Of a stretch of DNA of 64,000 nucleotides, positions 1-64,000 are shown piece after piece (position 1 is the stretch's first letter; every line of letters begins with the position of its first letter). This DNA is from Sinomonas atrocyanea (GTDB taxonomy: Bacteria; Actinomycetota; Actinomycetes; Actinomycetales; Micrococcaceae). The stretch covers positions 372,001-436,000 of the forward strand of contig NZ_JAUSTE010000001.1 of assembly GCF_030812675.1 (NCBI RefSeq), in the 5' to 3' direction. The notes below the pieces were generated by a model. It saw only the letters and a program-made list of their open reading frames with translations, ran no database searches and had not been told where the DNA came from. A program made the translations under genes and the position numbers.

Positions 1-126
1 GTCGCCGATGGCACGTGGTCGAAGCTCACGGCCCAGTGGTACCCGGACCGCAAGACGCTCAAGGACCAGACCCCCGAGGGCTGGAAGCCGGGCAGCAAGG
101 CCGTCCAGGTCGGCGCGGCCAAGTAG
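1..126 (+). CDS. Amino-acid ABC transporter substrate-binding protein, C-terminal 41 residues (5' end outside window)
   Basis: Frame 1 is open from the first base and ends at a TAG, encoding 41 residues with a DGTW near the start, then WYP and EGWKP. This ending is typical of family-3 periplasmic/lipoprotein solute-binding proteins of polar amino-acid ABC importers, which capture the substrate outside the membrane. The permease gene starts 28 bases downstream on the same strand and the ATPase follows with an overlap, so this is the first gene of an SBP-permease-ATPase operon. The substrate cannot be read from this fragment. Confidence 0.75.
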   Translation, partial: VADGTWSKLTAQWYPDRKTLKDQTPEGWKPGSKAVQVGAAK

Positions 127-154
127 CGCCACCTAGCGCGCAGACAGGAGCCAC

Positions 155-931
155 ATGGATTACCTGGCCAATCTCGGCGACACCTTCTTCAACTGGACAG
201 TCATCGGCGAGGTCCTGCCCTCGCTCTTCACTGTGGGCCTGCCGAACACGCTCGTGCTGGCCCTCTCGTCGGGGATCATCGGCACAGTTCTCGGGATGCT
301 GCTCGCCCTGATGGGCATCGCCCGCAATCCGGTGGCGCGGTGGATCGCCCGGGTGTACACGGACGTGTTCCGTGGACTCCCGGCGATCCTCACCATCCTT
401 GCGATCGGCCTCGGGTTCGGCCCGATCGTCCGCGAGCTCACGGGCATCACGAGCCCGTATCCCATGGGCGTCGCGGCGCTGTCGCTCATCTCCGCCGCCT
501 ACATCGGCGAGATCTTCCGCTCGGGCATCCAGAGCGTCGAGAAGGGCCAGCTCGAGGCGGCCCGGGCGCTCGGCTTCGCGTACGGGCCGTCGATGCGCCT
601 CATCGTCGTCCCGCAGGGCGTGCGCCGGGTGCTGCCTGCCCTCGTGAACCAGTTCATCGCGCTCATCAAGGACTCCTCGCTCGTGTTCACCCTCGGGCTG
701 CTCTCCTCCGAGCGCGAGCTGTTCCAGATCGGCCAGGACGAGGCGGCCCGCACGGGCAACCTCTCCGGCTACGTCGCGGCCGGAATCTTCTACCTCGTCA
801 TGACGATCCCCCTCACGCACCTCGTGAACTGGATCGATGCCCGCCTGCGCACGGGCCGGGCGAAGAGCCGCGCCGAGCGCGCCGAGCCGGACGAGGCCGC
901 CGCCGTCGTCGGGAAGGGAGCCCAGGCATGA
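155..931 (+). CDS. Amino-acid ABC transporter permease (HisMQ/GlnP family)
   Basis: This 258-residue integral membrane protein has about five hydrophobic segments and belongs to the polar amino-acid transporter permease family. The inner-membrane coupling motif, [11 protein letters not shown] near residue 133, is the EAA loop that docks on the ATPase. An AGGAG ribosome site sits about six bases before the ATG. The stop overlaps the ATPase start (ATGA), so the two are translationally coupled. The charged C-terminal tail (about residues 225-258) is rich in Arg, Ala and Glu and probably cytoplasmic. A single permease gene implies a homodimeric channel. Confidence 0.9.
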
Positions 932-1665
932 GCACGTTCTCCTCAGGATCGCTCGAGGCGAAGGGCATCCACCTCGCCTTCGGCAGCAACCGGGTGCTCC
1001 GCGGCATCGACCTCGACGTCCCGGCCGGGACCACGGCGTCGGTCATCGGCCCCTCCGGATCCGGCAAGTCGACCCTCCTGCGGGTCATGAACCGGCTCAT
1101 TGAGCCGGACGCCGGGGACATCCTCCTCGACGGCCGCTCCGTCCTGAAGGACAACCCGGACGAGCTCCGCCGCCGCATCGGCATGGTCTTCCAGCAGTTC
1201 AATCTCTTCCCGCACAAGAGCGTGGGCGAGAACGTGGCCTTCGCCCTGCGGAAGCTCCGCGGGCTGCCGAAGGACCAGGCCCGCGAGGAGGCGCTGACGC
1301 AGCTCGACCTCGTCGGGCTCAGGCACAAGGCCGATGTCCGGCCGGGGACGCTCTCGGGCGGCCAGCAGCAGCGCGTCGCGATCGCCCGCGCGCTCGCGAT
1401 GAAGCCCGAGGTCATGTTCTTCGACGAGGCGACCTCGGCCCTCGACCCGGAGCTCGTCAAGGGCATCCTCGCCCTCATGGCCGACCTCGCCCAAGGCGGG
1501 ATGACCATGGTCGTGGTGACCCACGAGATGGGCTTCTCGCGCAACGTCTCGGACACCGTGATGTTCATGGACGGCGGCGTCGCGGTCGAGTCCGGCGCAC
1601 CGGAGAAGATCTTCGACGATCCGCAGACCGACCGGCTCAAGCGCTTCCTCAGCGACGTCCTCTGA
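928..1665 (+). CDS. Amino-acid ABC transporter ATP-binding protein (GlnQ family)
   Basis: This 245-residue ATPase powers the importer encoded upstream. Walker A is GPSGSGKST near residue 40, the signature [15 protein letters not shown] is near 141, Walker B is [12 protein letters not shown] near 161, and the switch histidine is in VVTHEM near 195. The start chosen is the ATG overlapping the permease stop (ATGA). A longer open frame upstream is only read-through in the permease region. Length and motif spacing match the polar amino-acid (GlnQ/HisP) ATPases. A perfect 18-bp terminator hairpin follows the stop by about 25 bases. Confidence 0.93.
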
Positions 1666-1690
1666 CGGCTGGGTACAGCAGCACCGCGCA

Positions 1691-1730
1691 CGACGGCGGG
1701 GTCCCCACTCGGGTGGGGACCCCGCCGTCG
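1691..1730. terminator. Bidirectional terminator hairpin between the ABC operon and the Lrp-type gene
   Basis: Arms 1691-1708 and 1713-1730 are perfectly complementary (18 bp) around a TCGG tetraloop. The hairpin lies between two convergent genes. There is no U-tract, as is usual in high-GC actinobacteria. Confidence 0.85.
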
Positions 1731-1765
1731 CGCGTGGTGGCGGCAGCCTGCCAGCCGCGGCGGGC

Positions 1766-2221
1766 CTAGAGCGGCAGGCCGCCGGCGCCCTTGAGGTCGC
1801 GCATCACGATGGTCGAGGTGAGCTTCGCGACCCCCGGCAGCGCGGCCAGATGCTCGTCGTAGAGTCGCTGGTACGCCGGGAGGTCCTCGGCGACGCACCG
1901 GAGGAGGAAGTCGGGGTCCCCGAAGAGGCGGTAGCCCTCGATGATCTGCGGTTCGGCGACCACGGCATCCTCGAACGCCCGGATCGCTTCCCGCGAGGTC
2001 TCCCGCAGCGTCACGAACACCATGGCGCCGAATCCGAGCCCGACCTTGGCCGGATCCACCTCCGCGCGGTACCCGCGGATCACGCCGGACTGCTCGAGGT
2101 CCTTGAGGCGGCGATGGCACGGAGCGACCGTGAGGCCTACCTCGGCGGCGAGCGCCGTGGCGGTCATGCGCCCGTCTCGCTGGAGCGTGCGCAAAATACT
2201 TCTGTCGAGTGCGTCGATCAC
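1766..2221 (-). CDS. Lrp/AsnC family transcriptional regulator
   Basis: This 151-residue protein has an N-terminal winged helix-turn-helix (LDRSILRTLQRDGRM, then a recognition helix around CHRRLKDLE) and a C-terminal ligand-binding RAM domain. Such proteins sense amino acids and often control a divergent exporter. Here a LysE-type exporter starts 81 bases away on the other strand, the classic LysG/LysE or Lrp/BrnFE-like arrangement, although the regulator is Lrp type and not LysR type. The GTG start is preceded by TAGATT (2228-2233, minus strand) with only 6 nt between, suggesting a leaderless mRNA. The amino acid sensed is unknown. Confidence 0.88.
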   Translation of the reverse strand: MIDALDRSILRTLQRDGRMTATALAAEVGLTVAPCHRRLKDLEQSGVIRGYRAEVDPAKVGLGFGAMVFVTLRETSREAIRAFEDAVVAEPQIIEGYRLFGDPDFLLRCVAEDLPAYQRLYDEHLAALPGVAKLTSTIVMRDLKGAGGLPL

Positions 2222-2302
2222 CGTAAGAATCTATCCCGAAAGGCCCCTCGGAGGCCACGAAGCGGTGAGCACTTCGCGCAGGGATCTCCGTAGTCTTGCG
2301 CC
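2222..2302. promoter_or_regulatory. Divergent promoter region of the Lrp-type regulator and LysE-type exporter
   Basis: The minus-strand -10 TAGATT lies at 2228-2233 and the plus-strand -10 TAGTCT at 2291-2296. Each ends 6 nt before its start codon. The space between holds imperfect palindromes, including CGAAG/CTTCG arms around 2259-2277, which could bind the regulator. I saw no convincing -35 on either strand. Confidence 0.55.
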
Positions 2303-2983
2303 ATGGACTTGAGCCCCCTCCTCGGCTTCGCCGGCATCTCCCTCACGCTGGCCCTCACGCCCGGCGCCGACTGGGCCTACACGATCGCGGCCGGCCTCCG
2401 CGCGCGCTCGGCGGTGCCCTCGATCGCCGGGCTCTGCGCGGGCTACGTGGTGCACACGGCCCTCGTCGCGACCGGCCTCGGCGTGCTGCTCGCCGCACGG
2501 CCCGACCTGGTCGCCTGGCTCTCCGCGGCGGGTGCCGTCTACCTCCTGTGGCTCGGCGCAGCCACCGCGCGCGGATGGCGCCGTGCCGGCTTCACCGCGG
2601 CCGCCGGGACGGTCCTGCCCTCCGGGGAGAGCCTCGAGGGGGCCGTGCAGCCGGGCCGGCCCGCACTCGACTTCCTCAAGGGGCTGGGGACGAGCGGGAT
2701 CAACCCCAAGGCCCTGCTGCTGTTCGCGGCGATCATGCCCCAGTTCATCCGGACGGATTCGGCCCTGCCGGTGGTCGCGCAGACCACGGCGATGGGGCTG
2801 ACCCACCTCGCGTTCACGGTGGTGGTCTACAGCCTCGTCGCCGTGGCGGCGCGGCGCCTCCTCGCGGCCAAGCCGCGCCGTGCCCAGGCCGTCACCCTCG
2901 TCAGCGGGGTGCTCATGCTCGGCATCGGCGGCGTCCTGCTGGCGGAGCAGGCTATGGCACTCGTGGGCCCGGCGCTCGCCTAG
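2303..2983 (+). CDS. LysE family amino-acid exporter
   Basis: This 226-residue membrane protein has about six hydrophobic segments and a LysE/RhtB-type N-terminus (TPGADW near residue 21, where the family has a P-G-P/A motif). LysE proteins export amino acids driven by the proton gradient. Position next to a divergent Lrp-type regulator supports a role in relieving amino-acid or dipeptide overload. The ATG is 6 nt after TAGTCT, so the mRNA may be leaderless. The 3' end, with its stop, is tandemly duplicated as a 17-nt repeat (2972-2988 and 2990-3006). Confidence 0.85.
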   Translation: MDLSPLLGFAGISLTLALTPGADWAYTIAAGLRARSAVPSIAGLCAGYVVHTALVATGLGVLLAARPDLVAWLSAAGAVYLLWLGAATARGWRRAGFTAAAGTVLPSGESLEGAVQPGRPALDFLKGLGTSGINPKALLLFAAIMPQFIRTDSALPVVAQTTAMGLTHLAFTVVVYSLVAVAARRLLAAKPRRAQAVTLVSGVLMLGIGGVLLAEQAMALVGPALA

Positions 2984-3002
2984 CGCCCCGCGCTCGCCTA
3001 GC

Positions 3003-3028
3003 GCCCGGCGCGTGGCTACGCGCCGGGC
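3003..3028. terminator. Hairpin between convergent LysE and hemL genes
   Basis: Arms 3003-3013 and 3018-3028 pair perfectly (11 bp) around GGCT. The hemL stop codon (3016-3018) lies in the loop, so the structure overlaps the end of that gene. It probably ends transcription from the LysE side and perhaps both sides. Confidence 0.6.
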
Positions 3029-4329
3029 AGGGCGGCCGCCGCTGCCTTGGCGGCGGCCGGGAGGGCGTCGTAGATGCGGTTCATCGCGGCGTCGTCGTGG
3101 GCGGCGGAGAGGAACCACGCCTCGAAGACGCTCGGGGGCAGGTACACCCCGGAGTCCAGCATCGAGTGGAAGAACGGCCCGTAGCGGAACGCCTCCTGCG
3201 TCTGGGCGTCGGCGTAGTTGCGCACGCCCCGCTCGGACGTCCCGAAGGCGACCGAGAACAGGCTGCCCGCCCGCTGGATCGAGTGGTCCACGCCCTCGGC
3301 GGACAGGGCCGAGGTGAGGGCCGCGGACAGCTCGGCCGAACGGGCGTCGACGTGGGCGTAGACGGCGTCGGTGGCCAGGGAGAGCGTCGCCACGCCGGCG
3401 GCCATGGCCACCGGGTTCCCGGACAGGGTCCCTGCCTGGTAGACGGGACCGAGCGGTGCGAGGTACTCCATGATCTCGGCGCGGCCGCCGAGGGCCGCGA
3501 CCGGCATGCCGCCGCCGATCACCTTGCCGAACGTGAAGAGGTCCGGCGCCCAGCCCTCGCGCTGCCCCGTGAGGCCCCAGTAGCCGGCGGGCCCGACGCG
3601 GAACCCGGTGAGCACCTCGTCCACGATGAGCAGGGCGCCGTGCTCGGCAGTGATGCGGCGCAGGCCCTCGTTGAAGCCCTCCCCGGGCGTGACGACGCCC
3701 ATGTTGGCCGGGGCGGACTCGGTGATGACGGCGGCGATCCGGGGCCCGTGCTCGGCGAACGCGGCCTCCACGGCGGCGAGGTCGTTGTACGGCAGGACGA
3801 GCGTCTCGGCAGCGGTCGCGGCGGTGACGCCGGCGGAGCCGGGAAGGGCGAGCGTGGCCAGGCCCGACCCGGCGGCGGCGAGCAGCGAGTCGACGTGGCC
3901 GTGGTAGCAGCCGGCGAACTTCACGATGAGGTCCCGGTGCGTGAAGCCGCGGGCGAGGCGGATGGCGGTCATCGTCGCCTCGGTGCCGGTCGAGACCATG
4001 CGCAGGCGCTCGACCGCCGGGACGCGCCCGATCACGAGCTCGGCGAGCGCGGCCTCGTCCGGCGTCGAGGCGCCGAAGGACAGGCCGCGGTCGACGGCGG
4101 CGTGCACCGCCGCGAGGACCTCGGGCACGGCGTGGCCGAGGAGCGCGGGACCCCATGAGCACACGAGGTCCACGTAGTCGCGCCCCTCGGCGTCGTGCAC
4201 GTACGCGCCCTGGGCGGAGACGAGGAACCGGGGCGTGCCGCCCACGGAGCCGAACGCGCGCACGGGCGAGTTCACCCCTCCGGGCATGAGCGAGCGGGCA
4301 CGGGCGAAGAGGTCCTCGGAGGTGGTCAT
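3016..4329 (-). CDS. hemL: Glutamate-1-semialdehyde 2,1-aminomutase
   Basis: This 437-residue PLP enzyme converts glutamate-1-semialdehyde to 5-aminolevulinate, the second step of the C5 pathway, using the product of HemA (encoded at 13.1 kb). The substrate/PLP motif [15 protein letters not shown] is near residue 117. The PLP lysine is in [11 protein letters not shown] near residue 263. Length matches the family. It is the last gene of the minus-strand haem cluster, separated from hemB by a luciferase-like oxidoreductase gene. The start is preceded by AAGAAT and six bases (AGGGGC), so it may have its own promoter. Confidence 0.96.
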
Positions 4330-4399
4330 GCCCCTATTCTTCCATCCGCGGACCCCGTCCCGCCCGACGCCGGCCGCCCGCCGGAGTGGGGTGCGGCAC

Positions 4400-5455
4400 C
4401 TAGGCGAGCATGTCGGCCACGAGGGGGGCCACCTTGGTGCCGTAGAGCTCGATGCTCTTCATCATGGCGGCGTGCGGGAGGGTGCCGTTGGAGTACTTGA
4501 GGTCGAAGCGCTCGGTGCCGAGGGCGCGGTGGGTGTCGGCGATCTTGCGGGCCACCGTCTCGGGAGAGCCGACGTAGAGCGCGCCGGGGCGGGAGGCCTG
4601 GGCATTGAACTCGGTGCGGCTCCCGGGGCCCCAGCCGCGCTCCTCACCCAGCCGGTTGCGCATCGCGAGCCAGTGGGGGAAGAGCTCCTCGCGGGCCTGC
4701 TCGTCGGTGTCCGCGATGTGGCCCGGCGAATGGGTGGCGAGCATCGTGTACGGCTTGCCGAACTTCTCGAGGGATCGCTTGTAGAGCTCCACGTACGGGG
4801 CGAACCGTGCCGGCTCGCCGCCGATGATCGCGAAGCTCACGGGGTAGCCGTAGTGCGCGGCGCGCACCACGGACTGCGGGGTGCCGCCCACCCCGATCCA
4901 CACGGGCAGGAGGCCCTCCTCGACGTGCGGGTAGGCCGTGAGCCCGTTGATGGGCCCGCGGTGGCGGCCCTCCCACCGGACGGGCTTCTGCGAGCGGACC
5001 CGGTCGAAGAGCTCGAGCTTCTCCTCGAAGAGCGTCTCGTAGTCCTCGAGGTCGAACCCGAAAAGCGGGAAGGACTCGATGAAGGAGCCGCGGCCGAGGA
5101 TCGCCTCGGCGCGGCCTGAGGAGACGGCGTCGAGTGTGGCGAAGCGCTGGAAGACACGGACGGGGTCGTCGGAGGAGAGCACCGTGACGGCGGAGCCGAG
5201 GCGCACGTTCTCGGTCTTCGCCGCGATCGCGGAGAGGACCACCTCGGGCGCGGAGACTGCGAAGTCCTTGCGGTGGTGCTCGCCGACGTCGAAGGAGTGC
5301 AGGCCGACCTGGTCGGCGAGGACTCCCTCCTCGACGACCTCCCGGATCACCTGGGCCTCGGACTTCGGGGCGCCGTCGGGCCCGAGGCCCACGTCGCCGA
5401 AGGTGTTCAGGCCGAGGAGGACAGGAGGCTTCTCACTGGTTCCATGCATATGCAT
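4400..5455 (-). CDS. LLM-class (luciferase-like) flavin-dependent oxidoreductase
   Basis: This 351-residue protein has the bacterial luciferase-like TIM-barrel fold of F420- or FMN-dependent monooxygenases (GLNTFGDVG near the N-terminus, [15 protein letters not shown] near residue 57, [16 protein letters not shown] near residue 120). The substrate is unknown. It sits between hemB and hemL on the same strand, 33 nt after hemB, which makes co-transcription likely but does not prove a haem role. Two in-frame starts exist (Met-His-Met-His). The first is chosen because GGAG lies about five bases upstream. The start lies in a palindromic ATGCATATGCAT. Confidence 0.82.
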
Positions 5456-5488
5456 TCAAACTCCGCGGGTGCCCCGTCCATTCCCGGC

Positions 5489-6469
5489 TCAGGAGTCCTT
5501 GAGCCAGCCGGCGATCTCGGGGGCCCAGTAGGTGAGGACCATGTTCGCGCCGGCGCGGCGGATGCCGAGGACGGACTCGAGGATCGAGGAGCGCCGGTCG
5601 ATCCACCCGTTGGCGGCGGCCGCCTCGATCATGGAGTACTCCCCCGAGATCTGGTACGCGGCCACGGGCACGGGGCTCATGGCCGCGACATCGGCCAGGA
5701 TGTCGAGGTAGCTCATGGCGGGCTTGACCATGAGCATGTCGGCGCCCTCCTCGAGGTCCAGTTCGACCTCGAGGAGCGCCTCGCGGCGGTTCGCGGCGTC
5801 CATCTGGTAGGTGCGGCGGTCGCCCTTGAGCTGGGAGTCCACAGCCTCGCGGAAGGGTCCGTAGAACGGGGAGGCGTACTTGGCGGCGTAGGCGAGGATC
5901 GCCACGTCCTGCCGGCCGGCGGCGTCGAGCGCCTGCCGGATCACGCCGACCTGGCCGTCCATCATGCCGGAGGGGCCGAGGACGTGGGCTCCGGCCTCGG
6001 CCTGGGCCACGGCCATGCGGCCGTAGATCTCGAGCGTCGCGTCGTTGTCCACCCGGCCCTCGGAGTCGAGGACGCCGCAGTGGCCGTGGTCGGTGAACTC
6101 GTCGAGGCAGACGTCGCTCATCACCACGAGCGAGTCGCCCACCTCCTCGCGGACGGCGCGGATCCCGGCGTTGAGCACGCCGTCGGGGTCGAGGGACGCG
6201 GAGCCCTCGGCGTCGCGCTCCTCGGGCACGCCGAAGAGCATGATGCCGCCGAGGCCGAGCTCGGCCGCCTCGGCGGCGGCGCGCCGCAGCGAGTCCATGG
6301 TGTGCTGGACGACGCCGGGCATCGCCTGGATCGGCGACGGTTCGGAGAGCCCCTCGCGGACGAAGGCGGGGAGGATGAGCTCGGCGGGGTGCAGGCGCGT
6401 CTCCGCGACGAGCCGGCGCAGGGCCGGGGTCTGGCGCAGTCGGCGCGGGCGGTGGGTCGGGAAGCCCAT
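5489..6469 (-). CDS. hemB: Porphobilinogen synthase (delta-aminolevulinic acid dehydratase)
   Basis: This 326-residue enzyme condenses two 5-aminolevulinate molecules to porphobilinogen. The Schiff-base lysine is in [10 protein letters not shown] near residue 247 and the second catalytic lysine in [12 protein letters not shown] near 194. The metal-site segment reads [14 protein letters not shown]. It keeps the first and last cysteines of the zinc type but has Asp where zinc enzymes have the middle Cys, so the metal preference is not obvious. A GGAG ribosome site precedes the ATG. It follows hemD by 17 nt and is in the same operon. Confidence 0.96.
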
Positions 6470-6486
6470 GGTGTCTCCTTCGTGGG

Positions 6487-7374
6487 TCAGCGGTACAGCG
6501 AGCGCGCCACCGCCTCCGCGATCCCCTCCGGGGTGGGGGTCGCGGCGGTTGCGCCGACGGCGAGGCCGAGGGCGCGCAGTTCTGCGGCGGTCGGCTCGCC
6601 GATCGCGATGAGCTGGACCGCATCGAGCGGGCGCAGCGTCTCGTGGATCCTCCTGGCGGCGCTCGGCGAGGCGGCGACGACGGCGTCGATCCGGCCCGCG
6701 GCGAGCTCGCCGTTGGCTTCGTGGGGGGTGAGGACGACGCCGGGCGCCTCCTCGGCGGGCCCGTCGCCTTCGCTGGCGGCCGCCGCCAGCACCGCGGTGA
6801 GGCGCCGGGCCGGGTCGGCGGGATAGTCGACGGTCCGGTAGGCGATGACGGTCTCCACCGGCCAGCCCCGCGCGGCGACGCCCTCGGCGAGCGTGGGCGC
6901 GGCGAGGTTGCTCTGCGGAATGAGGACCCGCCCGGCGCCTGCGCCGTCGCCGTGCGGTGGCCAGAGCTCCACGAGCCCTTCGGCGGACTGCTTCCCGGTG
7001 GGAGCGAGGTCCACGCGGAGCCCCTCGGCCTCGAGGACGCGGCGGGAGCTGGGCCCGATGGTCGCGACCCGCACCGCGCCCGGGACGAGCTGCGCGAGCG
7101 TGGTGCCGCGGAGGGCCGCGGCCTCCTTGAGCGCCCGCACCGTGGTGATGCTCGAGATGGCGAGCCAGCCGTACTCCCCCGCCCCGAGCCGGTCGAGGGC
7201 CGAGGCGAGGGCCGCTGGATCGTCGGCGCGCTCGAAGTCGATGACGGGGAGCAGGAGCGGCTCGGCGCCGGCCCGGGCCAGCGCGCGCGCCATGGCCCCG
7301 GCCCGGTCGGGGCTGCGGGTCAGCAGCACCCGCCGGCCGGCGAGCGCCGGGCCGGCCGCTCCCTCCGGCGCCAT
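6487..7374 (-). CDS. hemD: Uroporphyrinogen-III synthase
   Basis: This 295-residue protein cyclises hydroxymethylbilane to uroporphyrinogen III with inversion of ring D. HemD sequences are poorly conserved. The call rests on the N-terminal [17 protein letters not shown], the internal [13 protein letters not shown] (family S/T-S-x-N/T region), the C-terminal [13 protein letters not shown], and its place directly after hemC. The ATG overlaps the hemC stop (TGATG), giving translational coupling. A longer upstream frame is hemC antiphase read-through. It is slightly longer than many homologues because of a Gly/Glu-rich insert near residue 210. Confidence 0.9.
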
Positions 7375-8360
7375 CAGGCGCCCAGGTCCGCGAACTCCGC
7401 GGCGCCCTGCTCGAGCAGCTGTTCCGCGAGCTCGACTCCGAGCAGCGTCGCCCCGACCTCGGTGAGTCCGTCCGTGGCGCGGGCCAGCCGCAGGGACTTG
7501 GTGCCGTCCACCGCGCAGACGATCGCCTCGAGGTGCAGCATGCTGCCCTTGCGGCGCGCGAACGCCCCGACCGGGGCCGCGCAGCCGGCCTCGAGGCGGG
7601 CCAGGAGCGCGCGTTCCGCGGTCACGGCGAGGCGGGTGTCGGCGTCGTCGATCGCGGCGAGCGCCTGGGCGAGCACCCCTTGGGCGGTCGCGGCGCCCCC
7701 GTGGGCGGGTCTCTCGGGAGCATCCGTGGTCCGGCACTCGACCGCGAGGGCGCCCTGGCCGGGCGCGGGGAGCATGGTGTCGGGCTCGAAGTACTCCGTC
7801 ACCACCTCCGTGCGGCCGAGCCGTGCGAGGCCGGCCGCGGCGAGGACGACCGCGTCGAGGTCGCCCGGCGCATCGGGCGCATTCCCGGGGAGGCCCGGGA
7901 CGCGGCCGAGGCGCGTGTCCACGTTGCCGCGGATGTCGAGGACCTCGAGGTCCGGGCGCAGCGCGCGCAGCTGGGCGGCGCGCCGCGGCGACCCGGTGCC
8001 GACCTTCGACCCGGCCGGGAGCCGGTCGAGGGTGAGGCCGTCGCGCGCGCACAGCACGTCGCGTACGTCGGCGCGGACGGGGATCGCTGCGACGGAGAGC
8101 CCGGGCTCGCCCGTGGTCGGCAGGTCCTTGAGCGAGTGGATGGCCACGTCGCAGCGGTCACCCAGGAGCGCCTCGCGCAGGGCCGTCACGAACACTCCCG
8201 TCCCGCCGAGCGAGGCGAGCGAGCCGGTCTTGACGTCGCCCTCGGTGCGGATGCGCACGAGCTCGGTGGAGAAGCCGCCCACCGCAGCGAGCAGGTCCGC
8301 GGTCTGCTGCGACTGGGTCAGGGCCAGCGCGCTCCCGCGGGTTCCGATGCGGACTGGCAT
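7374..8360 (-). CDS. hemC: Hydroxymethylbilane synthase (porphobilinogen deaminase)
   Basis: This 328-residue enzyme polymerises four porphobilinogens into hydroxymethylbilane. The dipyrromethane cofactor cysteine lies in [12 protein letters not shown] near residue 260. The substrate motifs [13 protein letters not shown] (N-terminus), HSLKDLPT near residue 77 and [13 protein letters not shown] are all present. It begins one base after the cpfC stop and overlaps hemD at its end, so chdC-cpfC-hemC-hemD form one tightly packed operon. Confidence 0.97.
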
Positions 8361-8361
8361 G

Positions 8362-9606
8362 TCAGATTCCCGCGCCCTCTTCGGCGATGACCGGCTTGTC
8401 CGCGCGGAAGTTCGCGCAGCAGCCGGGCCGGCAGACGTCGTACCAGGGGCCGAGGTCGCTCACGTGCGGACGGTCGGCCACGGTTCCCTGGGCCATCCGC
8501 TCGCGGAGGAGTTCCACGAGCCCGGCCACGAAGTCCCGGTGCACGCCCGGGGTCGGGACGCGGACGGCCTCGATGCCGAGCTCGGTGCAGGTCTCGAGGG
8601 CCTCGGTGTCGAGGTCCCAGGCCACCTCCATGTGGTCGCTCACGAACCCGAGGGGGACGATCACGATGCCCTTGACCCCGGCCGCGCCGTCCTCGCCGCC
8701 GGCGATCGCGTTGATGTGGTCGTTGATGTCCGGCTCGAGCCACGGGATGTGCGGCGCTCCCGAGCGGGACTGGTAGACGAGGTCCCACTTCACGTCCGCG
8801 GCACCGACGGCGGCCATGACCGCCCGGGCGTTGGCGAGGTGCTGGGCCACGTACGCCGAGCCCCCCTCGAACGTGCGCGGCTCGCCCCCGGACCGGCCGG
8901 CCGCCTCGGCGTCGCGGGTCGGAATGGAATGCGTGGAGAACAGGACGCGGATCTCGCCGTCGCGCGAGCCGTCGGGGGCGCCGAGGGCCTCGCGCACCTG
9001 CTGGAGCCCGGCCGCGGTGCCCTCGACGAACGGGGCCACGAAGCCGGGGTGGTCGAAGTACTGGCGGATCTTGTCGACCCGGAGGCGGCCGGCGAGGCCG
9101 GTCTCGGTCAGCGCCACGCCGATGTCCTCGCGGTACTGCCGGCAGCTCGAGTAGCACGAGTAGACGCTCGTGGTGAGCATGAGGACCTTGCGGTGCCCGG
9201 CGTCGTAGATCTCCTGGAGCGTCTGCGGAATGTACGGGTCCCAGTTGCGGTTGCCCCAGTACACCGGCACGCCGATCCCCTGGGCGGCCAGCTCAGCCTC
9301 GAGCGCGGCCTTGAGCTCGCGGTTCTGGGCGTTGATCGGGCTGATGCCGCCGAAGGCGCGGTAGTGGTGGCTGACCTCCTCGAGGCGCTCGTCAGGGATC
9401 CCGCGCCCGCGCGTGACGTTGCGCAGGAACGGGATGACGTCGTCCTGGCCCTCGGGGCCGCCGAAGGAGGCCAGCAGGATGGCGTCGTACTCGGCCGGGG
9501 CGGCGCGGCCGGCCTCGGTGACGGGGTTGACAGCGGTGCTGGCAACGAGCGGTGCGGCGGCGCCGTCGACCGCGATCTCGAGCGTCGCGGCGGGCTCGGT
9601 GCTCAC
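8362..9606 (-). CDS. cpfC: Coproporphyrin III ferrochelatase (ferrochelatase family)
   Basis: This 414-residue enzyme inserts ferrous iron. In actinobacteria the substrate is coproporphyrin III (CpfC, formerly HemH). The core starts at DAILLASFGGPEGQDDV near residue 40. The conserved histidine is in FSTHSIPTRDAEA and the acidic metal-side face in GFVSDHMEVAWDLD. About 38 N-terminal Ala/Pro/Thr-rich residues extend beyond the usual core. Cysteines in YSCYSSCRQY and in the C-terminal DVCRPGCC cluster fit a [2Fe-2S] site like those reported in M. tuberculosis and Caulobacter ferrochelatases. The GTG start overlaps the chdC stop (GTGA). Confidence 0.95.
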   Translation of the reverse strand: MSTEPAATLEIAVDGAAAPLVASTAVNPVTEAGRAAPAEYDAILLASFGGPEGQDDVIPFLRNVTRGRGIPDERLEEVSHHYRAFGGISPINAQNRELKAALEAELAAQGIGVPVYWGNRNWDPYIPQTLQEIYDAGHRKVLMLTTSVYSCYSSCRQYREDIGVALTETGLAGRLRVDKIRQYFDHPGFVAPFVEGTAAGLQQVREALGAPDGSRDGEIRVLFSTHSIPTRDAEAAGRSGGEPRTFEGGSAYVAQHLANARAVMAAVGAADVKWDLVYQSRSGAPHIPWLEPDINDHINAIAGGEDGAAGVKGIVIVPLGFVSDHMEVAWDLDTEALETCTELGIEAVRVPTPGVHRDFVAGLVELLRERMAQGTVADRPHVSDLGPWYDVCRPGCCANFRADKPVIAEEGAGI

Positions 9607-10319
9607 GCGAGCACCTCCGCGATCTCGGCCGCGGAAATGCGGCGGCCCGTGTAGAACGGGACCTCTTCGCGGACGTGGTTGCGGGCGTCGGTGTAGCGCA
9701 GGTGGCGCATCATGTCGACGAGGTCCACGAGCTCGGGGGCCTCGAGGGCGAGCAGCCACTCCCAGTCGCCGAGCGCGAAGGCGGAGACGGTGTTGGACAG
9801 GACCTGCGGGAAGTCGCGGCCGAGCATGCCGTGGTCGCGGAGCATGCGGGCGCGCTCGTCGGCGGGGAGCAGGTACCACTCGTAGGAGCGGACGAACGGG
9901 TACACGGTCAGCCACGTGCTCGGCTCGACCCCGCGGGAGAACGCGGGGGTGTGCCCCTTGGCGAACTCGGCCTCGCGGTGCACGCCCATCGCGGACCATG
10001 CGATCTCTGTGCCGTCGAAGAGCTCGCTGCGGCGGATGTCGCGGACGCCCTGCTGGAGCGCCTCGGGCTGGGGGCCGTGGAGCCACACCATGATGTCGGC
10101 GTCGGCGCGCATCGCGGACACGTCGTAGGTGCCGCGGACGGTCACGCCGGCGGACGCGAGGCGCGCCACGAGCGACTCGAACTCGGTCACGGCGCTTCCG
10201 GCGGGCGCGGCAGCGCCCGGGACGCGGCGGAACACGGTCCAGAGGGTGAAGAACTGCTGCACTGCAGCGTCACCCTCGCCGGCGGCTTTGGTGACAGATT
10301 CGACGGATGTGTGGCTCAT
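9603..10319 (-). CDS. chdC: Coproheme decarboxylase (chlorite-dismutase family, HemQ/ChdC)
   Basis: This 238-residue protein oxidatively decarboxylates coproheme to haem b, the last step of the coproporphyrin-dependent pathway. The chlorite-dismutase-like ferredoxin fold is recognised by AMGVHREAEFAKGHTPAF, VYPFVRSYEWYLLP (with the catalytic tyrosine probably in VYP), and HLRYTDARNHVREEVPFYTGR. It heads the minus-strand chdC-cpfC-hemC-hemD-hemB operon. A 72-nt gap with a perfect 17-bp palindrome separates it from cgoX upstream. The ATG start has no strong Shine-Dalgarno sequence, only GAGCAC. Confidence 0.95.
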   Translation of the reverse strand: MSHTSVESVTKAAGEGDAAVQQFFTLWTVFRRVPGAAAPAGSAVTEFESLVARLASAGVTVRGTYDVSAMRADADIMVWLHGPQPEALQQGVRDIRRSELFDGTEIAWSAMGVHREAEFAKGHTPAFSRGVEPSTWLTVYPFVRSYEWYLLPADERARMLRDHGMLGRDFPQVLSNTVSAFALGDWEWLLALEAPELVDLVDMMRHLRYTDARNHVREEVPFYTGRRISAAEIAEVLA

Positions 10320-10364
10320 GGTGACCAGTGTGCTCCTTCGGGCGGACCAAATCGAATTCAGATG

Positions 10365-10381
10365 TTCTACAGGGTGTAGAA
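10365..10381. promoter_or_regulatory. Perfect 7-3-7 palindrome upstream of chdC, candidate operator
   Basis: TTCTACA-GGG-TGTAGAA is a perfect inverted repeat in the only sizeable gap inside the minus-strand haem cluster, about 45 bases upstream of the chdC start. A single TTCTACA half-site also occurs in the hemA promoter region (13064-13070). It may be an operator for a haem- or redox-responsive regulator. The binding protein is unknown. It is too short and too poor in U to look like a terminator. Confidence 0.45.
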
Positions 10382-10391
10382 GTGATGAACG

Positions 10392-11930
10392 TCACGCGGA
10401 CGGGCGTTGTTCCGGATCAGGGGATCCCACGGCGGCCGCGATCGCGGTGGCCTGGGCCCGCGCGTCGGGGACGACCGCGGCGAGGCCGTTCCCCGCGGCC
10501 CATCCGCCCACCACCGCGAGCCCGGGCTGGGCGGCGACGAGGCTCCGGATGGCCGCCACCCGGTCCCGGTGGCCGACCGTGGCGAACGGGAGCGCACCCT
10601 CCCACCGCACCACGTCCCAGCCGAGGACGTCGTCCGGGGAGATCGCTACGCCCAGGAGCGCCGATGCGTCCTGCACGGCCGCGGCGAACAGCTCGTCGTC
10701 GGTCTCGGGATCGGCCCCCGCCTCGGCGATCTGCGCCGGCGGGTCCCCGGCGCGGCCGTAGGAGAGGCGCACCACGTGCGTCCCCTCCCCCGCCCGCGCC
10801 GACAGCCAGTCCCACTTGGCGGTCGCGTGGGTCAGGGCCTTGGCTCCGATGCCCGGCACCTGCGGCGCCACGAGCACCCCGGTGCCGCGCGGCCGAGCGT
10901 CGAGCGCCGGGCAGTCGAGGACGAGCGTCACGAGCTTGACCTCGGGCCCGGGCACCGGCTCGTGCCCCGCGAGCGCCGGGACGGCGTCGGAGAGGAGCTC
11001 GACGGCGGCGGGGCCACCGAGCGCGACCACCACGACGTCCGCCTCGTAGAGCTGCTCGGGACGTGCGGGGACGTCCTCCGGGCCCTCGGACGCCGGGGCG
11101 ACAGCGCCCACGCGCCACCGCGGCGCGCCGTCGTCGCCCGCGGAGCGCTCCAGCCGGTCCACGCGCTGGCCGAGGACGAGGCGCACGCCGTCGGCCTCGA
11201 GCCTCTGCACCAGTGCCTGGACCACCCGGTGGAGGCCTCCGCTGACCCCCGCGACCGCGGAGCCGGCCTTCTGCCCGCGCGATGCCCCGCGCTGGGCCGC
11301 GACGGCCGCGGCGAGGGAACCCTTCTCGGCCATGAGTCGGCGGAGGCCCGGGGCGACCATGTCGGCGTCGAGCATCGCCGGATCCGCGGAGTGGACGCCG
11401 CCCACGACGGGGGCCACGAGCCGGTCGAGGACGCGACGGCCCATTCTGGCCCGCACGAGGTCGGCCACGCTCACCTGCCGGGCCTGCCCGCCTACAGGCA
11501 GCCAGCGGTCCAGCGAGGCACGCACGGACCCCGGAAGCCCCAGCGCCCGGCGGACCTCCGGGTCCCAGGGGTTCGCGGGGATGCCGAGGACCCCGGTCTT
11601 GGGCAGTTCGCTCGGACCGTCCGGCAGCAGGACCCATGCGCCGGCAGGGTGCGGCGGCACGATGTCGTCGCCGAGCCCGATCTCCTGGACGAGGGTGCGG
11701 ACCGCATCGGTGCGCGTGGCGAAGGACTCCGCCCCGCTGTCCAGCGTCAGGCCGGCCACCTCGTGCGCCCCGATGCAGCCTCCCCAGCGGCCGCTCGCCT
11801 CGAGCACGGTCACCTCGAGCCCCGCGCGCCGCAGCTCGAGCGCGGCCACGAGGCCGGAGATGCCGCCCCCGGCCACGAGGGCCCGGGCCCAGGGTGTGGT
11901 GCTGCCGCCGGGACCGCCGCTGCCGGACAT
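10392..11930 (-). CDS. cgoX: Coproporphyrinogen III oxidase (HemY/CgoX flavoprotein family)
   Basis: This 512-residue FAD enzyme oxidises coproporphyrinogen III to coproporphyrin III. The ADP-binding motif [21 protein letters not shown] lies near residues 16-36, followed by the family ES-type motif [11 protein letters not shown] near 73 and the C-terminal FAD motif [15 protein letters not shown]. It belongs to the HemY family. The CgoX reaction is inferred from the presence of ChdC and CpfC. The ATG overlaps the hemE stop (TGATG). A much longer frame through hemE is not real. Confidence 0.94.
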
Positions 11931-12991
11931 CAGTAGGTGATCGAGTGGACGAGCTCGACCACGCGGGTCAGGACGTCGGGGTCCGTCTCCGGGGGGACGC
12001 CGTGGCCGAGGTTGACCACGTGGCCGGGGGCCGAGGCCCCTCCCTTCACGACCTCGCGCACGTGTGCCTCGAGGGTGTTCCAGGGCGCGGCCAGCAGCGC
12101 GGGGTCGATGTTGCCCTGGAGCACCACGCGGCCGCCGAGCCGGCGGTTGGCCTCGTGCAGCGGCAGCCGGTAGTCGACGCCGACCACGTCGACGCCCACC
12201 TCGTACATCGCGCCCAGCAGCTCGGACGTGCCGGTGCCGAAGTGGACCAGGGGCGCACCGAGGTCGCGCACCTGGTCGAGCGCCTGGGAGGAGTACGGCG
12301 CGACGAAGCGGCGGTAGTCCTCGAGTCCGAGCGAGCCCGCCCAGGAGTCGAACAGCTGCCCCGCCGAGGCGCCGGCCTCGATCTGGGCCCGCAGGAAGCG
12401 TCCGGAAGCGTCCGCGGTCCACGCCATGAGCGCGGCCCACGTTCCCGGATCGCCGTGCATCATGGTGCGGGGCCCGAGGTGGTCCCGCGACGGGCGCCCC
12501 TCGACCATGTAGGCCGCGACGGTGAACGGTGCACCCGCGAAGCCGATGAGCGGCGTGGTCCCGAGCTCGTCCACGGTGAGGCGGACGGCCTCGCGGATCG
12601 GCTCGAGCGCCGCGTCGGTGAGCCGCGGGAGGGCGGCGACGTCCGCCTCGGTGCGGACGGGGTGTGCCAGGACGGGGCCCACACCGGGGACGATGTCCAC
12701 GTCCACGCCGGCGAGCTTGAGCGGGATGACGATGTCCGAGAAGAAGATCCCGGCGTCGACGTCGTGCCGGCGCACGGGCTGGAGCGTGATCTCGGCAGCG
12801 AGCTCGGGCCGCAGGCAGGACTCGAGCATGCCCACGCCCTCGCGGGCCTTGCGGTACTCGGGCAGCGAGCGGCCGGCCTGGCGCATGAACCAGACGGGCT
12901 TCCGGCTCGGCCGGCCCCCGCGGTATGCCGTGATGAGCGGCGACTGCGCCGTCCGTCCGTCCTTGAGCGGGTGGTCTGGGCTGAGTGTCAT
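11930..12991 (-). CDS. hemE: Uroporphyrinogen decarboxylase
   Basis: This 353-residue enzyme decarboxylates uroporphyrinogen III to coproporphyrinogen III. Signatures are [16 protein letters not shown] near residue 32, the catalytic aspartate region FFSDIVIPL, and [16 protein letters not shown] near residue 150. It is the first gene of the hemE-cgoX unit, divergent from hemA across 108 bases. GAGAAT ends 6 nt before the ATG, so the transcript may be leaderless. Confidence 0.97.
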
Positions 12992-13099
12992 GGGCCGATT
13001 CTCTCAAACGCCTCCAAGCCCCTTGGCGACACGCTGTCACAGGAGTGTGCTGCAGGCTACGTTTTCTACATCCGAGCGAAAAGCTATGATGGCAGGGCT
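12992..13099. promoter_or_regulatory. Divergent hemE/hemA promoter region
   Basis: On the plus strand TATGAT (13085-13090) is a 5/6 match to the -10 consensus and ends 9 nt before the hemA GTG. On the minus strand GAGAAT ends 6 nt before the hemE ATG. A TTTTC...GAAAA inverted repeat (13062-13082) with the half-site TTCTACA covers the hemA -35 area. No good -35 hexamer is visible for hemA. Confidence 0.55.
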
Positions 13100-14446
13100 G
13101 TGGTTGTTTTCTCCCTCACGGCGACTCACGCCGACACCGACCTTGAGACCGTTGCCCAATTGAGCACCGGCGCTACCGCCGTGGCCGCAGGCGCTGCCTC
13201 CTCCCCCGCCCTCGAGGGCGCCGTGGTGCTGGCCACCTGCAACCGCTACGAGATCTACGCGGAGGCGGCGAGCCATGACGACGTCGAGGCCGCGCGCTCG
13301 GCGATCATCTCCGAGATCAGCGCGCGCAGCGGCATCGCCGAGGACCGCGTGTCCCGGGCGTTCGCCCTCGCCCAGGGGCGGGACGTGACCCGCCACCTCT
13401 TCTCCGTCAGCTCCGGCCTCGATTCCGCGGTGGTGGGCGAGCGCGAGATCGCCGGCCAGGTCCGCCGGGCCCTCATCTCGGCCCAGGAGCAGGGAACCGC
13501 CAGCCCGGCCCTCGTGCGCCTGTTCCAGAATGCCTCCAAGACGGCCAAGGAGGTCGGCACCCAGACGGCCCTCGGCAGCCGTGGCCTGTCCATCGTCTCC
13601 GTCGCGCTCGACCTCGCCGAGGACCTCGCCGAGGAGCGCGCCTGGGACGGAAAGAAGGCGGTGCTCTTCGGCACCGGCGCCTACGCCGGGGCCACCATGG
13701 CCCTGCTGAAGGAGCGCGGCGTCGCCCAGGTGTCGGTCTACTCCTCGTCGGGCCGCGCCCGCGAGTTCGCGGCGGCCCGCGGCGGCGTCGCCGTGAGCGC
13801 GAGCGGCCTCCCGCAGGCCATTGCGGAGGCGGATGTGCTCATCGGCTGCAGCGGCTCGGACAACCCCATGGAAGCGGTCGAGCTCGCTGCCATCCGCGAC
13901 GACTCGCCGCAGCAGCTCATCGTGATCGACCTCGCGCTCACCCACGACTTCGACCCGGGCGTGGGCACGCTCGACAGCGTGGAGCTGATCACGCTCGAGT
14001 CCGTCCGTCTCGCGGCACCCGAGGAGCAGGCCGAGTCCCTGGCCCAGGCCAGCGCGATCGTCTCCGCTGCAGCCTCGGACTTCGAGGCCGAGCGCCAAGC
14101 CCGGCAGGCCGACGCAGCGATCGTGGCCCTGCGCCGTCACACGATGGCGGTGCTCGACGCCGAGATCGAGAAGGTGCGCGCGCGCCACGGCTGCACGGCG
14201 GCCGCAGAGGAAGTCGAGTTCGCGATGCGCCGCATGGTCAAGCAGCTCCTCCATACCCCGACCGTCCGGGCCAAGCAGCTCGCCGCCGAGGGCCGCGAGA
14301 GCGAGTACCTCGCGGCGCTCGAGGCGCTCTACGGCATCAGCGTGGCCATCCCGGGCATGGTGGCCCCGGCCCAGGGGGCCGGCCGGACTGCGGGTGGCGT
14401 GTCCGCCGACGCCGACTGCCCCGTGGACCACACGCGCGCCGTCTGA
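13100..14446 (+). CDS. hemA: Glutamyl-tRNA reductase
   Basis: This 448-residue NADPH enzyme reduces glutamyl-tRNA to glutamate-1-semialdehyde, the committed step of haem synthesis. The nucleophilic cysteine is in TCNRYEIY near residue 47. The catalytic-domain motif [17 protein letters not shown] is near 113, the NADPH domain contains [10 protein letters not shown], and a C-terminal dimerisation helix region ([13 protein letters not shown]) follows. The GTG start gives an N-terminus [12 protein letters not shown], which fits family members starting MVLFSL. The much longer upstream frame lies antisense to hemE and cgoX and is rejected. No ribosome site precedes the GTG, but a -10 does. Confidence 0.95.
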
Positions 14447-14466
14447 TCCGCCTCCCCCGGGACACC

Positions 14467-14487
14467 GGCCCGCGCCCCCAGCGGGCC
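14467..14487. terminator. Weak hairpin between convergent hemA and moeZ
   Basis: GGCCCGC (14467-14473) pairs with GCGGGCC (14481-14487) around 7 nt. It lies between two convergent stops only about 50 bases apart. It is a short stem, so support is modest. Confidence 0.4.
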
Positions 14488-14498
14488 AGCCCCCTCCC

Positions 14499-15683
14499 TC
14501 AGTAGACCGGCTTCTCCGGCTCGATCTCGCGCACCCAGGCGAGCACTCCGCCGTCGAGATGGCGGACCTGGGAGAATCCCGCGTCGACGGCGGCGGCCAG
14601 AACGCTCGCCGACCGCACCCCGCCCTTGCAGTGGAAGACGACCTCACGGTCCCGCGGCACCTCGCCCCAGGCCTCGCCGGAGAGCAGCCGCCCCTGCGGG
14701 ATGAGCCGGGCGCCGGGAATGGACACGATGGACGCCTCGCCCGGCTCGCGGACGTCGATGAGCTCGAAGTCCCGCAGCCCCGCCTCGCGGGCCGCCAGCA
14801 TCGTCGCCAGCTGCCCCGCGGTCACGGTGCGCTCAGTTCCGGGGTCGGCGGCGGGGGCGACCCCGCAGAAGGCCTCATAGTCCGTCAGCTCGGTGACCGG
14901 TGCGGCGTCAGGATCCTTCGCGACCCGGATCTCGCGCCATGTCGCGGTGAGCGCGTCGTAGAGCTGGACGCGCCCGAGGAGCGTCGTGCCGACCCCGGTG
15001 ATGAGCTTGACGGCCTCGGTGACCATGGAGGCGCCGATCGCGGCGCACAGCATGCCGAACACGCCGCCCTCGCCGCAGGAGGGCACCGAGCCGGCAGGCG
15101 GAGGCTCGGGGAAGACGTCGCGGTAGGTCGGCCCGTACTCGGCCCAGAACACGCTCACCTGTCCGTCGAAGCGGAAGATCGAGCCCCAGACATAGGGCTT
15201 GCCGAGGATCGCGGCGGCGTCGTTCACGAGGTAGCGCGTCGCGAAGTTGTCGGTGCCGTCGAGGATGAGGTCATAATCGGCGAAGACCTCGAGGGCGTTC
15301 GAGGAGTCGAGGTGGACCTCGTGGAGGCGCACGTCCACGTGGGGGTTTAGCTCGAGGATGGCGTCCCGCGCCGACTCGGCCTTCGGACGGCCCACCCCGG
15401 AGACGCCGTGGATGACCTGGCGCTGCAGGTTGGACAGCTCGACGGTGTCGTCGTCGACGATCCCGAGGGTCCCCACACCGGCGGCGGCGAGGTAGAGCAG
15501 CGCGGGCGAGCCCAGGCCCCCGGCCCCCATCACGAGGACCTTGGCGTTCTTGAGGCGCCGCTGCCCGATCTCGCCGATCTCCGGGATGATGACGTGGCGC
15601 GAGTAGCGCTGCACTTCCTCGGGGGTGAGCTCCGCGGCCGGCTCGACGAGCGGTGGAAGGATCGGTGACTGCGAGATGGCCAT
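14499..15683 (-). CDS. moeZ: Sulfur-carrier adenylyltransferase/sulfurtransferase (MoeZ type)
   Basis: This 394-residue two-domain protein has an N-terminal ThiF/MoeB E1-like domain (nucleotide loop VMGAGGLGSPALLYLA near residue 52, DDDTVELSNLQRQ near 77) and a C-terminal rhodanese domain with active cysteine in HCKGGVRSA near residue 352. It adenylates and then thiolates ubiquitin-like sulfur carriers such as ThiS, MoaD or CysO. ThiS is encoded at 20 kb and lacks a dedicated ThiF here, so MoeZ may serve it. TAGATT (15690-15695) ends 6 nt before the ATG, suggesting a leaderless mRNA. Confidence 0.93.
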   Translation of the reverse strand: MAISQSPILPPLVEPAAELTPEEVQRYSRHVIIPEIGEIGQRRLKNAKVLVMGAGGLGSPALLYLAAAGVGTLGIVDDDTVELSNLQRQVIHGVSGVGRPKAESARDAILELNPHVDVRLHEVHLDSSNALEVFADYDLILDGTDNFATRYLVNDAAAILGKPYVWGSIFRFDGQVSVFWAEYGPTYRDVFPEPPPAGSVPSCGEGGVFGMLCAAIGASMVTEAVKLITGVGTTLLGRVQLYDALTATWREIRVAKDPDAAPVTELTDYEAFCGVAPAADPGTERTVTAGQLATMLAAREAGLRDFELIDVREPGEASIVSIPGARLIPQGRLLSGEAWGEVPRDREVVFHCKGGVRSASVLAAAVDAGFSQVRHLDGGVLAWVREIEPEKPVY

Positions 15684-15837
15684 GGCTCCAATCTAGGCCC
15701 GATCCCGGGTGCGCACCCAGCCGCGCCCGGGCGGTGGAACGGCCATGGATTCGGCGCTGGGTGATGACCGCCGGGTAGAGTGGGACTACCGTTTGGGCCA
15801 CGCTCCACAGGCCCGAGCCCCCGGAAAGGCGTCTGAA

Positions 15838-16461
15838 GTGAGTACCGAACCGCGAGCCACGACCCCGCGCTCGCCCCGAATGCCACGCGACGAGCGGCGT
15901 GCCCAGCTCCTGTCAGCCGCCCTCGAGGTCTTCGCGGCCAACGGCTACCACGGAGCCGCCATGGACGAGATCGCCGAGACCGCGCAGGTCAGCAAGCCCG
16001 TCCTGTACCAGCACTTCCCGTCGAAGCGGGACCTGTACATCGCCCTGCTGGACAGCCATCTGGGCACGCTCACCGAGCTCATGCGGGCCGCGCTGGATTC
16101 CACCACCGACAACCGCGAACGCGTCAACGCGGTGATCCGCGCCTACTTCGACTTCATCGCCGCCGACGACCAGGCCCACCGCCTCGTCTTCCAGTCGGAC
16201 CTCGTCAACGACCCGGACGTGGCCTCACGCCTCGAGACGTTCAACCGGGGATTCTCGGAGGCCATCGCCGAGGTCATCGCCTCGGACACCAAGCTCCCGC
16301 TGCTCGAGGCCCAGCTCCTCGGCCGCGGCCTCGCGGGGCTGGCCCAGGTGAGCGCGAGGTACTGGCTCGAGAAGTCGTCCTCCCTCGACATCGACGTGGC
16401 GGCCGACCTCGTGTCGCGGCTCGTGTGGAAGGGGATCTCGCGCTTCCCCAAAGAGGCCTAA
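15838..16461 (+). CDS. TetR/AcrR family transcriptional regulator
   Basis: This 207-residue protein has an N-terminal helix-turn-helix (LLSAALEVFAANGYHGAAMDEIAE, recognition helix around VSKPVLYQHFPSKRDLY) and an all-alpha ligand domain. The GTG at 15838 is chosen because GGAAAG lies 9 nt upstream. An earlier in-frame ATG would add a low-complexity leader. Neighbours moeZ and the DUF3107 gene match, from memory, the M. tuberculosis order Rv3206c (moeZ), Rv3208 (TetR), Rv3208A (TB9.4), so it is a conserved core regulator. The ligand is unknown. Confidence 0.88.
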   Translation: MSTEPRATTPRSPRMPRDERRAQLLSAALEVFAANGYHGAAMDEIAETAQVSKPVLYQHFPSKRDLYIALLDSHLGTLTELMRAALDSTTDNRERVNAVIRAYFDFIAADDQAHRLVFQSDLVNDPDVASRLETFNRGFSEAIAEVIASDTKLPLLEAQLLGRGLAGLAQVSARYWLEKSSSLDIDVAADLVSRLVWKGISRFPKEA

Positions 16462-16472
16462 GGTACTCATAG

Positions 16473-16508
16473 GGAACCGTCGCCGGACCGCTGTGCCGGT
16501 CCGGTTCC
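16473..16508 (+). terminator. Hairpin after the TetR gene
   Basis: CCGGACCG (16483-16490) pairs with CGGTCCGG (16497-16504), and outer GGAAC/GTTCC bases can extend it with a bulge. A short GTTT follows. It probably ends the TetR transcript before the DUF3107 unit. Confidence 0.5.
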
Positions 16509-16538
16509 GTTTCAGCCTTCACCGACACAAGGAGTCAC

Positions 16539-16763
16539 GTGGAAATCAAGATCGGCATCCAGAACATCGGCCGCGAGATCGTCCTCGAGTCGACCAAGGA
16601 CGCGGACGAGGTCGCAAAGCTCGTCGCCGAGGCCCTCGCTGACGGCAAGCAGCTGCGGCTCGAAGACGAGAAGGGCCGCCAGGTGATCGTGCCGTCCGCT
16701 GTGATCGGCTACGTGGAGCTTGGCGCGCAGGAGCCGCGCCGCGTGGGCTTCGGCGCCCTCTGA
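16539..16763 (+). CDS. DUF3107 family protein (TB9.4-like)
   Basis: This 74-residue acidic protein (MEIKIGIQNIGREIVLES, then DADEVAKLVAEAL and VIVPSAVIGYVELG) matches the actinobacterial DUF3107 family, of which M. tuberculosis TB9.4 is a member. It has no known function. GTG start, with AAGGAG six bases upstream. It lies between the TetR gene and a small membrane-protein gene four bases downstream. The order is conserved in actinobacteria, which suggests a housekeeping role. Confidence 0.85.
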   Translation: MEIKIGIQNIGREIVLESTKDADEVAKLVAEALADGKQLRLEDEKGRQVIVPSAVIGYVELGAQEPRRVGFGAL

Positions 16764-16767
16764 CCCC

Positions 16768-17082
16768 GTGGAGACGGTCTGGTCGCTCGTCATCGTGATC
16801 CTCGTGGTGGCTGCCGCGGGCTTCATCGCCTGGGCCGTCGACCGCCACCACGAGGCCTACGGGATCATGCTCCCGGTCGGCGCCGCTGTTGCCGCTGCCT
16901 GCCTGGTGTGGATCATCCTCATCCTCGCGGGGACGGGCTACATCGCGGGCCTGACGTGGATGCCGTGGGTGCTTCCCATGGCGGTCGGGATCGCCGCGGC
17001 GGTCTGCGTGCCGCTGATCCTTGGCCGTCGCCGCACGAGGCGCGACATCGTGACCCTCACGGAGATCCTCCGGCGGGGCTGA
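16768..17082 (+). CDS. Small three-helix membrane protein, function unknown
   Basis: This 104-residue protein has about three hydrophobic segments (roughly residues 4-24, 32-56 and 62-90) and an RRRTRRDIV-type basic C-terminus, probably cytoplasmic. The GTG start lies 4 bases after the DUF3107 stop, so the pair is likely co-transcribed. An earlier GTG inside DUF3107 is possible but would create a 44-base overlap. I do not recognise a family. Confidence 0.7.
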   Translation: METVWSLVIVILVVAAAGFIAWAVDRHHEAYGIMLPVGAAVAAACLVWIILILAGTGYIAGLTWMPWVLPMAVGIAAAVCVPLILGRRRTRRDIVTLTEILRRG

Positions 17083-17094
17083 ACCGGCCGCGCA

Positions 17095-17143
17095 AAGGCG
17101 CGGACGACGGCGGGTGGTCGCCATCCGCCGTCGTCCGCGCCTT
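17095..17143. terminator. Terminator hairpin after the DUF3107 operon
   Basis: Arms 17095-17113 and 17125-17143 pair perfectly (19 bp) around 11 nt, with a pyrimidine tail CTCTCTGTCC. The arms carry the GACGACGGCGG word seen in other terminators of this window. Confidence 0.85.
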
Positions 17144-17241
17144 CTCTCTGTCCCGGGGCCAGCCGATGCTGGGTCCGGGCGGGAGGACAGCCCACGCCGC
17201 GTGCGCAAGGCCATGGACCTGAGGGAGTCAGTCGCCTAGAA

Positions 17242-17257
17242 TAGAACATATCTTCGA
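17242..17257. promoter_or_regulatory. LexA/SOS-box-like palindrome upstream of the DUF222/HNH gene
   Basis: TAGAACATATCTTCGA is an imperfect 16-bp palindrome (12 of 16 positions symmetric). It matches the actinobacterial SOS consensus TCGAAC-N4-GTTCGA at 10 of 12 fixed positions. It lies about 36 bases before the GTG of a 13E12-type gene. In M. tuberculosis several 13E12-family genes are known LexA targets, which supports damage-inducible control here. Confidence 0.65.
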
Positions 17258-17292
17258 ATGAAGGCGGTCGGCCGAGCGGGGGGGGTGGCGCG

Positions 17293-18819
17293 GTGGGTGC
17301 GGTGGTGGAGCTGGGTTTCGCGTCGCGGTTCCCCGATGTCCTCGCGGGTGGCCTGGAACTGGCCGCCAAGGCCCTGGACCAGCCGGGAGGGACCGCCCGG
17401 GCGCTGCAGGCACTGGCCGACTTCGATGCCTACAGCGCGGCCCTCCGCGCGGTGCTGGTCGATCGGCTCGCCGCCGAGATCGCCGAGGAGCCCCTCGAGG
17501 GCCGCCACGGCCAGCCCACGCGCCTCGGCGGGAACATCGCCCACGCCGTCGCAGTCTCCGAGCTCGCAGCCCTGCAGGGCACGTCCGAGCACACTGCTGC
17601 GCGGGCGCTGAACTTCTCCACCGCGCTGGTCAACACCCACCCGGCCGTGCACGAGGCCCTCGCCTCCGGAGACATCACCGAGGCCCACGCCCGCGCCGTC
17701 ATCGACCAGGCCGCCACCCTGCCCCAGCACGCCGCCGAGCCCTACGCCCTCGAGGCCCTCGCCCGTGTCCGCACCCGCAAGGGCCGCCTTCGCACCCCGG
17801 GCGAGTTCCGCGCCGTCGCCCGCGACCTGCGCGAGCGCCTCCACCCCGACTCCATGACCCACCGCCGCGCCGCGGCCCGCGAGGACCGCAGGGTCTGGCT
17901 GCAGACCGAAGACGACGGCCTGTGCACCTTGTCCGCGCTCCTCCCCGCCGAGACCGCCGCCGAGATGTACGGGCGCCTCGACGCACTCGCCCGCACCACC
18001 CGGGCCCGCGCCGGCGACCACCGCGACCGCCAGGATGGACGGACCCTTGCCCAGCTCCGCGCGGACGCACTGGCCCACCTCGTGCTCACGGACGGCGTCC
18101 GCACCGACCGGCAGTGGCTGGCCGCAAAGTCGCCGGCCACCGTGCCGTTCCCAGAGGAGCTGCTCGCCGGGGTCAAGGCTGAGATCGTCGTCCACATCCC
18201 GGCCGCGGTCGCCCTCGGCGCCTCGGACGCCCCCGCGTTCCTGGACGGCCAGGGACCGATCGACCCGGCCACCGCCCGCGCGCTCGCCGCCGCCGCGCCT
18301 ACGTGGCAGCGCCTCTTCACCGACGCCGAGGGCACACCCCTCGCCCTCGGCCGCACTGCCTACCGGCCGCCAGCAGGGCTGCGGCGCTTCCTCGAATACC
18401 GCGACGGTGCCTGCCGCGTCCCCGGCTGCACCCGCCCCGCCCGCACCGCTGAGGCCGACCACACGACGGAGTGGCAGGACGGCGGCGCCACCGATGCGGC
18501 CAACCTCGCCCTCCTGTGTTCCCGGCACCATGCCCTCAAATCCCTCGCCCTCCACCGTCTCACCCGCGAGCGGACCACCGGGGACGCCGATGGCACAGAC
18601 GGCACAGGCACGCCCGCGCCCCCGCTAATCTGGACCACGTTCCTCGGCCGGGCTCTCCCCGCCGAGCCCCTCGACGGCGACCACGTCCTTGCCCCCAGGG
18701 CCACCGACCACCCACCACGGGGATCATGGGGCGAGCCAGCAACGGGCGGGGAACCACCGGGCACTCCGGTCTACAGCGCGGATGTTGCGGTGCGGGAGGA
18801 ATCACCTCCGCCGTTTTGA
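17293..18819 (+). CDS. DUF222 / HNH endonuclease domain protein (13E12 repeat family)
   Basis: This 508-residue protein has an N-terminal helical DUF222 region (about residues 20-330) and a C-terminal HNH nuclease domain with CRVPGC near residue 376, ADHTTEW and LLCSRHH. The cysteines and histidines form the zinc/HNH site. Proline- and threonine-rich tail. Members occur in many divergent copies in actinobacteria and were first noted as 13E12 repeats. Their role is unresolved (mobile endonuclease or SOS-linked nuclease). The GTG start follows a G-rich ribosome-site stretch. The long reverse-strand frame across it is a shadow. No transposase, repeat or target-site duplication is visible around it. 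Confidence 0.88.
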   Translation: MGAVVELGFASRFPDVLAGGLELAAKALDQPGGTARALQALADFDAYSAALRAVLVDRLAAEIAEEPLEGRHGQPTRLGGNIAHAVAVSELAALQGTSEHTAARALNFSTALVNTHPAVHEALASGDITEAHARAVIDQAATLPQHAAEPYALEALARVRTRKGRLRTPGEFRAVARDLRERLHPDSMTHRRAAAREDRRVWLQTEDDGLCTLSALLPAETAAEMYGRLDALARTTRARAGDHRDRQDGRTLAQLRADALAHLVLTDGVRTDRQWLAAKSPATVPFPEELLAGVKAEIVVHIPAAVALGASDAPAFLDGQGPIDPATARALAAAAPTWQRLFTDAEGTPLALGRTAYRPPAGLRRFLEYRDGACRVPGCTRPARTAEADHTTEWQDGGATDAANLALLCSRHHALKSLALHRLTRERTTGDADGTDGTGTPAPPLIWTTFLGRALPAEPLDGDHVLAPRATDHPPRGSWGEPATGGEPPGTPVYSADVAVREESPPPF

Positions 18820-18838
18820 GCGCCGAACTGCGCTACGC

Positions 18839-19183
18839 CTACGAGCCCGCGGGGTCCTGTGGGAGCCGTTCGGGCTGGGCGACGGCGTCGAGGGCCGCAG
18901 CGCGGAGGGTGCAGCGGTGCGCGGCCTCGACGTCCCGCGCGGTGACCACCGAGCCGGCGTCGTGACTGCTGAAGCGCAGGATGACGCGGTTGTAGCGCCA
19001 GTCCAGGTCCGGGTGGTGGTTGAGTTCCTCGGCGACCTCACCGACCGCGGCGATGAGCGCGAGCGCCTCCGCGGCGCTCGGCAGCCTGTACACGGTGGCC
19101 AGAGCACCGTCCACATGGCGCCAGTCGGTGAGGCGCCCCAGCTCGTCCCGGATCTGTTCTTCGGTCAACGGCTCGCGTGCCAT
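18839..19183 (-). CDS. 4a-hydroxytetrahydrobiopterin dehydratase (PCD/DCoH family)
   Basis: This 114-residue protein carries the family motif E-L-N-H-H-P with the downstream W, Y, H and D residues (NHHPDLDWRYNRV ... SSHDAGSVVTARD near residues 74-105), so the pterin-binding histidines are intact. It dehydrates 4a-carbinolamine pterins. In bacteria without phenylalanine hydroxylase it may serve molybdopterin or other pterin recycling. No hydroxylase is in this window. TACCCT (19191-19196) ends 7 nt before the ATG, suggesting a leaderless transcript. It converges with the DUF222/HNH gene across 19 bases. Confidence 0.9.
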   Translation of the reverse strand: MAREPLTEEQIRDELGRLTDWRHVDGALATVYRLPSAAEALALIAAVGEVAEELNHHPDLDWRYNRVILRFSSHDAGSVVTARDVEAAHRCTLRAAALDAVAQPERLPQDPAGS

Positions 19184-19223
19184 GGAAGTCAGGGTAGGCC
19201 CGGCAGCCGTCCGGCGGAACTGC

Positions 19224-20285
<1,062 letters not shown>

Positions 20286-20286
<1 letters not shown>

Positions 20287-21479
20287 CAGCTGCCTCCTCT
20301 CTCTGCCGCCGAGGCGGCCGGGATCCTCGCGGGCTGCGAGGCGAATCTGTCGGGCCGGAACGCATCCCAGCGGGGGTCGGCGCGCCCCTCGAGGAGGCCG
20401 CGGCACACCGCGGCCGCGGCGGGCGTGAGGAGCACGCCGTGGCGGAAGAACCCGGTGGCCACGATGAGTCCGGGCACATTCCCGACCCGCCCGAGCAACG
20501 GCGCGTTGTCCGGCGTGCCCGGGCGCGCGCGGGCGGTGATCTCGGTCAGCTCGAGCTCGGCGACGGCGGGCACGAGGGCCTGGGCGTCGCGCAGCAGCTC
20601 GTAGACCCCGCCGGCGGAGACGGCATCGGAGCCGTCCTCGCGCTGGGTCGCCCCGACCACCACGGTCCCATCCTCGCGCGGGACCACGTAGACGGGACGC
20701 CCGCGCACGAGCCCGCGGACGGTCGCCGTGACGAGCGGGCGGAGGGCCTCGGGCACCCGCAGGCGCAGGATGTCCCCATAGACGGGCCGCAGCGGCAGCG
20801 GCACCGGCAGGCCGCCGAGGTCGCGCGCGCCCAGCCCGTTGGCCACGATCGTCTCGGCGGCGCGCAGCTCGCGGCCGTCCTCTAGCACCACGCCGGCCAC
20901 CCGCCCGTCGTCCCACGCGAGCGAGGCCGCGCGGTCCGGCACGAGGGCGTCCTCGCCGAGGCGGCGGAGCAGGGCCGCGACGAGCCGCCGGGGATCGACC
21001 TGGTGGTCGGCCTCGATCGTGAAGGCTCCGGCCACCCCGGGCGCCAGGAGCGGCTCGGCCTTCCGCGCCTCGCGGACGGTGAGCGCCTGGACGGCCAGGC
21101 CGTGCGCCTCCTGGGCGGCCCTGAGGTCGGCGAAGGCCTGTCGGTCGGCGGCGTCGGCAGCGAGGCACAGCGTGGGGGTGGCCAGATAGCCGCAGTCGGG
21201 GCCGGCGGAGGCGGCGAACTGCTGCCACCGCTGGGCGGAGTCGAGTGTGAGGGCGAGGAGGTCCTCCTCCTGGTAGTGGTACTCGCTGACTGCGGCGAGC
21301 ATGCCGGCGGCCGCGTAGCTCGCGCCGGTGCCGGGCGCGGGGTCCACGACGACGACCCGCCGGCCGGAGCGCGCGGCCTCCCAGGCGATGCCCAGGCCGA
21401 CCACCCCGGCCCCGACGACGATGACGTCGGCCACCGCGCCCGGGATGCGCGCCGCCGCGGGCGCGTCCGTGCTCTCCAT
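20286..21479 (-). CDS. thiO: Glycine oxidase ThiO
   Basis: This 397-residue FAD-dependent oxidase makes the imine of glycine for thiazole formation. The dinucleotide motif VIVVGAGVVGLGIAWEAARSG is near residues 18-38. AETIVANGLGARDL and, near the C-terminus, VATGFFRHGVLLTPAAA (an FAD/substrate histidine region) are typical of ThiO/DAO proteins. It is the first gene of the operon. Its ATG lies 8 nt after the last conserved block of the TPP aptamer, whose GGAGG can act as the ribosome site. Confidence 0.93.
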
Positions 21480-21486
21480 GGTTCCT

Positions 21487-21573
21487 TCCCTCCGCCGGCA
21501 TGACCCGGATCAGGTGCAGCGGTCGGCTCTGGCCCTCTCAGCCCTGGCGCAGTTCACACTGGCGGGCTCCCGC
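21487..21573 (-). promoter_or_regulatory. TPP riboswitch (thi box) controlling thiO-thiS-thiG
   Basis: Read on the minus strand the region holds the conserved blocks of the thiamine pyrophosphate aptamer in order. They are GGGAGCCC, then GGCTGAGAGGG, then ACCTGATCCGGGTCATGCC, then GGCGGAGGGA. The thiO ATG follows directly. The last block contains GGAGG about 9 nt before the ATG, so ligand binding can hide the ribosome site. This implies translational control. There is no room for a separate terminator. Confidence 0.95.
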
Positions 21574-21585
21574 AGTACTGGGCAC

Positions 21586-21592
21586 TAGTCTA
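21586..21592. promoter_or_regulatory. Overlapping divergent -10 elements of thiE (+) and thiO (-)
   Basis: The palindromic ACTAGTCTAGT (21584-21594) offers TAGTCT on the plus strand (21586-21591), 6 nt before the thiE ATG. It also offers TAGACT on the minus strand (21587-21592), about 13 nt before the aptamer. The two promoters would share one melted region, so they may compete. No clear -35 is visible on either strand. Confidence 0.55.
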
Positions 21593-21597
21593 GTTCC

Positions 21598-22299
21598 ATG
21601 CTCCTCGCCGACGCCCAGCTGTACGTGTGCACCGACGCCCGCAGGGACCGCGGCGACTTCGAGTCCTTCCTGGACGCCGCCTTCTCCGGCGGCGTTGACA
21701 TCATCCAGCTGCGCGACAAGCAGATCGAGGCCGCCGAGGAGCTCGAGCACCTCGAGGTCCTGCGCGCCGTCGCCGAGCGGCACGGGAAGCTGTGGGCCGT
21801 GAACGACCGGGCGGACATCGCCCTGCTCTCCGGAGCGCCGGTGTTCCACGTCGGCCAGAAGGACCTCCCCCTCCCCGCGATCCGCCAGGTCGTGGACCCG
21901 TCCGTGCTCGTGGGCCTGTCCACCAACTCCCCCGAACTCGTCGACGCAGCCCTCGCCCATGCGCAGAGCCCCGAAGCGTCCGCCGGGGCGCGCCTCGACT
22001 ACTTCTGCACGGGCCCGCTGTGGGCCACCCCCACCAAGCCGGGCCGGGCCGCCGTCGGCCTCGGGATCGTCGAGCACGCGGCGCGCCGCACCCGCGAAGC
22101 GGTCGAGTCCGGCCGCACGGCACTGCCGTGGTTCGCCATCGGCGGCATCGACCACCAGAACGTGGCGCAGGTCGTCGAGGCGGGCGCGAGCCGCGTCGTC
22201 GTCGTCCGCGCGATCACCGACGCCGACGACCCCGCCGGCGCGGCGGCCCGCCTCCGCGCCGAACTCCCCAGCCTCGCCCCCGCCGCACCCCTCGCATGA
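21598..22299 (+). CDS. thiE: Thiamine-phosphate synthase
   Basis: This 233-residue TIM-barrel enzyme joins the pyrimidine and thiazole moieties of thiamine. Motifs seen are DIIQLRDKQ near residue 38, the pyrimidine site [10 protein letters not shown], the Gln/Asp of [19 protein letters not shown], and the C-terminal FAIGGID. The family GxSTH segment reads GLSTNS, with Asn where His is commoner. It is divergent from thiO. The -10 ends 6 nt before the ATG. The stop overlaps the pheA ATG (ATGA). Confidence 0.93.
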
Positions 22300-23141
22300 C
22301 GACGATCGCGTACCAGGGCGAGCCCGGTGCCAACTCCCACATGGCAGCCCTCGAGGCCTATCCTGACGCCGCCACGCTGGCGTGCGCGACGTTCGAGGAC
22401 GCGTTTGCGGCGGTCACCGGCGGCGAGGCCGACCTCGCGATGATCCCGATCGACAACACCGTCGCCGGACGCGTCGCGGACATCCACCTGCTCCTGCCGG
22501 ACACCCCCCTGCAGATCGTCGGCGAGCACTTCCTCCGCATCCGCTTCAGCCTCCTGGGCATCCCCGGGGCGACGATCGGGGGCGCCCGGGAGGTGCACTC
22601 CCACGTGCACGCGCTGGCGCAGTGCCGCGGGTTCATCCGGGAGCACGGCCTCACACCCGTCGTGGCCGGAGACACGGCCGGCTCGGCGCGCGAGGTCGCC
22701 GAATGGGCTGACCCGGCCAAGCTGTCCATCGCCCCGCCGCTCGCGGCCGAGCGGTACGGGCTCACCGTCCTCGCGAGCGACATCGAGGACCAGCAGCACA
22801 ACACGACGCGCTTCGTGGTCCTCGCCCCACCACGCGACTACCCGCAGGCCGACGGCTCCCAGTACGTGACCAGCTTCGTATTCCGGGTCCGCAACATCCC
22901 GGCGGCCCTCTACAAGGCACTCGGCGGGTTCGCGACCAACGGGGTCAACATGACCCGGCTCGAGAGCTACATGGTCGAGGGCAGGTTCGCGGCGACCATG
23001 TTCATGGTGGACGTCGAGGGCCACCCCGACGAGCCGGCGCTCGCCCGGGCGCTCGAGGAGCTCGAATTCTTCTCGACGCAGCTGCGCATCCTCGGCGTCT
23101 TCCCGGCCCACCCGCGGCGCTTCGGGCTCCACGAGGGCTAG
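22296..23141 (+). CDS. pheA: Prephenate dehydratase
   Basis: This 281-residue enzyme converts prephenate to phenylpyruvate in phenylalanine synthesis. The catalytic domain (about residues 1-180) starts with [12 protein letters not shown], and the catalytic Thr region reads [15 protein letters not shown]-terminal ACT domain (about 190-270, with ESYM in the Phe-binding segment) gives feedback inhibition. The ATG overlaps the thiE stop, so thiE and pheA are coupled although their pathways are unrelated. A longer upstream frame runs through thiE and is not real. Confidence 0.93.
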
Positions 23142-23180
23142 TCGGGACGAGCAGGGACAGTCGGGACTAGGCTGGCGGCC

Positions 23181-24734
23181 ATGGCGCACCACTCGCTGAC
23201 CCCGAAGCCGGCCGGCCCCTCGGCCTGGGAGAAGGCAGAGGCCAGTGGCACCGCGCTCGCAGCGGCGTTCGCCGCCCTGCGGGAAGAGTTCAAGCTCGCC
23301 GACGCCTATCCCGCCGAGGCGCTCGCCGACGCCGAGGCGGCCATCGCCGCCCTCACGCTGCCGGCCGAGGACGCGACCGGGATCGAGTTCGTCACGATCG
23401 ATCCGCCCACGTCCACCGACCTGGACCAGGCCGTCCACATCGAGCGCGACGGCGCGGGGTACCGGGTGCGCTACGCGATCGCGGATGTCCCCGCGTTCGT
23501 CCGGCCGGACGGTCCGCTCGACGCCGAGACGCGCCGCCGTGGCCAGACGATCTACGCCGCCGACGCGAAGGTGCCGCTGCATCCCCACGACATCTCGGAC
23601 GACGCCGGCAGCCTCCTCGCGGACGAGGTCCGCGGCGCGTTCGTGTGGGACTTCAGCCTGGACGCGGACGGCGACGTGGCCGGCGTCGGCCTCGCCCGTG
23701 CCACGGTGCGCAGCCGGGCGAAGCTCAGCTACGCGGAGGTGCAGGAGCAGATCGACGCCGGGACCGCCGCCGAGCCGCTCCTGCTGCTGCGGGAGGTGGG
23801 CCTGAAGCGGGTCGAGCTCGAACGCCGCCGCGGGGGTGCAAGCCTGAACCTGCCGGAGCAGGAGATCGTCCCGGCGGAGGACGGCGGCTACCGGATCGAC
23901 ACGCGGGGGCCGCGGCCGGTCGAGGACTGGAACGCCCAGATCTCCCTCATGACCGGCATGGCCGCGGCGAGCCTGATGATCGAGGGCCGGATCGGGATCC
24001 TGCGCACCATGCCCGGACCGGACGAGAAGTCGCTGCGGCACTTCCGCCGCCAGACCCAGGCGCTCGGGGCTGCCTGGGACGGCTCCGTGCCCTACGGCGA
24101 GTACCTGCGCACGCTCGACGCCGCCCAGCCCCGCCACCTCGCGATCCTGCACGCCGCAGCGGCCCTCTTCCGCGGCGCGACCTACACCCCGTTCGACGGC
24201 GACGTGCCCGCCGAGCACCTGCAGGCCGCCATCGCGGCGCCCTACACGCACACGACCGCGCCGCTGCGCAGGCTCGTGGACCGGTTCGTGCTCGTCCTCT
24301 GCGAAGCGCTCGCGAACGGGCGCGACGTGCCGGAGTGGGTGCGCGCGGCCCTCCCCCGGCTGCCTGCCCTCATGGCGGCCTCGGACCAGCTCGCGGCGCG
24401 GGTGGAGCGGGCTTCGCTCGACCTCGTCGAGGCGGCCCTGCTCGTCACGGCGGTGGGGCAGGAGTTCGACGCCGTCGTGGTCTCGGGCTCCAAGCCTGCT
24501 TCCGGGAGCCCGGCCGTCCCGCGCAACGGCCGGCCCGACCAGCCGCTCGACCGGATCGCGAGCTCCCAGAACGGGCAGGAGCCCGCCCAGGCCCGGCCGT
24601 TCGGCACCGTCCAGCTCGCCGACCCGCCCGTGACGGCGCGGTGCGAGGGCGAGATGGAGTCGGGGACGACCGTGCGGGTGCGGCTGGTCCTGGCCGACGT
24701 GAGAGCGCGGAAGGTGCTGTTCGAGCTGGCGTGA
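23181..24734 (+). CDS. RNB-domain ribonuclease (RNase II/R family)
   Basis: This 517-residue 3'-5' exoribonuclease has the RNB active-site aspartates in [16 protein letters not shown] near residue 75 and the downstream [27 protein letters not shown] near residue 354 is the conserved RNB C-terminal motif. It lacks recognisable cold-shock or S1 domains, as in short actinobacterial members. A Pro/Arg-rich linker near residues 437-475 precedes the C-terminal beta-rich segment. TAGGCT (23168-23173) ends 7 nt before the ATG, pointing to a leaderless mRNA. Confidence 0.9.
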
Positions 24735-24810
24735 GCGCGCTGGGCCTGCACCAGGGAGGCCGGCACCCGAGAAGTACCGGCCGTCCCTTCCTTGCGCGCG
24801 CGCAGTCCGC

Positions 24811-25404
24811 TTACACGCCTCCGACACTCCCGAGGAGGTTGTTGAGGATGTTCACCACGCCCTGGAGCCCGGTGCCGTTGTCCAGCAGGCCGGCGACGCT
24901 GCAGAGCAGGTTGCCGAGCAGGTTGCCGGGGCCGCGCTGGGCGGTGATGTTCAGGTTGACCTGGTTGAGGTCGACCACGAGGCCCAGCAGGTCCAGGTGC
25001 AGCGGCCCCAGCGTCAGGCTGAGGACGCTGCAGGTTCCGCCCGGGGCAGCGTTGGTCACGAGGGCCGTGGCCGTGGTGCTCACGGGCGTGGTGGCGCCTG
25101 TGGCGGCATTCGTCAGCGTGCCCGTGACCAGACCTTGGACCGCCAGCTGCCCATTCTGGTTCACGAACTGAGTCGGGGTGAAGGTGCCCGTCAGCGTGCC
25201 GACGGCGTTGCCGGCCGCGTCGGTCACCGTCTGGGTGACCAGCGACGCCGACGGTGCCTGCGCGGCTGTCGGTCCCGCGGCCGCCGGAGCGGCCGCCAGC
25301 GTCTGGGGGCGGGGGGCCGCGGCTGTCGCGGGCCCGGCAACCGAGACGAGGAGCCCGCCGGCCATGGCGGCCGTGACGAGCGGGGCAAGGATGCGTGTTC
25401 TCAT
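24811..25404 (-). CDS. Secreted alanine-rich protein of unknown function
   Basis: This 197-residue protein has a signal peptide ([10 protein letters not shown], hydrophobic core, likely cleavage after ATAAA near residue 29) and an Ala/Pro-rich linker. A beta-rich domain follows, with [13 protein letters not shown] near residue 85 and a C-terminal Leu/Asn segment with two cysteines (GGTCSVL and [10 protein letters not shown]) that could form a disulfide. The [15 protein letters not shown] segment resembles a motif I recall from other actinobacterial exported proteins of unknown role. The start is set by CAGGAG 9 nt upstream. It is convergent with the ribonuclease gene. Confidence 0.75.
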
Positions 25405-25785
25405 GTCTACTGCTCCTGGAAATCGGTGGAGTTGATTGACTGGTACATCACATAAGCGTGAGTCGCATCTCTCCGGCTCACGCTCCCGCCGGTACCCGTG
25501 CCGCGCTCGCTCAACCATTCGGGACGGCGCCCACCCCGCGTCGAGGCCTCCGATTCACGGATGGGGCCTCCGGCGCGGTACCCTTGGACAGTTATTGGAT
25601 GCCCGATCGTCCTGATGCGATCCTCTCTTCACCCGCCGGCCGGTGCCGGCACCTTGATAGCCCGCGATCGGCTTCCGCAGGATGGCCGGCGCGCGCTCCT
25701 GCTCCAGATGCCCCACGCAGTCATGGCTGTGGCGCTCTGTTGAGCGAGACCCGCTCGGGCCCCGATGGAGAGGGACCCCTTCCCT
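25405..25785. other. Non-coding stretch between secreted-protein gene and DEAD-box helicase gene
   Basis: This 381-base stretch has no convincing gene. The short frames in it lack ribosome sites and codon bias. For the minus gene TTATGT (about 25450-25455) could be a -10. For the helicase TTGGAC (25583-25588) and nearby TATTGGAT are possible promoter parts, which would give a leader of about 170 nt. That leader holds GC-rich self-complementary words (GCCGGCCGGTGCCGGC near 25636, GAGCG/CGCTC near 25742). Long leaders are common on RNA-helicase genes. A regulatory role is inference. Confidence 0.4.
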
Positions 25786-27588
25786 ATGAACGAAGTCCAC
25801 ACGCATGAACTCCTGACCGACGACTCGGGAACCGAGACGATCGAGACCGAGGAGACCATCACCAACGACGCCCCCGTCCGCCAGGAGAGCCAGAAGACGT
25901 TCTCCGACTACGGAGTGGCCCCCGAGATCGCCCAGTCCCTCGCGGATGCCGGCATCCTCAACCCGTTCCCGATCCAGTCGATGACCCTCGGGGTGGCCCT
26001 CGCCGGCCACGACATCATCGGCCAGGCCAAGACCGGCACCGGCAAGACGCTCGGCTTCGGCATCCCCGCGCTCCAGCGCACGCTCCCGGTCGAGCACCCG
26101 GACTACGCGAAGCTCCCGGTTCCGGGCGCGCCCCAGGCCCTCGTGGTGGTCCCGACCCGTGAGCTCGCGGTGCAGGTGAGCAAGGACCTCCAGACGGCCA
26201 GCAAGCGCACCACGCTGCGCGTCGAGGTCATCTACGGCGGCCGCGCCTACGAGCCGCAGATCGAGGCCCTCCAGCGGGGCGTCGAGGTGGTGGTCGGCAC
26301 CCCGGGCCGCCTCATCGACCTGCACCGCCAGCGCCACCTCAACCTCAAGAACGTCCGGATGATCGTCCTCGACGAGGCCGACGAGATGCTCGACCTCGGC
26401 TTCCTCCCGGACGTCGAGACGCTCATGGGCGCCGTCCCCGCGGTCCGCCAGACGCTCCTGTTCTCGGCCACGATGCCCGGCCCGGTCGTCGCGATGGCAC
26501 GCCGCTACATGACCCAGCCCACGCACATCCGCGCCTCCGACCCGAACGACGACTCGGTGACCAAGAAGGACATCCGCCAGGTCATCTACCGCGCGCACCA
26601 GCTGGACAAGGACGAGGTCGTGGCCCGGATCCTGCAGGCCCAGGGCCGCGGGCGGACCATCATCTTCACGAAGACCAAGCGCACCGCCGCGAAGCTCTCC
26701 GAGGAGCTCATCGACCGCGGCTTCGCGGCCGCGGCAATCCACGGTGACCTCGGCCAGGGCGCCCGCGAGCAGGCCCTGCGGGCCTTCCGCCACGGCAAGG
26801 TGGACGTCCTCGTCGCGACCGACGTCGCCGCCCGCGGCATCGACGTCGAGGACGTCACGCACGTGATCAACTTCCAGTGCCCCGAGGACGAGAAGGCCTA
26901 CCTCCACCGCGTGGGCCGCACCGGCCGCGCCGGCCACAAGGGCACCGCCGTCACGTTCGTCGACTGGGACGACGTCCCCCGCTGGACGCTCATCAACAAG
27001 GCGCTCGGCCTCGATGTGCCGGAACCGGTGGAGACGTACTCGTCCTCGCCGCACCTCTACACGGACCTGGACATCCCCGCGGGGACCAAGGGCCGCCTCC
27101 CGCGCAACAAGCGCGTGCTCGAGGGCCTCGCGGCCGAGAAGCTCGAGGACCTGGGCGAGCCGGGCGGGAAGAAGCGCTCCCGCGGCGGCAAGGACAGGCA
27201 CGAGGACGCCGAGGGCCGCGGCCGCCGCGGCGGCAGGGGCCACGGCGCAGAGAAGGCCGAGAAGGCCACCGAGGCCAGCAGCAACGGCGACGCCGGCAGC
27301 GAGGGCGGCCGCCGCCGTCGCCGCGGCGTGGCCGAGGGCGCGCCCGAGGCTGCCGGCGCCCAGACCGCCGGCGCCCCGACCACCGGCGCCCGCGCCGAAG
27401 GCCGTGCCGAGGGCAGGAACGCCAAGTCTGCGGAGTCGGCGCGGCCCCGCCGCGAGTCGCCCGCCCTCGCGGTCCACCTCACGGACTCCGGCGACGGCGC
27501 GTCTGTGGACCGCGGCGTCGCGGCAGCCCGCCGCCGCCGCACGCGCCGCCGCAACGGCGAGGTGGTCGCCCGCACCGAGGCCGAGTAG
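25786..27588 (+). CDS. DEAD-box ATP-dependent RNA helicase
   Basis: This 600-residue helicase has a Q-motif region (FSDYG ... NPFPIQSMTLG near residue 65), motif I AKTGTGKT near 82, motif II LDEADEMLD near 199, SAT (LFSATMPG) near 227, and HRVGRTGRAG in the second RecA domain near 372. Residues from about 430 onward are a basic Arg/Gly/Ala low-complexity tail that probably binds RNA. The second ATG is chosen because GGAGAGGGA lies about 9 nt upstream. It remodels RNA in ribosome assembly or decay. A methyltransferase gene follows after 5 bases. Confidence 0.94.
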   Translation: MNEVHTHELLTDDSGTETIETEETITNDAPVRQESQKTFSDYGVAPEIAQSLADAGILNPFPIQSMTLGVALAGHDIIGQAKTGTGKTLGFGIPALQRTLPVEHPDYAKLPVPGAPQALVVVPTRELAVQVSKDLQTASKRTTLRVEVIYGGRAYEPQIEALQRGVEVVVGTPGRLIDLHRQRHLNLKNVRMIVLDEADEMLDLGFLPDVETLMGAVPAVRQTLLFSATMPGPVVAMARRYMTQPTHIRASDPNDDSVTKKDIRQVIYRAHQLDKDEVVARILQAQGRGRTIIFTKTKRTAAKLSEELIDRGFAAAAIHGDLGQGAREQALRAFRHGKVDVLVATDVAARGIDVEDVTHVINFQCPEDEKAYLHRVGRTGRAGHKGTAVTFVDWDDVPRWTLINKALGLDVPEPVETYSSSPHLYTDLDIPAGTKGRLPRNKRVLEGLAAEKLEDLGEPGGKKRSRGGKDRHEDAEGRGRRGGRGHGAEKAEKATEASSNGDAGSEGGRRRRRGVAEGAPEAAGAQTAGAPTTGARAEGRAEGRNAKSAESARPRRESPALAVHLTDSGDGASVDRGVAAARRRRTRRRNGEVVARTEAE

Positions 27589-27593
27589 GCCCC

Positions 27594-28487
27594 GTGGCGG
27601 CTGCCGCCCCTGCCGGGCCGTCCGGGGACCTGTGGTCCCCGGACGGCCCGGACCTCGTGGTCCACGGCGACAACGCCGCAGTGCTCCCGGGCCTGCCCGA
27701 GGGCTCCTTCACGATGGTCTACATCGACCCGCCGTTCAACACTGGCCGCCCGCAGAAGCGGCAGGAACTGAGCATGGTGCGCAGCGCGTCCGGGGACCGC
27801 ATCGGGTTTTCGGGGCAGCGCTACGAGACCATCAAGGGCGCGCTGCACCGCTACGACGACGCCTTCAGCGACTACTGGGCGTTCCTCGAGCCGCGGCTCG
27901 TCGAGGCCTGGCGGCTGCTCGCGCCGGACGGCACGCTGTACCTGCACCTCGACTACCGCGAGGCGCACTACGCCAAGGTCATGCTGGATGCGATCTTCGG
28001 CCGGGACTGCTTCCTCAACGAGATCATCTGGGCCTACGACTACGGCGCCCGGACCAAGCGCCGGTGGCCCACGAAGCACGACAACGTGCTCGTCTACGTC
28101 AAGGACCCGGCCCGGTACCACTTCGACGCCGCCGAGGTGGACCGCGAGCCGTACATGGCTCCGGGCCTCGTCACGCCGGAGAAGCGCGAGCTCGGCAAGC
28201 TGCCCACCGACGTGTGGTGGCACACCATCGTCTCGCCCACCGGGAGGGAGAAGACGGGCTACCCGACGCAGAAGCCCGAGGGGCTCGTGCGGCGCATGGT
28301 GGCGGCGTCGAGCCGCCCGGGCGACTGGGTCCTCGACTTCTTCGCCGGCTCCGGCACCCTCGGTGCGGTCGCCCAGCGCCTCGGCCGCCGGTTCGTGTGC
28401 ATCGACGCGAACCCGCAGGCCGTCGAGGTCATGGCGGGACGCCTCCCGTCCGCGCGGGTCGTCGCCGTTCCCGAGGGCACCGTCTAG
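27594..28487 (+). CDS. Orphan site-specific DNA methyltransferase (N6-adenine/N4-cytosine, beta class)
   Basis: This 297-residue protein has the catalytic motif IV YIDPPFNTGR near residue 46 ahead of the AdoMet motif I DFFAGSGTLGAVAQRLGRRF near residue 247. That order defines the beta class of amino-methyltransferases. TQKPEGLVRRMV (motif X-like) precedes motif I. The GTG start is 5 bases after the helicase stop, so it is probably co-transcribed. No restriction gene is nearby, so it looks like an orphan modifier with an epigenetic or repair role. The target sequence cannot be read from this. Its stop overlaps the convergent PHP gene stop. Confidence 0.85.
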   Translation: MAAAAPAGPSGDLWSPDGPDLVVHGDNAAVLPGLPEGSFTMVYIDPPFNTGRPQKRQELSMVRSASGDRIGFSGQRYETIKGALHRYDDAFSDYWAFLEPRLVEAWRLLAPDGTLYLHLDYREAHYAKVMLDAIFGRDCFLNEIIWAYDYGARTKRRWPTKHDNVLVYVKDPARYHFDAAEVDREPYMAPGLVTPEKRELGKLPTDVWWHTIVSPTGREKTGYPTQKPEGLVRRMVAASSRPGDWVLDFFAGSGTLGAVAQRLGRRFVCIDANPQAVEVMAGRLPSARVVAVPEGTV

Positions 28488-29329
28488 CGCACGACGGCGG
28501 TGCCGCGCCCCTGGCGCTCTATCTCGCCGAGCGCCTCGGGCGTCGTCGTGAACTCGCCGAGCCGGTTGGGCTTGCCCGTGCCGTGGTAGTCGGACGAGCC
28601 CGTGACGAACAGGCCGTGCTCGGCCGCCAGCCCGAGCAGGAACGGGCGGCGGTCCTCCGGGTTGTCCCGGTGGTAGACCTCCAGCCCGGCCAGCCCGGCG
28701 TCGATCATGGCGCGGTAGACCGGCTCGCCGACCGTGCGTCCCCGCGCCGACGCCACCGGATGCGCGAACACCGGCACTCCCCCGGCGGCACGGATCAGGG
28801 AGACCGCCAGCGCCGGCTCGGGCGCGTAGTGCTGCACGAAGTACCGCGAGCGCGAGGAGAGGATCGTGGCGAACGCCTCGGTCCGGTCGCCGACCAGGCC
28901 CGCCGCAACCAGGGCGTCTGCGATGTGCGGCCGGCCCACCGTCGCTCCCGGCGCCACGTGCCGCGTGACGTCGTCCCACGAGAGCGGGTAGTCCTCGGCC
29001 AGCAGCGAGACCATGTGCTCGGCGCGGGAGAGCCGCGCGTCCCGGGCCTTGGTGACCTCGTCGAGGAGGCCCGGGTCAGCGGGATCGTGCAGGTAGCTCA
29101 GGACGTGGACGCTGATGCCCTCGGGGGTGCGGCACGAGACCTCCATGCCCGGCACGAGGGCCACCCCGAGGCGCCGCGCCGCAGCGGCCGCCTCCTGCCA
29201 GCCCGAGGTCGAGTCGTGGTCCGTGATCGCGAGGACGTCGATGCCGGCCTCCGCAGCCGCCGCCACGAGCTCCGCCGGGGCCTCCGTGCCGTCGGACACC
29301 GTCGAGTGGGCGTGCAGATCGATCCTCAC
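28484..29329 (-). CDS. PHP-domain phosphoesterase (YciV/TrpH-like 3'-5' nuclease/phosphatase family)
   Basis: This 281-residue protein has the PHP metal motifs DLHAHSTVSDG at the N-terminus, ITDHDS near residue 36, GMEVSC near residue 59, a histidine in VFAHPVA, and the C-terminal GSSDYHGTG. Family members hydrolyse phosphates of nucleotides such as pAp, or short RNA/DNA. The GTG start is chosen because the family begins at R/KIDLH and TATCGT (29336-29341) ends 6 nt upstream (leaderless pattern). The stop shares CTAG with the methyltransferase stop (convergent, 4-nt overlap). Confidence 0.88.
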   Translation of the reverse strand: MRIDLHAHSTVSDGTEAPAELVAAAAEAGIDVLAITDHDSTSGWQEAAAAARRLGVALVPGMEVSCRTPEGISVHVLSYLHDPADPGLLDEVTKARDARLSRAEHMVSLLAEDYPLSWDDVTRHVAPGATVGRPHIADALVAAGLVGDRTEAFATILSSRSRYFVQHYAPEPALAVSLIRAAGGVPVFAHPVASARGRTVGEPVYRAMIDAGLAGLEVYHRDNPEDRRPFLLGLAAEHGLFVTGSSDYHGTGKPNRLGEFTTTPEALGEIERQGRGTAVVR

Positions 29330-29400
29330 GCCCCCACGATAGCCCGCGGACGGGCCTGCGGGCCTCTGGACAACGCGCACCCCAGTGGAAGAATGAAGAA

Positions 29401-30975
29401 GTGAATGTTTCAGATCCCGCAGTTCCAGATCCCACCGGCCAGCAGCAGGCGCAGCCGATCGACGACCGGGTGAACAACCGGTCCCAGCGGCCCACATCCG
29501 AGGCATTCAAGGCGTCCATGGCCTCCGGCTGGGCGCCGGCCGAGGGCTCCCTTCCCGGTCGGGACGCCGTCGCCGAGCACGCCGCCCGCCGCCGCCGCGC
29601 CATCTCCGACCGCTTCCCCGGCGAGCGGCTCGTGATCCCCGCAGGCCCGCTGAAGGTCCGCTCGAACGACACCGACTACCGCTTCCGCCCCCACTCCGCC
29701 TTCGCGCACCTGACCGGCCTGGGGGTAGACCACGAGCCCGACGCCGTGCTCATCCTCGAACCGGTCGACGAGGGAACGGGCGACGACGGCGGCCACCACA
29801 GTGCCACCCTGTACTTCCGCCCGCTCGCGGGGCGGGACACCGAGCAGTTCTACGCCGATGCCCGCTCCGGCGAGTTCTGGATCGGGGCGCGCCCCACCCT
29901 CGCCGAGCTCGAGGCCCGCCTGGGCATCGCCACCGCGCACCTCGACGGCCTGGAGGCGGCGCTGACCAAGGGCGTGGGTGCGCCCGCGATCGGCGGCATC
30001 TCGGTGCGCCTGGTCCGCAAGGTCCACGAGGACCTCGACGCCCTCGTGGACACCGCCCGCTACAACACGGCCCAGGACCCCGAGTCGCTGGACCTGTCCG
30101 TGTTCGATGCCCTCGACGACCAGCTCGCCGAGGCCCTGTCCGAGCTCCGCCTCGTCAAGGACGAGTGGGAGGTCGACCAGATGCGCGAGGCCGTCGCCGC
30201 GACGGCTGCCGGCTTCGAGGAGATCATCAGGGCCCTCCCCCGCGCCGTCGCCCACCGCCGGGGCGAGCGCGTGGTCGAGGGCGCGTTCTTCGCCAGGGCG
30301 CGCGAAGAGGGCAACGACCTCGGCTACGAGACGATCGCCGCCTCCGGGAACAACGCCACGGTGCTGCACTGGATCCGCAACAACGGCCCAGTACGCGAGG
30401 GCGAGCTGCTCCTGGTCGACGCCGGCGTCGAGGCCGAGTCGCTCTACACCGCGGACGTGACCCGCACGCTGCCGGTGAGCGGGACCTTCTCGGAGGTCCA
30501 GCGCCGCGTGTACCAGGCAGTCCTCGACGCCGCCGACGCCGCATTCGCCGCCGCGCAGCCAGGGGTGAAGTTCCGACAGGTCCACGCCGCGGCGATGGAG
30601 GTCCTGGCAGCGCGCCTCGAGGAGTGGGGCATCCTGCCCGTCTCGGCCCAGGAGGCGCTCTCGGACGCCGGGCAGCAGCACCGCCGGTGGATGCCGCACG
30701 GGACGAGCCACCACCTCGGCCTCGACGTGCACGACTGCGCCCAGGCCCGCCGCGAGCTCTACCTCGACGGCGAGCTCGCCCCCGGCATGGTGTTCACGAT
30801 CGAGCCCGGCCTCTACTTCAAGGCCGAAGACCTCGCCATCCCGGCCGAGTACCGCGGGATCGGCGTGCGCATCGAGGACGACGTCCTCATGACCGCCGAC
30901 GGCCCGGTCAACCTCAGCGCGGCACTCCCCCGCACACCCGGCGACGTCGAAGCCTGGATGGCCTCGCTGCGCTGA
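29401..30975 (+). CDS. Aminopeptidase P family (Xaa-Pro aminopeptidase)
   Basis: This 524-residue metallopeptidase of the pita-bread fold removes N-terminal residues ahead of proline. It has an N-terminal AMP_N domain (about residues 60-190). Catalytic metal ligands are in LLVDAGVE and ADVTRTLPV (two Asp, near 339 and 350), HGTSHHLGLDVHD (His near 437), the Glu of FTIEPGLYF near 466, and GVRIEDDVLM near 485. The first 40 residues are hydrophilic and probably disordered. GTG start, with GGAAG about 11 nt upstream and AAGAAT just before it. A perfect terminator follows. Confidence 0.93.
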   Translation: MNVSDPAVPDPTGQQQAQPIDDRVNNRSQRPTSEAFKASMASGWAPAEGSLPGRDAVAEHAARRRRAISDRFPGERLVIPAGPLKVRSNDTDYRFRPHSAFAHLTGLGVDHEPDAVLILEPVDEGTGDDGGHHSATLYFRPLAGRDTEQFYADARSGEFWIGARPTLAELEARLGIATAHLDGLEAALTKGVGAPAIGGISVRLVRKVHEDLDALVDTARYNTAQDPESLDLSVFDALDDQLAEALSELRLVKDEWEVDQMREAVAATAAGFEEIIRALPRAVAHRRGERVVEGAFFARAREEGNDLGYETIAASGNNATVLHWIRNNGPVREGELLLVDAGVEAESLYTADVTRTLPVSGTFSEVQRRVYQAVLDAADAAFAAAQPGVKFRQVHAAAMEVLAARLEEWGILPVSAQEALSDAGQQHRRWMPHGTSHHLGLDVHDCAQARRELYLDGELAPGMVFTIEPGLYFKAEDLAIPAEYRGIGVRIEDDVLMTADGPVNLSAALPRTPGDVEAWMASLR

Positions 30976-30993
30976 CGTCGGCCGTCCCCCATG

Positions 30994-31039
30994 CAGCAGG
31001 GGCGCCGTCCGGATCATGACCCGGACGGCGCCCCTGCTG
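30994..31039. terminator. Bidirectional terminator between aminopeptidase P and stress-protein genes
   Basis: Arms 30994-31012 and 31021-31039 are perfectly complementary (19 bp) around an 8-nt loop. It lies between two convergent genes. Confidence 0.85.
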
Positions 31040-31064
31040 TCGATGCGCGGTGTACTGCGGGGGG

Positions 31065-32096
31065 CTACGCGCCCCGGTGGGTGTCGCCGTCGTGCCTCGG
31101 CTCCTCCTCGCCGGCGGCGGCCTCCCGCTCGCCCGCGGCCTCGTCGCCGCGGGGCTCGCCCTGGGCCGCATGCGCTCCGTGGGCCTCCTGCTCGCCCGCG
31201 CCGTAGCCGGGTGCAGTGCCCTGGTGCTGCTGAGTGTGCTCGGGCTCCACACGGATGCCGTACTGCGGCCGGCCGTCGGGCAGGTCGTGGATGCCCGGAC
31301 GCGACTCGGGCGCGGGCTGGGGGGTCTGCTGCGCCGGGGGCTGGGTCTGCTGGCCCGCGGCCTGCCCGGCGTTCACCCCATACGGGTCGGTCCAGCCGGT
31401 GGGGCGCTTCGGTTCCCCCTCCTGCGGCGGCTGCCACTGCTGGCCGTACCCCTGGTCGCCGTAGCCCTGCTGGCCGTGGCCGCCCTGGCCCCAGTCCTGG
31501 CCGGAACCGCCGTGGCCGTAGCCCTGGTCGTACCCGCCGCCCTGGTGGTAGCCGCCCCCCTGGCTGTACCCGCCGCTGTGGCCCCACCCGCCGTGGGCCA
31601 TCCCCTGCCCCATGGGCAGCTGCGCGAGGAGCCGGCGCGCCTCATGGGCCACCTCGTGGCCCACCACCACGTCGTAGTTGCTCGCGATGACCTGGCTCGT
31701 GGACGTGAAGTCCCGCTTGCCCCGCTGCATCGCGTAGGTCACGATCCCGAAGAGCATGAAGAAGGCGGCGCCCATGAGCACCGAGGTGATGATCGAGAAG
31801 TAGCTGCCGTTCGGGGTGAAGAAGGAGAGCAGCACGCCCACGAAGAGGCCGAACCACATGCCGCTGAGCGCGCCGTTGAGGGCGACCCGGGGGTAGCTCA
31901 GCCGCCCCGTCACCCGCTCGACGAGCTTGAGGTCGTTGCCGACGATGGCGACCAGCTCGACGGGGAACTGCTGGTCGGCGAGGTAGTCCACCGCCTTCTG
32001 CGCATCCAGATAGGAGGTATAGGAACCGACGGTTTCGCCCTGCGGGAGCGTGCGGGCCTCGTCAGTGGGCTTGGCGGAACCGAACATGTTGGACAT
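31065..32096 (-). CDS. General-stress-protein-like membrane protein with Gly/Gln/Tyr-rich tail
   Basis: This 343-residue protein has an N-terminal general stress protein 17M-like domain (ETVGSYTSYLDAQKAVDYLAD near residue 20). Two membrane segments follow (about residues 75-95 and 100-122, around GLFVGVLLSFF and MGAAFFMLFGIV), then VVVGHEVAHEARRLLAQL. From about residue 165 the tail is low complexity: GYxQGGGY-type Gly/Gln/Tyr/His repeats, then Pro/Gln- and Glu-rich sequence. The tail is probably disordered. AAGAAT ends 6 nt before the ATG. It is divergent from the MgtE-N/CBS gene, next to the sigma-E stress block. Confidence 0.78.
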   Translation of the reverse strand: MSNMFGSAKPTDEARTLPQGETVGSYTSYLDAQKAVDYLADQQFPVELVAIVGNDLKLVERVTGRLSYPRVALNGALSGMWFGLFVGVLLSFFTPNGSYFSIITSVLMGAAFFMLFGIVTYAMQRGKRDFTSTSQVIASNYDVVVGHEVAHEARRLLAQLPMGQGMAHGGWGHSGGYSQGGGYHQGGGYDQGYGHGGSGQDWGQGGHGQQGYGDQGYGQQWQPPQEGEPKRPTGWTDPYGVNAGQAAGQQTQPPAQQTPQPAPESRPGIHDLPDGRPQYGIRVEPEHTQQHQGTAPGYGAGEQEAHGAHAAQGEPRGDEAAGEREAAAGEEEPRHDGDTHRGA

Positions 32097-32182
32097 GTCC
32101 CTATTCTTACCCGTCTTCCTCGGCGGCGTGCCGCTTTCCGCTCAGAGTGAGCGGTGAGATTGCTCTGGAGTAGATTAGACAG

Positions 32183-33460
32183 GTGAGTTCGACCCCCACG
32201 CGTGTCTTCGTCGCCAGGCTGCTCGGCCTCGACGTCTTCGACCCTGCAGGTGACAGGGTCGGACGGCTGCGCGACGTCGTCGTGATCCCCCGCGGCGGCC
32301 GCCCCCCGCAGGCGGTGGGCATCGTGGTCGAGGTGCCGGGCAAGCGACGGGTGTTCGTCCCGATGACGCGGGTGACGAGCATGGACCAGTCCCAGATCAT
32401 CACGACAGGCCTGATCAACCTCCGCCGGTTCGAGCAGCGCGGGGCGGAGCAGCTCGTCCTGGGCGACATGTTCGACCGGCACGTGGTCCTCGTCGAGGAC
32501 GGCAGCCAGGCGGCCATCGAGGACCTCGCGATGGACCAGCAGCGCAACGGCGACTGGCTCGTGAGCAAGCTCTTCGTGCGCCGTCTCCTCTCCGGCCGCG
32601 GCCTGCGGAGCCTCCGGCGCGGCGAGACGGTCCTCGTCGACTGGGAGGACACGCGGCACGCTGCCGGGCAGACCCGCGGCGCCACGCAGTTCCTGGCCAC
32701 GCACGAGGACCTCAAGCCGGCGGACTTCGCGGACGCGATGCAGGAGATGAGCGACCAGCGCAGGTTCGAGGTCGTCTCCGAGCTCCAGGACGAGCGCCTC
32801 GCCGACGTGCTCCAGGAGCTCCCCGAGGACGACCAGGTGGAGATCCTCTCGGCCCTCGACGTCGAGCGCGCCGCCGACGTGCTCGAGGAGATGGACCCGG
32901 ACGACGCCGCCGACCTCCTCGCCGACCTGCCCGCCGAGAAGGCCGAGGAGCTGCTCCAGCTCATGGAGCCCGAAGAGGCCGAGGACGTGCGCCGCCTGCT
33001 GCAGTACGACGAGGGCACCGCCGGGTCCGTCATGACGCCCGTGCCGGTGATCCTGCCCCCCGAGGCCACCGTGGCCGAGGCCCTGGCCCACGTGCGGCGC
33101 GAGGAGCTGAGCCCCGCCCTCGCCTCGGCCATCTTCATCTGCCGGCCCCCGCTCGAAACGCCGACCGGCCGCTACCTCGGGACGGTCCACATCCAGCAGC
33201 TCCTGCGCAGCGCTCCGCCCGAGCAGCTCGGCTCCATCGTGGACAAGAATCTCGAGCCCATCCACGACCTCGCGTCCATCAGCGAGGTCGCGCGCTCGAT
33301 GGCCCAGTACAACCTCAATTCGATTGCCGTCGTCAACGGGGGCGGCCGTCTCGTGGGGGCGGTGACCGTCGATGACCTCCTCGATCACCTCCTGCCCGAC
33401 GACTGGCGCGTGCACGAGGACGGCGAGCCCGTGAAGAAGTACGGAGGACGCTTTGGCTGA
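32183..33460 (+). CDS. PRC-barrel / MgtE N-terminal / CBS domain protein without transporter domain
   Basis: This 425-residue soluble protein has an N-terminal PRC-barrel-like segment (about residues 8-150) and an MgtE N-terminal repeat domain (about 175-280, with LPEDDQVEILSALD and MDPDDAADLLADLP). A CBS pair follows (about 285-400, with GSVMTPVPVILPPEATV). The five-helix magnesium channel of MgtE is absent, so it is a sensor-like relative and not a channel. The GTG start is 6 nt after TAGATT (32171-32176). It overlaps the DUF1003 gene, and mrp follows. The order resembles M. tuberculosis Rv1232c-Rv1234 as I recall it. Confidence 0.88.
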   Translation: MSSTPTRVFVARLLGLDVFDPAGDRVGRLRDVVVIPRGGRPPQAVGIVVEVPGKRRVFVPMTRVTSMDQSQIITTGLINLRRFEQRGAEQLVLGDMFDRHVVLVEDGSQAAIEDLAMDQQRNGDWLVSKLFVRRLLSGRGLRSLRRGETVLVDWEDTRHAAGQTRGATQFLATHEDLKPADFADAMQEMSDQRRFEVVSELQDERLADVLQELPEDDQVEILSALDVERAADVLEEMDPDDAADLLADLPAEKAEELLQLMEPEEAEDVRRLLQYDEGTAGSVMTPVPVILPPEATVAEALAHVRREELSPALASAIFICRPPLETPTGRYLGTVHIQQLLRSAPPEQLGSIVDKNLEPIHDLASISEVARSMAQYNLNSIAVVNGGGRLVGAVTVDDLLDHLLPDDWRVHEDGEPVKKYGGRFG

Positions 33461-34058
33461 GCCCCGCAAGCTGCCAGGTCTGGACACTCCCCTCGAGCAG
33501 CGAAGCAGGCTCTTCCCCCGCCTCAGCCCCGACCCGGACGCGTTCGGCCGGTTCGCGGAGAACTTCGCGCGGTACATGGGCACGCCGCGCTTCCTGCTCT
33601 ACATGACGCTGTTCTGCGTCGTCTGGTTGGGCTGGAACACCTTCGGGCCCGAGCAGTGGCAGTTCGACCCGAGGTCCCTGAACTACACGCTCCTGACACT
33701 GCTGCTCTCGCTGCAGGCCTCCTACGCGGCGCCGCTGATCCTCCTCGCCCAGAACCGGCAGGACGACCGCGACCGGGTCCAGATCGAGCAGGACCGCTCC
33801 CGCAACGAGCGCAGCCTTGCGGACACTGAGTACCTCACCCGGGAACTCGCGTCCCTCCGCCTTGCCCTGCGCGAGGTCGCGACCCGCGACTTCGTGCGCA
33901 GCGAGCTCCGGTCCCTCCTCGAGGACCTGTCCACCGAACAGGAGGACCCCGATCCGGAGGAACGGGCCGAGGCGTCCAAGCCGCGCAGAGACCGCCGCCA
34001 GCGCAGCCTCCGCACCCAGCAGATCCCCCGCGTGCGCGAGAGCGGGGTCGCCGAGTGA
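33453..34058 (+). CDS. DUF1003 family membrane protein
   Basis: This 201-residue protein has the DUF1003 core: a conserved FAENFARYMGTPRFL near residue 30, two membrane helices (about residues 48-66 and 84-105), then QNRQDDRDRVQIEQDR. A charged coiled-coil-like C-terminus (ELASLRLALREV, then Arg/Glu-rich) follows. The function is unknown. The start is a TTG that overlaps the upstream gene by 8 bases, chosen because GGAGG lies six bases before it and the sequence then starts MAEPRK. It sits between the MgtE-N/CBS gene and mrp with overlaps at both ends. Confidence 0.87.
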   Translation: MAEPRKLPGLDTPLEQRSRLFPRLSPDPDAFGRFAENFARYMGTPRFLLYMTLFCVVWLGWNTFGPEQWQFDPRSLNYTLLTLLLSLQASYAAPLILLAQNRQDDRDRVQIEQDRSRNERSLADTEYLTRELASLRLALREVATRDFVRSELRSLLEDLSTEQEDPDPEERAEASKPRRDRRQRSLRTQQIPRVRESGVAE

Positions 34059-35173
34059 GTGCCGTATCCGAGGACGCCGTCCGCACAGCCCTGCACGGCG
34101 TCCTCGACCCGGAACTGCGCCGCCCCATCGACGAGCTCGGCATGCTGCGCTCCGTGACGGTCGACGGCGGCAGGGTCACCGTGGGCGTGCTCCTCACCAT
34201 CGCGGGCTGCCCGCTCCGGAGCACCATCGAGCAGGACGTGGCCGCCGCGCTCCGCACCGTTCCCGGGGTCGAGGAGGCCGTGGTGGACCTCGACGTCATG
34301 ACGCCCGAGCAGCGCAAGGAGCTCAAGGACCGGCTCCGCCCCGGACGCGGCATCCCCTTCAGCCGGCCGGACTCGCTGACCAAGGTCTTCGCGGTCGCCA
34401 GCGGCAAGGGCGGCGTCGGCAAGTCGTCCGTCACCGTGAACCTCGCCTGCGAGCTGGCCGCCCGCGGGCTGCGGGTCGGCATCGTGGACGCGGACGTGCA
34501 CGGCTTCTCGGTGCCCGGCCTGCTGGGGGCCACCGGGACGCCGACCCAGGTGGACGACATGATCCTGCCGCCGATCGCGCACGGGGTGAAGGTCATCTCG
34601 ATCGGCATGTTCGTCCAGGGCAACCAGCCCGTGGTGTGGCGCGGTCCGATGCTGCACCGGGCCCTCGAGCAGTTCCTCGGGGATGTCTACTTCGGGGACC
34701 TCGACGTCCTCTTCCTCGACCTTCCCCCGGGCACCGGGGACGTGGCCATCTCCGTGTCCCAGCTGCTGCCGAACGCCGAGCTGCTGGTCGTGACCACGCC
34801 GCAGGCCGCCGCGGCGGAGGTCGCGGAGCGGGCCGGGACGGTGTCGGCCCAGACGGCCCAGCGGGTCGCAGGCGTGATCGAGAACATGTCGGGCCTGACG
34901 CTCCCGGACGGGACGGTGATGGACCTGTTCGGCTCGGGCGGGGGCCAGCGCGTCGCCGAGCGGCTGACGGCTGCGCTCGGCACCCCGGTCGGCCTGCTGG
35001 GCCAGGTGCCCCTCGATGTGGCGCTTCGCGCGGGCGGCGATGCCGGGACCCCGATTGTGCTCAGCGACCCGGGCTCCCCGGCGGCGGTAGCCCTGCGCGC
35101 CATCGCGGACCGCCTGGCCGCCCAGCCCCGGCACCTGGCGGGACGCCGCCTGGGCGTGACGCCGACCGTCTGA
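34055..35173 (+). CDS. mrp: Mrp/ApbC family P-loop ATPase (iron-sulfur cluster carrier)
   Basis: This 372-residue protein has an N-terminal MIP18/DUF59 domain (about residues 5-85) and a deviant Walker A SGKGGVGKSSVTVNLA near residue 117, with DADVHGFSVPGLLG and DLPPGTGDVAISV. Mrp proteins carry or load Fe-S clusters. The usual C-terminal CxxC (in a VENMS-x-CxxC stretch) is not present here: the sequence reads IENMSGLTLPDGT, lacking both cysteines. Cluster transfer may therefore differ. The GTG start overlaps the DUF1003 stop (GTGA). It converges with tatB. Confidence 0.92.
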   Translation: MSAVSEDAVRTALHGVLDPELRRPIDELGMLRSVTVDGGRVTVGVLLTIAGCPLRSTIEQDVAAALRTVPGVEEAVVDLDVMTPEQRKELKDRLRPGRGIPFSRPDSLTKVFAVASGKGGVGKSSVTVNLACELAARGLRVGIVDADVHGFSVPGLLGATGTPTQVDDMILPPIAHGVKVISIGMFVQGNQPVVWRGPMLHRALEQFLGDVYFGDLDVLFLDLPPGTGDVAISVSQLLPNAELLVVTTPQAAAAEVAERAGTVSAQTAQRVAGVIENMSGLTLPDGTVMDLFGSGGGQRVAERLTAALGTPVGLLGQVPLDVALRAGGDAGTPIVLSDPGSPAAVALRAIADRLAAQPRHLAGRRLGVTPTV

Positions 35174-35235
35174 GCGCGTCGGCCTGGTGGCGTCGGCCGG
35201 CAGGCTCCCGCCTGGGGCTTCCTGTCAGCTTCCCG

Positions 35236-35625
35236 TCAGGTGGCCTCGGAGTCGAAGGGCGCCTTCTCCCCCGCCTGGAGACGCTCGATCAGGGGTGCGG
35301 GTACGCTGGCCGCCGCGGCGGTGGCAGCCGCGGCCACGGCGGGCGCCCCCGCCGGCGGGGCGCCGGCCCCGTCGTCGTCCATGAGCGCGTCCCGGATGAT
35401 CTTGCGGGGGTCGTACTGGCGGGGATCGTACTTGCGCCAGTCCACCTCGCTGAGGTCGACGCCGGTCTCCTCCTTCAGCTGCTCCTTCGCCCCTGCTGCC
35501 ATGCGCCGCAGTTCCTTGACGATGTTCGCGAGCTTCTGGGTGTATTCGGGGAGCCGCTTGGGCCCGATCACGAGGACGCCGATGACCAGCAGGATGAGGA
35601 ATTCCGGACCGTTGATTCCGAACAC
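35236..35625 (-). CDS. tatB: Sec-independent protein translocase subunit TatB
   Basis: This 129-residue protein has a short N-terminal membrane helix (GINGPEFLILLVIGVLVIGP), the hinge G-P with KRLPEYTQKL, and an amphipathic helix (about residues 25-50), then an Ala/Pro-rich tail. It is the substrate-recognition partner of TatC. The starting F-G-I-N-G-P-E favours TatB over TatA. It lies directly downstream of the anti-sigma gene. TAGTGT (35633-35638) ends 7 nt before its GTG, so it has a probable leaderless promoter of its own. Confidence 0.9.
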   Translation of the reverse strand: MFGINGPEFLILLVIGVLVIGPKRLPEYTQKLANIVKELRRMAAGAKEQLKEETGVDLSEVDWRKYDPRQYDPRKIIRDALMDDDGAGAPPAGAPAVAAAATAAAASVPAPLIERLQAGEKAPFDSEAT

Positions 35626-35682
35626 GCGTGCAACACTACCTTCTGCCCGAGCGGGCCAGCGATTCCGACGGGGAGCGCCCTG

Positions 35683-36198
35683 TCAGGGGCTTCCAGAGGC
35701 GCCGACGACCACGAGGAGCCCCCGCCCCAGGCGGTCGAGGGGGTCGTCCGCATGGGCCGCGGTCTGGGCCGATGTGCCCGGTGCGGGGCGGACCGCGGGG
35801 CCTGCCCCGGGCGCTGTCCGGACGAACGTCGCGGCGCCGTTGCCGGCGGTCGCGCGTGGTACCGGGTCTCCCGCGACGGCGTAGGCGGTCACTGCGAGCG
35901 CGGCGGCGCATGCGGCGGCGCCGGCCAGGGCCGTGAGGGCGAAGCGCACCGCGCACCGGGCGCGGGAGCGCGCAGCGGTACTCTCCGCGAGCTCGGCCTG
36001 CGCAGCGAGGTACCGGGTGCGCTCGAGCAGCCGCTCCTGGAGCGCCTCGCTCGCACTCGGCACCTGCACCTCGCGCAGGGAGGTCAGGTAGCGGCGCTCG
36101 GTCTCGAGGCGTCCCCGGCAGTCCGGGCAGCCGCGGACGTGGTCGCCGGAGGCGGGGTGGTCATCAGGGAGCAGGCTGCTCCAGCGTGGCATGCCCAT
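35683..36198 (-). CDS. rseA: Membrane-bound zinc-finger anti-sigma factor (RseA-like)
   Basis: This 171-residue protein has an N-terminal zinc-anti-sigma motif H-x3-C-x2-C (HVRGCPDC near residue 20), a helix (RRYLTSLREV), one membrane helix (about residues 82-108, AVRFALTALAG on) and an extracytoplasmic Ala/Pro/Thr-rich tail. It starts 9 bases after the sigE stop. The arrangement matches sigE-rseA of mycobacteria, where RseA holds SigE inactive until surface or redox stress. The symbol rests on this context and the motif. Confidence 0.85.
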   Translation of the reverse strand: MGMPRWSSLLPDDHPASGDHVRGCPDCRGRLETERRYLTSLREVQVPSASEALQERLLERTRYLAAQAELAESTAARSRARCAVRFALTALAGAAACAAALAVTAYAVAGDPVPRATAGNGAATFVRTAPGAGPAVRPAPGTSAQTAAHADDPLDRLGRGLLVVVGASGSP

Positions 36199-36207
36199 CC
36201 AGCCGCC

Positions 36208-36879
36208 TCAGCGCGTGCCGCGGGCCACGCGCGGGAGGGCGAGGCGCTTCTTCGCCGCTCCCCGGCGGGGGTCGCGGTGCGCCAGCTTCTCCCGCAGGAG
36301 CGTCCTGCCGCGGTGGATCCGGCTGCGGACGGTGCCGAGCTTCACGCCGAGGGCGTCCGCCACCTCGTCGTAGGAGAGGCCCTCGAGGTCGCAGAGCACC
36401 ACGGCGGCACGGAAGTCCGGCGGCAGCTCCTCGAGGGCGGCCTGGACGTCGAGGTCCAGGTTGTTCATCTCGTAGCTGCGCTCGGGGCCGGGCTCCCGTC
36501 CGGGCAGGCGCGACTCGGCGTCCTCGGCGAGGGCATCGAAGCGGATGCGGCCCTTGCGGCGGGCCTGGTCGAGGAAGAGGTTCGTGGTGATGCGGTGCAG
36601 CCAGCCGTCGAGCGTGCCGGGCTTGAAGTTCTCCAGAGACCGGAACACCCGCACGAAGACCTCCTGGGTGAGGTCCTCGGCGTCGTGCTGGTTGCCGGTG
36701 AGCCGGTAGGCGAGCCGGTACACCTTCGCGGAGTGCTGGGCGACCACCTCTTCCCACGTCGGGGGGACCCAGGGCTGGACGTCTGGGTTCTGGCCTTCGG
36801 GGGCCTGGCCTTCCGGGGGCTGGCCATCAGGCGCCTGGGGGGTCCGGGTGGCCGCAGCCGATCCAGCTGACACGTCCAC
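36208..36879 (-). CDS. sigE: ECF-type RNA polymerase sigma factor SigE
   Basis: This 223-residue ECF sigma factor has region 2 ([25 protein letters not shown] within residues 50-80, [15 protein letters not shown]) and region 4 ([25 protein letters not shown] near residues 165-190). The first 40 residues are Pro/Gln/Gly-rich and poorly conserved. Start GTG, preceded by AAGGCAGG. The order O-methyltransferase / sigE / anti-sigma / tatB equals the M. tuberculosis sigE locus minus htrA. It directs an envelope-stress response there. On the minus strand GGAACC at 36948-36953 might be an ECF -35, but no clear -10 follows. Confidence 0.92.
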
Positions 36880-37047
36880 ACACCTGCCTTCGCTCCGTTG
36901 GTGGTCGGAAACAACATTCTTCCAGTGCAGGCTGGGAGTTCGCTCGGGGTTCCGCCGCCAGCGTACAGGTCCGGGGGGCGATAGGCTTGACCAGCTCCCC
37001 CATCACCGCGGTATCCCGCGTGAAGCGAAACTGAGGCGAAAGCAGGC

Positions 37048-37683
37048 ATGACCTCCGACAAGTCCACCAGCTGGTCCTACACCGAGGCGTTCGCGTCCGA
37101 GGACATCGTGATGGACCGGGCCCGGGAGCGCTCCTACGAACTGGGCGTGACGGCGGTGAGCGCCGGGGTCGGCGCGGTGCTGACGGTGCTCGCGGCGTCG
37201 TCGAAGGCGCATGCGGCGGTGGAGGTCGGCTCGGGCGCCGGCGTCTCGGGGCTGTGCATCCTCCGCGGCCTGGCGCCGCACGCGGTGTTCACGACCATCG
37301 ACAGGGATGTGGAGCACCTGAAGGCCGCCCGGGAGGCCTTCGCGGAGGCGGGCCTGCTCACGAGTCGGGTGCGCACCATTCCGGGCCGCGCCTCCGCGGT
37401 CCTCCCCCGCCTCACCGACGGGGCCTACGACCTCGTCTTCATCGACGCCGACAAGCCGAACGCGCTCCCGTACGCAGAGCAGGGCATCCGGCTCCTGCGG
37501 CCCGGGGGCCTGCTGATCGTCAACGACGCCCTCGACCGCGACCGCGTCTCCAATCCCGCCCACCGCGAGCCCACCACGGTGCGCCTGCGCGAGCTGCACC
37601 GCGCCCTCCGCTCGGACGATCGGCTCACCGCAGCGATCCTGCCCACCGGTGACGGCCTCATCGTCGCCGCGCGCCGGGCATGA
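37048..37683 (+). CDS. O-methyltransferase (class I, Rv1220c-like)
   Basis: This 211-residue AdoMet enzyme has the glycine-rich motif I VEVGSGAGVSGLCIL near residue 63, then TIDRDVEHLKAARE, and the metal/post-motif FIDADKPNALPYAEQ near residue 130, as in catechol O-methyltransferase-like proteins. The substrate is unknown. It is divergent from sigE across 168 bases, as Rv1220c is from sigE in M. tuberculosis. TAGGCT (36982-36987) could be its -10, giving a leader of about 55 nt with AAAGCAGG as ribosome site. Confidence 0.9.
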   Translation: MTSDKSTSWSYTEAFASEDIVMDRARERSYELGVTAVSAGVGAVLTVLAASSKAHAAVEVGSGAGVSGLCILRGLAPHAVFTTIDRDVEHLKAAREAFAEAGLLTSRVRTIPGRASAVLPRLTDGAYDLVFIDADKPNALPYAEQGIRLLRPGGLLIVNDALDRDRVSNPAHREPTTVRLRELHRALRSDDRLTAAILPTGDGLIVAARRA

Positions 37684-37687
37684 CAAA

Positions 37688-37711
37688 GGGCCGGTCCCCT
37701 GGGACCGGCCC
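37688..37711. terminator. Terminator hairpin between O-methyltransferase and DUF3117 genes
   Basis: GGGCCGGTCCC (37688-37698) pairs with GGGACCGGCCC (37701-37711) at the end of the methyltransferase gene. The other gene converges, so it may serve both. Confidence 0.7.
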
Positions 37712-37739
37712 TCGAACGCTCCTCGGCCGTGCGCCGACG

Positions 37740-37907
37740 CTACTGGGTGACGCCGACGAGGCACTCCCGCAGCTCCGCGGCCTCGTCGGCATTGAGCTCG
37801 ACGACCAGCCGACCGCCGCCCTCGAGGGGCACCCGCATGATCAGGCTCCGGCCCTCCTTGGTGACCTCCATCGGCCCGTCCCCGGTACGCGGTTTCATGG
37901 CTGCCAT
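37740..37907 (-). CDS. DUF3117 family small protein
   Basis: This 55-residue protein begins MAAMKPRTGDGPMEVTKEG and continues with IMRVPLEGGGRLVVELNADEA. That is the conserved actinobacterial DUF3117 family (M. tuberculosis Rv1211-like). The function is unknown. AGGGGA lies about 7 nt before the ATG and TAATGT (37954-37959, minus) is a possible -10 with a leader of about 40 nt. Its near-invariant sequence across actinobacteria points to a conserved function. Confidence 0.9.
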   Translation of the reverse strand: MAAMKPRTGDGPMEVTKEGRSLIMRVPLEGGGRLVVELNADEAAELRECLVGVTQ

Positions 37908-38019
37908 GTGCTCTTCCCCTCCAGTCGGTCATCCGCACGATGTGCTGCTGACAACATTACCAGCCGGCGTGCCTCCCGCCCCGGAGCGACCGGAACGGGC
38001 GTGCCGATCGCGTGGCGCC

Positions 38020-39282
38020 CTACGGCGCCCAGTCGCCGCCGCTCGGGAGCGGGAACCACACCCACAGCCACACCACCCAGACGATCTGCAGCAGCACGAA
38101 CATCACGAGCGCGGTCCAGCGGTAGGCACGGGACCGGGAGAGCCCCGCTGCTGCCAGCGCCAGCGGGACGAGCGGCAGCATCATCCGGAACGTGCTCGTC
38201 TGGGGATAGAGGAACGCCAGCAGGTAGGCGATGTAGGCCCCGCACCACAGCTGCATCTCGAGGCCGACCCGGCGCACGTGGGCGCTCGTGAGGTAGAGGG
38301 CCATCACCGCCACGAGCACGAACGGGGCGACGAGGCCCATCACCGGCCCGAACAGGTACTGGCCCGTGCCGAACCACGGCAGGAACGGCACGAGGTCCTG
38401 GCCCCGCCAGACCGCCTCCGTGGTCGTGTACGCGTCGGGCACCCCGGTCACGGCCCACGCGATCGCCGGCCACGCCGCGGCCGCAGCACCTCCGACCACG
38501 GTGAGGGCCGCCAGCCGTGCCAGCTCGCCCGGCGTCGTCCGGTCCACCCGGCGGCGCGCGAGACGCACTACGAAGACTCCGGCGAGCATGAGCGCGAACG
38601 GCACGCCAACCGGTCTGGTGAGCGCCATGGCCGCGACGACGGGCATGGCGGCCAGATAGCGGCGCTCGACGACCCAGAGCAGCGCCCAGGCGAGGAACAG
38701 CAGCCCGAGCGACTCCGCATAAGGGATCTGCAGGATGGCCGACACCGGGAAGAACGCCACGAAGGCCACGCCCCACAGCGCAGTGTCGTGGCCGGCGCGG
38801 AGCCGGAACAGCCGGTAGAGGACCAGGGCGGCGGCGAACCCGGCGACGAGGGCAACGATCTGCGCCCAGGCCTGCCACGGCATGCCCGAGACGGCGCTGA
38901 GCGCGCGGACGACCAGCGGGTACACCGGGTAGAACGCCCACGCGTTCTCCTTCACGGCGCCGGTGGGCGTGTGCGGGAGCGTGGACGGGTAGCCGTTCTT
39001 GACGATCCGGCCGTACCACTCCGAGTCCCAGATCTGCACGAAGTGCCAGTAGTCCGGCTGCGCCGGGAACCAGGGGTTGTGGCCCTGCTGGAGCGCGGCG
39101 GCCGAGATGATGCAGAAGCTGACCACGCGGCTGACCGCGTAGACCGACACGACCTGGACCCACCACGGCAGCGCCAGGAAGCGGGAGGCGCCGGACCGTG
39201 CGAACGCGGCCAGGGCCCGGTGCACGGCGCTCGTCCCGCCCGTGTCCCGGCTCTCCTCGACGCCCGCGACCGCGTCAGTCAT
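38020..39282 (-). CDS. Membrane glycosyltransferase, PIG-V/mannosyltransferase-like (GT-C)
   Basis: This 420-residue protein has about ten hydrophobic segments and a first extracytoplasmic loop with WDSEWYGRIVKNGYP near residue 84. This acidic motif is typical of lipid-linked GT-C glycosyltransferases related to PIG-V mannosyltransferases, which use polyprenyl-phosphate sugars. FYPVYPLVVR and ALTRPVGVPFAL also fit. The ATG overlapping the previous gene by 8 bases is chosen. An upstream ATG would overlap it fully by 86 bases. It probably acts in cell-envelope glycan or protein glycosylation. The donor is unknown. Confidence 0.82.
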   Translation of the reverse strand: MTDAVAGVEESRDTGGTSAVHRALAAFARSGASRFLALPWWVQVVSVYAVSRVVSFCIISAAALQQGHNPWFPAQPDYWHFVQIWDSEWYGRIVKNGYPSTLPHTPTGAVKENAWAFYPVYPLVVRALSAVSGMPWQAWAQIVALVAGFAAALVLYRLFRLRAGHDTALWGVAFVAFFPVSAILQIPYAESLGLLFLAWALLWVVERRYLAAMPVVAAMALTRPVGVPFALMLAGVFVVRLARRRVDRTTPGELARLAALTVVGGAAAAAWPAIAWAVTGVPDAYTTTEAVWRGQDLVPFLPWFGTGQYLFGPVMGLVAPFVLVAVMALYLTSAHVRRVGLEMQLWCGAYIAYLLAFLYPQTSTFRMMLPLVPLALAAAGLSRSRAYRWTALVMFVLLQIVWVVWLWVWFPLPSGGDWAP

Positions 39283-39622
39283 CACCGCGGGACTCCTTCG
39301 CGGACTTGAGCTGCTCGCTGAGCGCATGGATGAGCGCGGCCTGCACCCCGATGCGGTCACGCAGCCGGGCGAGCACCTCGTCGACCTGGTCCATGCGGTA
39401 CCCCCGGAAGGCGAGCGCGAAGCGGACGGCGTCCACGTCCTCCGGGTTGGGATACTCGGGCAGGTAGACCGGCGCCAGCCCGGTGGGGGGCTCCTCGAGG
39501 CCGCGGGGTGCCGGTGCCGCGGTGCCGCCGCGCCGCCCCGAGGCGGCGCGGCCGACGTCGACCGCGAACCACGCGAGGCCGCCGGCCAGCACGATCGCGA
39601 CGAAGACGAGGAAGAAGCTCAC
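39275..39622 (-). CDS. Small membrane-anchored DivIVA-domain protein
   Basis: This 115-residue protein starts with one membrane helix (FFLVFVAIVLAGGLAWFAVDV), then a Pro/Gly linker. Its DivIVA-like motif, VRFALAFRGYRMDQVDEVLARL (positions about 75-96 in the protein), is followed by a short coiled coil. DivIVA proteins mark poles and septa by sensing membrane curvature. This short form probably only localises or interacts. The GTG overlaps the LOG-gene stop (GTGA) and its end overlaps the glycosyltransferase gene. It resembles M. tuberculosis Rv1209 in position. Confidence 0.82.
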   Translation of the reverse strand: MSFFLVFVAIVLAGGLAWFAVDVGRAASGRRGGTAAPAPRGLEEPPTGLAPVYLPEYPNPEDVDAVRFALAFRGYRMDQVDEVLARLRDRIGVQAALIHALSEQLKSAKESRGDD

Positions 39623-40494
39623 GCGCCCTCCGCCGTGCCCTCGATGTCCGGATCCTCGTCGAGGTCGGGATCCGCGTTGCCGAACATGCCGCCGCGCCGC
39701 TCGACAGCGCCCAGGCCCCGGAGGACGTGGTCCACCGCGGTCTCGGGGTCGTCCACGACAGCAATGAGGTCGAGATCGGACTCGGAGATCATCCCCTCGC
39801 CCACGAGGGTGGCACGGATCCAGTCCACGAGCGGGTTCCAGAAGTCGGAGCCCACCAGGACGATCGGGAACTGCGTGACCTTGCCCGTCTGGACGAGCAC
39901 CATGGCCTCGAAGAGCTCGTCGAGGGTGCCGAGGCCGCCAGGGAGGACGATGAACCCGTGGGCGTACTTGACGAACATCGTCTTGCGGGCGAAGAAGTAG
40001 CGGAAGTTGACCCCGAGGTCGACCCACGAGTTGAGCCCGGTCTCGAAGGGCAGCTCGATGCCGAGCCCCACGGACGTTCCCGAGCCCTCCACCGCCCCGC
40101 GGTTCGCCGCTTCCATCGACCCGGGGCCGCCGCCCGTGATGACGGCGACGCCCGACTCGGCGAGCAGGCGCCCGATGGCCACGCCGGTCTCGTAGTAGGC
40201 CGTGCCGGGCTTGGTCCGGGCGGAGCCGAACACGCTCACCGCGGGCCCGAGCTCCGCGAGGGCGCCGAATCCCTCCACGAACTCGCTCTGGATCCTCATG
40301 ACGCGCCACGGGTCGGTGTGGACGAACCGTCCCGCGCCCTTCGTGTCGAGGAGGTGCTGGTCCGCGGTGCCCTGCTGCGTCTGGCGCCTGCGCAGCTCGA
40401 TCGGGCCCTTCCGCCGCCACGGGACGTGGGCTCCGTTGCGTGCCGGGGTCTGCGGGGCGTCCGGCTCGCTGCCCGGCTGGGATTCGGTGCTCAT
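39619..40494 (-). CDS. LOG family protein (TIGR00730; cytokinin riboside 5'-monophosphate phosphoribohydrolase-like)
   Basis: This 291-residue Rossmann-like protein has the LOG signatures GGGPGSMEAANRGA near residue 142 and PGGLGTLDELFEA near residue 207. LOG enzymes release nucleobases from N6-modified AMP. Here the N-terminal 70 residues add a basic extension before the conserved QSEFVEGFGALAEL, as in the type II actinobacterial form (Rv1205 region). The true substrate is not known. TAGCCT (40502-40507, minus) ends 7 nt before the ATG (leaderless pattern). It leads the LOG-DivIVA-glycosyltransferase operon. Confidence 0.88.
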   Translation of the reverse strand: MSTESQPGSEPDAPQTPARNGAHVPWRRKGPIELRRRQTQQGTADQHLLDTKGAGRFVHTDPWRVMRIQSEFVEGFGALAELGPAVSVFGSARTKPGTAYYETGVAIGRLLAESGVAVITGGGPGSMEAANRGAVEGSGTSVGLGIELPFETGLNSWVDLGVNFRYFFARKTMFVKYAHGFIVLPGGLGTLDELFEAMVLVQTGKVTQFPIVLVGSDFWNPLVDWIRATLVGEGMISESDLDLIAVVDDPETAVDHVLRGLGAVERRGGMFGNADPDLDEDPDIEGTAEGA

Positions 40495-40585
40495 GCACCC
40501 AAGGCTAGTCTCGCTTCAATCACGATTCAGGCATGCCCCCACGGGCCGTCGCGCCGCACCCGGCAATCTCCGCTAGATTTTCCCT

Positions 40586-41341
40586 ATGACTACCGACACA
40601 TCGGCGACCCCGCTCGTCTCTGTCAAGGGCGTGAACAAGCATTACGGCCAGCTCCATGTGCTCCAGGACATCAACCTGGACGTCAGCAAGGGCGAGGTCG
40701 TCGTGGTGATCGGCCCCTCCGGCTCGGGCAAGTCGACGCTGTGCCGGGCGATCAACCGCCTCGAGACGATCGAGGCCGGCGAAATCTCGATCGACGGCAA
40801 GAAGCTCCCCGAGGAAGGCAAGGAACTCGCGCGGCTGCGGGCCGACGTCGGCATGGTGTTCCAGTCCTTCAACCTCTTCGCCCACAAGACGATCCTCGAG
40901 AACGTCACCCTCGGCCCGATCAAGGTCAAGGGCGTGGACAAGGCGACCGCCGAGCGGGAAGCCATGGCCCTCCTCGAGCGGGTCGGCGTGGGGCACCAGG
41001 CCCCGAAGCTGCCGGCCCAGCTCTCCGGCGGGCAGCAGCAGCGCGTGGCGATCGCGCGGGCCCTGGCGATGAAGCCCAAGGTCATGCTGTTCGACGAGCC
41101 CACCTCGGCGCTGGACCCCGAGATGATCAACGAGGTCCTCGACGTCATGGTGCAGCTCGCCAAGGAGGGCATGACGATGATCGTCGTGACCCACGAGATG
41201 GGGTTCGCGCGCAAGGCAGCGGACCGCGTCGTCTTCATGGCGGACGGCCAGATCGTCGAGCAGGCCAAGCCCGAGGAGTTCTTCACGAACCCGCAGAGCA
41301 GCCGCGCGAAGGACTTCCTCTCCAAGCTGCTCACCCACTGA
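40586..41341 (+). CDS. gluA: Glutamate ABC transporter ATP-binding protein
   Basis: This 251-residue ATPase has Walker [10 protein letters not shown] near residue 40, signature [15 protein letters not shown] near 145, Walker [16 protein letters not shown] near 166 and switch [11 protein letters not shown] near 201. With the three genes after it, it forms a complete GluABCD-type polar amino-acid importer. TAGATT (40574-40579) ends 6 nt before the ATG, so the operon may begin leaderless. The LOG gene is divergent 91 bases away. Confidence 0.92.
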
Positions 41342-41405
41342 CCTTCCATCACCTTCCGCTTTGCACCCGGGCCACGACGGCCCGTGAAGAAAGGAACGCT
41401 CTACC

Positions 41406-42311
41406 ATGGCACTCTTCCGCACCAAGAAGGCCGTGCTGACCGCTGCAACGGCGGCCCTCGCACTCACCCTGTCCGCCTGTGGCGGATCCGGTGGATCCGG
41501 CGGATCCGGCGGGGGCTCTTCGGAGTCGGCCGCCCCGTACACCGTCGCCTCCAACGTCTCCCTCACCGGCAGCCCGACGTTCGACAAGATCAAGTCGGCC
41601 GGCAAGGTGACGATCGGCGTGAAGCAGGACCAGCCCGGGCTCGGGTTCAAGGACGCGGCCACCGGCGAGTACAGCGGCTTCGACATCGAGATCGCCAAGT
41701 GGATGGCCGCCTCGCTCGGCTACGGCACCGACAAGATCGAGTTCAAGCCGATCCCGTCCGCCAACCGCGAGTCCGCCATCCAGAACGGCGACATCAACTT
41801 CTACGTCGGCACGTACTCCATCACGGACAAGCGCAAGCAGCAGGTCGACTTCGCCGGGCCGTACTTCATCACCGGCCAGGGCCTCCTCGTGAAGAAGGAC
41901 AACACGACGATCAACAGCGAGAAGGACCTCGCCGGCAAGAACGTCTGCTCCGCGACCGGCTCGACGCCGATCCAGAACATCAAGGCGAACTTCCCGCAGA
42001 CCAAGACCACCGAGTTCGACACGTACTCGCAGTGCGTCGAGGCCCTCAAGAACGGCCAGACGGACGCCGTCACGACCGACCAGGCCATCCTCCTCGGCTA
42101 CGCCGCCCAGGAGCCGGACACCCTCAAGGTGGTCGGTCAGCCGTTCACGACCGAGAAGTACGGCATCGGCCTGCCGAAGGGCGACACGGCCCTGCGGAAG
42201 TTCTTCAACAACACGCTGACCAACGGCAAGGACACGTGGCAGAAGATCTACGACTCGACGCTCGGCAAGTCGGGCACGAAGGTCGAGCAGCCCGCCGTCG
42301 ACAACTACTGA
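41406..42311 (+). CDS. gluB: Glutamate ABC transporter substrate-binding lipoprotein
   Basis: This 301-residue family-3 binding protein has a lipobox LTLSAC near residue 20, so Cys21 or nearby is lipidated, then a Gly/Ser linker (GGSGGSGG). The domain start is VTIGVKQDQPGLGF near residue 71 and SGFDIEIAKWMA near 89. DFAGPYFITGQGLLV and STPIQNIKANFP are typical of GluB-like proteins. AAAGGA precedes the ATG. A 14-bp hairpin after its stop separates it from the permeases and probably raises its transcript level over theirs. Confidence 0.92.
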   Translation: MALFRTKKAVLTAATAALALTLSACGGSGGSGGSGGGSSESAAPYTVASNVSLTGSPTFDKIKSAGKVTIGVKQDQPGLGFKDAATGEYSGFDIEIAKWMAASLGYGTDKIEFKPIPSANRESAIQNGDINFYVGTYSITDKRKQQVDFAGPYFITGQGLLVKKDNTTINSEKDLAGKNVCSATGSTPIQNIKANFPQTKTTEFDTYSQCVEALKNGQTDAVTTDQAILLGYAAQEPDTLKVVGQPFTTEKYGIGLPKGDTALRKFFNNTLTNGKDTWQKIYDSTLGKSGTKVEQPAVDNY

Positions 42312-42317
42312 CAGGCA

Positions 42318-42350
42318 CGGTGGGCGGGGCGTTCAACGCCCCGCCCACCG
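42318..42350 (+). terminator. Intercistronic hairpin between gluB and gluC
   Basis: Arms 42318-42331 and 42337-42350 pair perfectly (14 bp) around TTCAA, just after the gluB stop. It is probably a partial terminator or 3'-end stabiliser. Binding-protein genes of ABC operons are often kept in excess in this way. Confidence 0.75.
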
Positions 42351-42378
42351 CCGTTTCGGCTAGAAAGCGAAGGCTGCC

Positions 42379-43026
42379 GTGAGCACCCTCTTCGACAATC
42401 TCGACCTCTTCACGACCGGGTTCAAGAACACGATCATCCTGTTCCTGGTCTCCGGCCTGTTCGCCCTGATCCTGGGGACGATCGTGGGCGCCATGCGCGT
42501 CTCCCCCGTGCCGGCCCTGCGGGCCTTCGGGACCCTCTACGTCAACGTGGTCCGCAATACGCCGCTGACCCTCGTGCTCTTCTTCTTCGCGCTCGGGTAC
42601 CCGAAGCTCGGCCTCCCCGAGATCGACTTCATGACCGCCGCGACGATCGGCTTGAGCCTGTACACCGCGACCTACGTGGCCGAGGTGCTCCGCTCGGGCA
42701 TCAACACCGTCCCCGTGGGCCAGGCCGAGGCCGCGCGCGCCATCGGCCTGCCGTTCACGCAGACCCTCACGCTCGTGATCCTGCCCCAGGCGTTCCGCTC
42801 GGTGCTGCCGCCGCTCTTCAGCGTGCTCATCGCGCTCCTGAAGAACACGACCGTCGCTGCCGGCTTCTCGGTCGCCGAGGCCGGCGCGATCCGCGCGAAC
42901 CTCTCCGAGCGCGGCTACCCCGCCATGGAGGGCCTCCTCTGGGTCGCCCTGTTCTTCGTGATCCTCGTCCTGATCCTCGCCCAGCTCCAGCGCTACTTCG
43001 AGAAGAAGTGGAAGGTGGCCCGATGA
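42379..43026 (+). CDS. gluC: Glutamate ABC transporter permease GluC
   Basis: This 215-residue membrane protein has about five hydrophobic segments and the coupling loop EAARAIGLPFTQT near residue 117. It begins with the short FKNTIILFLVSGLFALILG helix usual for the GluC/HisQ family. The GTG start has AAGG about 8 nt upstream. The stop overlaps the gluD ATG (ATGA). It pairs with GluD to form the heteromeric channel. Confidence 0.91.
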   Translation: MSTLFDNLDLFTTGFKNTIILFLVSGLFALILGTIVGAMRVSPVPALRAFGTLYVNVVRNTPLTLVLFFFALGYPKLGLPEIDFMTAATIGLSLYTATYVAEVLRSGINTVPVGQAEAARAIGLPFTQTLTLVILPQAFRSVLPPLFSVLIALLKNTTVAAGFSVAEAGAIRANLSERGYPAMEGLLWVALFFVILVLILAQLQRYFEKKWKVAR

Positions 43027-43892
43027 GCTCCGTCCTCTACGACGCCCCCGGCCGCAAGGCCCGCACCCGCCACCTCGTGCTCGGTGTCGTGGGCACGCTC
43101 GTGATCCTCGCAATCCTCGGCTTCATCGTGCTGCGGTTCGCGGAGACCGGCCAGTTCAGCGCGGCGAAGTGGAAGATCTTCAGCTTCCCGCTCGTCCAGC
43201 AGACCCTCCTCAACGCCGTCGGCGCGACCCTTTCCGCGTTCGCGGTGGCCGCAGTCGGGAGCCTCGTGCTCGGCATGGTCCTGGCGATCGGCCGGCTCTC
43301 GGACCGTCCGTGGGTGTCCCGCCCGTTCCACTGGTTCACCGAACTGTTCCGCGCCATCCCGGTGCTGATCCTCATGATGATGATCTACTACGGGCTCCCG
43401 CCGCTCTTCGGCGTGAACTGGCCGCCGTTCGTGGCCGTGGTCGTGGCCCTGATCCTCTACAACGGCTCCGTCCTCGCGGAGGTGTTCCGCGCCGGGATCG
43501 AGGCCCTCCCCAAGGGGCAGCGCGAGGCCGGTTTCGCGATCGGCATGCGCAAGTCCCAGGTGATGCAGTCGATCCTGCTGCCGCAGGCCGTGCGCTCGAT
43601 GCTGCCGGTGATCATCTCCCAGCTCGTCGTGACGCTGAAGGACACTGCCCTGGGGTTCATCGTCACCTACAACGAGATCCTGTTCCAGGCCAAGTACTTC
43701 GGCTCGCAGGCACAGTACGGCTCGCCGATCGTCCCCGCGGCGATCGTGGCAGGGGTGCTGTACGTGGGAATGTGCCTGATCCTCTCCGGCCTCGCGAAGC
43801 TGGCGGAGAGCCGCCTGCGGAGGAGCCAGCGCGTGTCGGGCGGCCGCAAGGGTGCCGCCATGGCCGCAGCCCAGGACGCCGCGGCCATCTGA
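43023..43892 (+). CDS. gluD: Glutamate ABC transporter permease GluD
   Basis: This 289-residue membrane protein has an N-terminal helix (about residues 17-39), further hydrophobic segments, and the coupling loop REAGFAIGMRKSQVMQ near residue 176. LKDTALGFIVTYNEIL near the end is typical of GluD. The ATG overlapping the gluC stop is used in place of an ATG 15 bases earlier. The C-terminal tail is basic and Ala-rich. A large palindrome follows. Confidence 0.91.
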   Translation: MSSVLYDAPGRKARTRHLVLGVVGTLVILAILGFIVLRFAETGQFSAAKWKIFSFPLVQQTLLNAVGATLSAFAVAAVGSLVLGMVLAIGRLSDRPWVSRPFHWFTELFRAIPVLILMMMIYYGLPPLFGVNWPPFVAVVVALILYNGSVLAEVFRAGIEALPKGQREAGFAIGMRKSQVMQSILLPQAVRSMLPVIISQLVVTLKDTALGFIVTYNEILFQAKYFGSQAQYGSPIVPAAIVAGVLYVGMCLILSGLAKLAESRLRRSQRVSGGRKGAAMAAAQDAAAI

Positions 43893-43904
43893 CCAGCTCC
43901 CCTT

Positions 43905-43978
43905 CTGGGAGTCACCTTCTGGGAGTCACATCCTGCGGGTCCACCCGCTGGAGATGACTCCCAGGAGGTGACTCCCAG
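43905..43978. terminator. Long two-tier palindrome between convergent gluD and dapE
   Basis: Arms 43905-43928 and 43955-43978 form a 24-bp stem with one G-U pair. The 26-nt loop holds a second hairpin GCGGGT-CC-ACCCGC (43935-43948). Each outer arm is itself a tandem repeat (CTGGGAGTCAC twice on the left, TGACTCCC twice on the right). It is probably a bidirectional terminator. Confidence 0.8.
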
Positions 43979-43984
43979 ACGGCT

Positions 43985-45139
43985 TTAAGCGCGGAGCCAG
44001 GCCTCCAGCGACGCGAGGCACTCCCGGACGGCCGCCGCCTCGACCCGTTCGTCGTCCTTGTGGGCCAGGAGCGCGTCACCGGGGCCGAAGTTGACCGCCG
44101 GCACGCCGAGCTCGGAGAACCTCGCCACGTCCGTCCACCCGTACTTGGGCAGCGGATCCCGGCCCACGACGGCGACGAACGCCGCGGCGGCCGGGTGGTT
44201 CAGCCCGGGCCTGGCACCGGGGGCACCGTCCGTGCGGACCACCTCGAAGCCCTCCAGGAGACGGCGCACCACAGCCTCCGCCTCCTCGAGCCCCTTGTCC
44301 GGCGCGAAGCGGTAGTTGATGGTGACGGTGCACCGGTCGGGGATGACGTTCCCGGCCGTCCCCCCGGAGATGCCCACCGCGTTGAGGCCCTCCCGGTACT
44401 CGAGGCCGTCGACCGTCACGGTCTCCGGGGAGTAGTCGGCCAGGCGGGCCAGGATGGGCGCCGCGGCGTGGATGGCATTGTGGCCCATCCAGGCCCGCGC
44501 CGAGTGGGCGGCCTCCCCGACGGTGGTCGCCTCGACCCGCAGCGTGCCGTTGCAGCCACCCTCCACCGTCCCGTTGGTGGGCTCGAGCAGGATCGCGAAG
44601 TCGCCGGCCAGCAGGTCCGGGTGGTGTGCCGCGAGCCGTCCCAGGCCGCTCTTGGCCGCCTCGACCTCCTCGTGGTCGTAGAACACGAAGGTGACGTCCC
44701 GAGCCGGCGACGTCGGGGCGGCAGGCGAGGTGCCGGCGTCGTACGCGGGGGCCGCGGGGAACAGACGGGCGGCGAGGGCGAGCTGGACGGCGACGCCGCC
44801 CTTCATGTCCGTCGCGCCGCGGCCCCACAGCGTCCCCTCCCCCGGCTCGCCGTCCCACGACGACGGAACAGTCCCCCGCGCGCCGTCCACGGTGGGGAGC
44901 GGGACAGTGTCGATGTGGCCGGCGAGTATGACCCGCTCGCTCCGACCGAGCGCCGAACGGGCGACGATGGCATCGCCGTCGCGCGTGACGGACAGCGACG
45001 TCTGCGCGCGCAGGGCACGCTCGATCTCGTCCGCGAGGGCCGTCTCCTCGCCGGAGACGCTCCTGACATCGAGAAGCGCAGCGGTGAGGAGGGCGACGTC
45101 CTGCGTCAGGTCAAGGTCCGCGGGGGCTGGTGAAGTCAC
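43985..45139 (-). CDS. dapE: Succinyl-diaminopimelate desuccinylase
   Basis: This 384-residue zinc peptidase-family (M20) enzyme releases LL-diaminopimelate. Metal ligands are in ILAGHIDTVP near residue 73, WGRGATDMKGG near residue 102, the catalytic acid pair in YDHEEVEA near residue 147, and FGPGDALLAHKDDE near residue 351. It acts after DapD (divergent neighbour) and DapC (51-52 kb) in lysine and cell-wall synthesis. The GTG start is chosen by TATGCT (45146-45151, minus) six bases upstream. An earlier start would run over the dapD promoter. A loop rich in Ala/Pro near residue 125 is an insertion. Confidence 0.94.
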   Translation of the reverse strand: MTSPAPADLDLTQDVALLTAALLDVRSVSGEETALADEIERALRAQTSLSVTRDGDAIVARSALGRSERVILAGHIDTVPLPTVDGARGTVPSSWDGEPGEGTLWGRGATDMKGGVAVQLALAARLFPAAPAYDAGTSPAAPTSPARDVTFVFYDHEEVEAAKSGLGRLAAHHPDLLAGDFAILLEPTNGTVEGGCNGTLRVEATTVGEAAHSARAWMGHNAIHAAAPILARLADYSPETVTVDGLEYREGLNAVGISGGTAGNVIPDRCTVTINYRFAPDKGLEEAEAVVRRLLEGFEVVRTDGAPGARPGLNHPAAAAFVAVVGRDPLPKYGWTDVARFSELGVPAVNFGPGDALLAHKDDERVEAAAVRECLASLEAWLRA

Positions 45140-45209
45140 CCGCCCAGCATAGTTCTGGCGCCCTGCGCTCGTGCGGATCGGCGGCGCGCCCGCCGATAGA
45201 CTGGGAACC
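45140..45209. promoter_or_regulatory. Divergent leaderless promoters of dapE and dapD
   Basis: Only 70 bases separate the starts. TATGCT (45146-45151, minus strand) lies 6 nt before the dapE GTG and TAGACT (45197-45202, plus strand) 7 nt before the dapD ATG. The two -35 regions must overlap in the middle, where no consensus -35 is visible. Confidence 0.6.
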
Positions 45210-46229
45210 ATGACTGAGACCCCTGCCGCCCCCCGCGCCGCCCACGGCTTCGGCCTCGCCACCATCCACGTGGCACCCTCTGCGACCGGAGCCGACGAGG
45301 CCACCGTCCTCGACGTGTGGTTCCCTGCCCCCGCCCTCGGCGAGGCCGCCGAGCACCTCGCGGACGACGCCGTCGTCGACGCCGCGCCGGCCGAGCTCGT
45401 GGACGCGGCGGAGAACGGGTCCGACGCCGACCGGGGCACGCAGACCAAGGTGGTCTTCGTCCAGATCGACCTCGACCGGGCCCCGGCCGACACCGCGGAC
45501 GCCTACCTCCGCCTGCACCTCCTCTCCCACCGGCTCGTGCGCCCGAACACCGTCAACCTCGACGGCCTGTTCGGCAAGCTGCCCAACGTCGTGTGGACCA
45601 ACTTCGGCCCCTGCCACCCGACGGGCTTCGAGGCCACCCGCGCGCGGCTGCGGCGCCGCGGCGCGGTCACCGTCTTCGGCGTGGACAAGTTCCCGCGCAT
45701 GGTCGACTACGTCGTGCCCTCCGGGGTCCGGATCGCCGACGCCGACCGCGTGCGCCTCGGCGCGCACCTCGCCGAGGGGACCACGGTCATGCACGAGGGC
45801 TTCGTCAACTTCAACGCCGGCACCCTCGGCACCTCCATGGTCGAGGGCCGCATCTCCGCCGGCGTCGTGGTGGGCGACGGCACGGACGTGGGCGGCGGCG
45901 CCTCCATCATGGGCACGCTCTCGGGCGGCGGCCGGGAGCGGATTGCGCTCGGCGAGCGGGTGCTCCTCGGCGCGAACTCGGGCGTGGGCATCTCGATCGG
46001 CGACGACTCCGTGGTCGAGGCCGGCCTCTACGTCACCGCCGGCACGCGCGTGCGCATCGGCGGGTTCAAGGACGCCTTCGGCGAGAACGCGGAGAAGGTC
46101 GTGAAGGCCGTCGAGCTCTCGGGCCAGTCGAACCTCCTCTTCCGCCGCAACTCGACGACCGGCCAGGTCGAGGCGCTCCCCCGCAACGGCCAGACGGTCG
46201 AGCTCAACGAGGCCCTGCACGCCAACTGA
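45210..46229 (+). CDS. dapD: Tetrahydrodipicolinate N-succinyltransferase
   Basis: This 339-residue enzyme succinylates tetrahydrodipicolinate in the lysine/diaminopimelate pathway. The C-terminal left-handed beta-helix is seen in hexapeptide repeats around [27 protein letters not shown] (split across residues 190-215), [14 protein letters not shown] and [17 protein letters not shown]-terminal residues 1-120 form the actinobacterial-type alpha/beta domain. The ATG is selected because the TAGACT -10 is 7 nt upstream. An upstream ATG would lie before that promoter. Confidence 0.94.
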
Positions 46230-46307
46230 CGCTCTCCGCGTCCCGGGGCGGCCCGCGCCTGGTGCCGGGCCGCCCTCTGCCCCTCGCCCGAAGCAAGGAG
46301 TCCCAGG

Positions 46308-47156
46308 ATGGCCAACGCCCGCAGAGTGCGGCGTGCTCTCACCGTCCTCGTGGCCCTCGCCCTGGCCGGCGTGGGAATCTACATCACCTCGCTCGTGCTG
46401 AACCGGAATGACAAGCCCATCGTCGAGGGCTGCACGGCGCCGCTCGGCGACGCCCAGCAGCAGCTCGCCACCGACCAGACGGCGAACGCCTCGCTCATCG
46501 CGGCGATCTCGATCCGGCGCGGCCTGCCCCCGCGGGCGGCCACGATCGCGATCGCGACGGCGCTGCAGGAGTCCAAGCTGCGCAACCTCAGCTACGGCGA
46601 CAGCGCCGGCCCCGACTCCCGCGGGCTCTTCCAGCAGCGGCCCTCGCAGGGCTGGGGAACCGAGGCGCAGATCATGGACCCCGAGTACGCCACGAACGCG
46701 TTCTACGACGGGTTGGTCAAGATCAGCGGCTACCAGGACCTGTCCATCACGGAGGCCGCGCAGAAAGTGCAGCGTTCCGGCTTCCCCGAGGCCTACGCCC
46801 AGCACGAGGACACGGGCCGCGCCTTCGCCTCGGCCCTGACGGGCCAGTCGCAGGCCGCGCTGACCTGCACCCTGCGGAAGCCCGACGCCGCGGGCGACCC
46901 CTCCGCGGTCAAGTCGCAGCTCACGCGGGCCTTCGGCGCGCTGCCCGCCACGGCCGGCGGCCGGAGCGTCACGGTGCGCGCCCAGGGCACCGAGGGCTGG
47001 TCGGTGGCCCAGTGGGCAGTGGCCAACGCCAAGCAGCTGGCGATTACCCAGGTCGACTACTCAGGGCACAGCTGGATCCGCGACGGGAACAAGGGCTGGA
47101 CCGACTCCGCCTCGCCCGAGGGCACCGTGACCGTGACGGTCGCCGCCGCCCCCTGA
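46308..47156 (+). CDS. Membrane-anchored lysozyme-like protein, function unassigned
   Basis: This 282-residue protein has an N-terminal basic stretch and one membrane helix (about residues 10-30). An extracytoplasmic domain follows with IAIATALQESKLRNL near residue 83 and GPDSRGLFQQRPSQGWG near 100. The Glu of the QES motif and the following G-L-F-Q-Q-R resemble the active region of soluble lytic transglycosylases, so peptidoglycan cleavage or binding is plausible. I recall similar actinobacterial proteins left as hypothetical. AAGGAG precedes the ATG. It lies 78 bases after dapD, another cell-wall precursor gene. Confidence 0.7.
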   Translation: MANARRVRRALTVLVALALAGVGIYITSLVLNRNDKPIVEGCTAPLGDAQQQLATDQTANASLIAAISIRRGLPPRAATIAIATALQESKLRNLSYGDSAGPDSRGLFQQRPSQGWGTEAQIMDPEYATNAFYDGLVKISGYQDLSITEAAQKVQRSGFPEAYAQHEDTGRAFASALTGQSQAALTCTLRKPDAAGDPSAVKSQLTRAFGALPATAGGRSVTVRAQGTEGWSVAQWAVANAKQLAITQVDYSGHSWIRDGNKGWTDSASPEGTVTVTVAAAP

Positions 47157-47161
47157 CCGGC

Positions 47162-47773
47162 TCAGACGAGGATCTCGACGACCGGCGTGAGGTAGCTCCT
47201 GAACGCCTCGCGGTCTGCGAGGAGGCTCTGGCTCATGATGACCTTGTCCGCGTTGACGAGCCACGCCCGGTCCTCGGAGAGCGGAAGCTCGATGATGGTG
47301 AGGGTGAAGTCCCTGGCCGACGGGCCGACCTCGAGCTGGCGCTCCTCGACGATCTCGCGCAGCACCGAGGTCGCATCGCTGGCCTCGCGCTCCTTCTCGA
47401 GCCGCTCGTACTCGGCCCTCCGCTCGCGCGCCCAGGTGAGCGCCGCGCCGAAGTGGGCCTGGAGGGAGCGCTGCAAAGCCGGGGCAGTGCCGAAGGCGGG
47501 GAATCCGGGCGGCTCCACCGCCGGGCTCATCTCGGGGTGGTTCTCGATGAGGTGCTGCCACCAGGCCTCCCACTCACGCCGGAGGGCCGGGACGCCGCCC
47601 ACGTGCTGCATGAGCTGATGGTGGTCCGCCTCGCGGACCCGGGGCTGCGCCGGGGCGACGGGAGGCATCCCGGCACCGGTGAGCCCTGCATGGTCCTTGA
47701 GGTAGAGCGCGAGGAGCATGGGGCCGGACGTGTCCATCGTGATCCGCCAGCCGGGTCCTCCGGTGTGGTGCAT
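47162..47773 (-). CDS. Protein of unknown function (203 aa)
   Basis: I do not recognise this protein. It is soluble and acidic, with a Trp-rich helix (REWEAWWQHLIENHPE near residue 66), a helical charged stretch (WARERRAEYERLEKERE near residue 114), and a C-terminal beta-rich half ending TPVVEILV. No signal peptide or membrane segment. AAGGAAGCG precedes the first ATG. A second in-frame Met (MDTSGP) 12 residues later is an alternative start. It is convergent with the lysozyme-like gene (5-base gap), and a TetR gene lies just upstream on the same strand. Confidence 0.65.
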   Translation of the reverse strand: MHHTGGPGWRITMDTSGPMLLALYLKDHAGLTGAGMPPVAPAQPRVREADHHQLMQHVGGVPALRREWEAWWQHLIENHPEMSPAVEPPGFPAFGTAPALQRSLQAHFGAALTWARERRAEYERLEKEREASDATSVLREIVEERQLEVGPSARDFTLTIIELPLSEDRAWLVNADKVIMSQSLLADREAFRSYLTPVVEILV

Positions 47774-47802
47774 GGGTTATTCGCTTCCTTGCCGGTCTTC
47801 TC

Positions 47803-48429
47803 TCAGTGTATTCCCGCAGCGGCACCCGCGGCGCCTGCGCTGGCCAGTCCGATGCTGGCGACCTGCGCCCGGAGGACGTCCGTGCACAGGTCCGCGTCGA
47901 GCCACCTGCCGTGCAGCATCGCGTGCAGGCCGAGGCCCTCCACGGTGGCCAGGAGCCGCTCGGCCTCCCGCACGAGCTCGTCCCGGGAGAGCCCGGGACG
48001 CAGGTCCACGAGTGCGCGGCCGAGCGCCGCCGCAAGGGCACGGTGGCTCCGTTCCGCCGCCGCCTCCAGCTCGGGCCGCGTGCGGGCCGCAAGCTTGAAC
48101 TCCGTCCACACGCACAGGTCGACGGCCCGCGCCTCATCGAGTGGGAGGAGCTGGCACAGCTGTGCCACGAGTCCCTCCGCGCCAACGACGCCCGGGTGGG
48201 CGACGGCTCGCTCGAACCGCGAGAGCACGGCGCAGCTGACCGCCTCGAAGGCGTGGGCCGCGAGCTCCGCCGACGAGCCGAAGTAGTGCCGCACGGAGCC
48301 GACGACAAGGCCTGCCTCGGTCGCGACCTCCCGCAGCGACACACGCCCGAGGCCGTCGGCGACGACGATCCTCTTGACCGCCTCCACAATCTCCTGCCGG
48401 CGCAGGCCGGCATCCACGTTTCTGGGCAC
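47803..48429 (-). CDS. TetR family transcriptional regulator
   Basis: This 208-residue regulator has an N-terminal helix-turn-helix (IVEAVKRIVVADGLGRVSLREVATEAG within residues 14-40, recognition helix VVGSVRHYFGSS) and a BetI/TetR_C_6-like ligand domain (LCQLLPLDEARAVDLCVWTEF). GTG start. The downstream unknown gene on the same strand, 29 bases away, is a likely partner. galE is divergent. The ligand is unknown. Confidence 0.85.
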   Translation of the reverse strand: MPRNVDAGLRRQEIVEAVKRIVVADGLGRVSLREVATEAGLVVGSVRHYFGSSAELAAHAFEAVSCAVLSRFERAVAHPGVVGAEGLVAQLCQLLPLDEARAVDLCVWTEFKLAARTRPELEAAAERSHRALAAALGRALVDLRPGLSRDELVREAERLLATVEGLGLHAMLHGRWLDADLCTDVLRAQVASIGLASAGAAGAAAGIH

Positions 48430-48531
48430 CCACTGTTCCTAGCACACTTGTGCCCCTGGGGCGGCAGGCCGCGGCGGGCGCCGGCACGGTGCGCCCGCGG
48501 CCCGGCGGGCGATCTCGATAGGATGGAGACC

Positions 48532-49548
48532 ATGCGCATCCTCGTCACCGGCGGCACCGGCTACATCGGCTCCCACACGGTCCTGACCCTCCTCGAGGCC
48601 GGTCACGATGTGGTGGCGGTCGACAACCTGTCCAACTCGAGCCCGGAGGCCCTCCGGCGCGTCGCGGAGCTGGCCGGGCGCGAGGCTGCGTTCGTCCGGG
48701 CGGACATCACCGACGAGGCCGCCCTCGACGCTGTCTTCGCCGAGCACGCCCCCGAGGCGGTGATCCACTTCGCGGGCCTCAAGGCCGTGGGCGAGTCGGC
48801 CCAGATCCCCCTCGAGTACTACTTCAACAACGTCGCCGGCACCATCGCGCTCCTGCGGGCCATGGAGCGCAGCGGCGTGCGCACCATCGTCTTCTCCTCC
48901 TCCGCCACGGTCTACGGCGACCGCAACCCCATCCCGTACGTGGAGTCCATGGAGATCGGCGCCATGAACCCGTACGGACGCACCAAGGAGCAGATCGAGG
49001 ACATCCTCAGCGACCTCGGCGCCTCCGACCCGTCGTGGCGCATAGCACTGCTGCGCTACTTCAATCCGGTGGGGGCGCACTCCTCCGGCCGCATCGGCGA
49101 GGACCCGCAGGGCATCCCGAACAACCTGGTCCCGTTCATCGCGCAGGTCGCGGTGGGGCGCCGGGAGAAGCTCATGGTCTTCGGCGGCGACTACGGCACC
49201 CCGGACGGGACGTGCCAGCGCGACTTCATCCACGTCGTCGACCTCGCCGAGGGCCATGCCGCCGCGCTGGACTACCTCGGCGACCACGACGGCGTGCACC
49301 GCTGGAACCTCGGCTCCGGCACGGGCACGAGCGTCCTCGAGATGCACCACGCCTTCGAGAAGGCCGTCGGCGAGCCGATCCCGTACGAGATCGCGCCCCG
49401 CCGCGCCGGCGACCTCCCGGCCTTCTGGGCCGACGCCTCGGCCGCCCACCGGGACCTCGGCTGGGCCACCACCCGCACCATCGAGCAGATGTGCGAGGAC
49501 CACTGGCGCTGGCAGAAGAACAACCCGATGGGCTACCAGGCCCCCTGA
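48532..49548 (+). CDS. galE: UDP-glucose 4-epimerase
   Basis: This 338-residue short-chain dehydrogenase-type enzyme interconverts UDP-glucose and UDP-galactose. It begins MRILVTGGTGYIGSHT (NAD motif GxxGxxG). The catalytic Ser/Tyr pair is in FSSSATVYG near residue 122 and MNPYGRTKEQIED near residue 144. RYFNPVGAH is the family sugar-binding motif. The ATG is selected because TAGGAT (48519-48524) is 7 nt upstream and homologues start here. A long frame upstream is antisense to the TetR gene. Confidence 0.94.
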   Translation: MRILVTGGTGYIGSHTVLTLLEAGHDVVAVDNLSNSSPEALRRVAELAGREAAFVRADITDEAALDAVFAEHAPEAVIHFAGLKAVGESAQIPLEYYFNNVAGTIALLRAMERSGVRTIVFSSSATVYGDRNPIPYVESMEIGAMNPYGRTKEQIEDILSDLGASDPSWRIALLRYFNPVGAHSSGRIGEDPQGIPNNLVPFIAQVAVGRREKLMVFGGDYGTPDGTCQRDFIHVVDLAEGHAAALDYLGDHDGVHRWNLGSGTGTSVLEMHHAFEKAVGEPIPYEIAPRRAGDLPAFWADASAAHRDLGWATTRTIEQMCEDHWRWQKNNPMGYQAP

Positions 49549-49579
49549 CCCGGCATCTGGGCCCGCTCGCCCGCACCCG

Positions 49580-49643
49580 TTCCGGGGACGACGACGGCCG
49601 GTGCCTTCCCAGCGGAAGGCACCGGCCGTCGTCGTACCCGGAA
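49580..49643. terminator. Large terminator palindrome between galE and gltA
   Basis: Inner arms 49588-49609 and 49614-49635 pair perfectly (22 bp) around CAGC, and outer arms TTCCGGG/CCCGGAA (49580-49586, 49637-49643) extend the stem past one mismatch. It is nearly the same sequence as the core of the element at 57390-57439. Confidence 0.85.
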
Positions 49644-49657
49644 GCCCTGAACCCAGG

Positions 49658-50941
<1,284 letters not shown>

Positions 50942-51066
50942 GGTTCCCCTTCATGGGTAGCTCGCAACCCTCTAAAGCTACTCCCAGATTGTTCTCGGGA
51001 CTAATTGATACCGGCGGTCCTGCGGTGCCCGGCCGGCGCCGGGGACCGCGCCTCGCCGGGCCGCCG

Positions 51067-52221
51067 CTAGCGTTCCGTGAGCCTCTCCACGGCGGCGTCG
51101 ATGCGCTCGTCGCTGCCCGTGAGCGCCACCCGGACAAACCCCTGGCCTGCCTCGCCGTAGAACACCCCGGGGCCGACGACGATGCCGAGCCCCGCGAGCC
51201 GGCCCACAGTCGCCCACGTGTCCTCGCCCGCAGTGCACCACAGGTACAGGCCCGCCTCCGAGTGCGAGAGCGTGAGGCCGAAGGCCTCGAGGGCGGGCAG
51301 GAGCCGCTCGCGCCGGGACCGGTACAGGTCCTTCTGGGCGAGGACGTGCGCCTCGTCGCCGAGGGCCACGCGCATGGCCTCCTGCACGGGGTACGGCGTG
51401 ATCATGCCGGCGTGCTTGCGGCTGTTGACCAGGTTGGGCATGAGCTCCGGGGCGCCGGCGACGAACGCGGCGCGGTATCCCGCGAGGTTGGACTGCTTGC
51501 TCAGCGAGTACACGCTGAGCAGGCCGGTCAGGTCGCCGTCGCTCACCCGGGGGTCCAGCACGGACGGGACGGGTTCTCCGCCGCGCTGGGCGTCCCACGT
51601 GCCCCACCCGAGCTCGGCGTAGCACTCGTCCGAGGCCACCACGGCACCGAGCTCGCGCGCACCGTCGACGACGTCGCGCAGCTGGGCGGCGTCGCGCACC
51701 GCGCCGGTGGGGTTGCCGGGCGAGTTGACCCAGACGAGGCGGACCCTGGCCCGCGTGGCGTCGTCGAGCTCCTCGAGGCTGTCCGCGGCGACGGCCGTCG
51801 CCCCGGCGAGGCGCGCACCGATGTCGTAGGTCGGGTAGGCCACGGTGGGCCTGACGACGACGTCGCCCTGGCCGAGCCCCAGCAGGAACGGCAGCCACGC
51901 GACGAGCTCCTTCGAGCCGACGGTGGGCATGACGGCCTGCTCGTCCAGCCCGGTCACGCCGCGGCGGCGCCCGAACCACTCCACGACGGCCTCGCGCAGC
52001 GCGGTCGTGCCGTGCACGGTCGGGTAGCCGGGGGCGTCGGCGGCGGCGCGGAGGGCCTCCTGGACCACCTCAGGGGTGGGATCGACCGGCGTGCCGATCG
52101 AGAGGTTGACCACGCCGCCCGGGTGCTCGGCTGCCGTGGCCCGGTAGGGCGCCATGGCCTCCCACGGGTAGTCAGGCAGGTCGAGCCCGAACCGCCGCGT
52201 GGGGCTGGTTCCGTTCCGCAC
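51067..52221 (-). CDS. dapC: Succinyldiaminopimelate transaminase DapC
   Basis: This 384-residue class I/II PLP aminotransferase has substrate/PLP signatures WVNSPGNPTGAV near residue 163 and the PLP lysine in VYSLSKQSNLAGYR near residue 230, with a final Arg in GFVRVALTG. The pairing with a ferredoxin gene two bases upstream (fdxA-dapC) is a known actinobacterial order and supports DapC over other aminotransferases. The GTG start gives V-R-N-G-T. The frame running back through the ferredoxin is not real. It completes the succinylase route with dapD and dapE at 44-46 kb. Confidence 0.92.
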   Translation of the reverse strand: MRNGTSPTRRFGLDLPDYPWEAMAPYRATAAEHPGGVVNLSIGTPVDPTPEVVQEALRAAADAPGYPTVHGTTALREAVVEWFGRRRGVTGLDEQAVMPTVGSKELVAWLPFLLGLGQGDVVVRPTVAYPTYDIGARLAGATAVAADSLEELDDATRARVRLVWVNSPGNPTGAVRDAAQLRDVVDGARELGAVVASDECYAELGWGTWDAQRGGEPVPSVLDPRVSDGDLTGLLSVYSLSKQSNLAGYRAAFVAGAPELMPNLVNSRKHAGMITPYPVQEAMRVALGDEAHVLAQKDLYRSRRERLLPALEAFGLTLSHSEAGLYLWCTAGEDTWATVGRLAGLGIVVGPGVFYGEAGQGFVRVALTGSDERIDAAVERLTER

Positions 52222-52223
52222 GC

Positions 52224-52550
52224 TCAGCTGTCGGCGCTCTGCGGCGGGAGCGCCGCCACGAGGGGATGATCCTTGTGGGTGTTGCCGAGCTTCGCGGCGC
52301 CGCCGGGCGAGCCGAGGTCGTCGAAGAACTCGACGTTGGCCTTGTAGTAGTCGCTCCACTCGTCCGGGACATCGTCCTCGTAGTAGATGGCCTCGACGGG
52401 GCAGACCGGCTCGCACGCGCCGCAGTCGACGCACTCGTCCGGGTGGATGTACAGGGACCGCTCGCCCTCGTAGATGCAGTCGACGGGACACTCCTCGACG
52501 CAGGCCTTGTCCTTCACATCCACGCACGGCTGTGCGATCACGTATGTCAC
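52224..52550 (-). CDS. fdxA: Seven-iron ferredoxin
   Basis: This 108-residue ferredoxin has two cluster-binding cysteine sets. The first is [17 protein letters not shown] near residues 9-25 and the second [15 protein letters not shown] near residues 40-54, the [3Fe-4S]/[4Fe-4S] pattern of FdxA/FdxC. It is a low-potential electron carrier, known as a partner of oxidoreductases in actinobacteria. GTG start, with GAGGGTGG upstream. A -10-like TAGATAATAG at about 52594-52605 (minus) gives a leader near 40 nt. Confidence 0.94.
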
Positions 52551-52666
52551 GGTGCCACCCTCTCTTCCGCCACTACTACCGGGCCGATCGAGCCTATTAT
52601 CTAACGCCCGGCCGCCGCCACTCCAACGTCACACGGGGCCGCCGCCCCCCGCGCCTACGATGGAGC

Positions 52667-52915
52667 ATGCCCTCTACCCCGGCTGCCCCGGCGGACCTGC
52701 TGCGTTCCCTCCCGCTCGGCACGCGCGTGGTGGTGCGGTCCAGGGTGCCGGGAGGGTTCACCGATGCGCTCGGGGACCTGGTGGCGTGCGACGACGAGAC
52801 GGTCACCGTCCGCACGAGGCGGGGAACCGCCGTCGCGCGCCTCGGGGACGTGGCCGCGGCGAAGCCGGTGCCTCCCCCGCCGGAGCGCCGCGGCCGGCGA
52901 CGGCAGGAAGGCTAG
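52667..52915 (+). CDS. Small SH3-like domain protein resembling the N-terminal domain of actinobacterial GNAT acetyltransferases
   Basis: This 82-residue protein has one predicted small beta barrel (GTRVVVRSRVPGGFTD, LGDLVACDDETVTVRTR, GDVAAAKPVPPPP). I recall the pattern as the SH3-like N-terminal domain found before GNAT domains in some actinobacterial acetyltransferases. No GNAT domain follows here, so it is a stand-alone domain or a remnant. A basic RRGRRRQ tail ends it. TACGAT (52656-52661) is 5 nt before the ATG. It converges with the DUF6230-type operon, overlapping its last gene stop by 4 bases. Confidence 0.65.
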   Translation: MPSTPAAPADLLRSLPLGTRVVVRSRVPGGFTDALGDLVACDDETVTVRTRRGTAVARLGDVAAAKPVPPPPERRGRRRQEG

Positions 52916-53688
52916 GGCTGCACCATCCGCTGGTCGGTGTTCGTGTAGCTGATCGAATCCGCCGTGGCGCCGACCAGGCCCATGGTGACCCTGAGGAGGC
53001 CGGGCGCGACGTCGTCGAGCGGCGGAGGTGTGTCGGTGCCGAGAGCCAGGCTCCGGCCGTTGGAGGTGGTGCCGGTGACCGATCCCAGGTAGACGGTGAC
53101 GTGCCCGCTGAGCACCATCTTGTCCGCGGACGTGACGAGGCCGGGGCCGTTGGGCCGCCGCACGGTGAGGGTGAACCCGGTGATGGTGATCGAGTCGGCG
53201 GTGATCTTCAGGGCGCGCTGGCCGCTGCCGTCGGCGGTCGGCACCGTCACGATGCTGACCGAGCTGAGGCCCGTGAAGGACAGGCTCTTGGAGCCCATCG
53301 AGGCCGGGGTCTTGGTGAAGACCGTGGTCCCGTTGTCGCGGGAGGCCTGCACGGGGGCGCTGGACGTGGGATCCGGACTCGCACTGGGAGCCGGGCTCGC
53401 GGTCGATCCCGCGCCCGGGGCTGCCGGGACGCTGGGGCTGGACCCGACGCCCGGCAGCAGGGTGCCGGGGACGGTGGGGAGCGGCCCGGGGGCGGCCGGA
53501 TCCTGCGTGGGGGTGCCCGCCCCCGGCGCCGAGGGGCTCGGCGTCGGGCTGGGGCAGGCGACCAGGAGCGGCACGCACAGCGCCGTGGGGACGCTGTCGG
53601 GGGCCCGCGCGGCCCCGAGGGTGAAGGGCAGCGCGAGGACCGAGCCCGTCAGGACGGCGGCGACCGCGCGGGTGCGGCGTACGTTCAC
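52912..53688 (-). CDS. Secreted Pro/Ala/Ser-rich protein, third gene of the DUF6230-DUF6114 operon
   Basis: This 258-residue protein has an N-terminal signal peptide (VNVRRTRAVAAVLTGSVLALP, probable cleavage after A-R-A near residue 28). A long Pro/Ser/Ala/Gly linker (about 40-120) leads to a C-terminal beta-rich domain with SMGSKSLSFTGLSSVSIV near residue 132 and KMVLSGHVTVYLG near 192. Its KITADSITITGFTL segment loosely resembles the DUF6230 partner, so it may be a distant relative. The linker is typical of wall-spanning exported proteins. The GTG start overlaps the DUF6114 stop (GTGA). I do not know its function. Confidence 0.7.
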   Translation of the reverse strand: MNVRRTRAVAAVLTGSVLALPFTLGAARAPDSVPTALCVPLLVACPSPTPSPSAPGAGTPTQDPAAPGPLPTVPGTLLPGVGSSPSVPAAPGAGSTASPAPSASPDPTSSAPVQASRDNGTTVFTKTPASMGSKSLSFTGLSSVSIVTVPTADGSGQRALKITADSITITGFTLTVRRPNGPGLVTSADKMVLSGHVTVYLGSVTGTTSNGRSLALGTDTPPPLDDVAPGLLRVTMGLVGATADSISYTNTDQRMVQP

Positions 53689-54134
53689 TCCGTCCTCTTT
53701 CCCCGCGCGGCCCCCGGCGGGCCCATCCACGCGACGACCAGGACTCCGCCGGCGCCGGAGAGGAGCATGCCGATGATGAAGCCGCCCATGTTCACGCCGA
53801 CGAGGGAGTAGATCGCGACCACGAGCGTGAGGATCCCGTAGAACACGTGGTGCGCCGGCATGGTGACCGACAGGACTCCCAGCAGCACGAGTGCGATCGG
53901 GATGACGGTGGCCTGGAGGCCTTCGATTCCGAGCTGGATGTGCAGGTGGCCGAGGTCGAGCTGCCCGGAGAAGAACATCTCCACCCCGCCGAGCGCGGCC
54001 AGCAGGCCGCCGACGAACGGCCGCCCGCGGCGCCAGTCGCGGAAGCCGGCCGCGCGGCCGGGCGCCGTGGCGCTCCGGGACCGCACGGGCGCGCCGTCCT
54101 CAGTGGTCGTCGATGCGCGGCTCCTCAGAAGCAT
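53685..54134 (-). CDS. DUF6114 family membrane protein
   Basis: This 149-residue protein has an Arg/Ala-rich N-terminus and about four membrane segments (starting RPFVGGLLAALGGVEMFF near residue 41, then QATVIPIALVLLGVLS, HVFYGILTLVVAIYSLVG, and FIIGMLLSGAGGVLVV). The conserved RDWRRGRPFVGG and LSVTMPAHHVFYG match the DUF6114 family as I recall it, found beside DUF6230 genes in Streptomyces and relatives. Its role is unknown. A membrane anchor or chaperone for the exported partner is inference. The start overlaps the DUF6230 gene by 10 bases. Confidence 0.78.
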   Translation of the reverse strand: MLLRSRASTTTEDGAPVRSRSATAPGRAAGFRDWRRGRPFVGGLLAALGGVEMFFSGQLDLGHLHIQLGIEGLQATVIPIALVLLGVLSVTMPAHHVFYGILTLVVAIYSLVGVNMGGFIIGMLLSGAGGVLVVAWMGPPGAARGKRTE

Positions 54135-54739
54135 CCCTTGGACCCATCAGTCAGCTGCATGCTCATCCCGGTCAGGGTGAAGACCGAGGCCTGCGTGCTC
54201 CAGGCGGTCTGCTGCAGGTTGGTGATCGAGATGCTCCCGGAGTCCTGCGCGAAGTCGCCGGCCGAGCCCTTCGCGGCGGTGTTGACCGTCGAGGCGTCCA
54301 CGCCGATCCGGATGTTGCCGAAGGCCGCATCGCCCTTCAGGCCCGTCATGCCGATCTGGAGGTCGGAGGCCGAGGCGGGGTTGCCGCCGCCGCCGGCCTT
54401 GATGAGCACGCCCACCTTGCCCAGCGGAGTCTCCGTGACCACGGCCTGGCACAGGTCGGAGAGGGTGGCGCTCTTGATGTTCGCGATCGCGACGGGGTGC
54501 TCCTTGCCTTCGGTGTCCTTGGCGACGCCGGCGTACTGGGAGAACCCGGTTCCGTTGAGCTTGGAGGCGCCGATCTGGAACTGGCTGCCGGAGACCGCGA
54601 AGGAGACCGGGACGGCACCCTCGGCGACGCCGCCCATCAGGACTGAGGCGGCGAGGGCCGCGGGCACGGCGACGAGCATGATGCGGCCTGCGTGGGACGC
54701 GCGCATCCGGCGGACGCGCTGCGAGACGGGGAACTTCAT
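54125..54739 (-). CDS. DUF6230 family exported protein
   Basis: This 204-residue protein starts with a positively charged leader and one hydrophobic segment (GRIMLVAVPAALAASVLMGG near residues 18-37, ending in AEGA, a possible signal-peptide site). A beta-rich domain follows (AVPVSFAVSGSQFQIGASKL, SISITNLQQTAWSTQASVFTL). Two cysteines occur (DLCQAV and the terminal GCF) that could pair. The family is sometimes called cholesterol esterase in Streptomyces annotations without evidence. AGGAGG precedes the ATG. It is the first gene of a three-gene operon behind a TTGACT/TATCTT promoter. Confidence 0.78.
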   Translation of the reverse strand: MKFPVSQRVRRMRASHAGRIMLVAVPAALAASVLMGGVAEGAVPVSFAVSGSQFQIGASKLNGTGFSQYAGVAKDTEGKEHPVAIANIKSATLSDLCQAVVTETPLGKVGVLIKAGGGGNPASASDLQIGMTGLKGDAAFGNIRIGVDASTVNTAAKGSAGDFAQDSGSISITNLQQTAWSTQASVFTLTGMSMQLTDGSKGCF

Positions 54740-54786
54740 TGATCCTCCTGGAACAGGGCCCGCCCCGAGCGGCGGGAACTCGGTCG

Positions 54787-54824
54787 AAGATACCGAGCCT
54801 GTTGACCGCTAGTCAATAGTGGTC
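54787..54824 (-). promoter_or_regulatory. Promoter and TetR-type operator of the DUF6230 operon
   Basis: On the minus strand TTGACT (54811-54816), an 18-nt spacer and TATCTT (54787-54792) form a good sigma-70-like promoter about 50 bases before the DUF6230 ATG. A 21-bp palindrome GACCGCTA-gtcaa-TAGTGGTC (54804-54824, 7 of 8 arm bases match) covers the -35. A divergent TetR gene begins 37 bases away, so repression by it is likely. Confidence 0.65.
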
Positions 54825-54860
54825 CGGTGTGGCGTTCCACCGATCAGTAGACTTTCAGCT

Positions 54861-55460
54861 GTGTCCGAACCGCAGCGCGCCCGCCTCAGCCCCCAGGATC
54901 GCCGGGCGCAGCTCATCGCGGTCGGCGTGAACTTCCTGACCGACCACACGCTGGACGAGCTGACCATGGACGAGCTCGCCCGCCGGGCCGGCGTCTCGCG
55001 TCCGCTGGTGTTCCACTACTTCGAGACCCGGCAGGGCATGCACCTCGCCGTGGTCACCACAGCGCGGGACAGCCTGCTCGTCGCCAGCGTTCCGCGCCAG
55101 GACCTCGCGCCGCGCGAACGGATCCGGGACACGCTGCTGAGGATCACCGTGTTCGTGCAGGAGCACCGCGGTACCTTCTACTCGTTGGTGAGGGGCACTG
55201 CCAGCGGCGATCCCGCGGTGCGGAGGATCGTGGACGAGTCGCGCGAGCTCAATGCCGAGCGCCTGTCCGATTCGTTCATCGAGCTGGGCCTTGCGGACAC
55301 CGCGCTGCTGCGCATTGCCCTGCGGTCTTGGGTCGCGTTCGCCGAGGAGACCCTGATCAGCCTGGCGATCGAGCGCGAGACGGGCGCCGACGACGTGGTG
55401 CGCTTCCTGGAGGCGTCCCTGCACGGCATGGTCAACTCCATCCGCGACCAGAGGCTCTGA
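54861..55460 (+). CDS. TetR family transcriptional regulator (likely controls the DUF6230 operon)
   Basis: This 199-residue regulator has the N-terminal helix-turn-helix (LIAVGVNFLTDHTLDELTMDELARRAG in residues 15-42, recognition helix VSRPLVFHYFET) and an alpha-helical C-terminal domain with AFAEETLISLAIERE. The GTG is chosen because TAGACT (54848-54853) is 7 nt upstream. The longer frame would extend past that promoter. Divergent from the DUF6230 operon with a 21-bp palindrome between, so autoregulation and control of that operon are inferred. The ligand is unknown. Confidence 0.85.
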   Translation: MSEPQRARLSPQDRRAQLIAVGVNFLTDHTLDELTMDELARRAGVSRPLVFHYFETRQGMHLAVVTTARDSLLVASVPRQDLAPRERIRDTLLRITVFVQEHRGTFYSLVRGTASGDPAVRRIVDESRELNAERLSDSFIELGLADTALLRIALRSWVAFAEETLISLAIERETGADDVVRFLEASLHGMVNSIRDQRL

Positions 55461-55484
55461 CGGCGCGGACGCGCTGCCGGCTGC

Positions 55485-56759
55485 CTACTCCTCAACGGCG
55501 TCCGGCAGCGTCCGGAGCCGGAAGAAGGGGCCGACCGCGACGGGAAGCACCGCCAGGATCTGGCCCACAATCCCGATCCACAGCGTCGGGACGAGCCCCC
55601 ACCGCTCCCCGAGCCAGCCGCCGAGCAGCGAGCCGATCGGCATGACCCCCCAGACCACGCAGCGGATGGAGGCGTTCATGCGCCCGAGGAGCCGCGGCGG
55701 GCACACGCGCTGGCGCATGCTCACCTGCATGACGTTGTAGACGATCACCCCGAAGCTCATCCCGAACTCCCCCACGCTGAGGAGGGCCAGCGCGAGCGGC
55801 CCGGGGCCGGCAGCGAGGGCGAGCGGGAACAGGACCACCGCGGCGCCGCCCACCATGAGCCCGAGCGGCAGAAGCGGGCCCTCGCCGGCGCGGGCGGCGA
55901 GCCACGGTGTCGCGAGGGCGCCGAGCAGGCCGCCCACGGACCCGATCGAGAGCATGACGCCGAGCCCCGCCGGGCCGAGGCCGAGCTCCCGGAGGATCAC
56001 GAGCGGCATCAGCACATAGGCCATCGAGGAGAAGAGGTTGCTGGTCGCCGTGCTGGCGACGATGCGCCGGATCAGGCGGTGGCTGGCCACGAACGCGGCG
56101 CCTTCGCCGATCTCGGCAGCCAGGCTGCTGCCCTCGCGGGCGGCGGGGGCCTCCTCGGCGTCGCGGACCCTCGTCAGGCACAGCGCCGAGGCGAGGTAGC
56201 CGCCGGCCTCCGCGGCGAACAGGACCGGCGCGCTCACGAGGGTCAGGAGGAATCCGCCGAGGGCTGGGCCGCCCATGCGCGCGACCTGCGCCGTGGCCTC
56301 GAGCTTGCCGTTGGCCTCGGCGACCTGCGCCCGCTGCACGAGGAGGGGGATGTAGCTCTGGTAGGCCACGTCGAAGAACACGGTGGCCACCCCCACGACG
56401 GCCGCGACGACGTAGAGGTGCCACATCTGCAGCGCGCCCGCCCACCACAGGGCGGGAACGGCCGCCATCGCCGCCATGCGGACGAGATCGGCCCGGATCA
56501 TGGTGCGCCGCTTGAGCCAGCGGTCCACCCAGGCGCCGGCGGGAAGCCCCACCACGAGGAAGGCCGCCATCGCGGCGGCGTTGAGCACGCCGAGGTCCAT
56601 CTCGCCGGCGCCGAGCAGGCTCACGGCGAGCACCGGGAGCGCGAGCTGGCCCAGCTGGACGCCGAGTTGGCTGATGCCCTGCCCCGTCCAGAAGGCAAGG
56701 AACGAGCGGCTGCGGAGGAGGGCGGCGGGAGCCACGTCGCCGGGGGTGCGGGGGGCCAT
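55485..56759 (-). CDS. MFS transporter (exporter type)
   Basis: This 424-residue protein has about 12 hydrophobic segments and the cytoplasmic MFS loop motif GLPAGAWVDRWLKRRTMIRAD near residues 66-86. LRSRSFLAFWTGQGISQLG at the start is typical of the MFS_3/enterobactin exporter-like group. The ATG at 56759 is selected because CACACT (56766-56771) and a perfect TTGACA -35 lie upstream. A longer start would cross the operator. It is divergent from an ArsR-type regulator and probably exports a drug or metabolite sensed by it. Confidence 0.86.
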   Translation of the reverse strand: MAPRTPGDVAPAALLRSRSFLAFWTGQGISQLGVQLGQLALPVLAVSLLGAGEMDLGVLNAAAMAAFLVVGLPAGAWVDRWLKRRTMIRADLVRMAAMAAVPALWWAGALQMWHLYVVAAVVGVATVFFDVAYQSYIPLLVQRAQVAEANGKLEATAQVARMGGPALGGFLLTLVSAPVLFAAEAGGYLASALCLTRVRDAEEAPAAREGSSLAAEIGEGAAFVASHRLIRRIVASTATSNLFSSMAYVLMPLVILRELGLGPAGLGVMLSIGSVGGLLGALATPWLAARAGEGPLLPLGLMVGGAAVVLFPLALAAGPGPLALALLSVGEFGMSFGVIVYNVMQVSMRQRVCPPRLLGRMNASIRCVVWGVMPIGSLLGGWLGERWGLVPTLWIGIVGQILAVLPVAVGPFFRLRTLPDAVEE

Positions 56760-56776
56760 GGCGCCAGTGTGGGCCC

Positions 56777-56800
56777 AGTGATTGGGAAATGTCAATCACT
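56777..56800. promoter_or_regulatory. ArsR-type operator over the MFS promoter
   Basis: AGTGATTG (56777-56784) and CAATCACT (56793-56800) are a perfect 8-bp inverted repeat with an 8-nt spacer. The right arm overlaps TTGACA (56790-56795, minus), the consensus -35 of the MFS gene. It also lies just upstream of the arsR-gene -10 (56807-56812). One dimer could therefore control both genes. Confidence 0.7.
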
Positions 56801-56818
56801 CGCGGCTAGAGTGGTCCC

Positions 56819-57310
56819 ATGACCCCGTCGGATGAGGCGGCCAAGGGCCGCGCGCTCAGCTCCCCGCTGCGGCTGCGCATCCTGCGCATGTGCCTCCACC
56901 ATCCGCGCACCAACAAGGAGATCGCCGATCTCCTCGGCATCAATCCCGCCTCCTGCCTCCACCACGTGCGCACCCTCGTGGCCACCGGGTTCCTCGAGGC
57001 GCTCCCGGAGCGCCGCGGCAACCGGGGGGCCAAGGAGGTCCCCTACCTCGCGACGCGGGCCTCCTGGAGCCAGAAGGTGGACGATGTCTCGCCCGTGCTC
57101 ATCGAGACGTTCGTGCAGGAGACGGCGGCCCTCTCCCCCGAGGACATCGAGGTCTGGCGGCTCGGGCTCAGGCTCAACGAGCAGCACCGGTCCGAGCTCA
57201 TGGCCCGGCTGCGGGAGGTCGTCGACGAGTACGTGGCCATGCCGAGCGACCCGGACGGCGAGGCCACGTCCCTCATGATCGCCCACCATCGGGACCCCAC
57301 CGCCGACTGA
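56819..57310 (+). CDS. ArsR-family (winged helix) transcriptional regulator
   Basis: This 163-residue protein has a winged helix-turn-helix (RALSSPLRLRILRMCLHHPRT near residues 10-31, recognition helix NKEIADLLGINPASCLHHVRTLVATGFLE to residue 62) and a C-terminal helical part. Although ArsR-like, it has no obvious metal-binding Cys pair and is closer to the HTH_20/Rv0081-like drug regulators. TAGAGT (56807-56812) ends 6 nt before the ATG, so the mRNA may be leaderless. It is divergent from the MFS gene with a shared operator. The ligand is unknown. Confidence 0.83.
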   Translation: MTPSDEAAKGRALSSPLRLRILRMCLHHPRTNKEIADLLGINPASCLHHVRTLVATGFLEALPERRGNRGAKEVPYLATRASWSQKVDDVSPVLIETFVQETAALSPEDIEVWRLGLRLNEQHRSELMARLREVVDEYVAMPSDPDGEATSLMIAHHRDPTAD

Positions 57311-57341
57311 CTCCGTCGCCACCCCCCGGCCTCCCCCCTTG

Positions 57342-57479
57342 CGTTTCGGGTACGCATCTCGTCGCGTTTCCGCCATTCCGGGTACGCGAACGACGCCGGC
57401 CGGCACCTTCCGCGCGGAAGGCACCGGCCGGCGTCGTACCCGAGACGCCGAAAGGGCGACGGGATGCGTACCCGAAACG
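57342..57479. terminator. Nested double palindrome between arsR-type gene and typA
   Basis: Outer arms 57342-57365 and 57456-57479 pair over 24 nt with one G-U. Inside, arms 57391-57411 and 57418-57438 form a second long hairpin with two mismatches around GCGC. CGGGTACGC occurs twice on the left (57347-57355, 57379-57387) and once inverted on the right. It lies between convergent genes and is probably a bidirectional terminator. The inner core nearly copies the galE-gltA terminator. Confidence 0.75.
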
Positions 57480-57489
57480 GGTGGTGGGG

Positions 57490-59415
<1,926 letters not shown>

Positions 59416-59637
59416 ACGCGTGAGGCTCGATTCGGGTGGTTCGCGACTTTGTCCGGCGCCCGACGCGGGACCCGTCAGGTCGGGCCGGAGGCACAGCGGA
59501 ACAGACCCCGTAGAGGGCCAGCACTGACAATTTTACTCTCTCCTCGGCTCCTGCCCGTTCGCAGGGTCCTTGGGCATTGGCGCGACGGGCCCCGAGCGGC
59601 CCATGATAGTGACGATCGACTCTCACAAAGGACAGGC

Positions 59638-60525
59638 ATGGACCGAGCCCCACGTCGCGCGAGCCGCTCGGCCGCTGCCCTGCTGGTGGCGCTGGCCGTG
59701 CTCCTCACCGGCTGCGAGGCCTCGCAGGTCCTCCCGGCGCCGTCCGACGCCCCGCAGCTGCCCTCCGCCGCCCCGCAGCCCCCGTCTCCGGCGCGGTACG
59801 TGGGGAATCCGGGGCCGGTCCTCTTCGGCACGGCGCCGCTCGTCCTCTACCCGCGCACGACGACGGCGCGGCGGCTCACGCCCGCACGGTACCTCCCGCT
59901 CGGCTCGCTCTGGGTGGACCCGCTCACCCAGCGCATCGAGCCGGTCCTCGGGGACCTCTCCCGCACGGCCGTGCTCATCGGCGACTCGCAGTCCGCCCCT
60001 CGGGACAGCTGGGTGCGCGGCGGCCTCCGGGGCGCCGGCTACTCGGTGTACTTCGCGGGCGCCGGCGGCACGGGCTACTCGGTGGGCAACCGGCGGACGC
60101 ATGCCTACGTGGAGGCGCTGCGCCGCGGGGACTGGCGGCTGCCGGCGGGGACTCCCCGCCTCGTGGTCGTCGAGGGCGGCGGGAACGACGCCTCCCGCGG
60201 GTCGGGCAACGCGGCCATCGCCGCCGGCGCCAAGAGCCTCGTCGCCGAGCTGCGCCGCACCTACCCCGGGTCGCGGATCGTCATGGTGGGCACGCTCGCG
60301 AAGGCTGCCGCCGACGGCGGCGGGCGCCGCACCCGCGTCGACACCCTGCTGCGGCGCACGGCCGACGGGCTCGGCGTCCCGTTCATCAGCTGCGGCGACT
60401 GGATCTCCCGCTACCACCTCAAGAACCAGCTCGCGGACGGCGTCCACCTCAAGCCGGCCGGCCGCGCCCGGCTCGCTCCGGTGCTCACGGCGGCGCTGCG
60501 CAAGCTGGGCGTGGGCATCACGTAG
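59638..60525 (+). CDS. SGNH/GDSL-hydrolase-fold lipoprotein
   Basis: This 295-residue protein has a lipoprotein signal (LLVALAVLLTGC, with Cys near residue 25) and a Pro/Ser-rich linker. An SGNH hydrolase domain follows: block I VLIGDSQSA with the catalytic Ser near 118, block III VVVEGGGNDASRG near residue 176, and C-terminal DGVHLK with the catalytic Asp and His near 275. The substrate is unknown. Such exported members act on acylated wall polymers or lipids. AAAGGA lies just upstream of the ATG. It is divergent from typA. Confidence 0.85.
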   Translation: MDRAPRRASRSAAALLVALAVLLTGCEASQVLPAPSDAPQLPSAAPQPPSPARYVGNPGPVLFGTAPLVLYPRTTTARRLTPARYLPLGSLWVDPLTQRIEPVLGDLSRTAVLIGDSQSAPRDSWVRGGLRGAGYSVYFAGAGGTGYSVGNRRTHAYVEALRRGDWRLPAGTPRLVVVEGGGNDASRGSGNAAIAAGAKSLVAELRRTYPGSRIVMVGTLAKAAADGGGRRTRVDTLLRRTADGLGVPFISCGDWISRYHLKNQLADGVHLKPAGRARLAPVLTAALRKLGVGIT

Positions 60526-60572
60526 CGGGCCGGCTGCGCACTCCCTCGCCACGGGCGAGCGGCATCGGGCGG

Positions 60573-60624
60573 ACGACGACGGAGGGGAGCCTGCCGCTGC
60601 TGGCAGGCTCCCCTCCGTCGTCGT
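60573..60624. terminator. Terminator hairpin between SGNH lipoprotein and dppDF genes
   Basis: Arms 60573-60595 and 60602-60624 are perfectly complementary (23 bp) around a 6-nt loop. The outer arm starts with ACGACGACGG, the word shared with other terminators here. It lies between convergent genes. Confidence 0.85.
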
Positions 60625-60648
60625 GGCGTCCCGGGCGGGACGGCCGCG

Positions 60649-62514
60649 TCAGTCGATGCCGCTCGTGGCGAGCAGCTCGCGCAGTTCGCGCCGCTCGCGC
60701 TGCTTCTCCGGATCCGGCAGCGGAACGGCGGCGAGCAGGCGCTGCGTGTACGCCTCCTGCGGGTTGCGCAGGATCGCATCGCGCAGGCCCTGCTCGACGA
60801 TCCGGCCGCGCTGCATGACGCAGATGTAGTCGGCGAGCACGTCGATCACGGCGAGGTCATGGGTGACGAAGAGGCACGCGAATCCGAGCTCCTTCTGGAG
60901 CCCCTGGAACAGTTCGAGCACCTTCGCCTGGACCGACACGTCGAGCGCGGAGGTAGGCTCGTCGGCCACCATGAGCTTGGGCTTGAGGGAGAGCGCACGG
61001 GCGATGCCCACGCGCTGCTTCTGGCCGCCCGAGAGCTCGTGCGGGTACCGGTTGCGGTACCCCCGCGGGAGCTCGACCTGGTCCAGGAGGACCTCGACCC
61101 TCTTCTGGAGCTCGGCGCCCTTCGCCACGCCGGCAAGGAACATCGGCTCGCCGATGGACTCGCCGATCGGCAGGCGGGGGTTGAGCGAGGACGAGGGGTC
61201 CTGGAACACCATGCCCACTGAGCGCCGGATCTCGTGGAGCTCCTTCGAGTTCTTCTTCAGGTTCGAGATCTCGCGCCCCGTGACCTTGAGCGAGCCCTCC
61301 GCGACGGGGAGCAGCCCGACGGCGGCCCGGCCGATCGTCGTCTTGCCCGAGCCCGACTCCCCCACGAGTCCCACGACCTGGCCGGGGTAGACGGTCAGGT
61401 TCGCGCCCTCGACGGCGCGGAAGGCTGCGACCCGCCCCTGCTTGGGGTACTCGATCGCGACGTTCTCGAGGGACAGGACCGGTGCCCCGCGCTCCACCGT
61501 GGCGGCGGCGTGGGCTGCCAGCGCGCGCTCGTTCTCCCGCTCCCGGGCAGCGAGCTCGGCCGCGTCGACCGCCTCGAGCTCGGCGCCGGTGGCCGCGGCG
61601 AGCGCCGCCGTGATGTCGACGTCGTCCGCGGTGCCCTCCCCGCCCTGCCCGAGGTGCGGGACCGCGGCGAGCAGCGCCTGGGTGTAGGGGTGCTGCGGGC
61701 GGTGGAAGATCTCCTCGGCCGAGCCCGTCTCGACGATCAGGCCGCGACGCATCACGGCGATCCGGTCGGCCAGGTCGGCGACCACGCCCATGTCGTGCGT
61801 GATCAGGATCACGGCGCTGTTGAGCTTGTCCTTGAGGTGGCGCATGAGGTCGAGGATCTCGGCCTGCACCGTCACATCGAGGGCCGTGGTCGGCTCGTCG
61901 GCGATGAGCAGCTTCGGGTCGCAGGAGAGCGACTGCGCGATCATGGCGCGCTGGCGCTGTCCGCCGGAGAGCTGGTGCGGGTAGGACTTGAAGGCCTTCA
62001 CCGGATCGGGCAGCTCGACGAGCTCGAGCATCTTGATGGCCTTGGCCTTGGCCTCGTCCGGGGACACCGCGCTGTGGAGCCGGATGGTCTCCACGATCTG
62101 GTTGCCGATCGTGTACACGGGATTGAGCGCGGTCATCGGCTCCTGGAAGATCACCGCGACGTCGTTGCCGCGCACGCTGCGCGTCGCCGACACGCGGTCC
62201 TTGCCCATGAGTTCCTTGCCCATGAGCTTGACACTGCCCGAGACCCTGCTGTTGGAGGGGAGCAGGCCGAGGAGCGCCATCGAGCTGGCCGACTTGCCCG
62301 AGCCCGATTCGCCGACGATGGCGAGGACCTCGCCGGCCTTGACCTCGTAGTTGAGGCCGATCGCGGCGGGGACCCACTCCTTCTCCACCCCGAAGTCGAC
62401 GCTCAGGTCGTTGACCTCGAGGACCTTCTGGCCCTTCACGAGGTCCGCCGCGACCTTCTCTCCCCTGGTCCTTGACCTGCGGGGCCCGCCCGCGGTGCCG
62501 AGGTTCTCAGCCAT
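60649..62514 (-). CDS. Dipeptide/oligopeptide ABC transporter, fused DppD-DppF ATPase
   Basis: This 621-residue protein holds two complete ATP-binding domains. The first has Walker A GESGSGKSA near residue 60, signature LSGGQRQRAMIAQSL near 176 and DEPTTALDVT. The second has Walker A GESGSGKTT near residue 389, signature LSGGQKQRVGIARAL near 501 and [10 protein letters not shown]. They are joined by an Ala/Glu-rich linker. Both have the peptide-transporter C-terminal motif with HPYTQALLAAVP and EAYTQRLLAAVP. Usually these are separate dppD and dppF genes. The dppC-type permease lies 760 bases away on the same strand, separated by an opposite-strand gene. AAGGAA precedes the ATG. Confidence 0.92.
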   Translation of the reverse strand: MAENLGTAGGPRRSRTRGEKVAADLVKGQKVLEVNDLSVDFGVEKEWVPAAIGLNYEVKAGEVLAIVGESGSGKSASSMALLGLLPSNSRVSGSVKLMGKELMGKDRVSATRSVRGNDVAVIFQEPMTALNPVYTIGNQIVETIRLHSAVSPDEAKAKAIKMLELVELPDPVKAFKSYPHQLSGGQRQRAMIAQSLSCDPKLLIADEPTTALDVTVQAEILDLMRHLKDKLNSAVILITHDMGVVADLADRIAVMRRGLIVETGSAEEIFHRPQHPYTQALLAAVPHLGQGGEGTADDVDITAALAAATGAELEAVDAAELAARERENERALAAHAAATVERGAPVLSLENVAIEYPKQGRVAAFRAVEGANLTVYPGQVVGLVGESGSGKTTIGRAAVGLLPVAEGSLKVTGREISNLKKNSKELHEIRRSVGMVFQDPSSSLNPRLPIGESIGEPMFLAGVAKGAELQKRVEVLLDQVELPRGYRNRYPHELSGGQKQRVGIARALSLKPKLMVADEPTSALDVSVQAKVLELFQGLQKELGFACLFVTHDLAVIDVLADYICVMQRGRIVEQGLRDAILRNPQEAYTQRLLAAVPLPDPEKQRERRELRELLATSGID

Positions 62515-62608
62515 GGTTGTGGTTCCTTCCGTCCGCCGCCCCGCCCGAGCGCCTCGGCTCGGGGAGCGGAATCCTGCATTCGATCCGACGTCCTGCATCA
62601 TGGGGGGC

Positions 62609-63235
62609 ATGAGCACGATGCACCATGCCGGCCAGACCGACGTCTACCGGGCCCGCAGCAACCGGCTGCTGGCCCTGCTGCTGTGGGCGCTCGCCGCGCT
62701 GGGGCTCGTGGTCACGCTCGCCCAGGCCGGATGGCCCGGCCTGCGCTTCATCGCCCCGCTCGCCCTCATGGCGTACGCGGGCTGGGCGCTGTTCTGGCGC
62801 CCCGCCGTCGTGGTGAGCGACGCCGGCGTCGAGCTCGTCAACCCGACCCGCCGCATCGGGGTGCCATGGGAGGCCCTGGCCTACGTCGACACGAAGTACG
62901 CCCTCACGCTCGGCACGGCCCGGGGCCGCTTCGCCGCGTGGGCCGCGCCGGCGCCGGGCGCGCTCGGCGCCCGCCGCGCCCAGCCGGAGCACCTGACCGG
63001 CCTGCCCGAGAGCAGCTACGGCCCTGAGCACACCGTCCGTCCCGGCGACCTGGGCAACACCGTCTCCGGCCAGGCGGCCATCCTGGTGCGCCGCCGCTGG
63101 GCGGAGCTCATGGAGCGCGGGGCGGTGGCCGCCGGCCGCGCGGACGAGACCCCGGTGTCCCGCCGGGTGGAGTGGGCCATCCTCGCGCTGGGCGTGGTCC
63201 TCGCGGCAGCCGCCGCGGTGACGCTCCTGGCCTGA
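62609..63235 (+). CDS. PH-domain (bacterial pleckstrin homology) membrane protein
   Basis: This 208-residue protein has two N-terminal helices (about residues 17-35 and 40-58), a PH-like beta domain (VVVSDAGVELVNPTRRIGVPWEALAYVDTKYAL within residues 62-100) and a C-terminal membrane helix (WAILALGVVLAAAAAVTLL). The WRPAVVVSDAGVELVNP pattern is typical of actinobacterial bacterial-PH proteins of unknown function. The start is uncertain. The ATG at 62609 lies 7 nt after CATCAT. An in-frame ATG at 62600 adds three residues. It stands between dppDF and the dppC-type gene on the opposite strand. Confidence 0.75.
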   Translation: MSTMHHAGQTDVYRARSNRLLALLLWALAALGLVVTLAQAGWPGLRFIAPLALMAYAGWALFWRPAVVVSDAGVELVNPTRRIGVPWEALAYVDTKYALTLGTARGRFAAWAAPAPGALGARRAQPEHLTGLPESSYGPEHTVRPGDLGNTVSGQAAILVRRRWAELMERGAVAAGRADETPVSRRVEWAILALGVVLAAAAAVTLLA

Positions 63236-63272
63236 GCCCGCCGCCGGGCGCCGGGCCGTCAGGGCGCGCACG

Positions 63273-64000
63273 TCAGCCGTTCCTGCCGCTCGGGTCCTCG
63301 GTCCGCCGCTCGGGGGCGCCCCCGAAGGCCTCGCTGTCGGGGACGTAGCCGGAGACGGAGCTCACGCCCTCCCCGACGTCCAGGCCCGCGGCCGGGGCGA
63401 CCTCGGTGCCCGCGCTGGCGTGCGTGCTGCGCGCCTTGGCCTTCTTGGCGTTGAACTTCTTCTGGCGCGGGTCGAACGCGTCGCGCAGGCCGTCGCCGAT
63501 GAAGTTGATGCACAGGCAGATGAGCACGATGAACAGGCCCGGCCACCAGAACAGCCACGGCCTCGTCGAGAAGGCCTCCTGGTTCTGGGAGATGAGCAGG
63601 CCGAGTGAGGTGTCCGGCGCCTTGACGCCAACACCCAGGTAGGACAGCGCGGTCTCGAGGAGGATCGCGGAGGACATGATGAGCGTGCCGTTGACGATCA
63701 CGACGCCCACTGCGTTGGGCAGGATGTGCTTGAAGATGATCCGCGCGTTCGAGGCGCCCGAGATGCGCGCCGCGTCGACGAACTCGCGCTCGCGCAGCGA
63801 CAGGAACTCGCCGCGCACGAGGCGGGCGAGGCCCACCCACACGACGAGCCCGAGGAAGATGCCGAGAACCACGACGCCGTTGCTCGCCGCGAACTGGGCG
63901 AACCAGCTGCCCGAGTCGCGGCGGCCCGCCGTCTGGGACATGACGGCCGCGAGGAGCAGGACCGGGATGATGATGATGATGTCGGTCAGGCGCATCAGGA
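63273..64000 (-). CDS. Dipeptide ABC transporter permease (DppC/OppC family), N-terminus outside the window
   Basis: At least 242 residues are visible, with the frame open to the window edge. Membrane segments include DIIIIIPVLLLAAVM and VVVLGIFLGLVVWVGL. The coupling motif REREFVDAARISGASNARII matches the EAA loop of DppC (split across residues about 67-86 of the visible part). Ends with SRPWLFWWPGLFIVLICLCINFIGDGLRDAFDPR-type helices, then a Lys/Ala-rich cytoplasmic tail of about 65 residues that is longer than usual. It precedes dppDF on the same strand, with an opposite-strand PH gene between. Confidence 0.88.
   Translation of the reverse strand, partial: LMRLTDIIIIIPVLLLAAVMSQTAGRRDSGSWFAQFAASNGVVVLGIFLGLVVWVGLARLVRGEFLSLREREFVDAARISGASNARIIFKHILPNAVGVVIVNGTLIMSSAILLETALSYLGVGVKAPDTSLGLLISQNQEAFSTRPWLFWWPGLFIVLICLCINFIGDGLRDAFDPRQKKFNAKKAKARSTHASAGTEVAPAAGLDVGEGVSSVSGYVPDSEAFGGAPERRTEDPSGRNG

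Follow-up and report, generated by a model that had tools for sequence, protein, structure and literature searches.

What does a compact set of exported and membrane proteins do for a bacterium when the Pfam entries for its two named members, DUF6230 and DUF6114, give no function? The question arises from the window analysed here, a stretch of 64,000 nucleotides of DNA from the soil actinobacterium Sinomonas atrocyanea, in which three minus-strand genes stand divergent to the gene of a TetR-family regulator (Table 1). Our best explanation is a cell-surface complex under its own repressor, tentatively for lipids. That the products form a surface complex with a dedicated repressor is highly probable; the lipid role is distinctly more tentative, and the statement taken as a whole has a little less than an even chance of being right. 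The 10- and 4-base overlaps described for the trio in an earlier, sequence-only reading are confirmed from the coordinates, and all four genes show dN/dS values of 0.05-0.37 against four relatives.

Table 1. Features of the cassette (positions counted from the first letter of the window)
Feature	Position	Strand	Remarks
Third gene, exported protein	52912..53688	-	258 aa, GTG start; 4-base overlap with DUF6114 gene
C-terminal beta domain, third protein	52915..53343	-	Residues 116-258; alignment of 76 sequences
Pro/Ser/Ala/Thr linker, third protein	53344..53550	-	Residues 47-115
DUF6114 membrane protein	53685..54134	-	149 aa; 10-base overlap with DUF6230 gene
DUF6230 protein	54125..54739	-	204 aa, ATG start
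Ribosome-binding site AGGAGG	54744..54749	-	Precedes DUF6230 ATG; read off sequence
Promoter-like TTGACT-18-TATCTT	54787..54816	-	-35 inside predicted operator; pattern count against shuffles
Putative TetR operator CTATTGAC-N5-GTCAATAG	54799..54819		One mismatch to consensus; conservation across loci and genomes
Divergent TetR-family regulator	54861..55460	+	199 aa from GTG 54861; Pfam TetR_N and TetR_C_46

The family names first given to the two leading genes are borne out by Pfam. The first product matches PF19741 (DUF6230; E 2.9e-46, 157.8 bits against a gathering cut-off of 27.5) and the second PF19609 (DUF6114; E 6.4e-31, 107.6 bits against 27.9), each over the entire model (1-145 of 145 and 1-106 of 106). 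Hydropathy gives the DUF6230 protein an N-terminal hydrophobic segment for export or anchoring (residues 16-40) and the third protein a signal-like segment (residues 8-27); with the fusions described below, these support the predicted export of operon proteins and their link to the membrane. The DUF6114 protein had been drawn with four helices. Strong hydropathy segments over residues 66-139 agree with this, but the first segment falls below the threshold, which leaves four helices as plausible; three to four transmembrane segments are probably present. The mature DUF6230 protein is beta-rich (ten strands in a predicted model, pLDDT 83.8) and has two cysteines, one in a DLCQ motif and the other near the C-terminus. 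One family member, at L090, breaks this cysteine-pair rule.

The third protein belongs to no family with a Pfam or NCBIfam model: its best Pfam E-value is 0.27, under the cut-off, and NCBIfam gives no match. A cysteine pair (LCVPLLVAC, 53554-53577) is followed by the 69-residue linker, with 19 Pro, 12 Ser, 12 Ala and 7 Thr, and by a domain modelled with nine strands (pLDDT 82.0). The gene has dN/dS values of 0.20-0.37 against the four relatives. Its product had been suspected of distant kinship with DUF6230, an idea that profile comparison did not support (probability 2.7 %); the predicted models of the two are both beta-rich with long strands. In five loci, two among the 80 nearest relatives (L164, L169) and three others (L038, L042, L078), DUF6114 is fused to the third domain, and a further fusion was picked out by eye in L082. 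Because the domains are fused in those five loci, DUF6114 and the third protein probably act together.

The set recurs. Related loci number 454. Of the 80 closest, 79 have DUF6114 after DUF6230, 77 have the third gene (in the other three the available stretch stops at a contig edge) and 63 have a divergent TetR gene. Both the suggested pairing and the recurrence of the third gene and regulator beside it, put forward earlier as the test of the idea, hold in this sample, in which agreement is due in part to descent, these being the nearest relatives. In further stretches DUF6230 and DUF6114 are adjacent in 38 of 39 cases, one fragment (L084) included. In a clustering of neighbours that took in 122 loci, assigned to 40 groups labelled by hand, DUF6230 was found in 31 groups, the third gene in 25 and TetR in 20, many DUF6114 genes having been missed by the gene caller; the next clusters, in six and five groups, are both antisense open reading frames over the operon, and all others reach four at most. 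Several lineages have the pair without a detected third gene, and in 13 Brevibacterium loci the operon is retained but the fetched flanks show no TetR gene. DUF6230 occurs in seven plasmid records. Of three that were inspected, the one with gene names, from Rhodococcus, has DUF6230 and DUF6114 preceded by glycosyltransferase genes and followed by one for an alcohol dehydrogenase. By sequence, a conserved gene set sits in differing surroundings. In a phylum sample DUF6230 is found in 22 of 396 genomes, 11 of them in one family (f21), taken for the Streptomyces family, so that an answer would matter well beyond the genus.

The case for a dedicated repressor rests on the divergent gene and the region before it. 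The product scores 36.6 bits for TetR_N (E 4e-9) against a cut-off of 24, which places it in the TetR family, and also matches TetR_C_46 (E 6.6e-8); by sequence its best match among solved structures is 2qib (3.4e-19), a TetR-family regulator. GTG 54861 is most likely the start, 199 aa being the length of several close homologues as well, and the distance to the DUF6230 ATG is then the 121 bases originally given. The longest TetR open reading frame begins at 54819, the last base of the predicted operator.

The proposed TTGACT-18-TATCTT promoter occurs once between 52500 and 55600 (shuffles, mean 0.0, sd 0.2). A palindrome had been placed on its -35 at 54804-54824; it does cover the hexamer and is conserved beside TetR, but the unit is 54799-54819, five bases off. 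This is the sole consensus match in the window at three mismatches or fewer, a threshold at which 4 of 100 shuffles also contain one. The core of the predicted operator is found in 54 of 63 TetR-bearing loci against 0 of 17 TetR-less loci, and in 55 putative sites chosen at three mismatches or fewer the inner arms carry 1.7-2.0 bits, the outermost positions 0.55-1.24 and the spacer 0.08-0.57. Across 15 genomes of the genus, the predicted site is present in all 10 with DUF6230 and in none of the five without; in the nine of these ten other than the genome of the window it lies near both genes. Elsewhere, five genomes of other families have sites with two to three mismatches beside TetR, two genomes outside the genus have two-mismatch sites without DUF6230, and the genome of the window has a second two-mismatch site (G000:C1:548464), the reversed control pattern of this search giving matches in 3 of 28 genomes. 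In ten loci lacking this TetR (L026, L072-L079, L082) the best consensus matches near DUF6230 have 5-7 mismatches, as in shuffles. Conservation of this kind makes 54799-54819 the likely operator of the TetR protein. A wider regulon was also considered: the same genome holds another three TTGAC-N5-GTCAA cores (none for the control pattern), all lacking the outer arms, and they are therefore taken as background. One of these cores lies between the divergent genes of malate synthase G and a lactate permease.

An exported beta domain on a long Pro/Ser linker would also suit a structural or adhesive surface element, a wall-spanning stalk with two beta proteins and no lipid role, possibly variable as, for example, a phage receptor. 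In S. pratensis, a set of 59 core genes of unusual divergence includes Sfla_1909-1911, which encode two hypothetical proteins and a 'cholesterol esterase' (PMC4239341); these would fit exposed proteins if, as their order and name suggest, they are this operon. Against such an element, the window genes are under purifying selection relative to four near relatives, and control through one dedicated site would be more expected of an inducible function than of a permanent layer. We consider it somewhat unlikely.

The DUF6230 model has no fold match at E <= 0.001 in the PDB or among viral models, FadL standing at rank 8 with an E-value above 0.001, and the sequence finds nothing among solved structures (best E 0.61). 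The third domain model, too, has no PDB match at E <= 0.001; its top hit is a lipopolysaccharide-binding protein (E 0.07, probability 0.38, TM 0.21), and LptA ranks 50th. With TM-scores of 0.12-0.21, the matches to lipopolysaccharide-binding protein, LptA and FadL are not used as evidence.

The lipid lead comes from Streptomyces. Loci L072-L075 have the order thioredoxin-like gene, DUF6230, DUF6114, third gene and convergent pyruvate kinase gene, which matches SCO5419 (trxA4) to SCO5423 (pyk2) of S. coelicolor; the pyruvate kinase neighbour holds in four of five genomes and is absent from L077. By synteny, the SCO5420-SCO5422 region has the same three-gene order between the thioredoxin-like and pyruvate kinase genes, and the DUF6230 counterpart is SCO5420, labelled 'cholesterol esterase'. 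These loci differ from the window in lacking a TetR gene next to DUF6230 (one of the TetR family lies past the thioredoxin gene); in a start region with no operator match better than six mismatches; and in a third protein of about 445-555 aa as called. From its numbering, we take SACTE_4612 to be probably the orthologue of SCO5420. Expression of SCO5420 rises almost 37-fold on Tween 40 relative to glucose, in cultures that differed in growth rate (PMC7494193), and SACTE_4612, a 'putative cholesterol esterase', is up on xylobiose and xylose relative to glucose (PMC12772271). Because SACTE_4612 also responds to these sugars, the increase of SCO5420 may reflect relief from glucose. Tween is a detergent as well, and this induction, with a small membrane protein and exported proteins in the set, could reflect an envelope-stress response to membrane disturbance; however, xylose and xylobiose, on which the likely orthologue rises, are hardly a membrane stress, and outside the cassette no gene is widely recurrent as a neighbour. 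That account seems to us very improbable.

Taken at face value, the annotation would make DUF6230 a secreted esterase, anchored or presented by the other two proteins. The synteny partner bears the name and rises on Tween 40, and an abundant 'cholesterol esterase', possibly a DUF6230 protein, is found in S. scabiei culture fluid, though according to its authors it is not produced specifically on suberin. The label is not unique, since Sven_0933 bears the same name and no S. coelicolor homologue is listed for it. A Ser-His-Asp esterase should keep its catalytic Ser and His; across 12 DUF6230 members one Ser is invariant, and no column is fully conserved as His, Asp or Glu, although D109 comes close; the best His column is His in 11 of 24 sequences. 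The predicted structure, rich in beta strands and with no significant fold match, also argues against an esterase. DUF6230 may have an atypical catalytic site; as it stands, the enzyme name given to one member by synteny lacks support from family conservation, and we judge the esterase unlikely.

Genes of fatty-acid metabolism, picked out by eye, do lie near some DUF6230 genes: an acyl-CoA dehydrogenase (L084), a beta-oxidation multienzyme (L087), MPAB/Lcp oxygenases (L082, L085) and, in L026-L028, where the gene order is that of the window, acyl-CoA-dehydrogenase-like genes. No lipid gene is a recurrent neighbour in the clusters over 122 loci. In the open-licence literature DUF6230 was found only in a promoter table, and DUF6114, SCO5421 and SCO5422 were not found.

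On the preferred reading, a surface complex with a tentative lipid role, the TetR protein would bind the operator and mask the -35, shutting off the operon and perhaps its own gene, until a ligand frees it. The DUF6114 protein would reside in the membrane, the linker would hold the beta domain of the third protein outside, and the DUF6230 protein would work with both outside the membrane. At the cell surface the complex might then bind lipids or other hydrophobic compounds or hand them on and, tentatively, be induced when fatty substrates serve as carbon source. A more specific version is improbable: an inducible wall-spanning device for uptake of lipids or other hydrophobic molecules, with DUF6114 as base, the third domain tethered, DUF6230 as shuttle and TetR released by an acyl ligand. 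If true, it would be a new kind of device in Gram-positive actinobacteria, and the copy in S. coelicolor would be mislabelled as a 'cholesterol esterase'. The third family without a model, the DUF6114 fusions, the sharp probable operator and the Tween 40 lead are handles for finding the function.

Three further known systems invite comparison. The LmeA lipid carriers of actinobacteria are exported and of comparable size. Kinship with LmeA (PF11209) is rejected by profile comparison, at probabilities of 0.7 % for DUF6230 and 0.5 % for the third domain, where LmeA halves compared with each other give 100 %. The best NCBIfam likeness of the regulator, over residues 20-151, is to FasR-type TetR proteins, sensors of long-chain acyl-CoA, but its 47.2 bits lie far below the equivalog cut-off of 330 (NF053731); and unlike FasR, termed an activator in PMC7382501, it looks like a repressor. 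By curated cut-off, two proteins of the cassette are members of the Pfam DUF6230/DUF6114 pair; the regulator gene, its probable operator and the third gene are additions that lie outside both Pfam entries.

The DUF6230, DUF6114 and third genes and the divergent TetR gene are well supported, by comparison of sequences, as a conserved and probably surface-located cassette whose dedicated TetR gene is probably a repressor. TetR binding to DNA, a protein complex and a lipid role are inferred.

Features of the cassette (positions in the window)
Feature	Strand	Position	Length	Remark
DUF6230 protein	minus		204 aa	Pfam, full-length match
DUF6114 protein	minus		149 aa	Pfam, full-length match
Third protein	minus		258 aa	Pfam, none above cut-off
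Cysteine pair of third protein		53554-53577		directly behind signal segment
Putative operator		54799-54819		between TetR and DUF6230 genes
TetR-family gene	plus, divergent	longest ORF from 54819		ORF begins at operator's last base

The host is an actinobacterial genome of 4.12 Mb with one copy of the DUF6230 gene. Among the named records scanned, two Sinomonas species and one labelled Arthrobacter alkaliphilus come closest, each with 98 % identity in the DUF6230 domain. The same overlaps that the sequence-only reading had claimed were found between the minus-strand genes, 10 bases for DUF6230/DUF6114 and 4 bases for DUF6114/third gene. Close homologues of the TetR protein have 199 aa and so point to GTG 54861 as its probable start. 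Pairwise dN/dS across the four genes is 0.05-0.37. Neither of the two libraries searched holds a model for the family of the third protein: Pfam gave nothing above cut-off for it, and NCBIfam no match to any of the three minus-strand proteins. The family accompanies the DUF pair in genomes ranging from those of the window's order to Streptomyces-like ones.

A profile from an alignment of 12 DUF6230 members found 454 encoding loci in the named records. The best 80 of these were analysed, and the counts therefore apply to near relatives: DUF6114 comes next after DUF6230 in 79, 77 contain the third gene and 63 a TetR gene in divergent orientation, so that both genes set beside the DUF pair by the sequence-only reading do recur there. 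The three loci without the third gene (L121, L127, L154) reach a contig edge shortly downstream. The third-gene start overlaps the DUF6114 stop by 4 bases in 58 of 73 unfused cases with starts placed by script. DUF6230 occurs in 21 of 297 genomes of the order and 22 of 396 of the phylum, overlapping samples that both include the genome studied here. Among 39 stretches from these samples, DUF6114 lies beside DUF6230 in 38 (one, L084, a fragment), the contig ends in the other (L027), and 24 of the 39 contain the third domain. Neighbour clusters computed over 122 loci, with 40 groups labelled by hand, place DUF6230 in 31 groups, the third gene in 25 and TetR in 20; the DUF6114 figure is omitted because many of its genes were missed by the gene caller. 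The next clusters (6 and 5 groups) are antisense ORFs over the operon, and the rest reach at most 4. No further widespread companion was found among these clusters, and the cassette therefore recurs in varied genomic surroundings.

The putative operator, CTATTGAC-N5-GTCAATAG, has one mismatch. As claimed earlier, the palindrome covers a -35 hexamer, that of the region's only promoter-like match, which suggests steric repression by TetR. The exact core TTGAC-N5-GTCAA is present in 54 of the 63 TetR-bearing loci and in none of the 17 TetR-less loci (Fisher 3e-11, loci counted as independent despite kinship). Across the 55 sites with at most 3 mismatches, information per position is 1.7-2.0 bits in the inner arms, 0.55-1.24 at the outermost positions and 0.08-0.57 in the spacer; the best match in 1,600 shuffles had 4 mismatches once and otherwise at least 5. 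A site with at most 3 mismatches is absent from eight TetR-bearing loci. L100 and L108 have none yet retain the core; L137, L138, L141-L143 and L146 are TetR-bearing cassettes with neither consensus site nor core, which may use a different operator, and in them TetR and its binding site may have changed in step. Five TetR-bearing genomes of other families (L025, L037, L038, L042, L043) have sites at 2-3 mismatches. Within the genus, the 10 of 15 genomes with DUF6230 are the same 10 that carry a site at ≤2 mismatches, close to both genes in the nine besides our own, and the remaining five have neither. Counter-evidence comes from L184 and L185, two of the 28 genomes searched, which lie outside the genus and have 2-mismatch sites without DUF6230, and from a second 2-mismatch site in the genome studied here; a reversed control pattern matched in 3 of the 28. 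The core, without outer arms, also lies at G000:C23:9632-9646 of this genome (L174, L182), in the divergent region of malate synthase G and lactate permease.

The DUF6230 protein has a single N-terminal hydrophobic segment and a beta-rich predicted model (pLDDT 83.8) with no significant match in the PDB. An inner cysteine is present in 19 of 24 diverse members, all with another near the C-terminus (15 aligned, the others in L078, L079, L080 and L043). Of the five without it, L044, L086, L087 and L089 also lack a cysteine in the last 15 residues, yet L090 has one there. The pair mostly fits a disulphide, which would place the protein outside the membrane. L044 (G001, 3824-7568) is a tandem cluster of three DUF6230 matches and two DUF6114 ORFs, with a glutamine synthetase gene nearby, followed by a 326-aa exported-looking protein with no Pfam match above cut-off. 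In L087 (1426-3960) and the similar L089 (1451-3982), DUF6230 adjoins a large SLT and M23 murein-hydrolase-like protein with a weakly DUF6230-like N-terminus (Pfam E 0.16; iterated profile 5e-14, possibly drift). The DUF6230 gene of L039 (G219) has one in-frame TAG; the adjoining DUF6114 and third genes are open and of relative-like lengths.

The third protein runs from a signal-like segment through a cysteine pair and a Pro/Ser/Thr/Ala linker to a beta domain, whose model (pLDDT 82.0) had no significant match in the PDB. C-x(3-9)-C is found in 70 of 73 unfused homologues, frequently as C-I/V-P-L-x(2,3)-C. DUF6114 and the third domain form one ORF in L164, L169, L038, L042 and L078, and by eye in L082; the three fusions checked (L164, L169, L078) have an extra hydrophobic segment between the two. 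The fusions fall on several branches of a quick DUF6230 tree (midpoint root, branch support left aside). They are good evidence that DUF6114 and the third protein act together.

Near some DUF6230 copies a by-eye pick gave genes for an acyl-CoA dehydrogenase, a beta-oxidation multienzyme, a cytochrome P450 and MPAB/Lcp oxygenases, the last, of rubber-oxygenase type, at two different loci (L082, L085); L026-L028, from the window's own order, have acyl-CoA-dehydrogenase-like genes. Such genes are common in actinobacteria and the pick has no background rate, so the support for a lipid role is weak. An esterase reading of DUF6230 is doubtful, since the alignments hold no invariant His. Membership of the cassette with FasR (a TetR regulator type), LmeA (a lipid carrier) or classical esterases was rejected by the tests made.

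In the passages cited, an S. scabiei 'cholesterol esterase', known by label alone, makes up 33-39 % of extracellular lipid-class protein (PMC5158115) and is called not specific to suberin (PMC4098958); the label applies to more than one gene, including Sven_0933 (PMC3087709). Four genomes of about 6-10 Mb, taken for Streptomyces (L072-L075), share the order thioredoxin-like gene, DUF6230, DUF6114, third gene and convergent pyruvate kinase gene; in L077, a fifth genome, the thioredoxin gene is present and the pyruvate kinase gene absent, the thioredoxin domain having been searched in L072 and L077 only. In S. coelicolor, the cited excerpts give SCO5419 as trxA4 (PMC9952706) and SCO5423 as pyk2 (PMC7494193). 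By its position in this order, as in L072-L075, SCO5420 is taken to be DUF6230. From its numbering, we take SACTE_4612 of SirexAA-E to be probably the SCO5420 orthologue. SCO5420, labelled 'cholesterol esterase', is reported as up almost 37-fold on Tween 40 versus glucose, in cultures whose growth rates differed (PMC7494193). SACTE_4612, a 'putative cholesterol esterase', rises in the excerpted data on xylobiose (2.04) and xylose (1.51) versus glucose, on that paper's scale (PMC12772271), which counts against a lipid-only reading. The synteny of L072-L075 with SCO5420 is the best functional lead.
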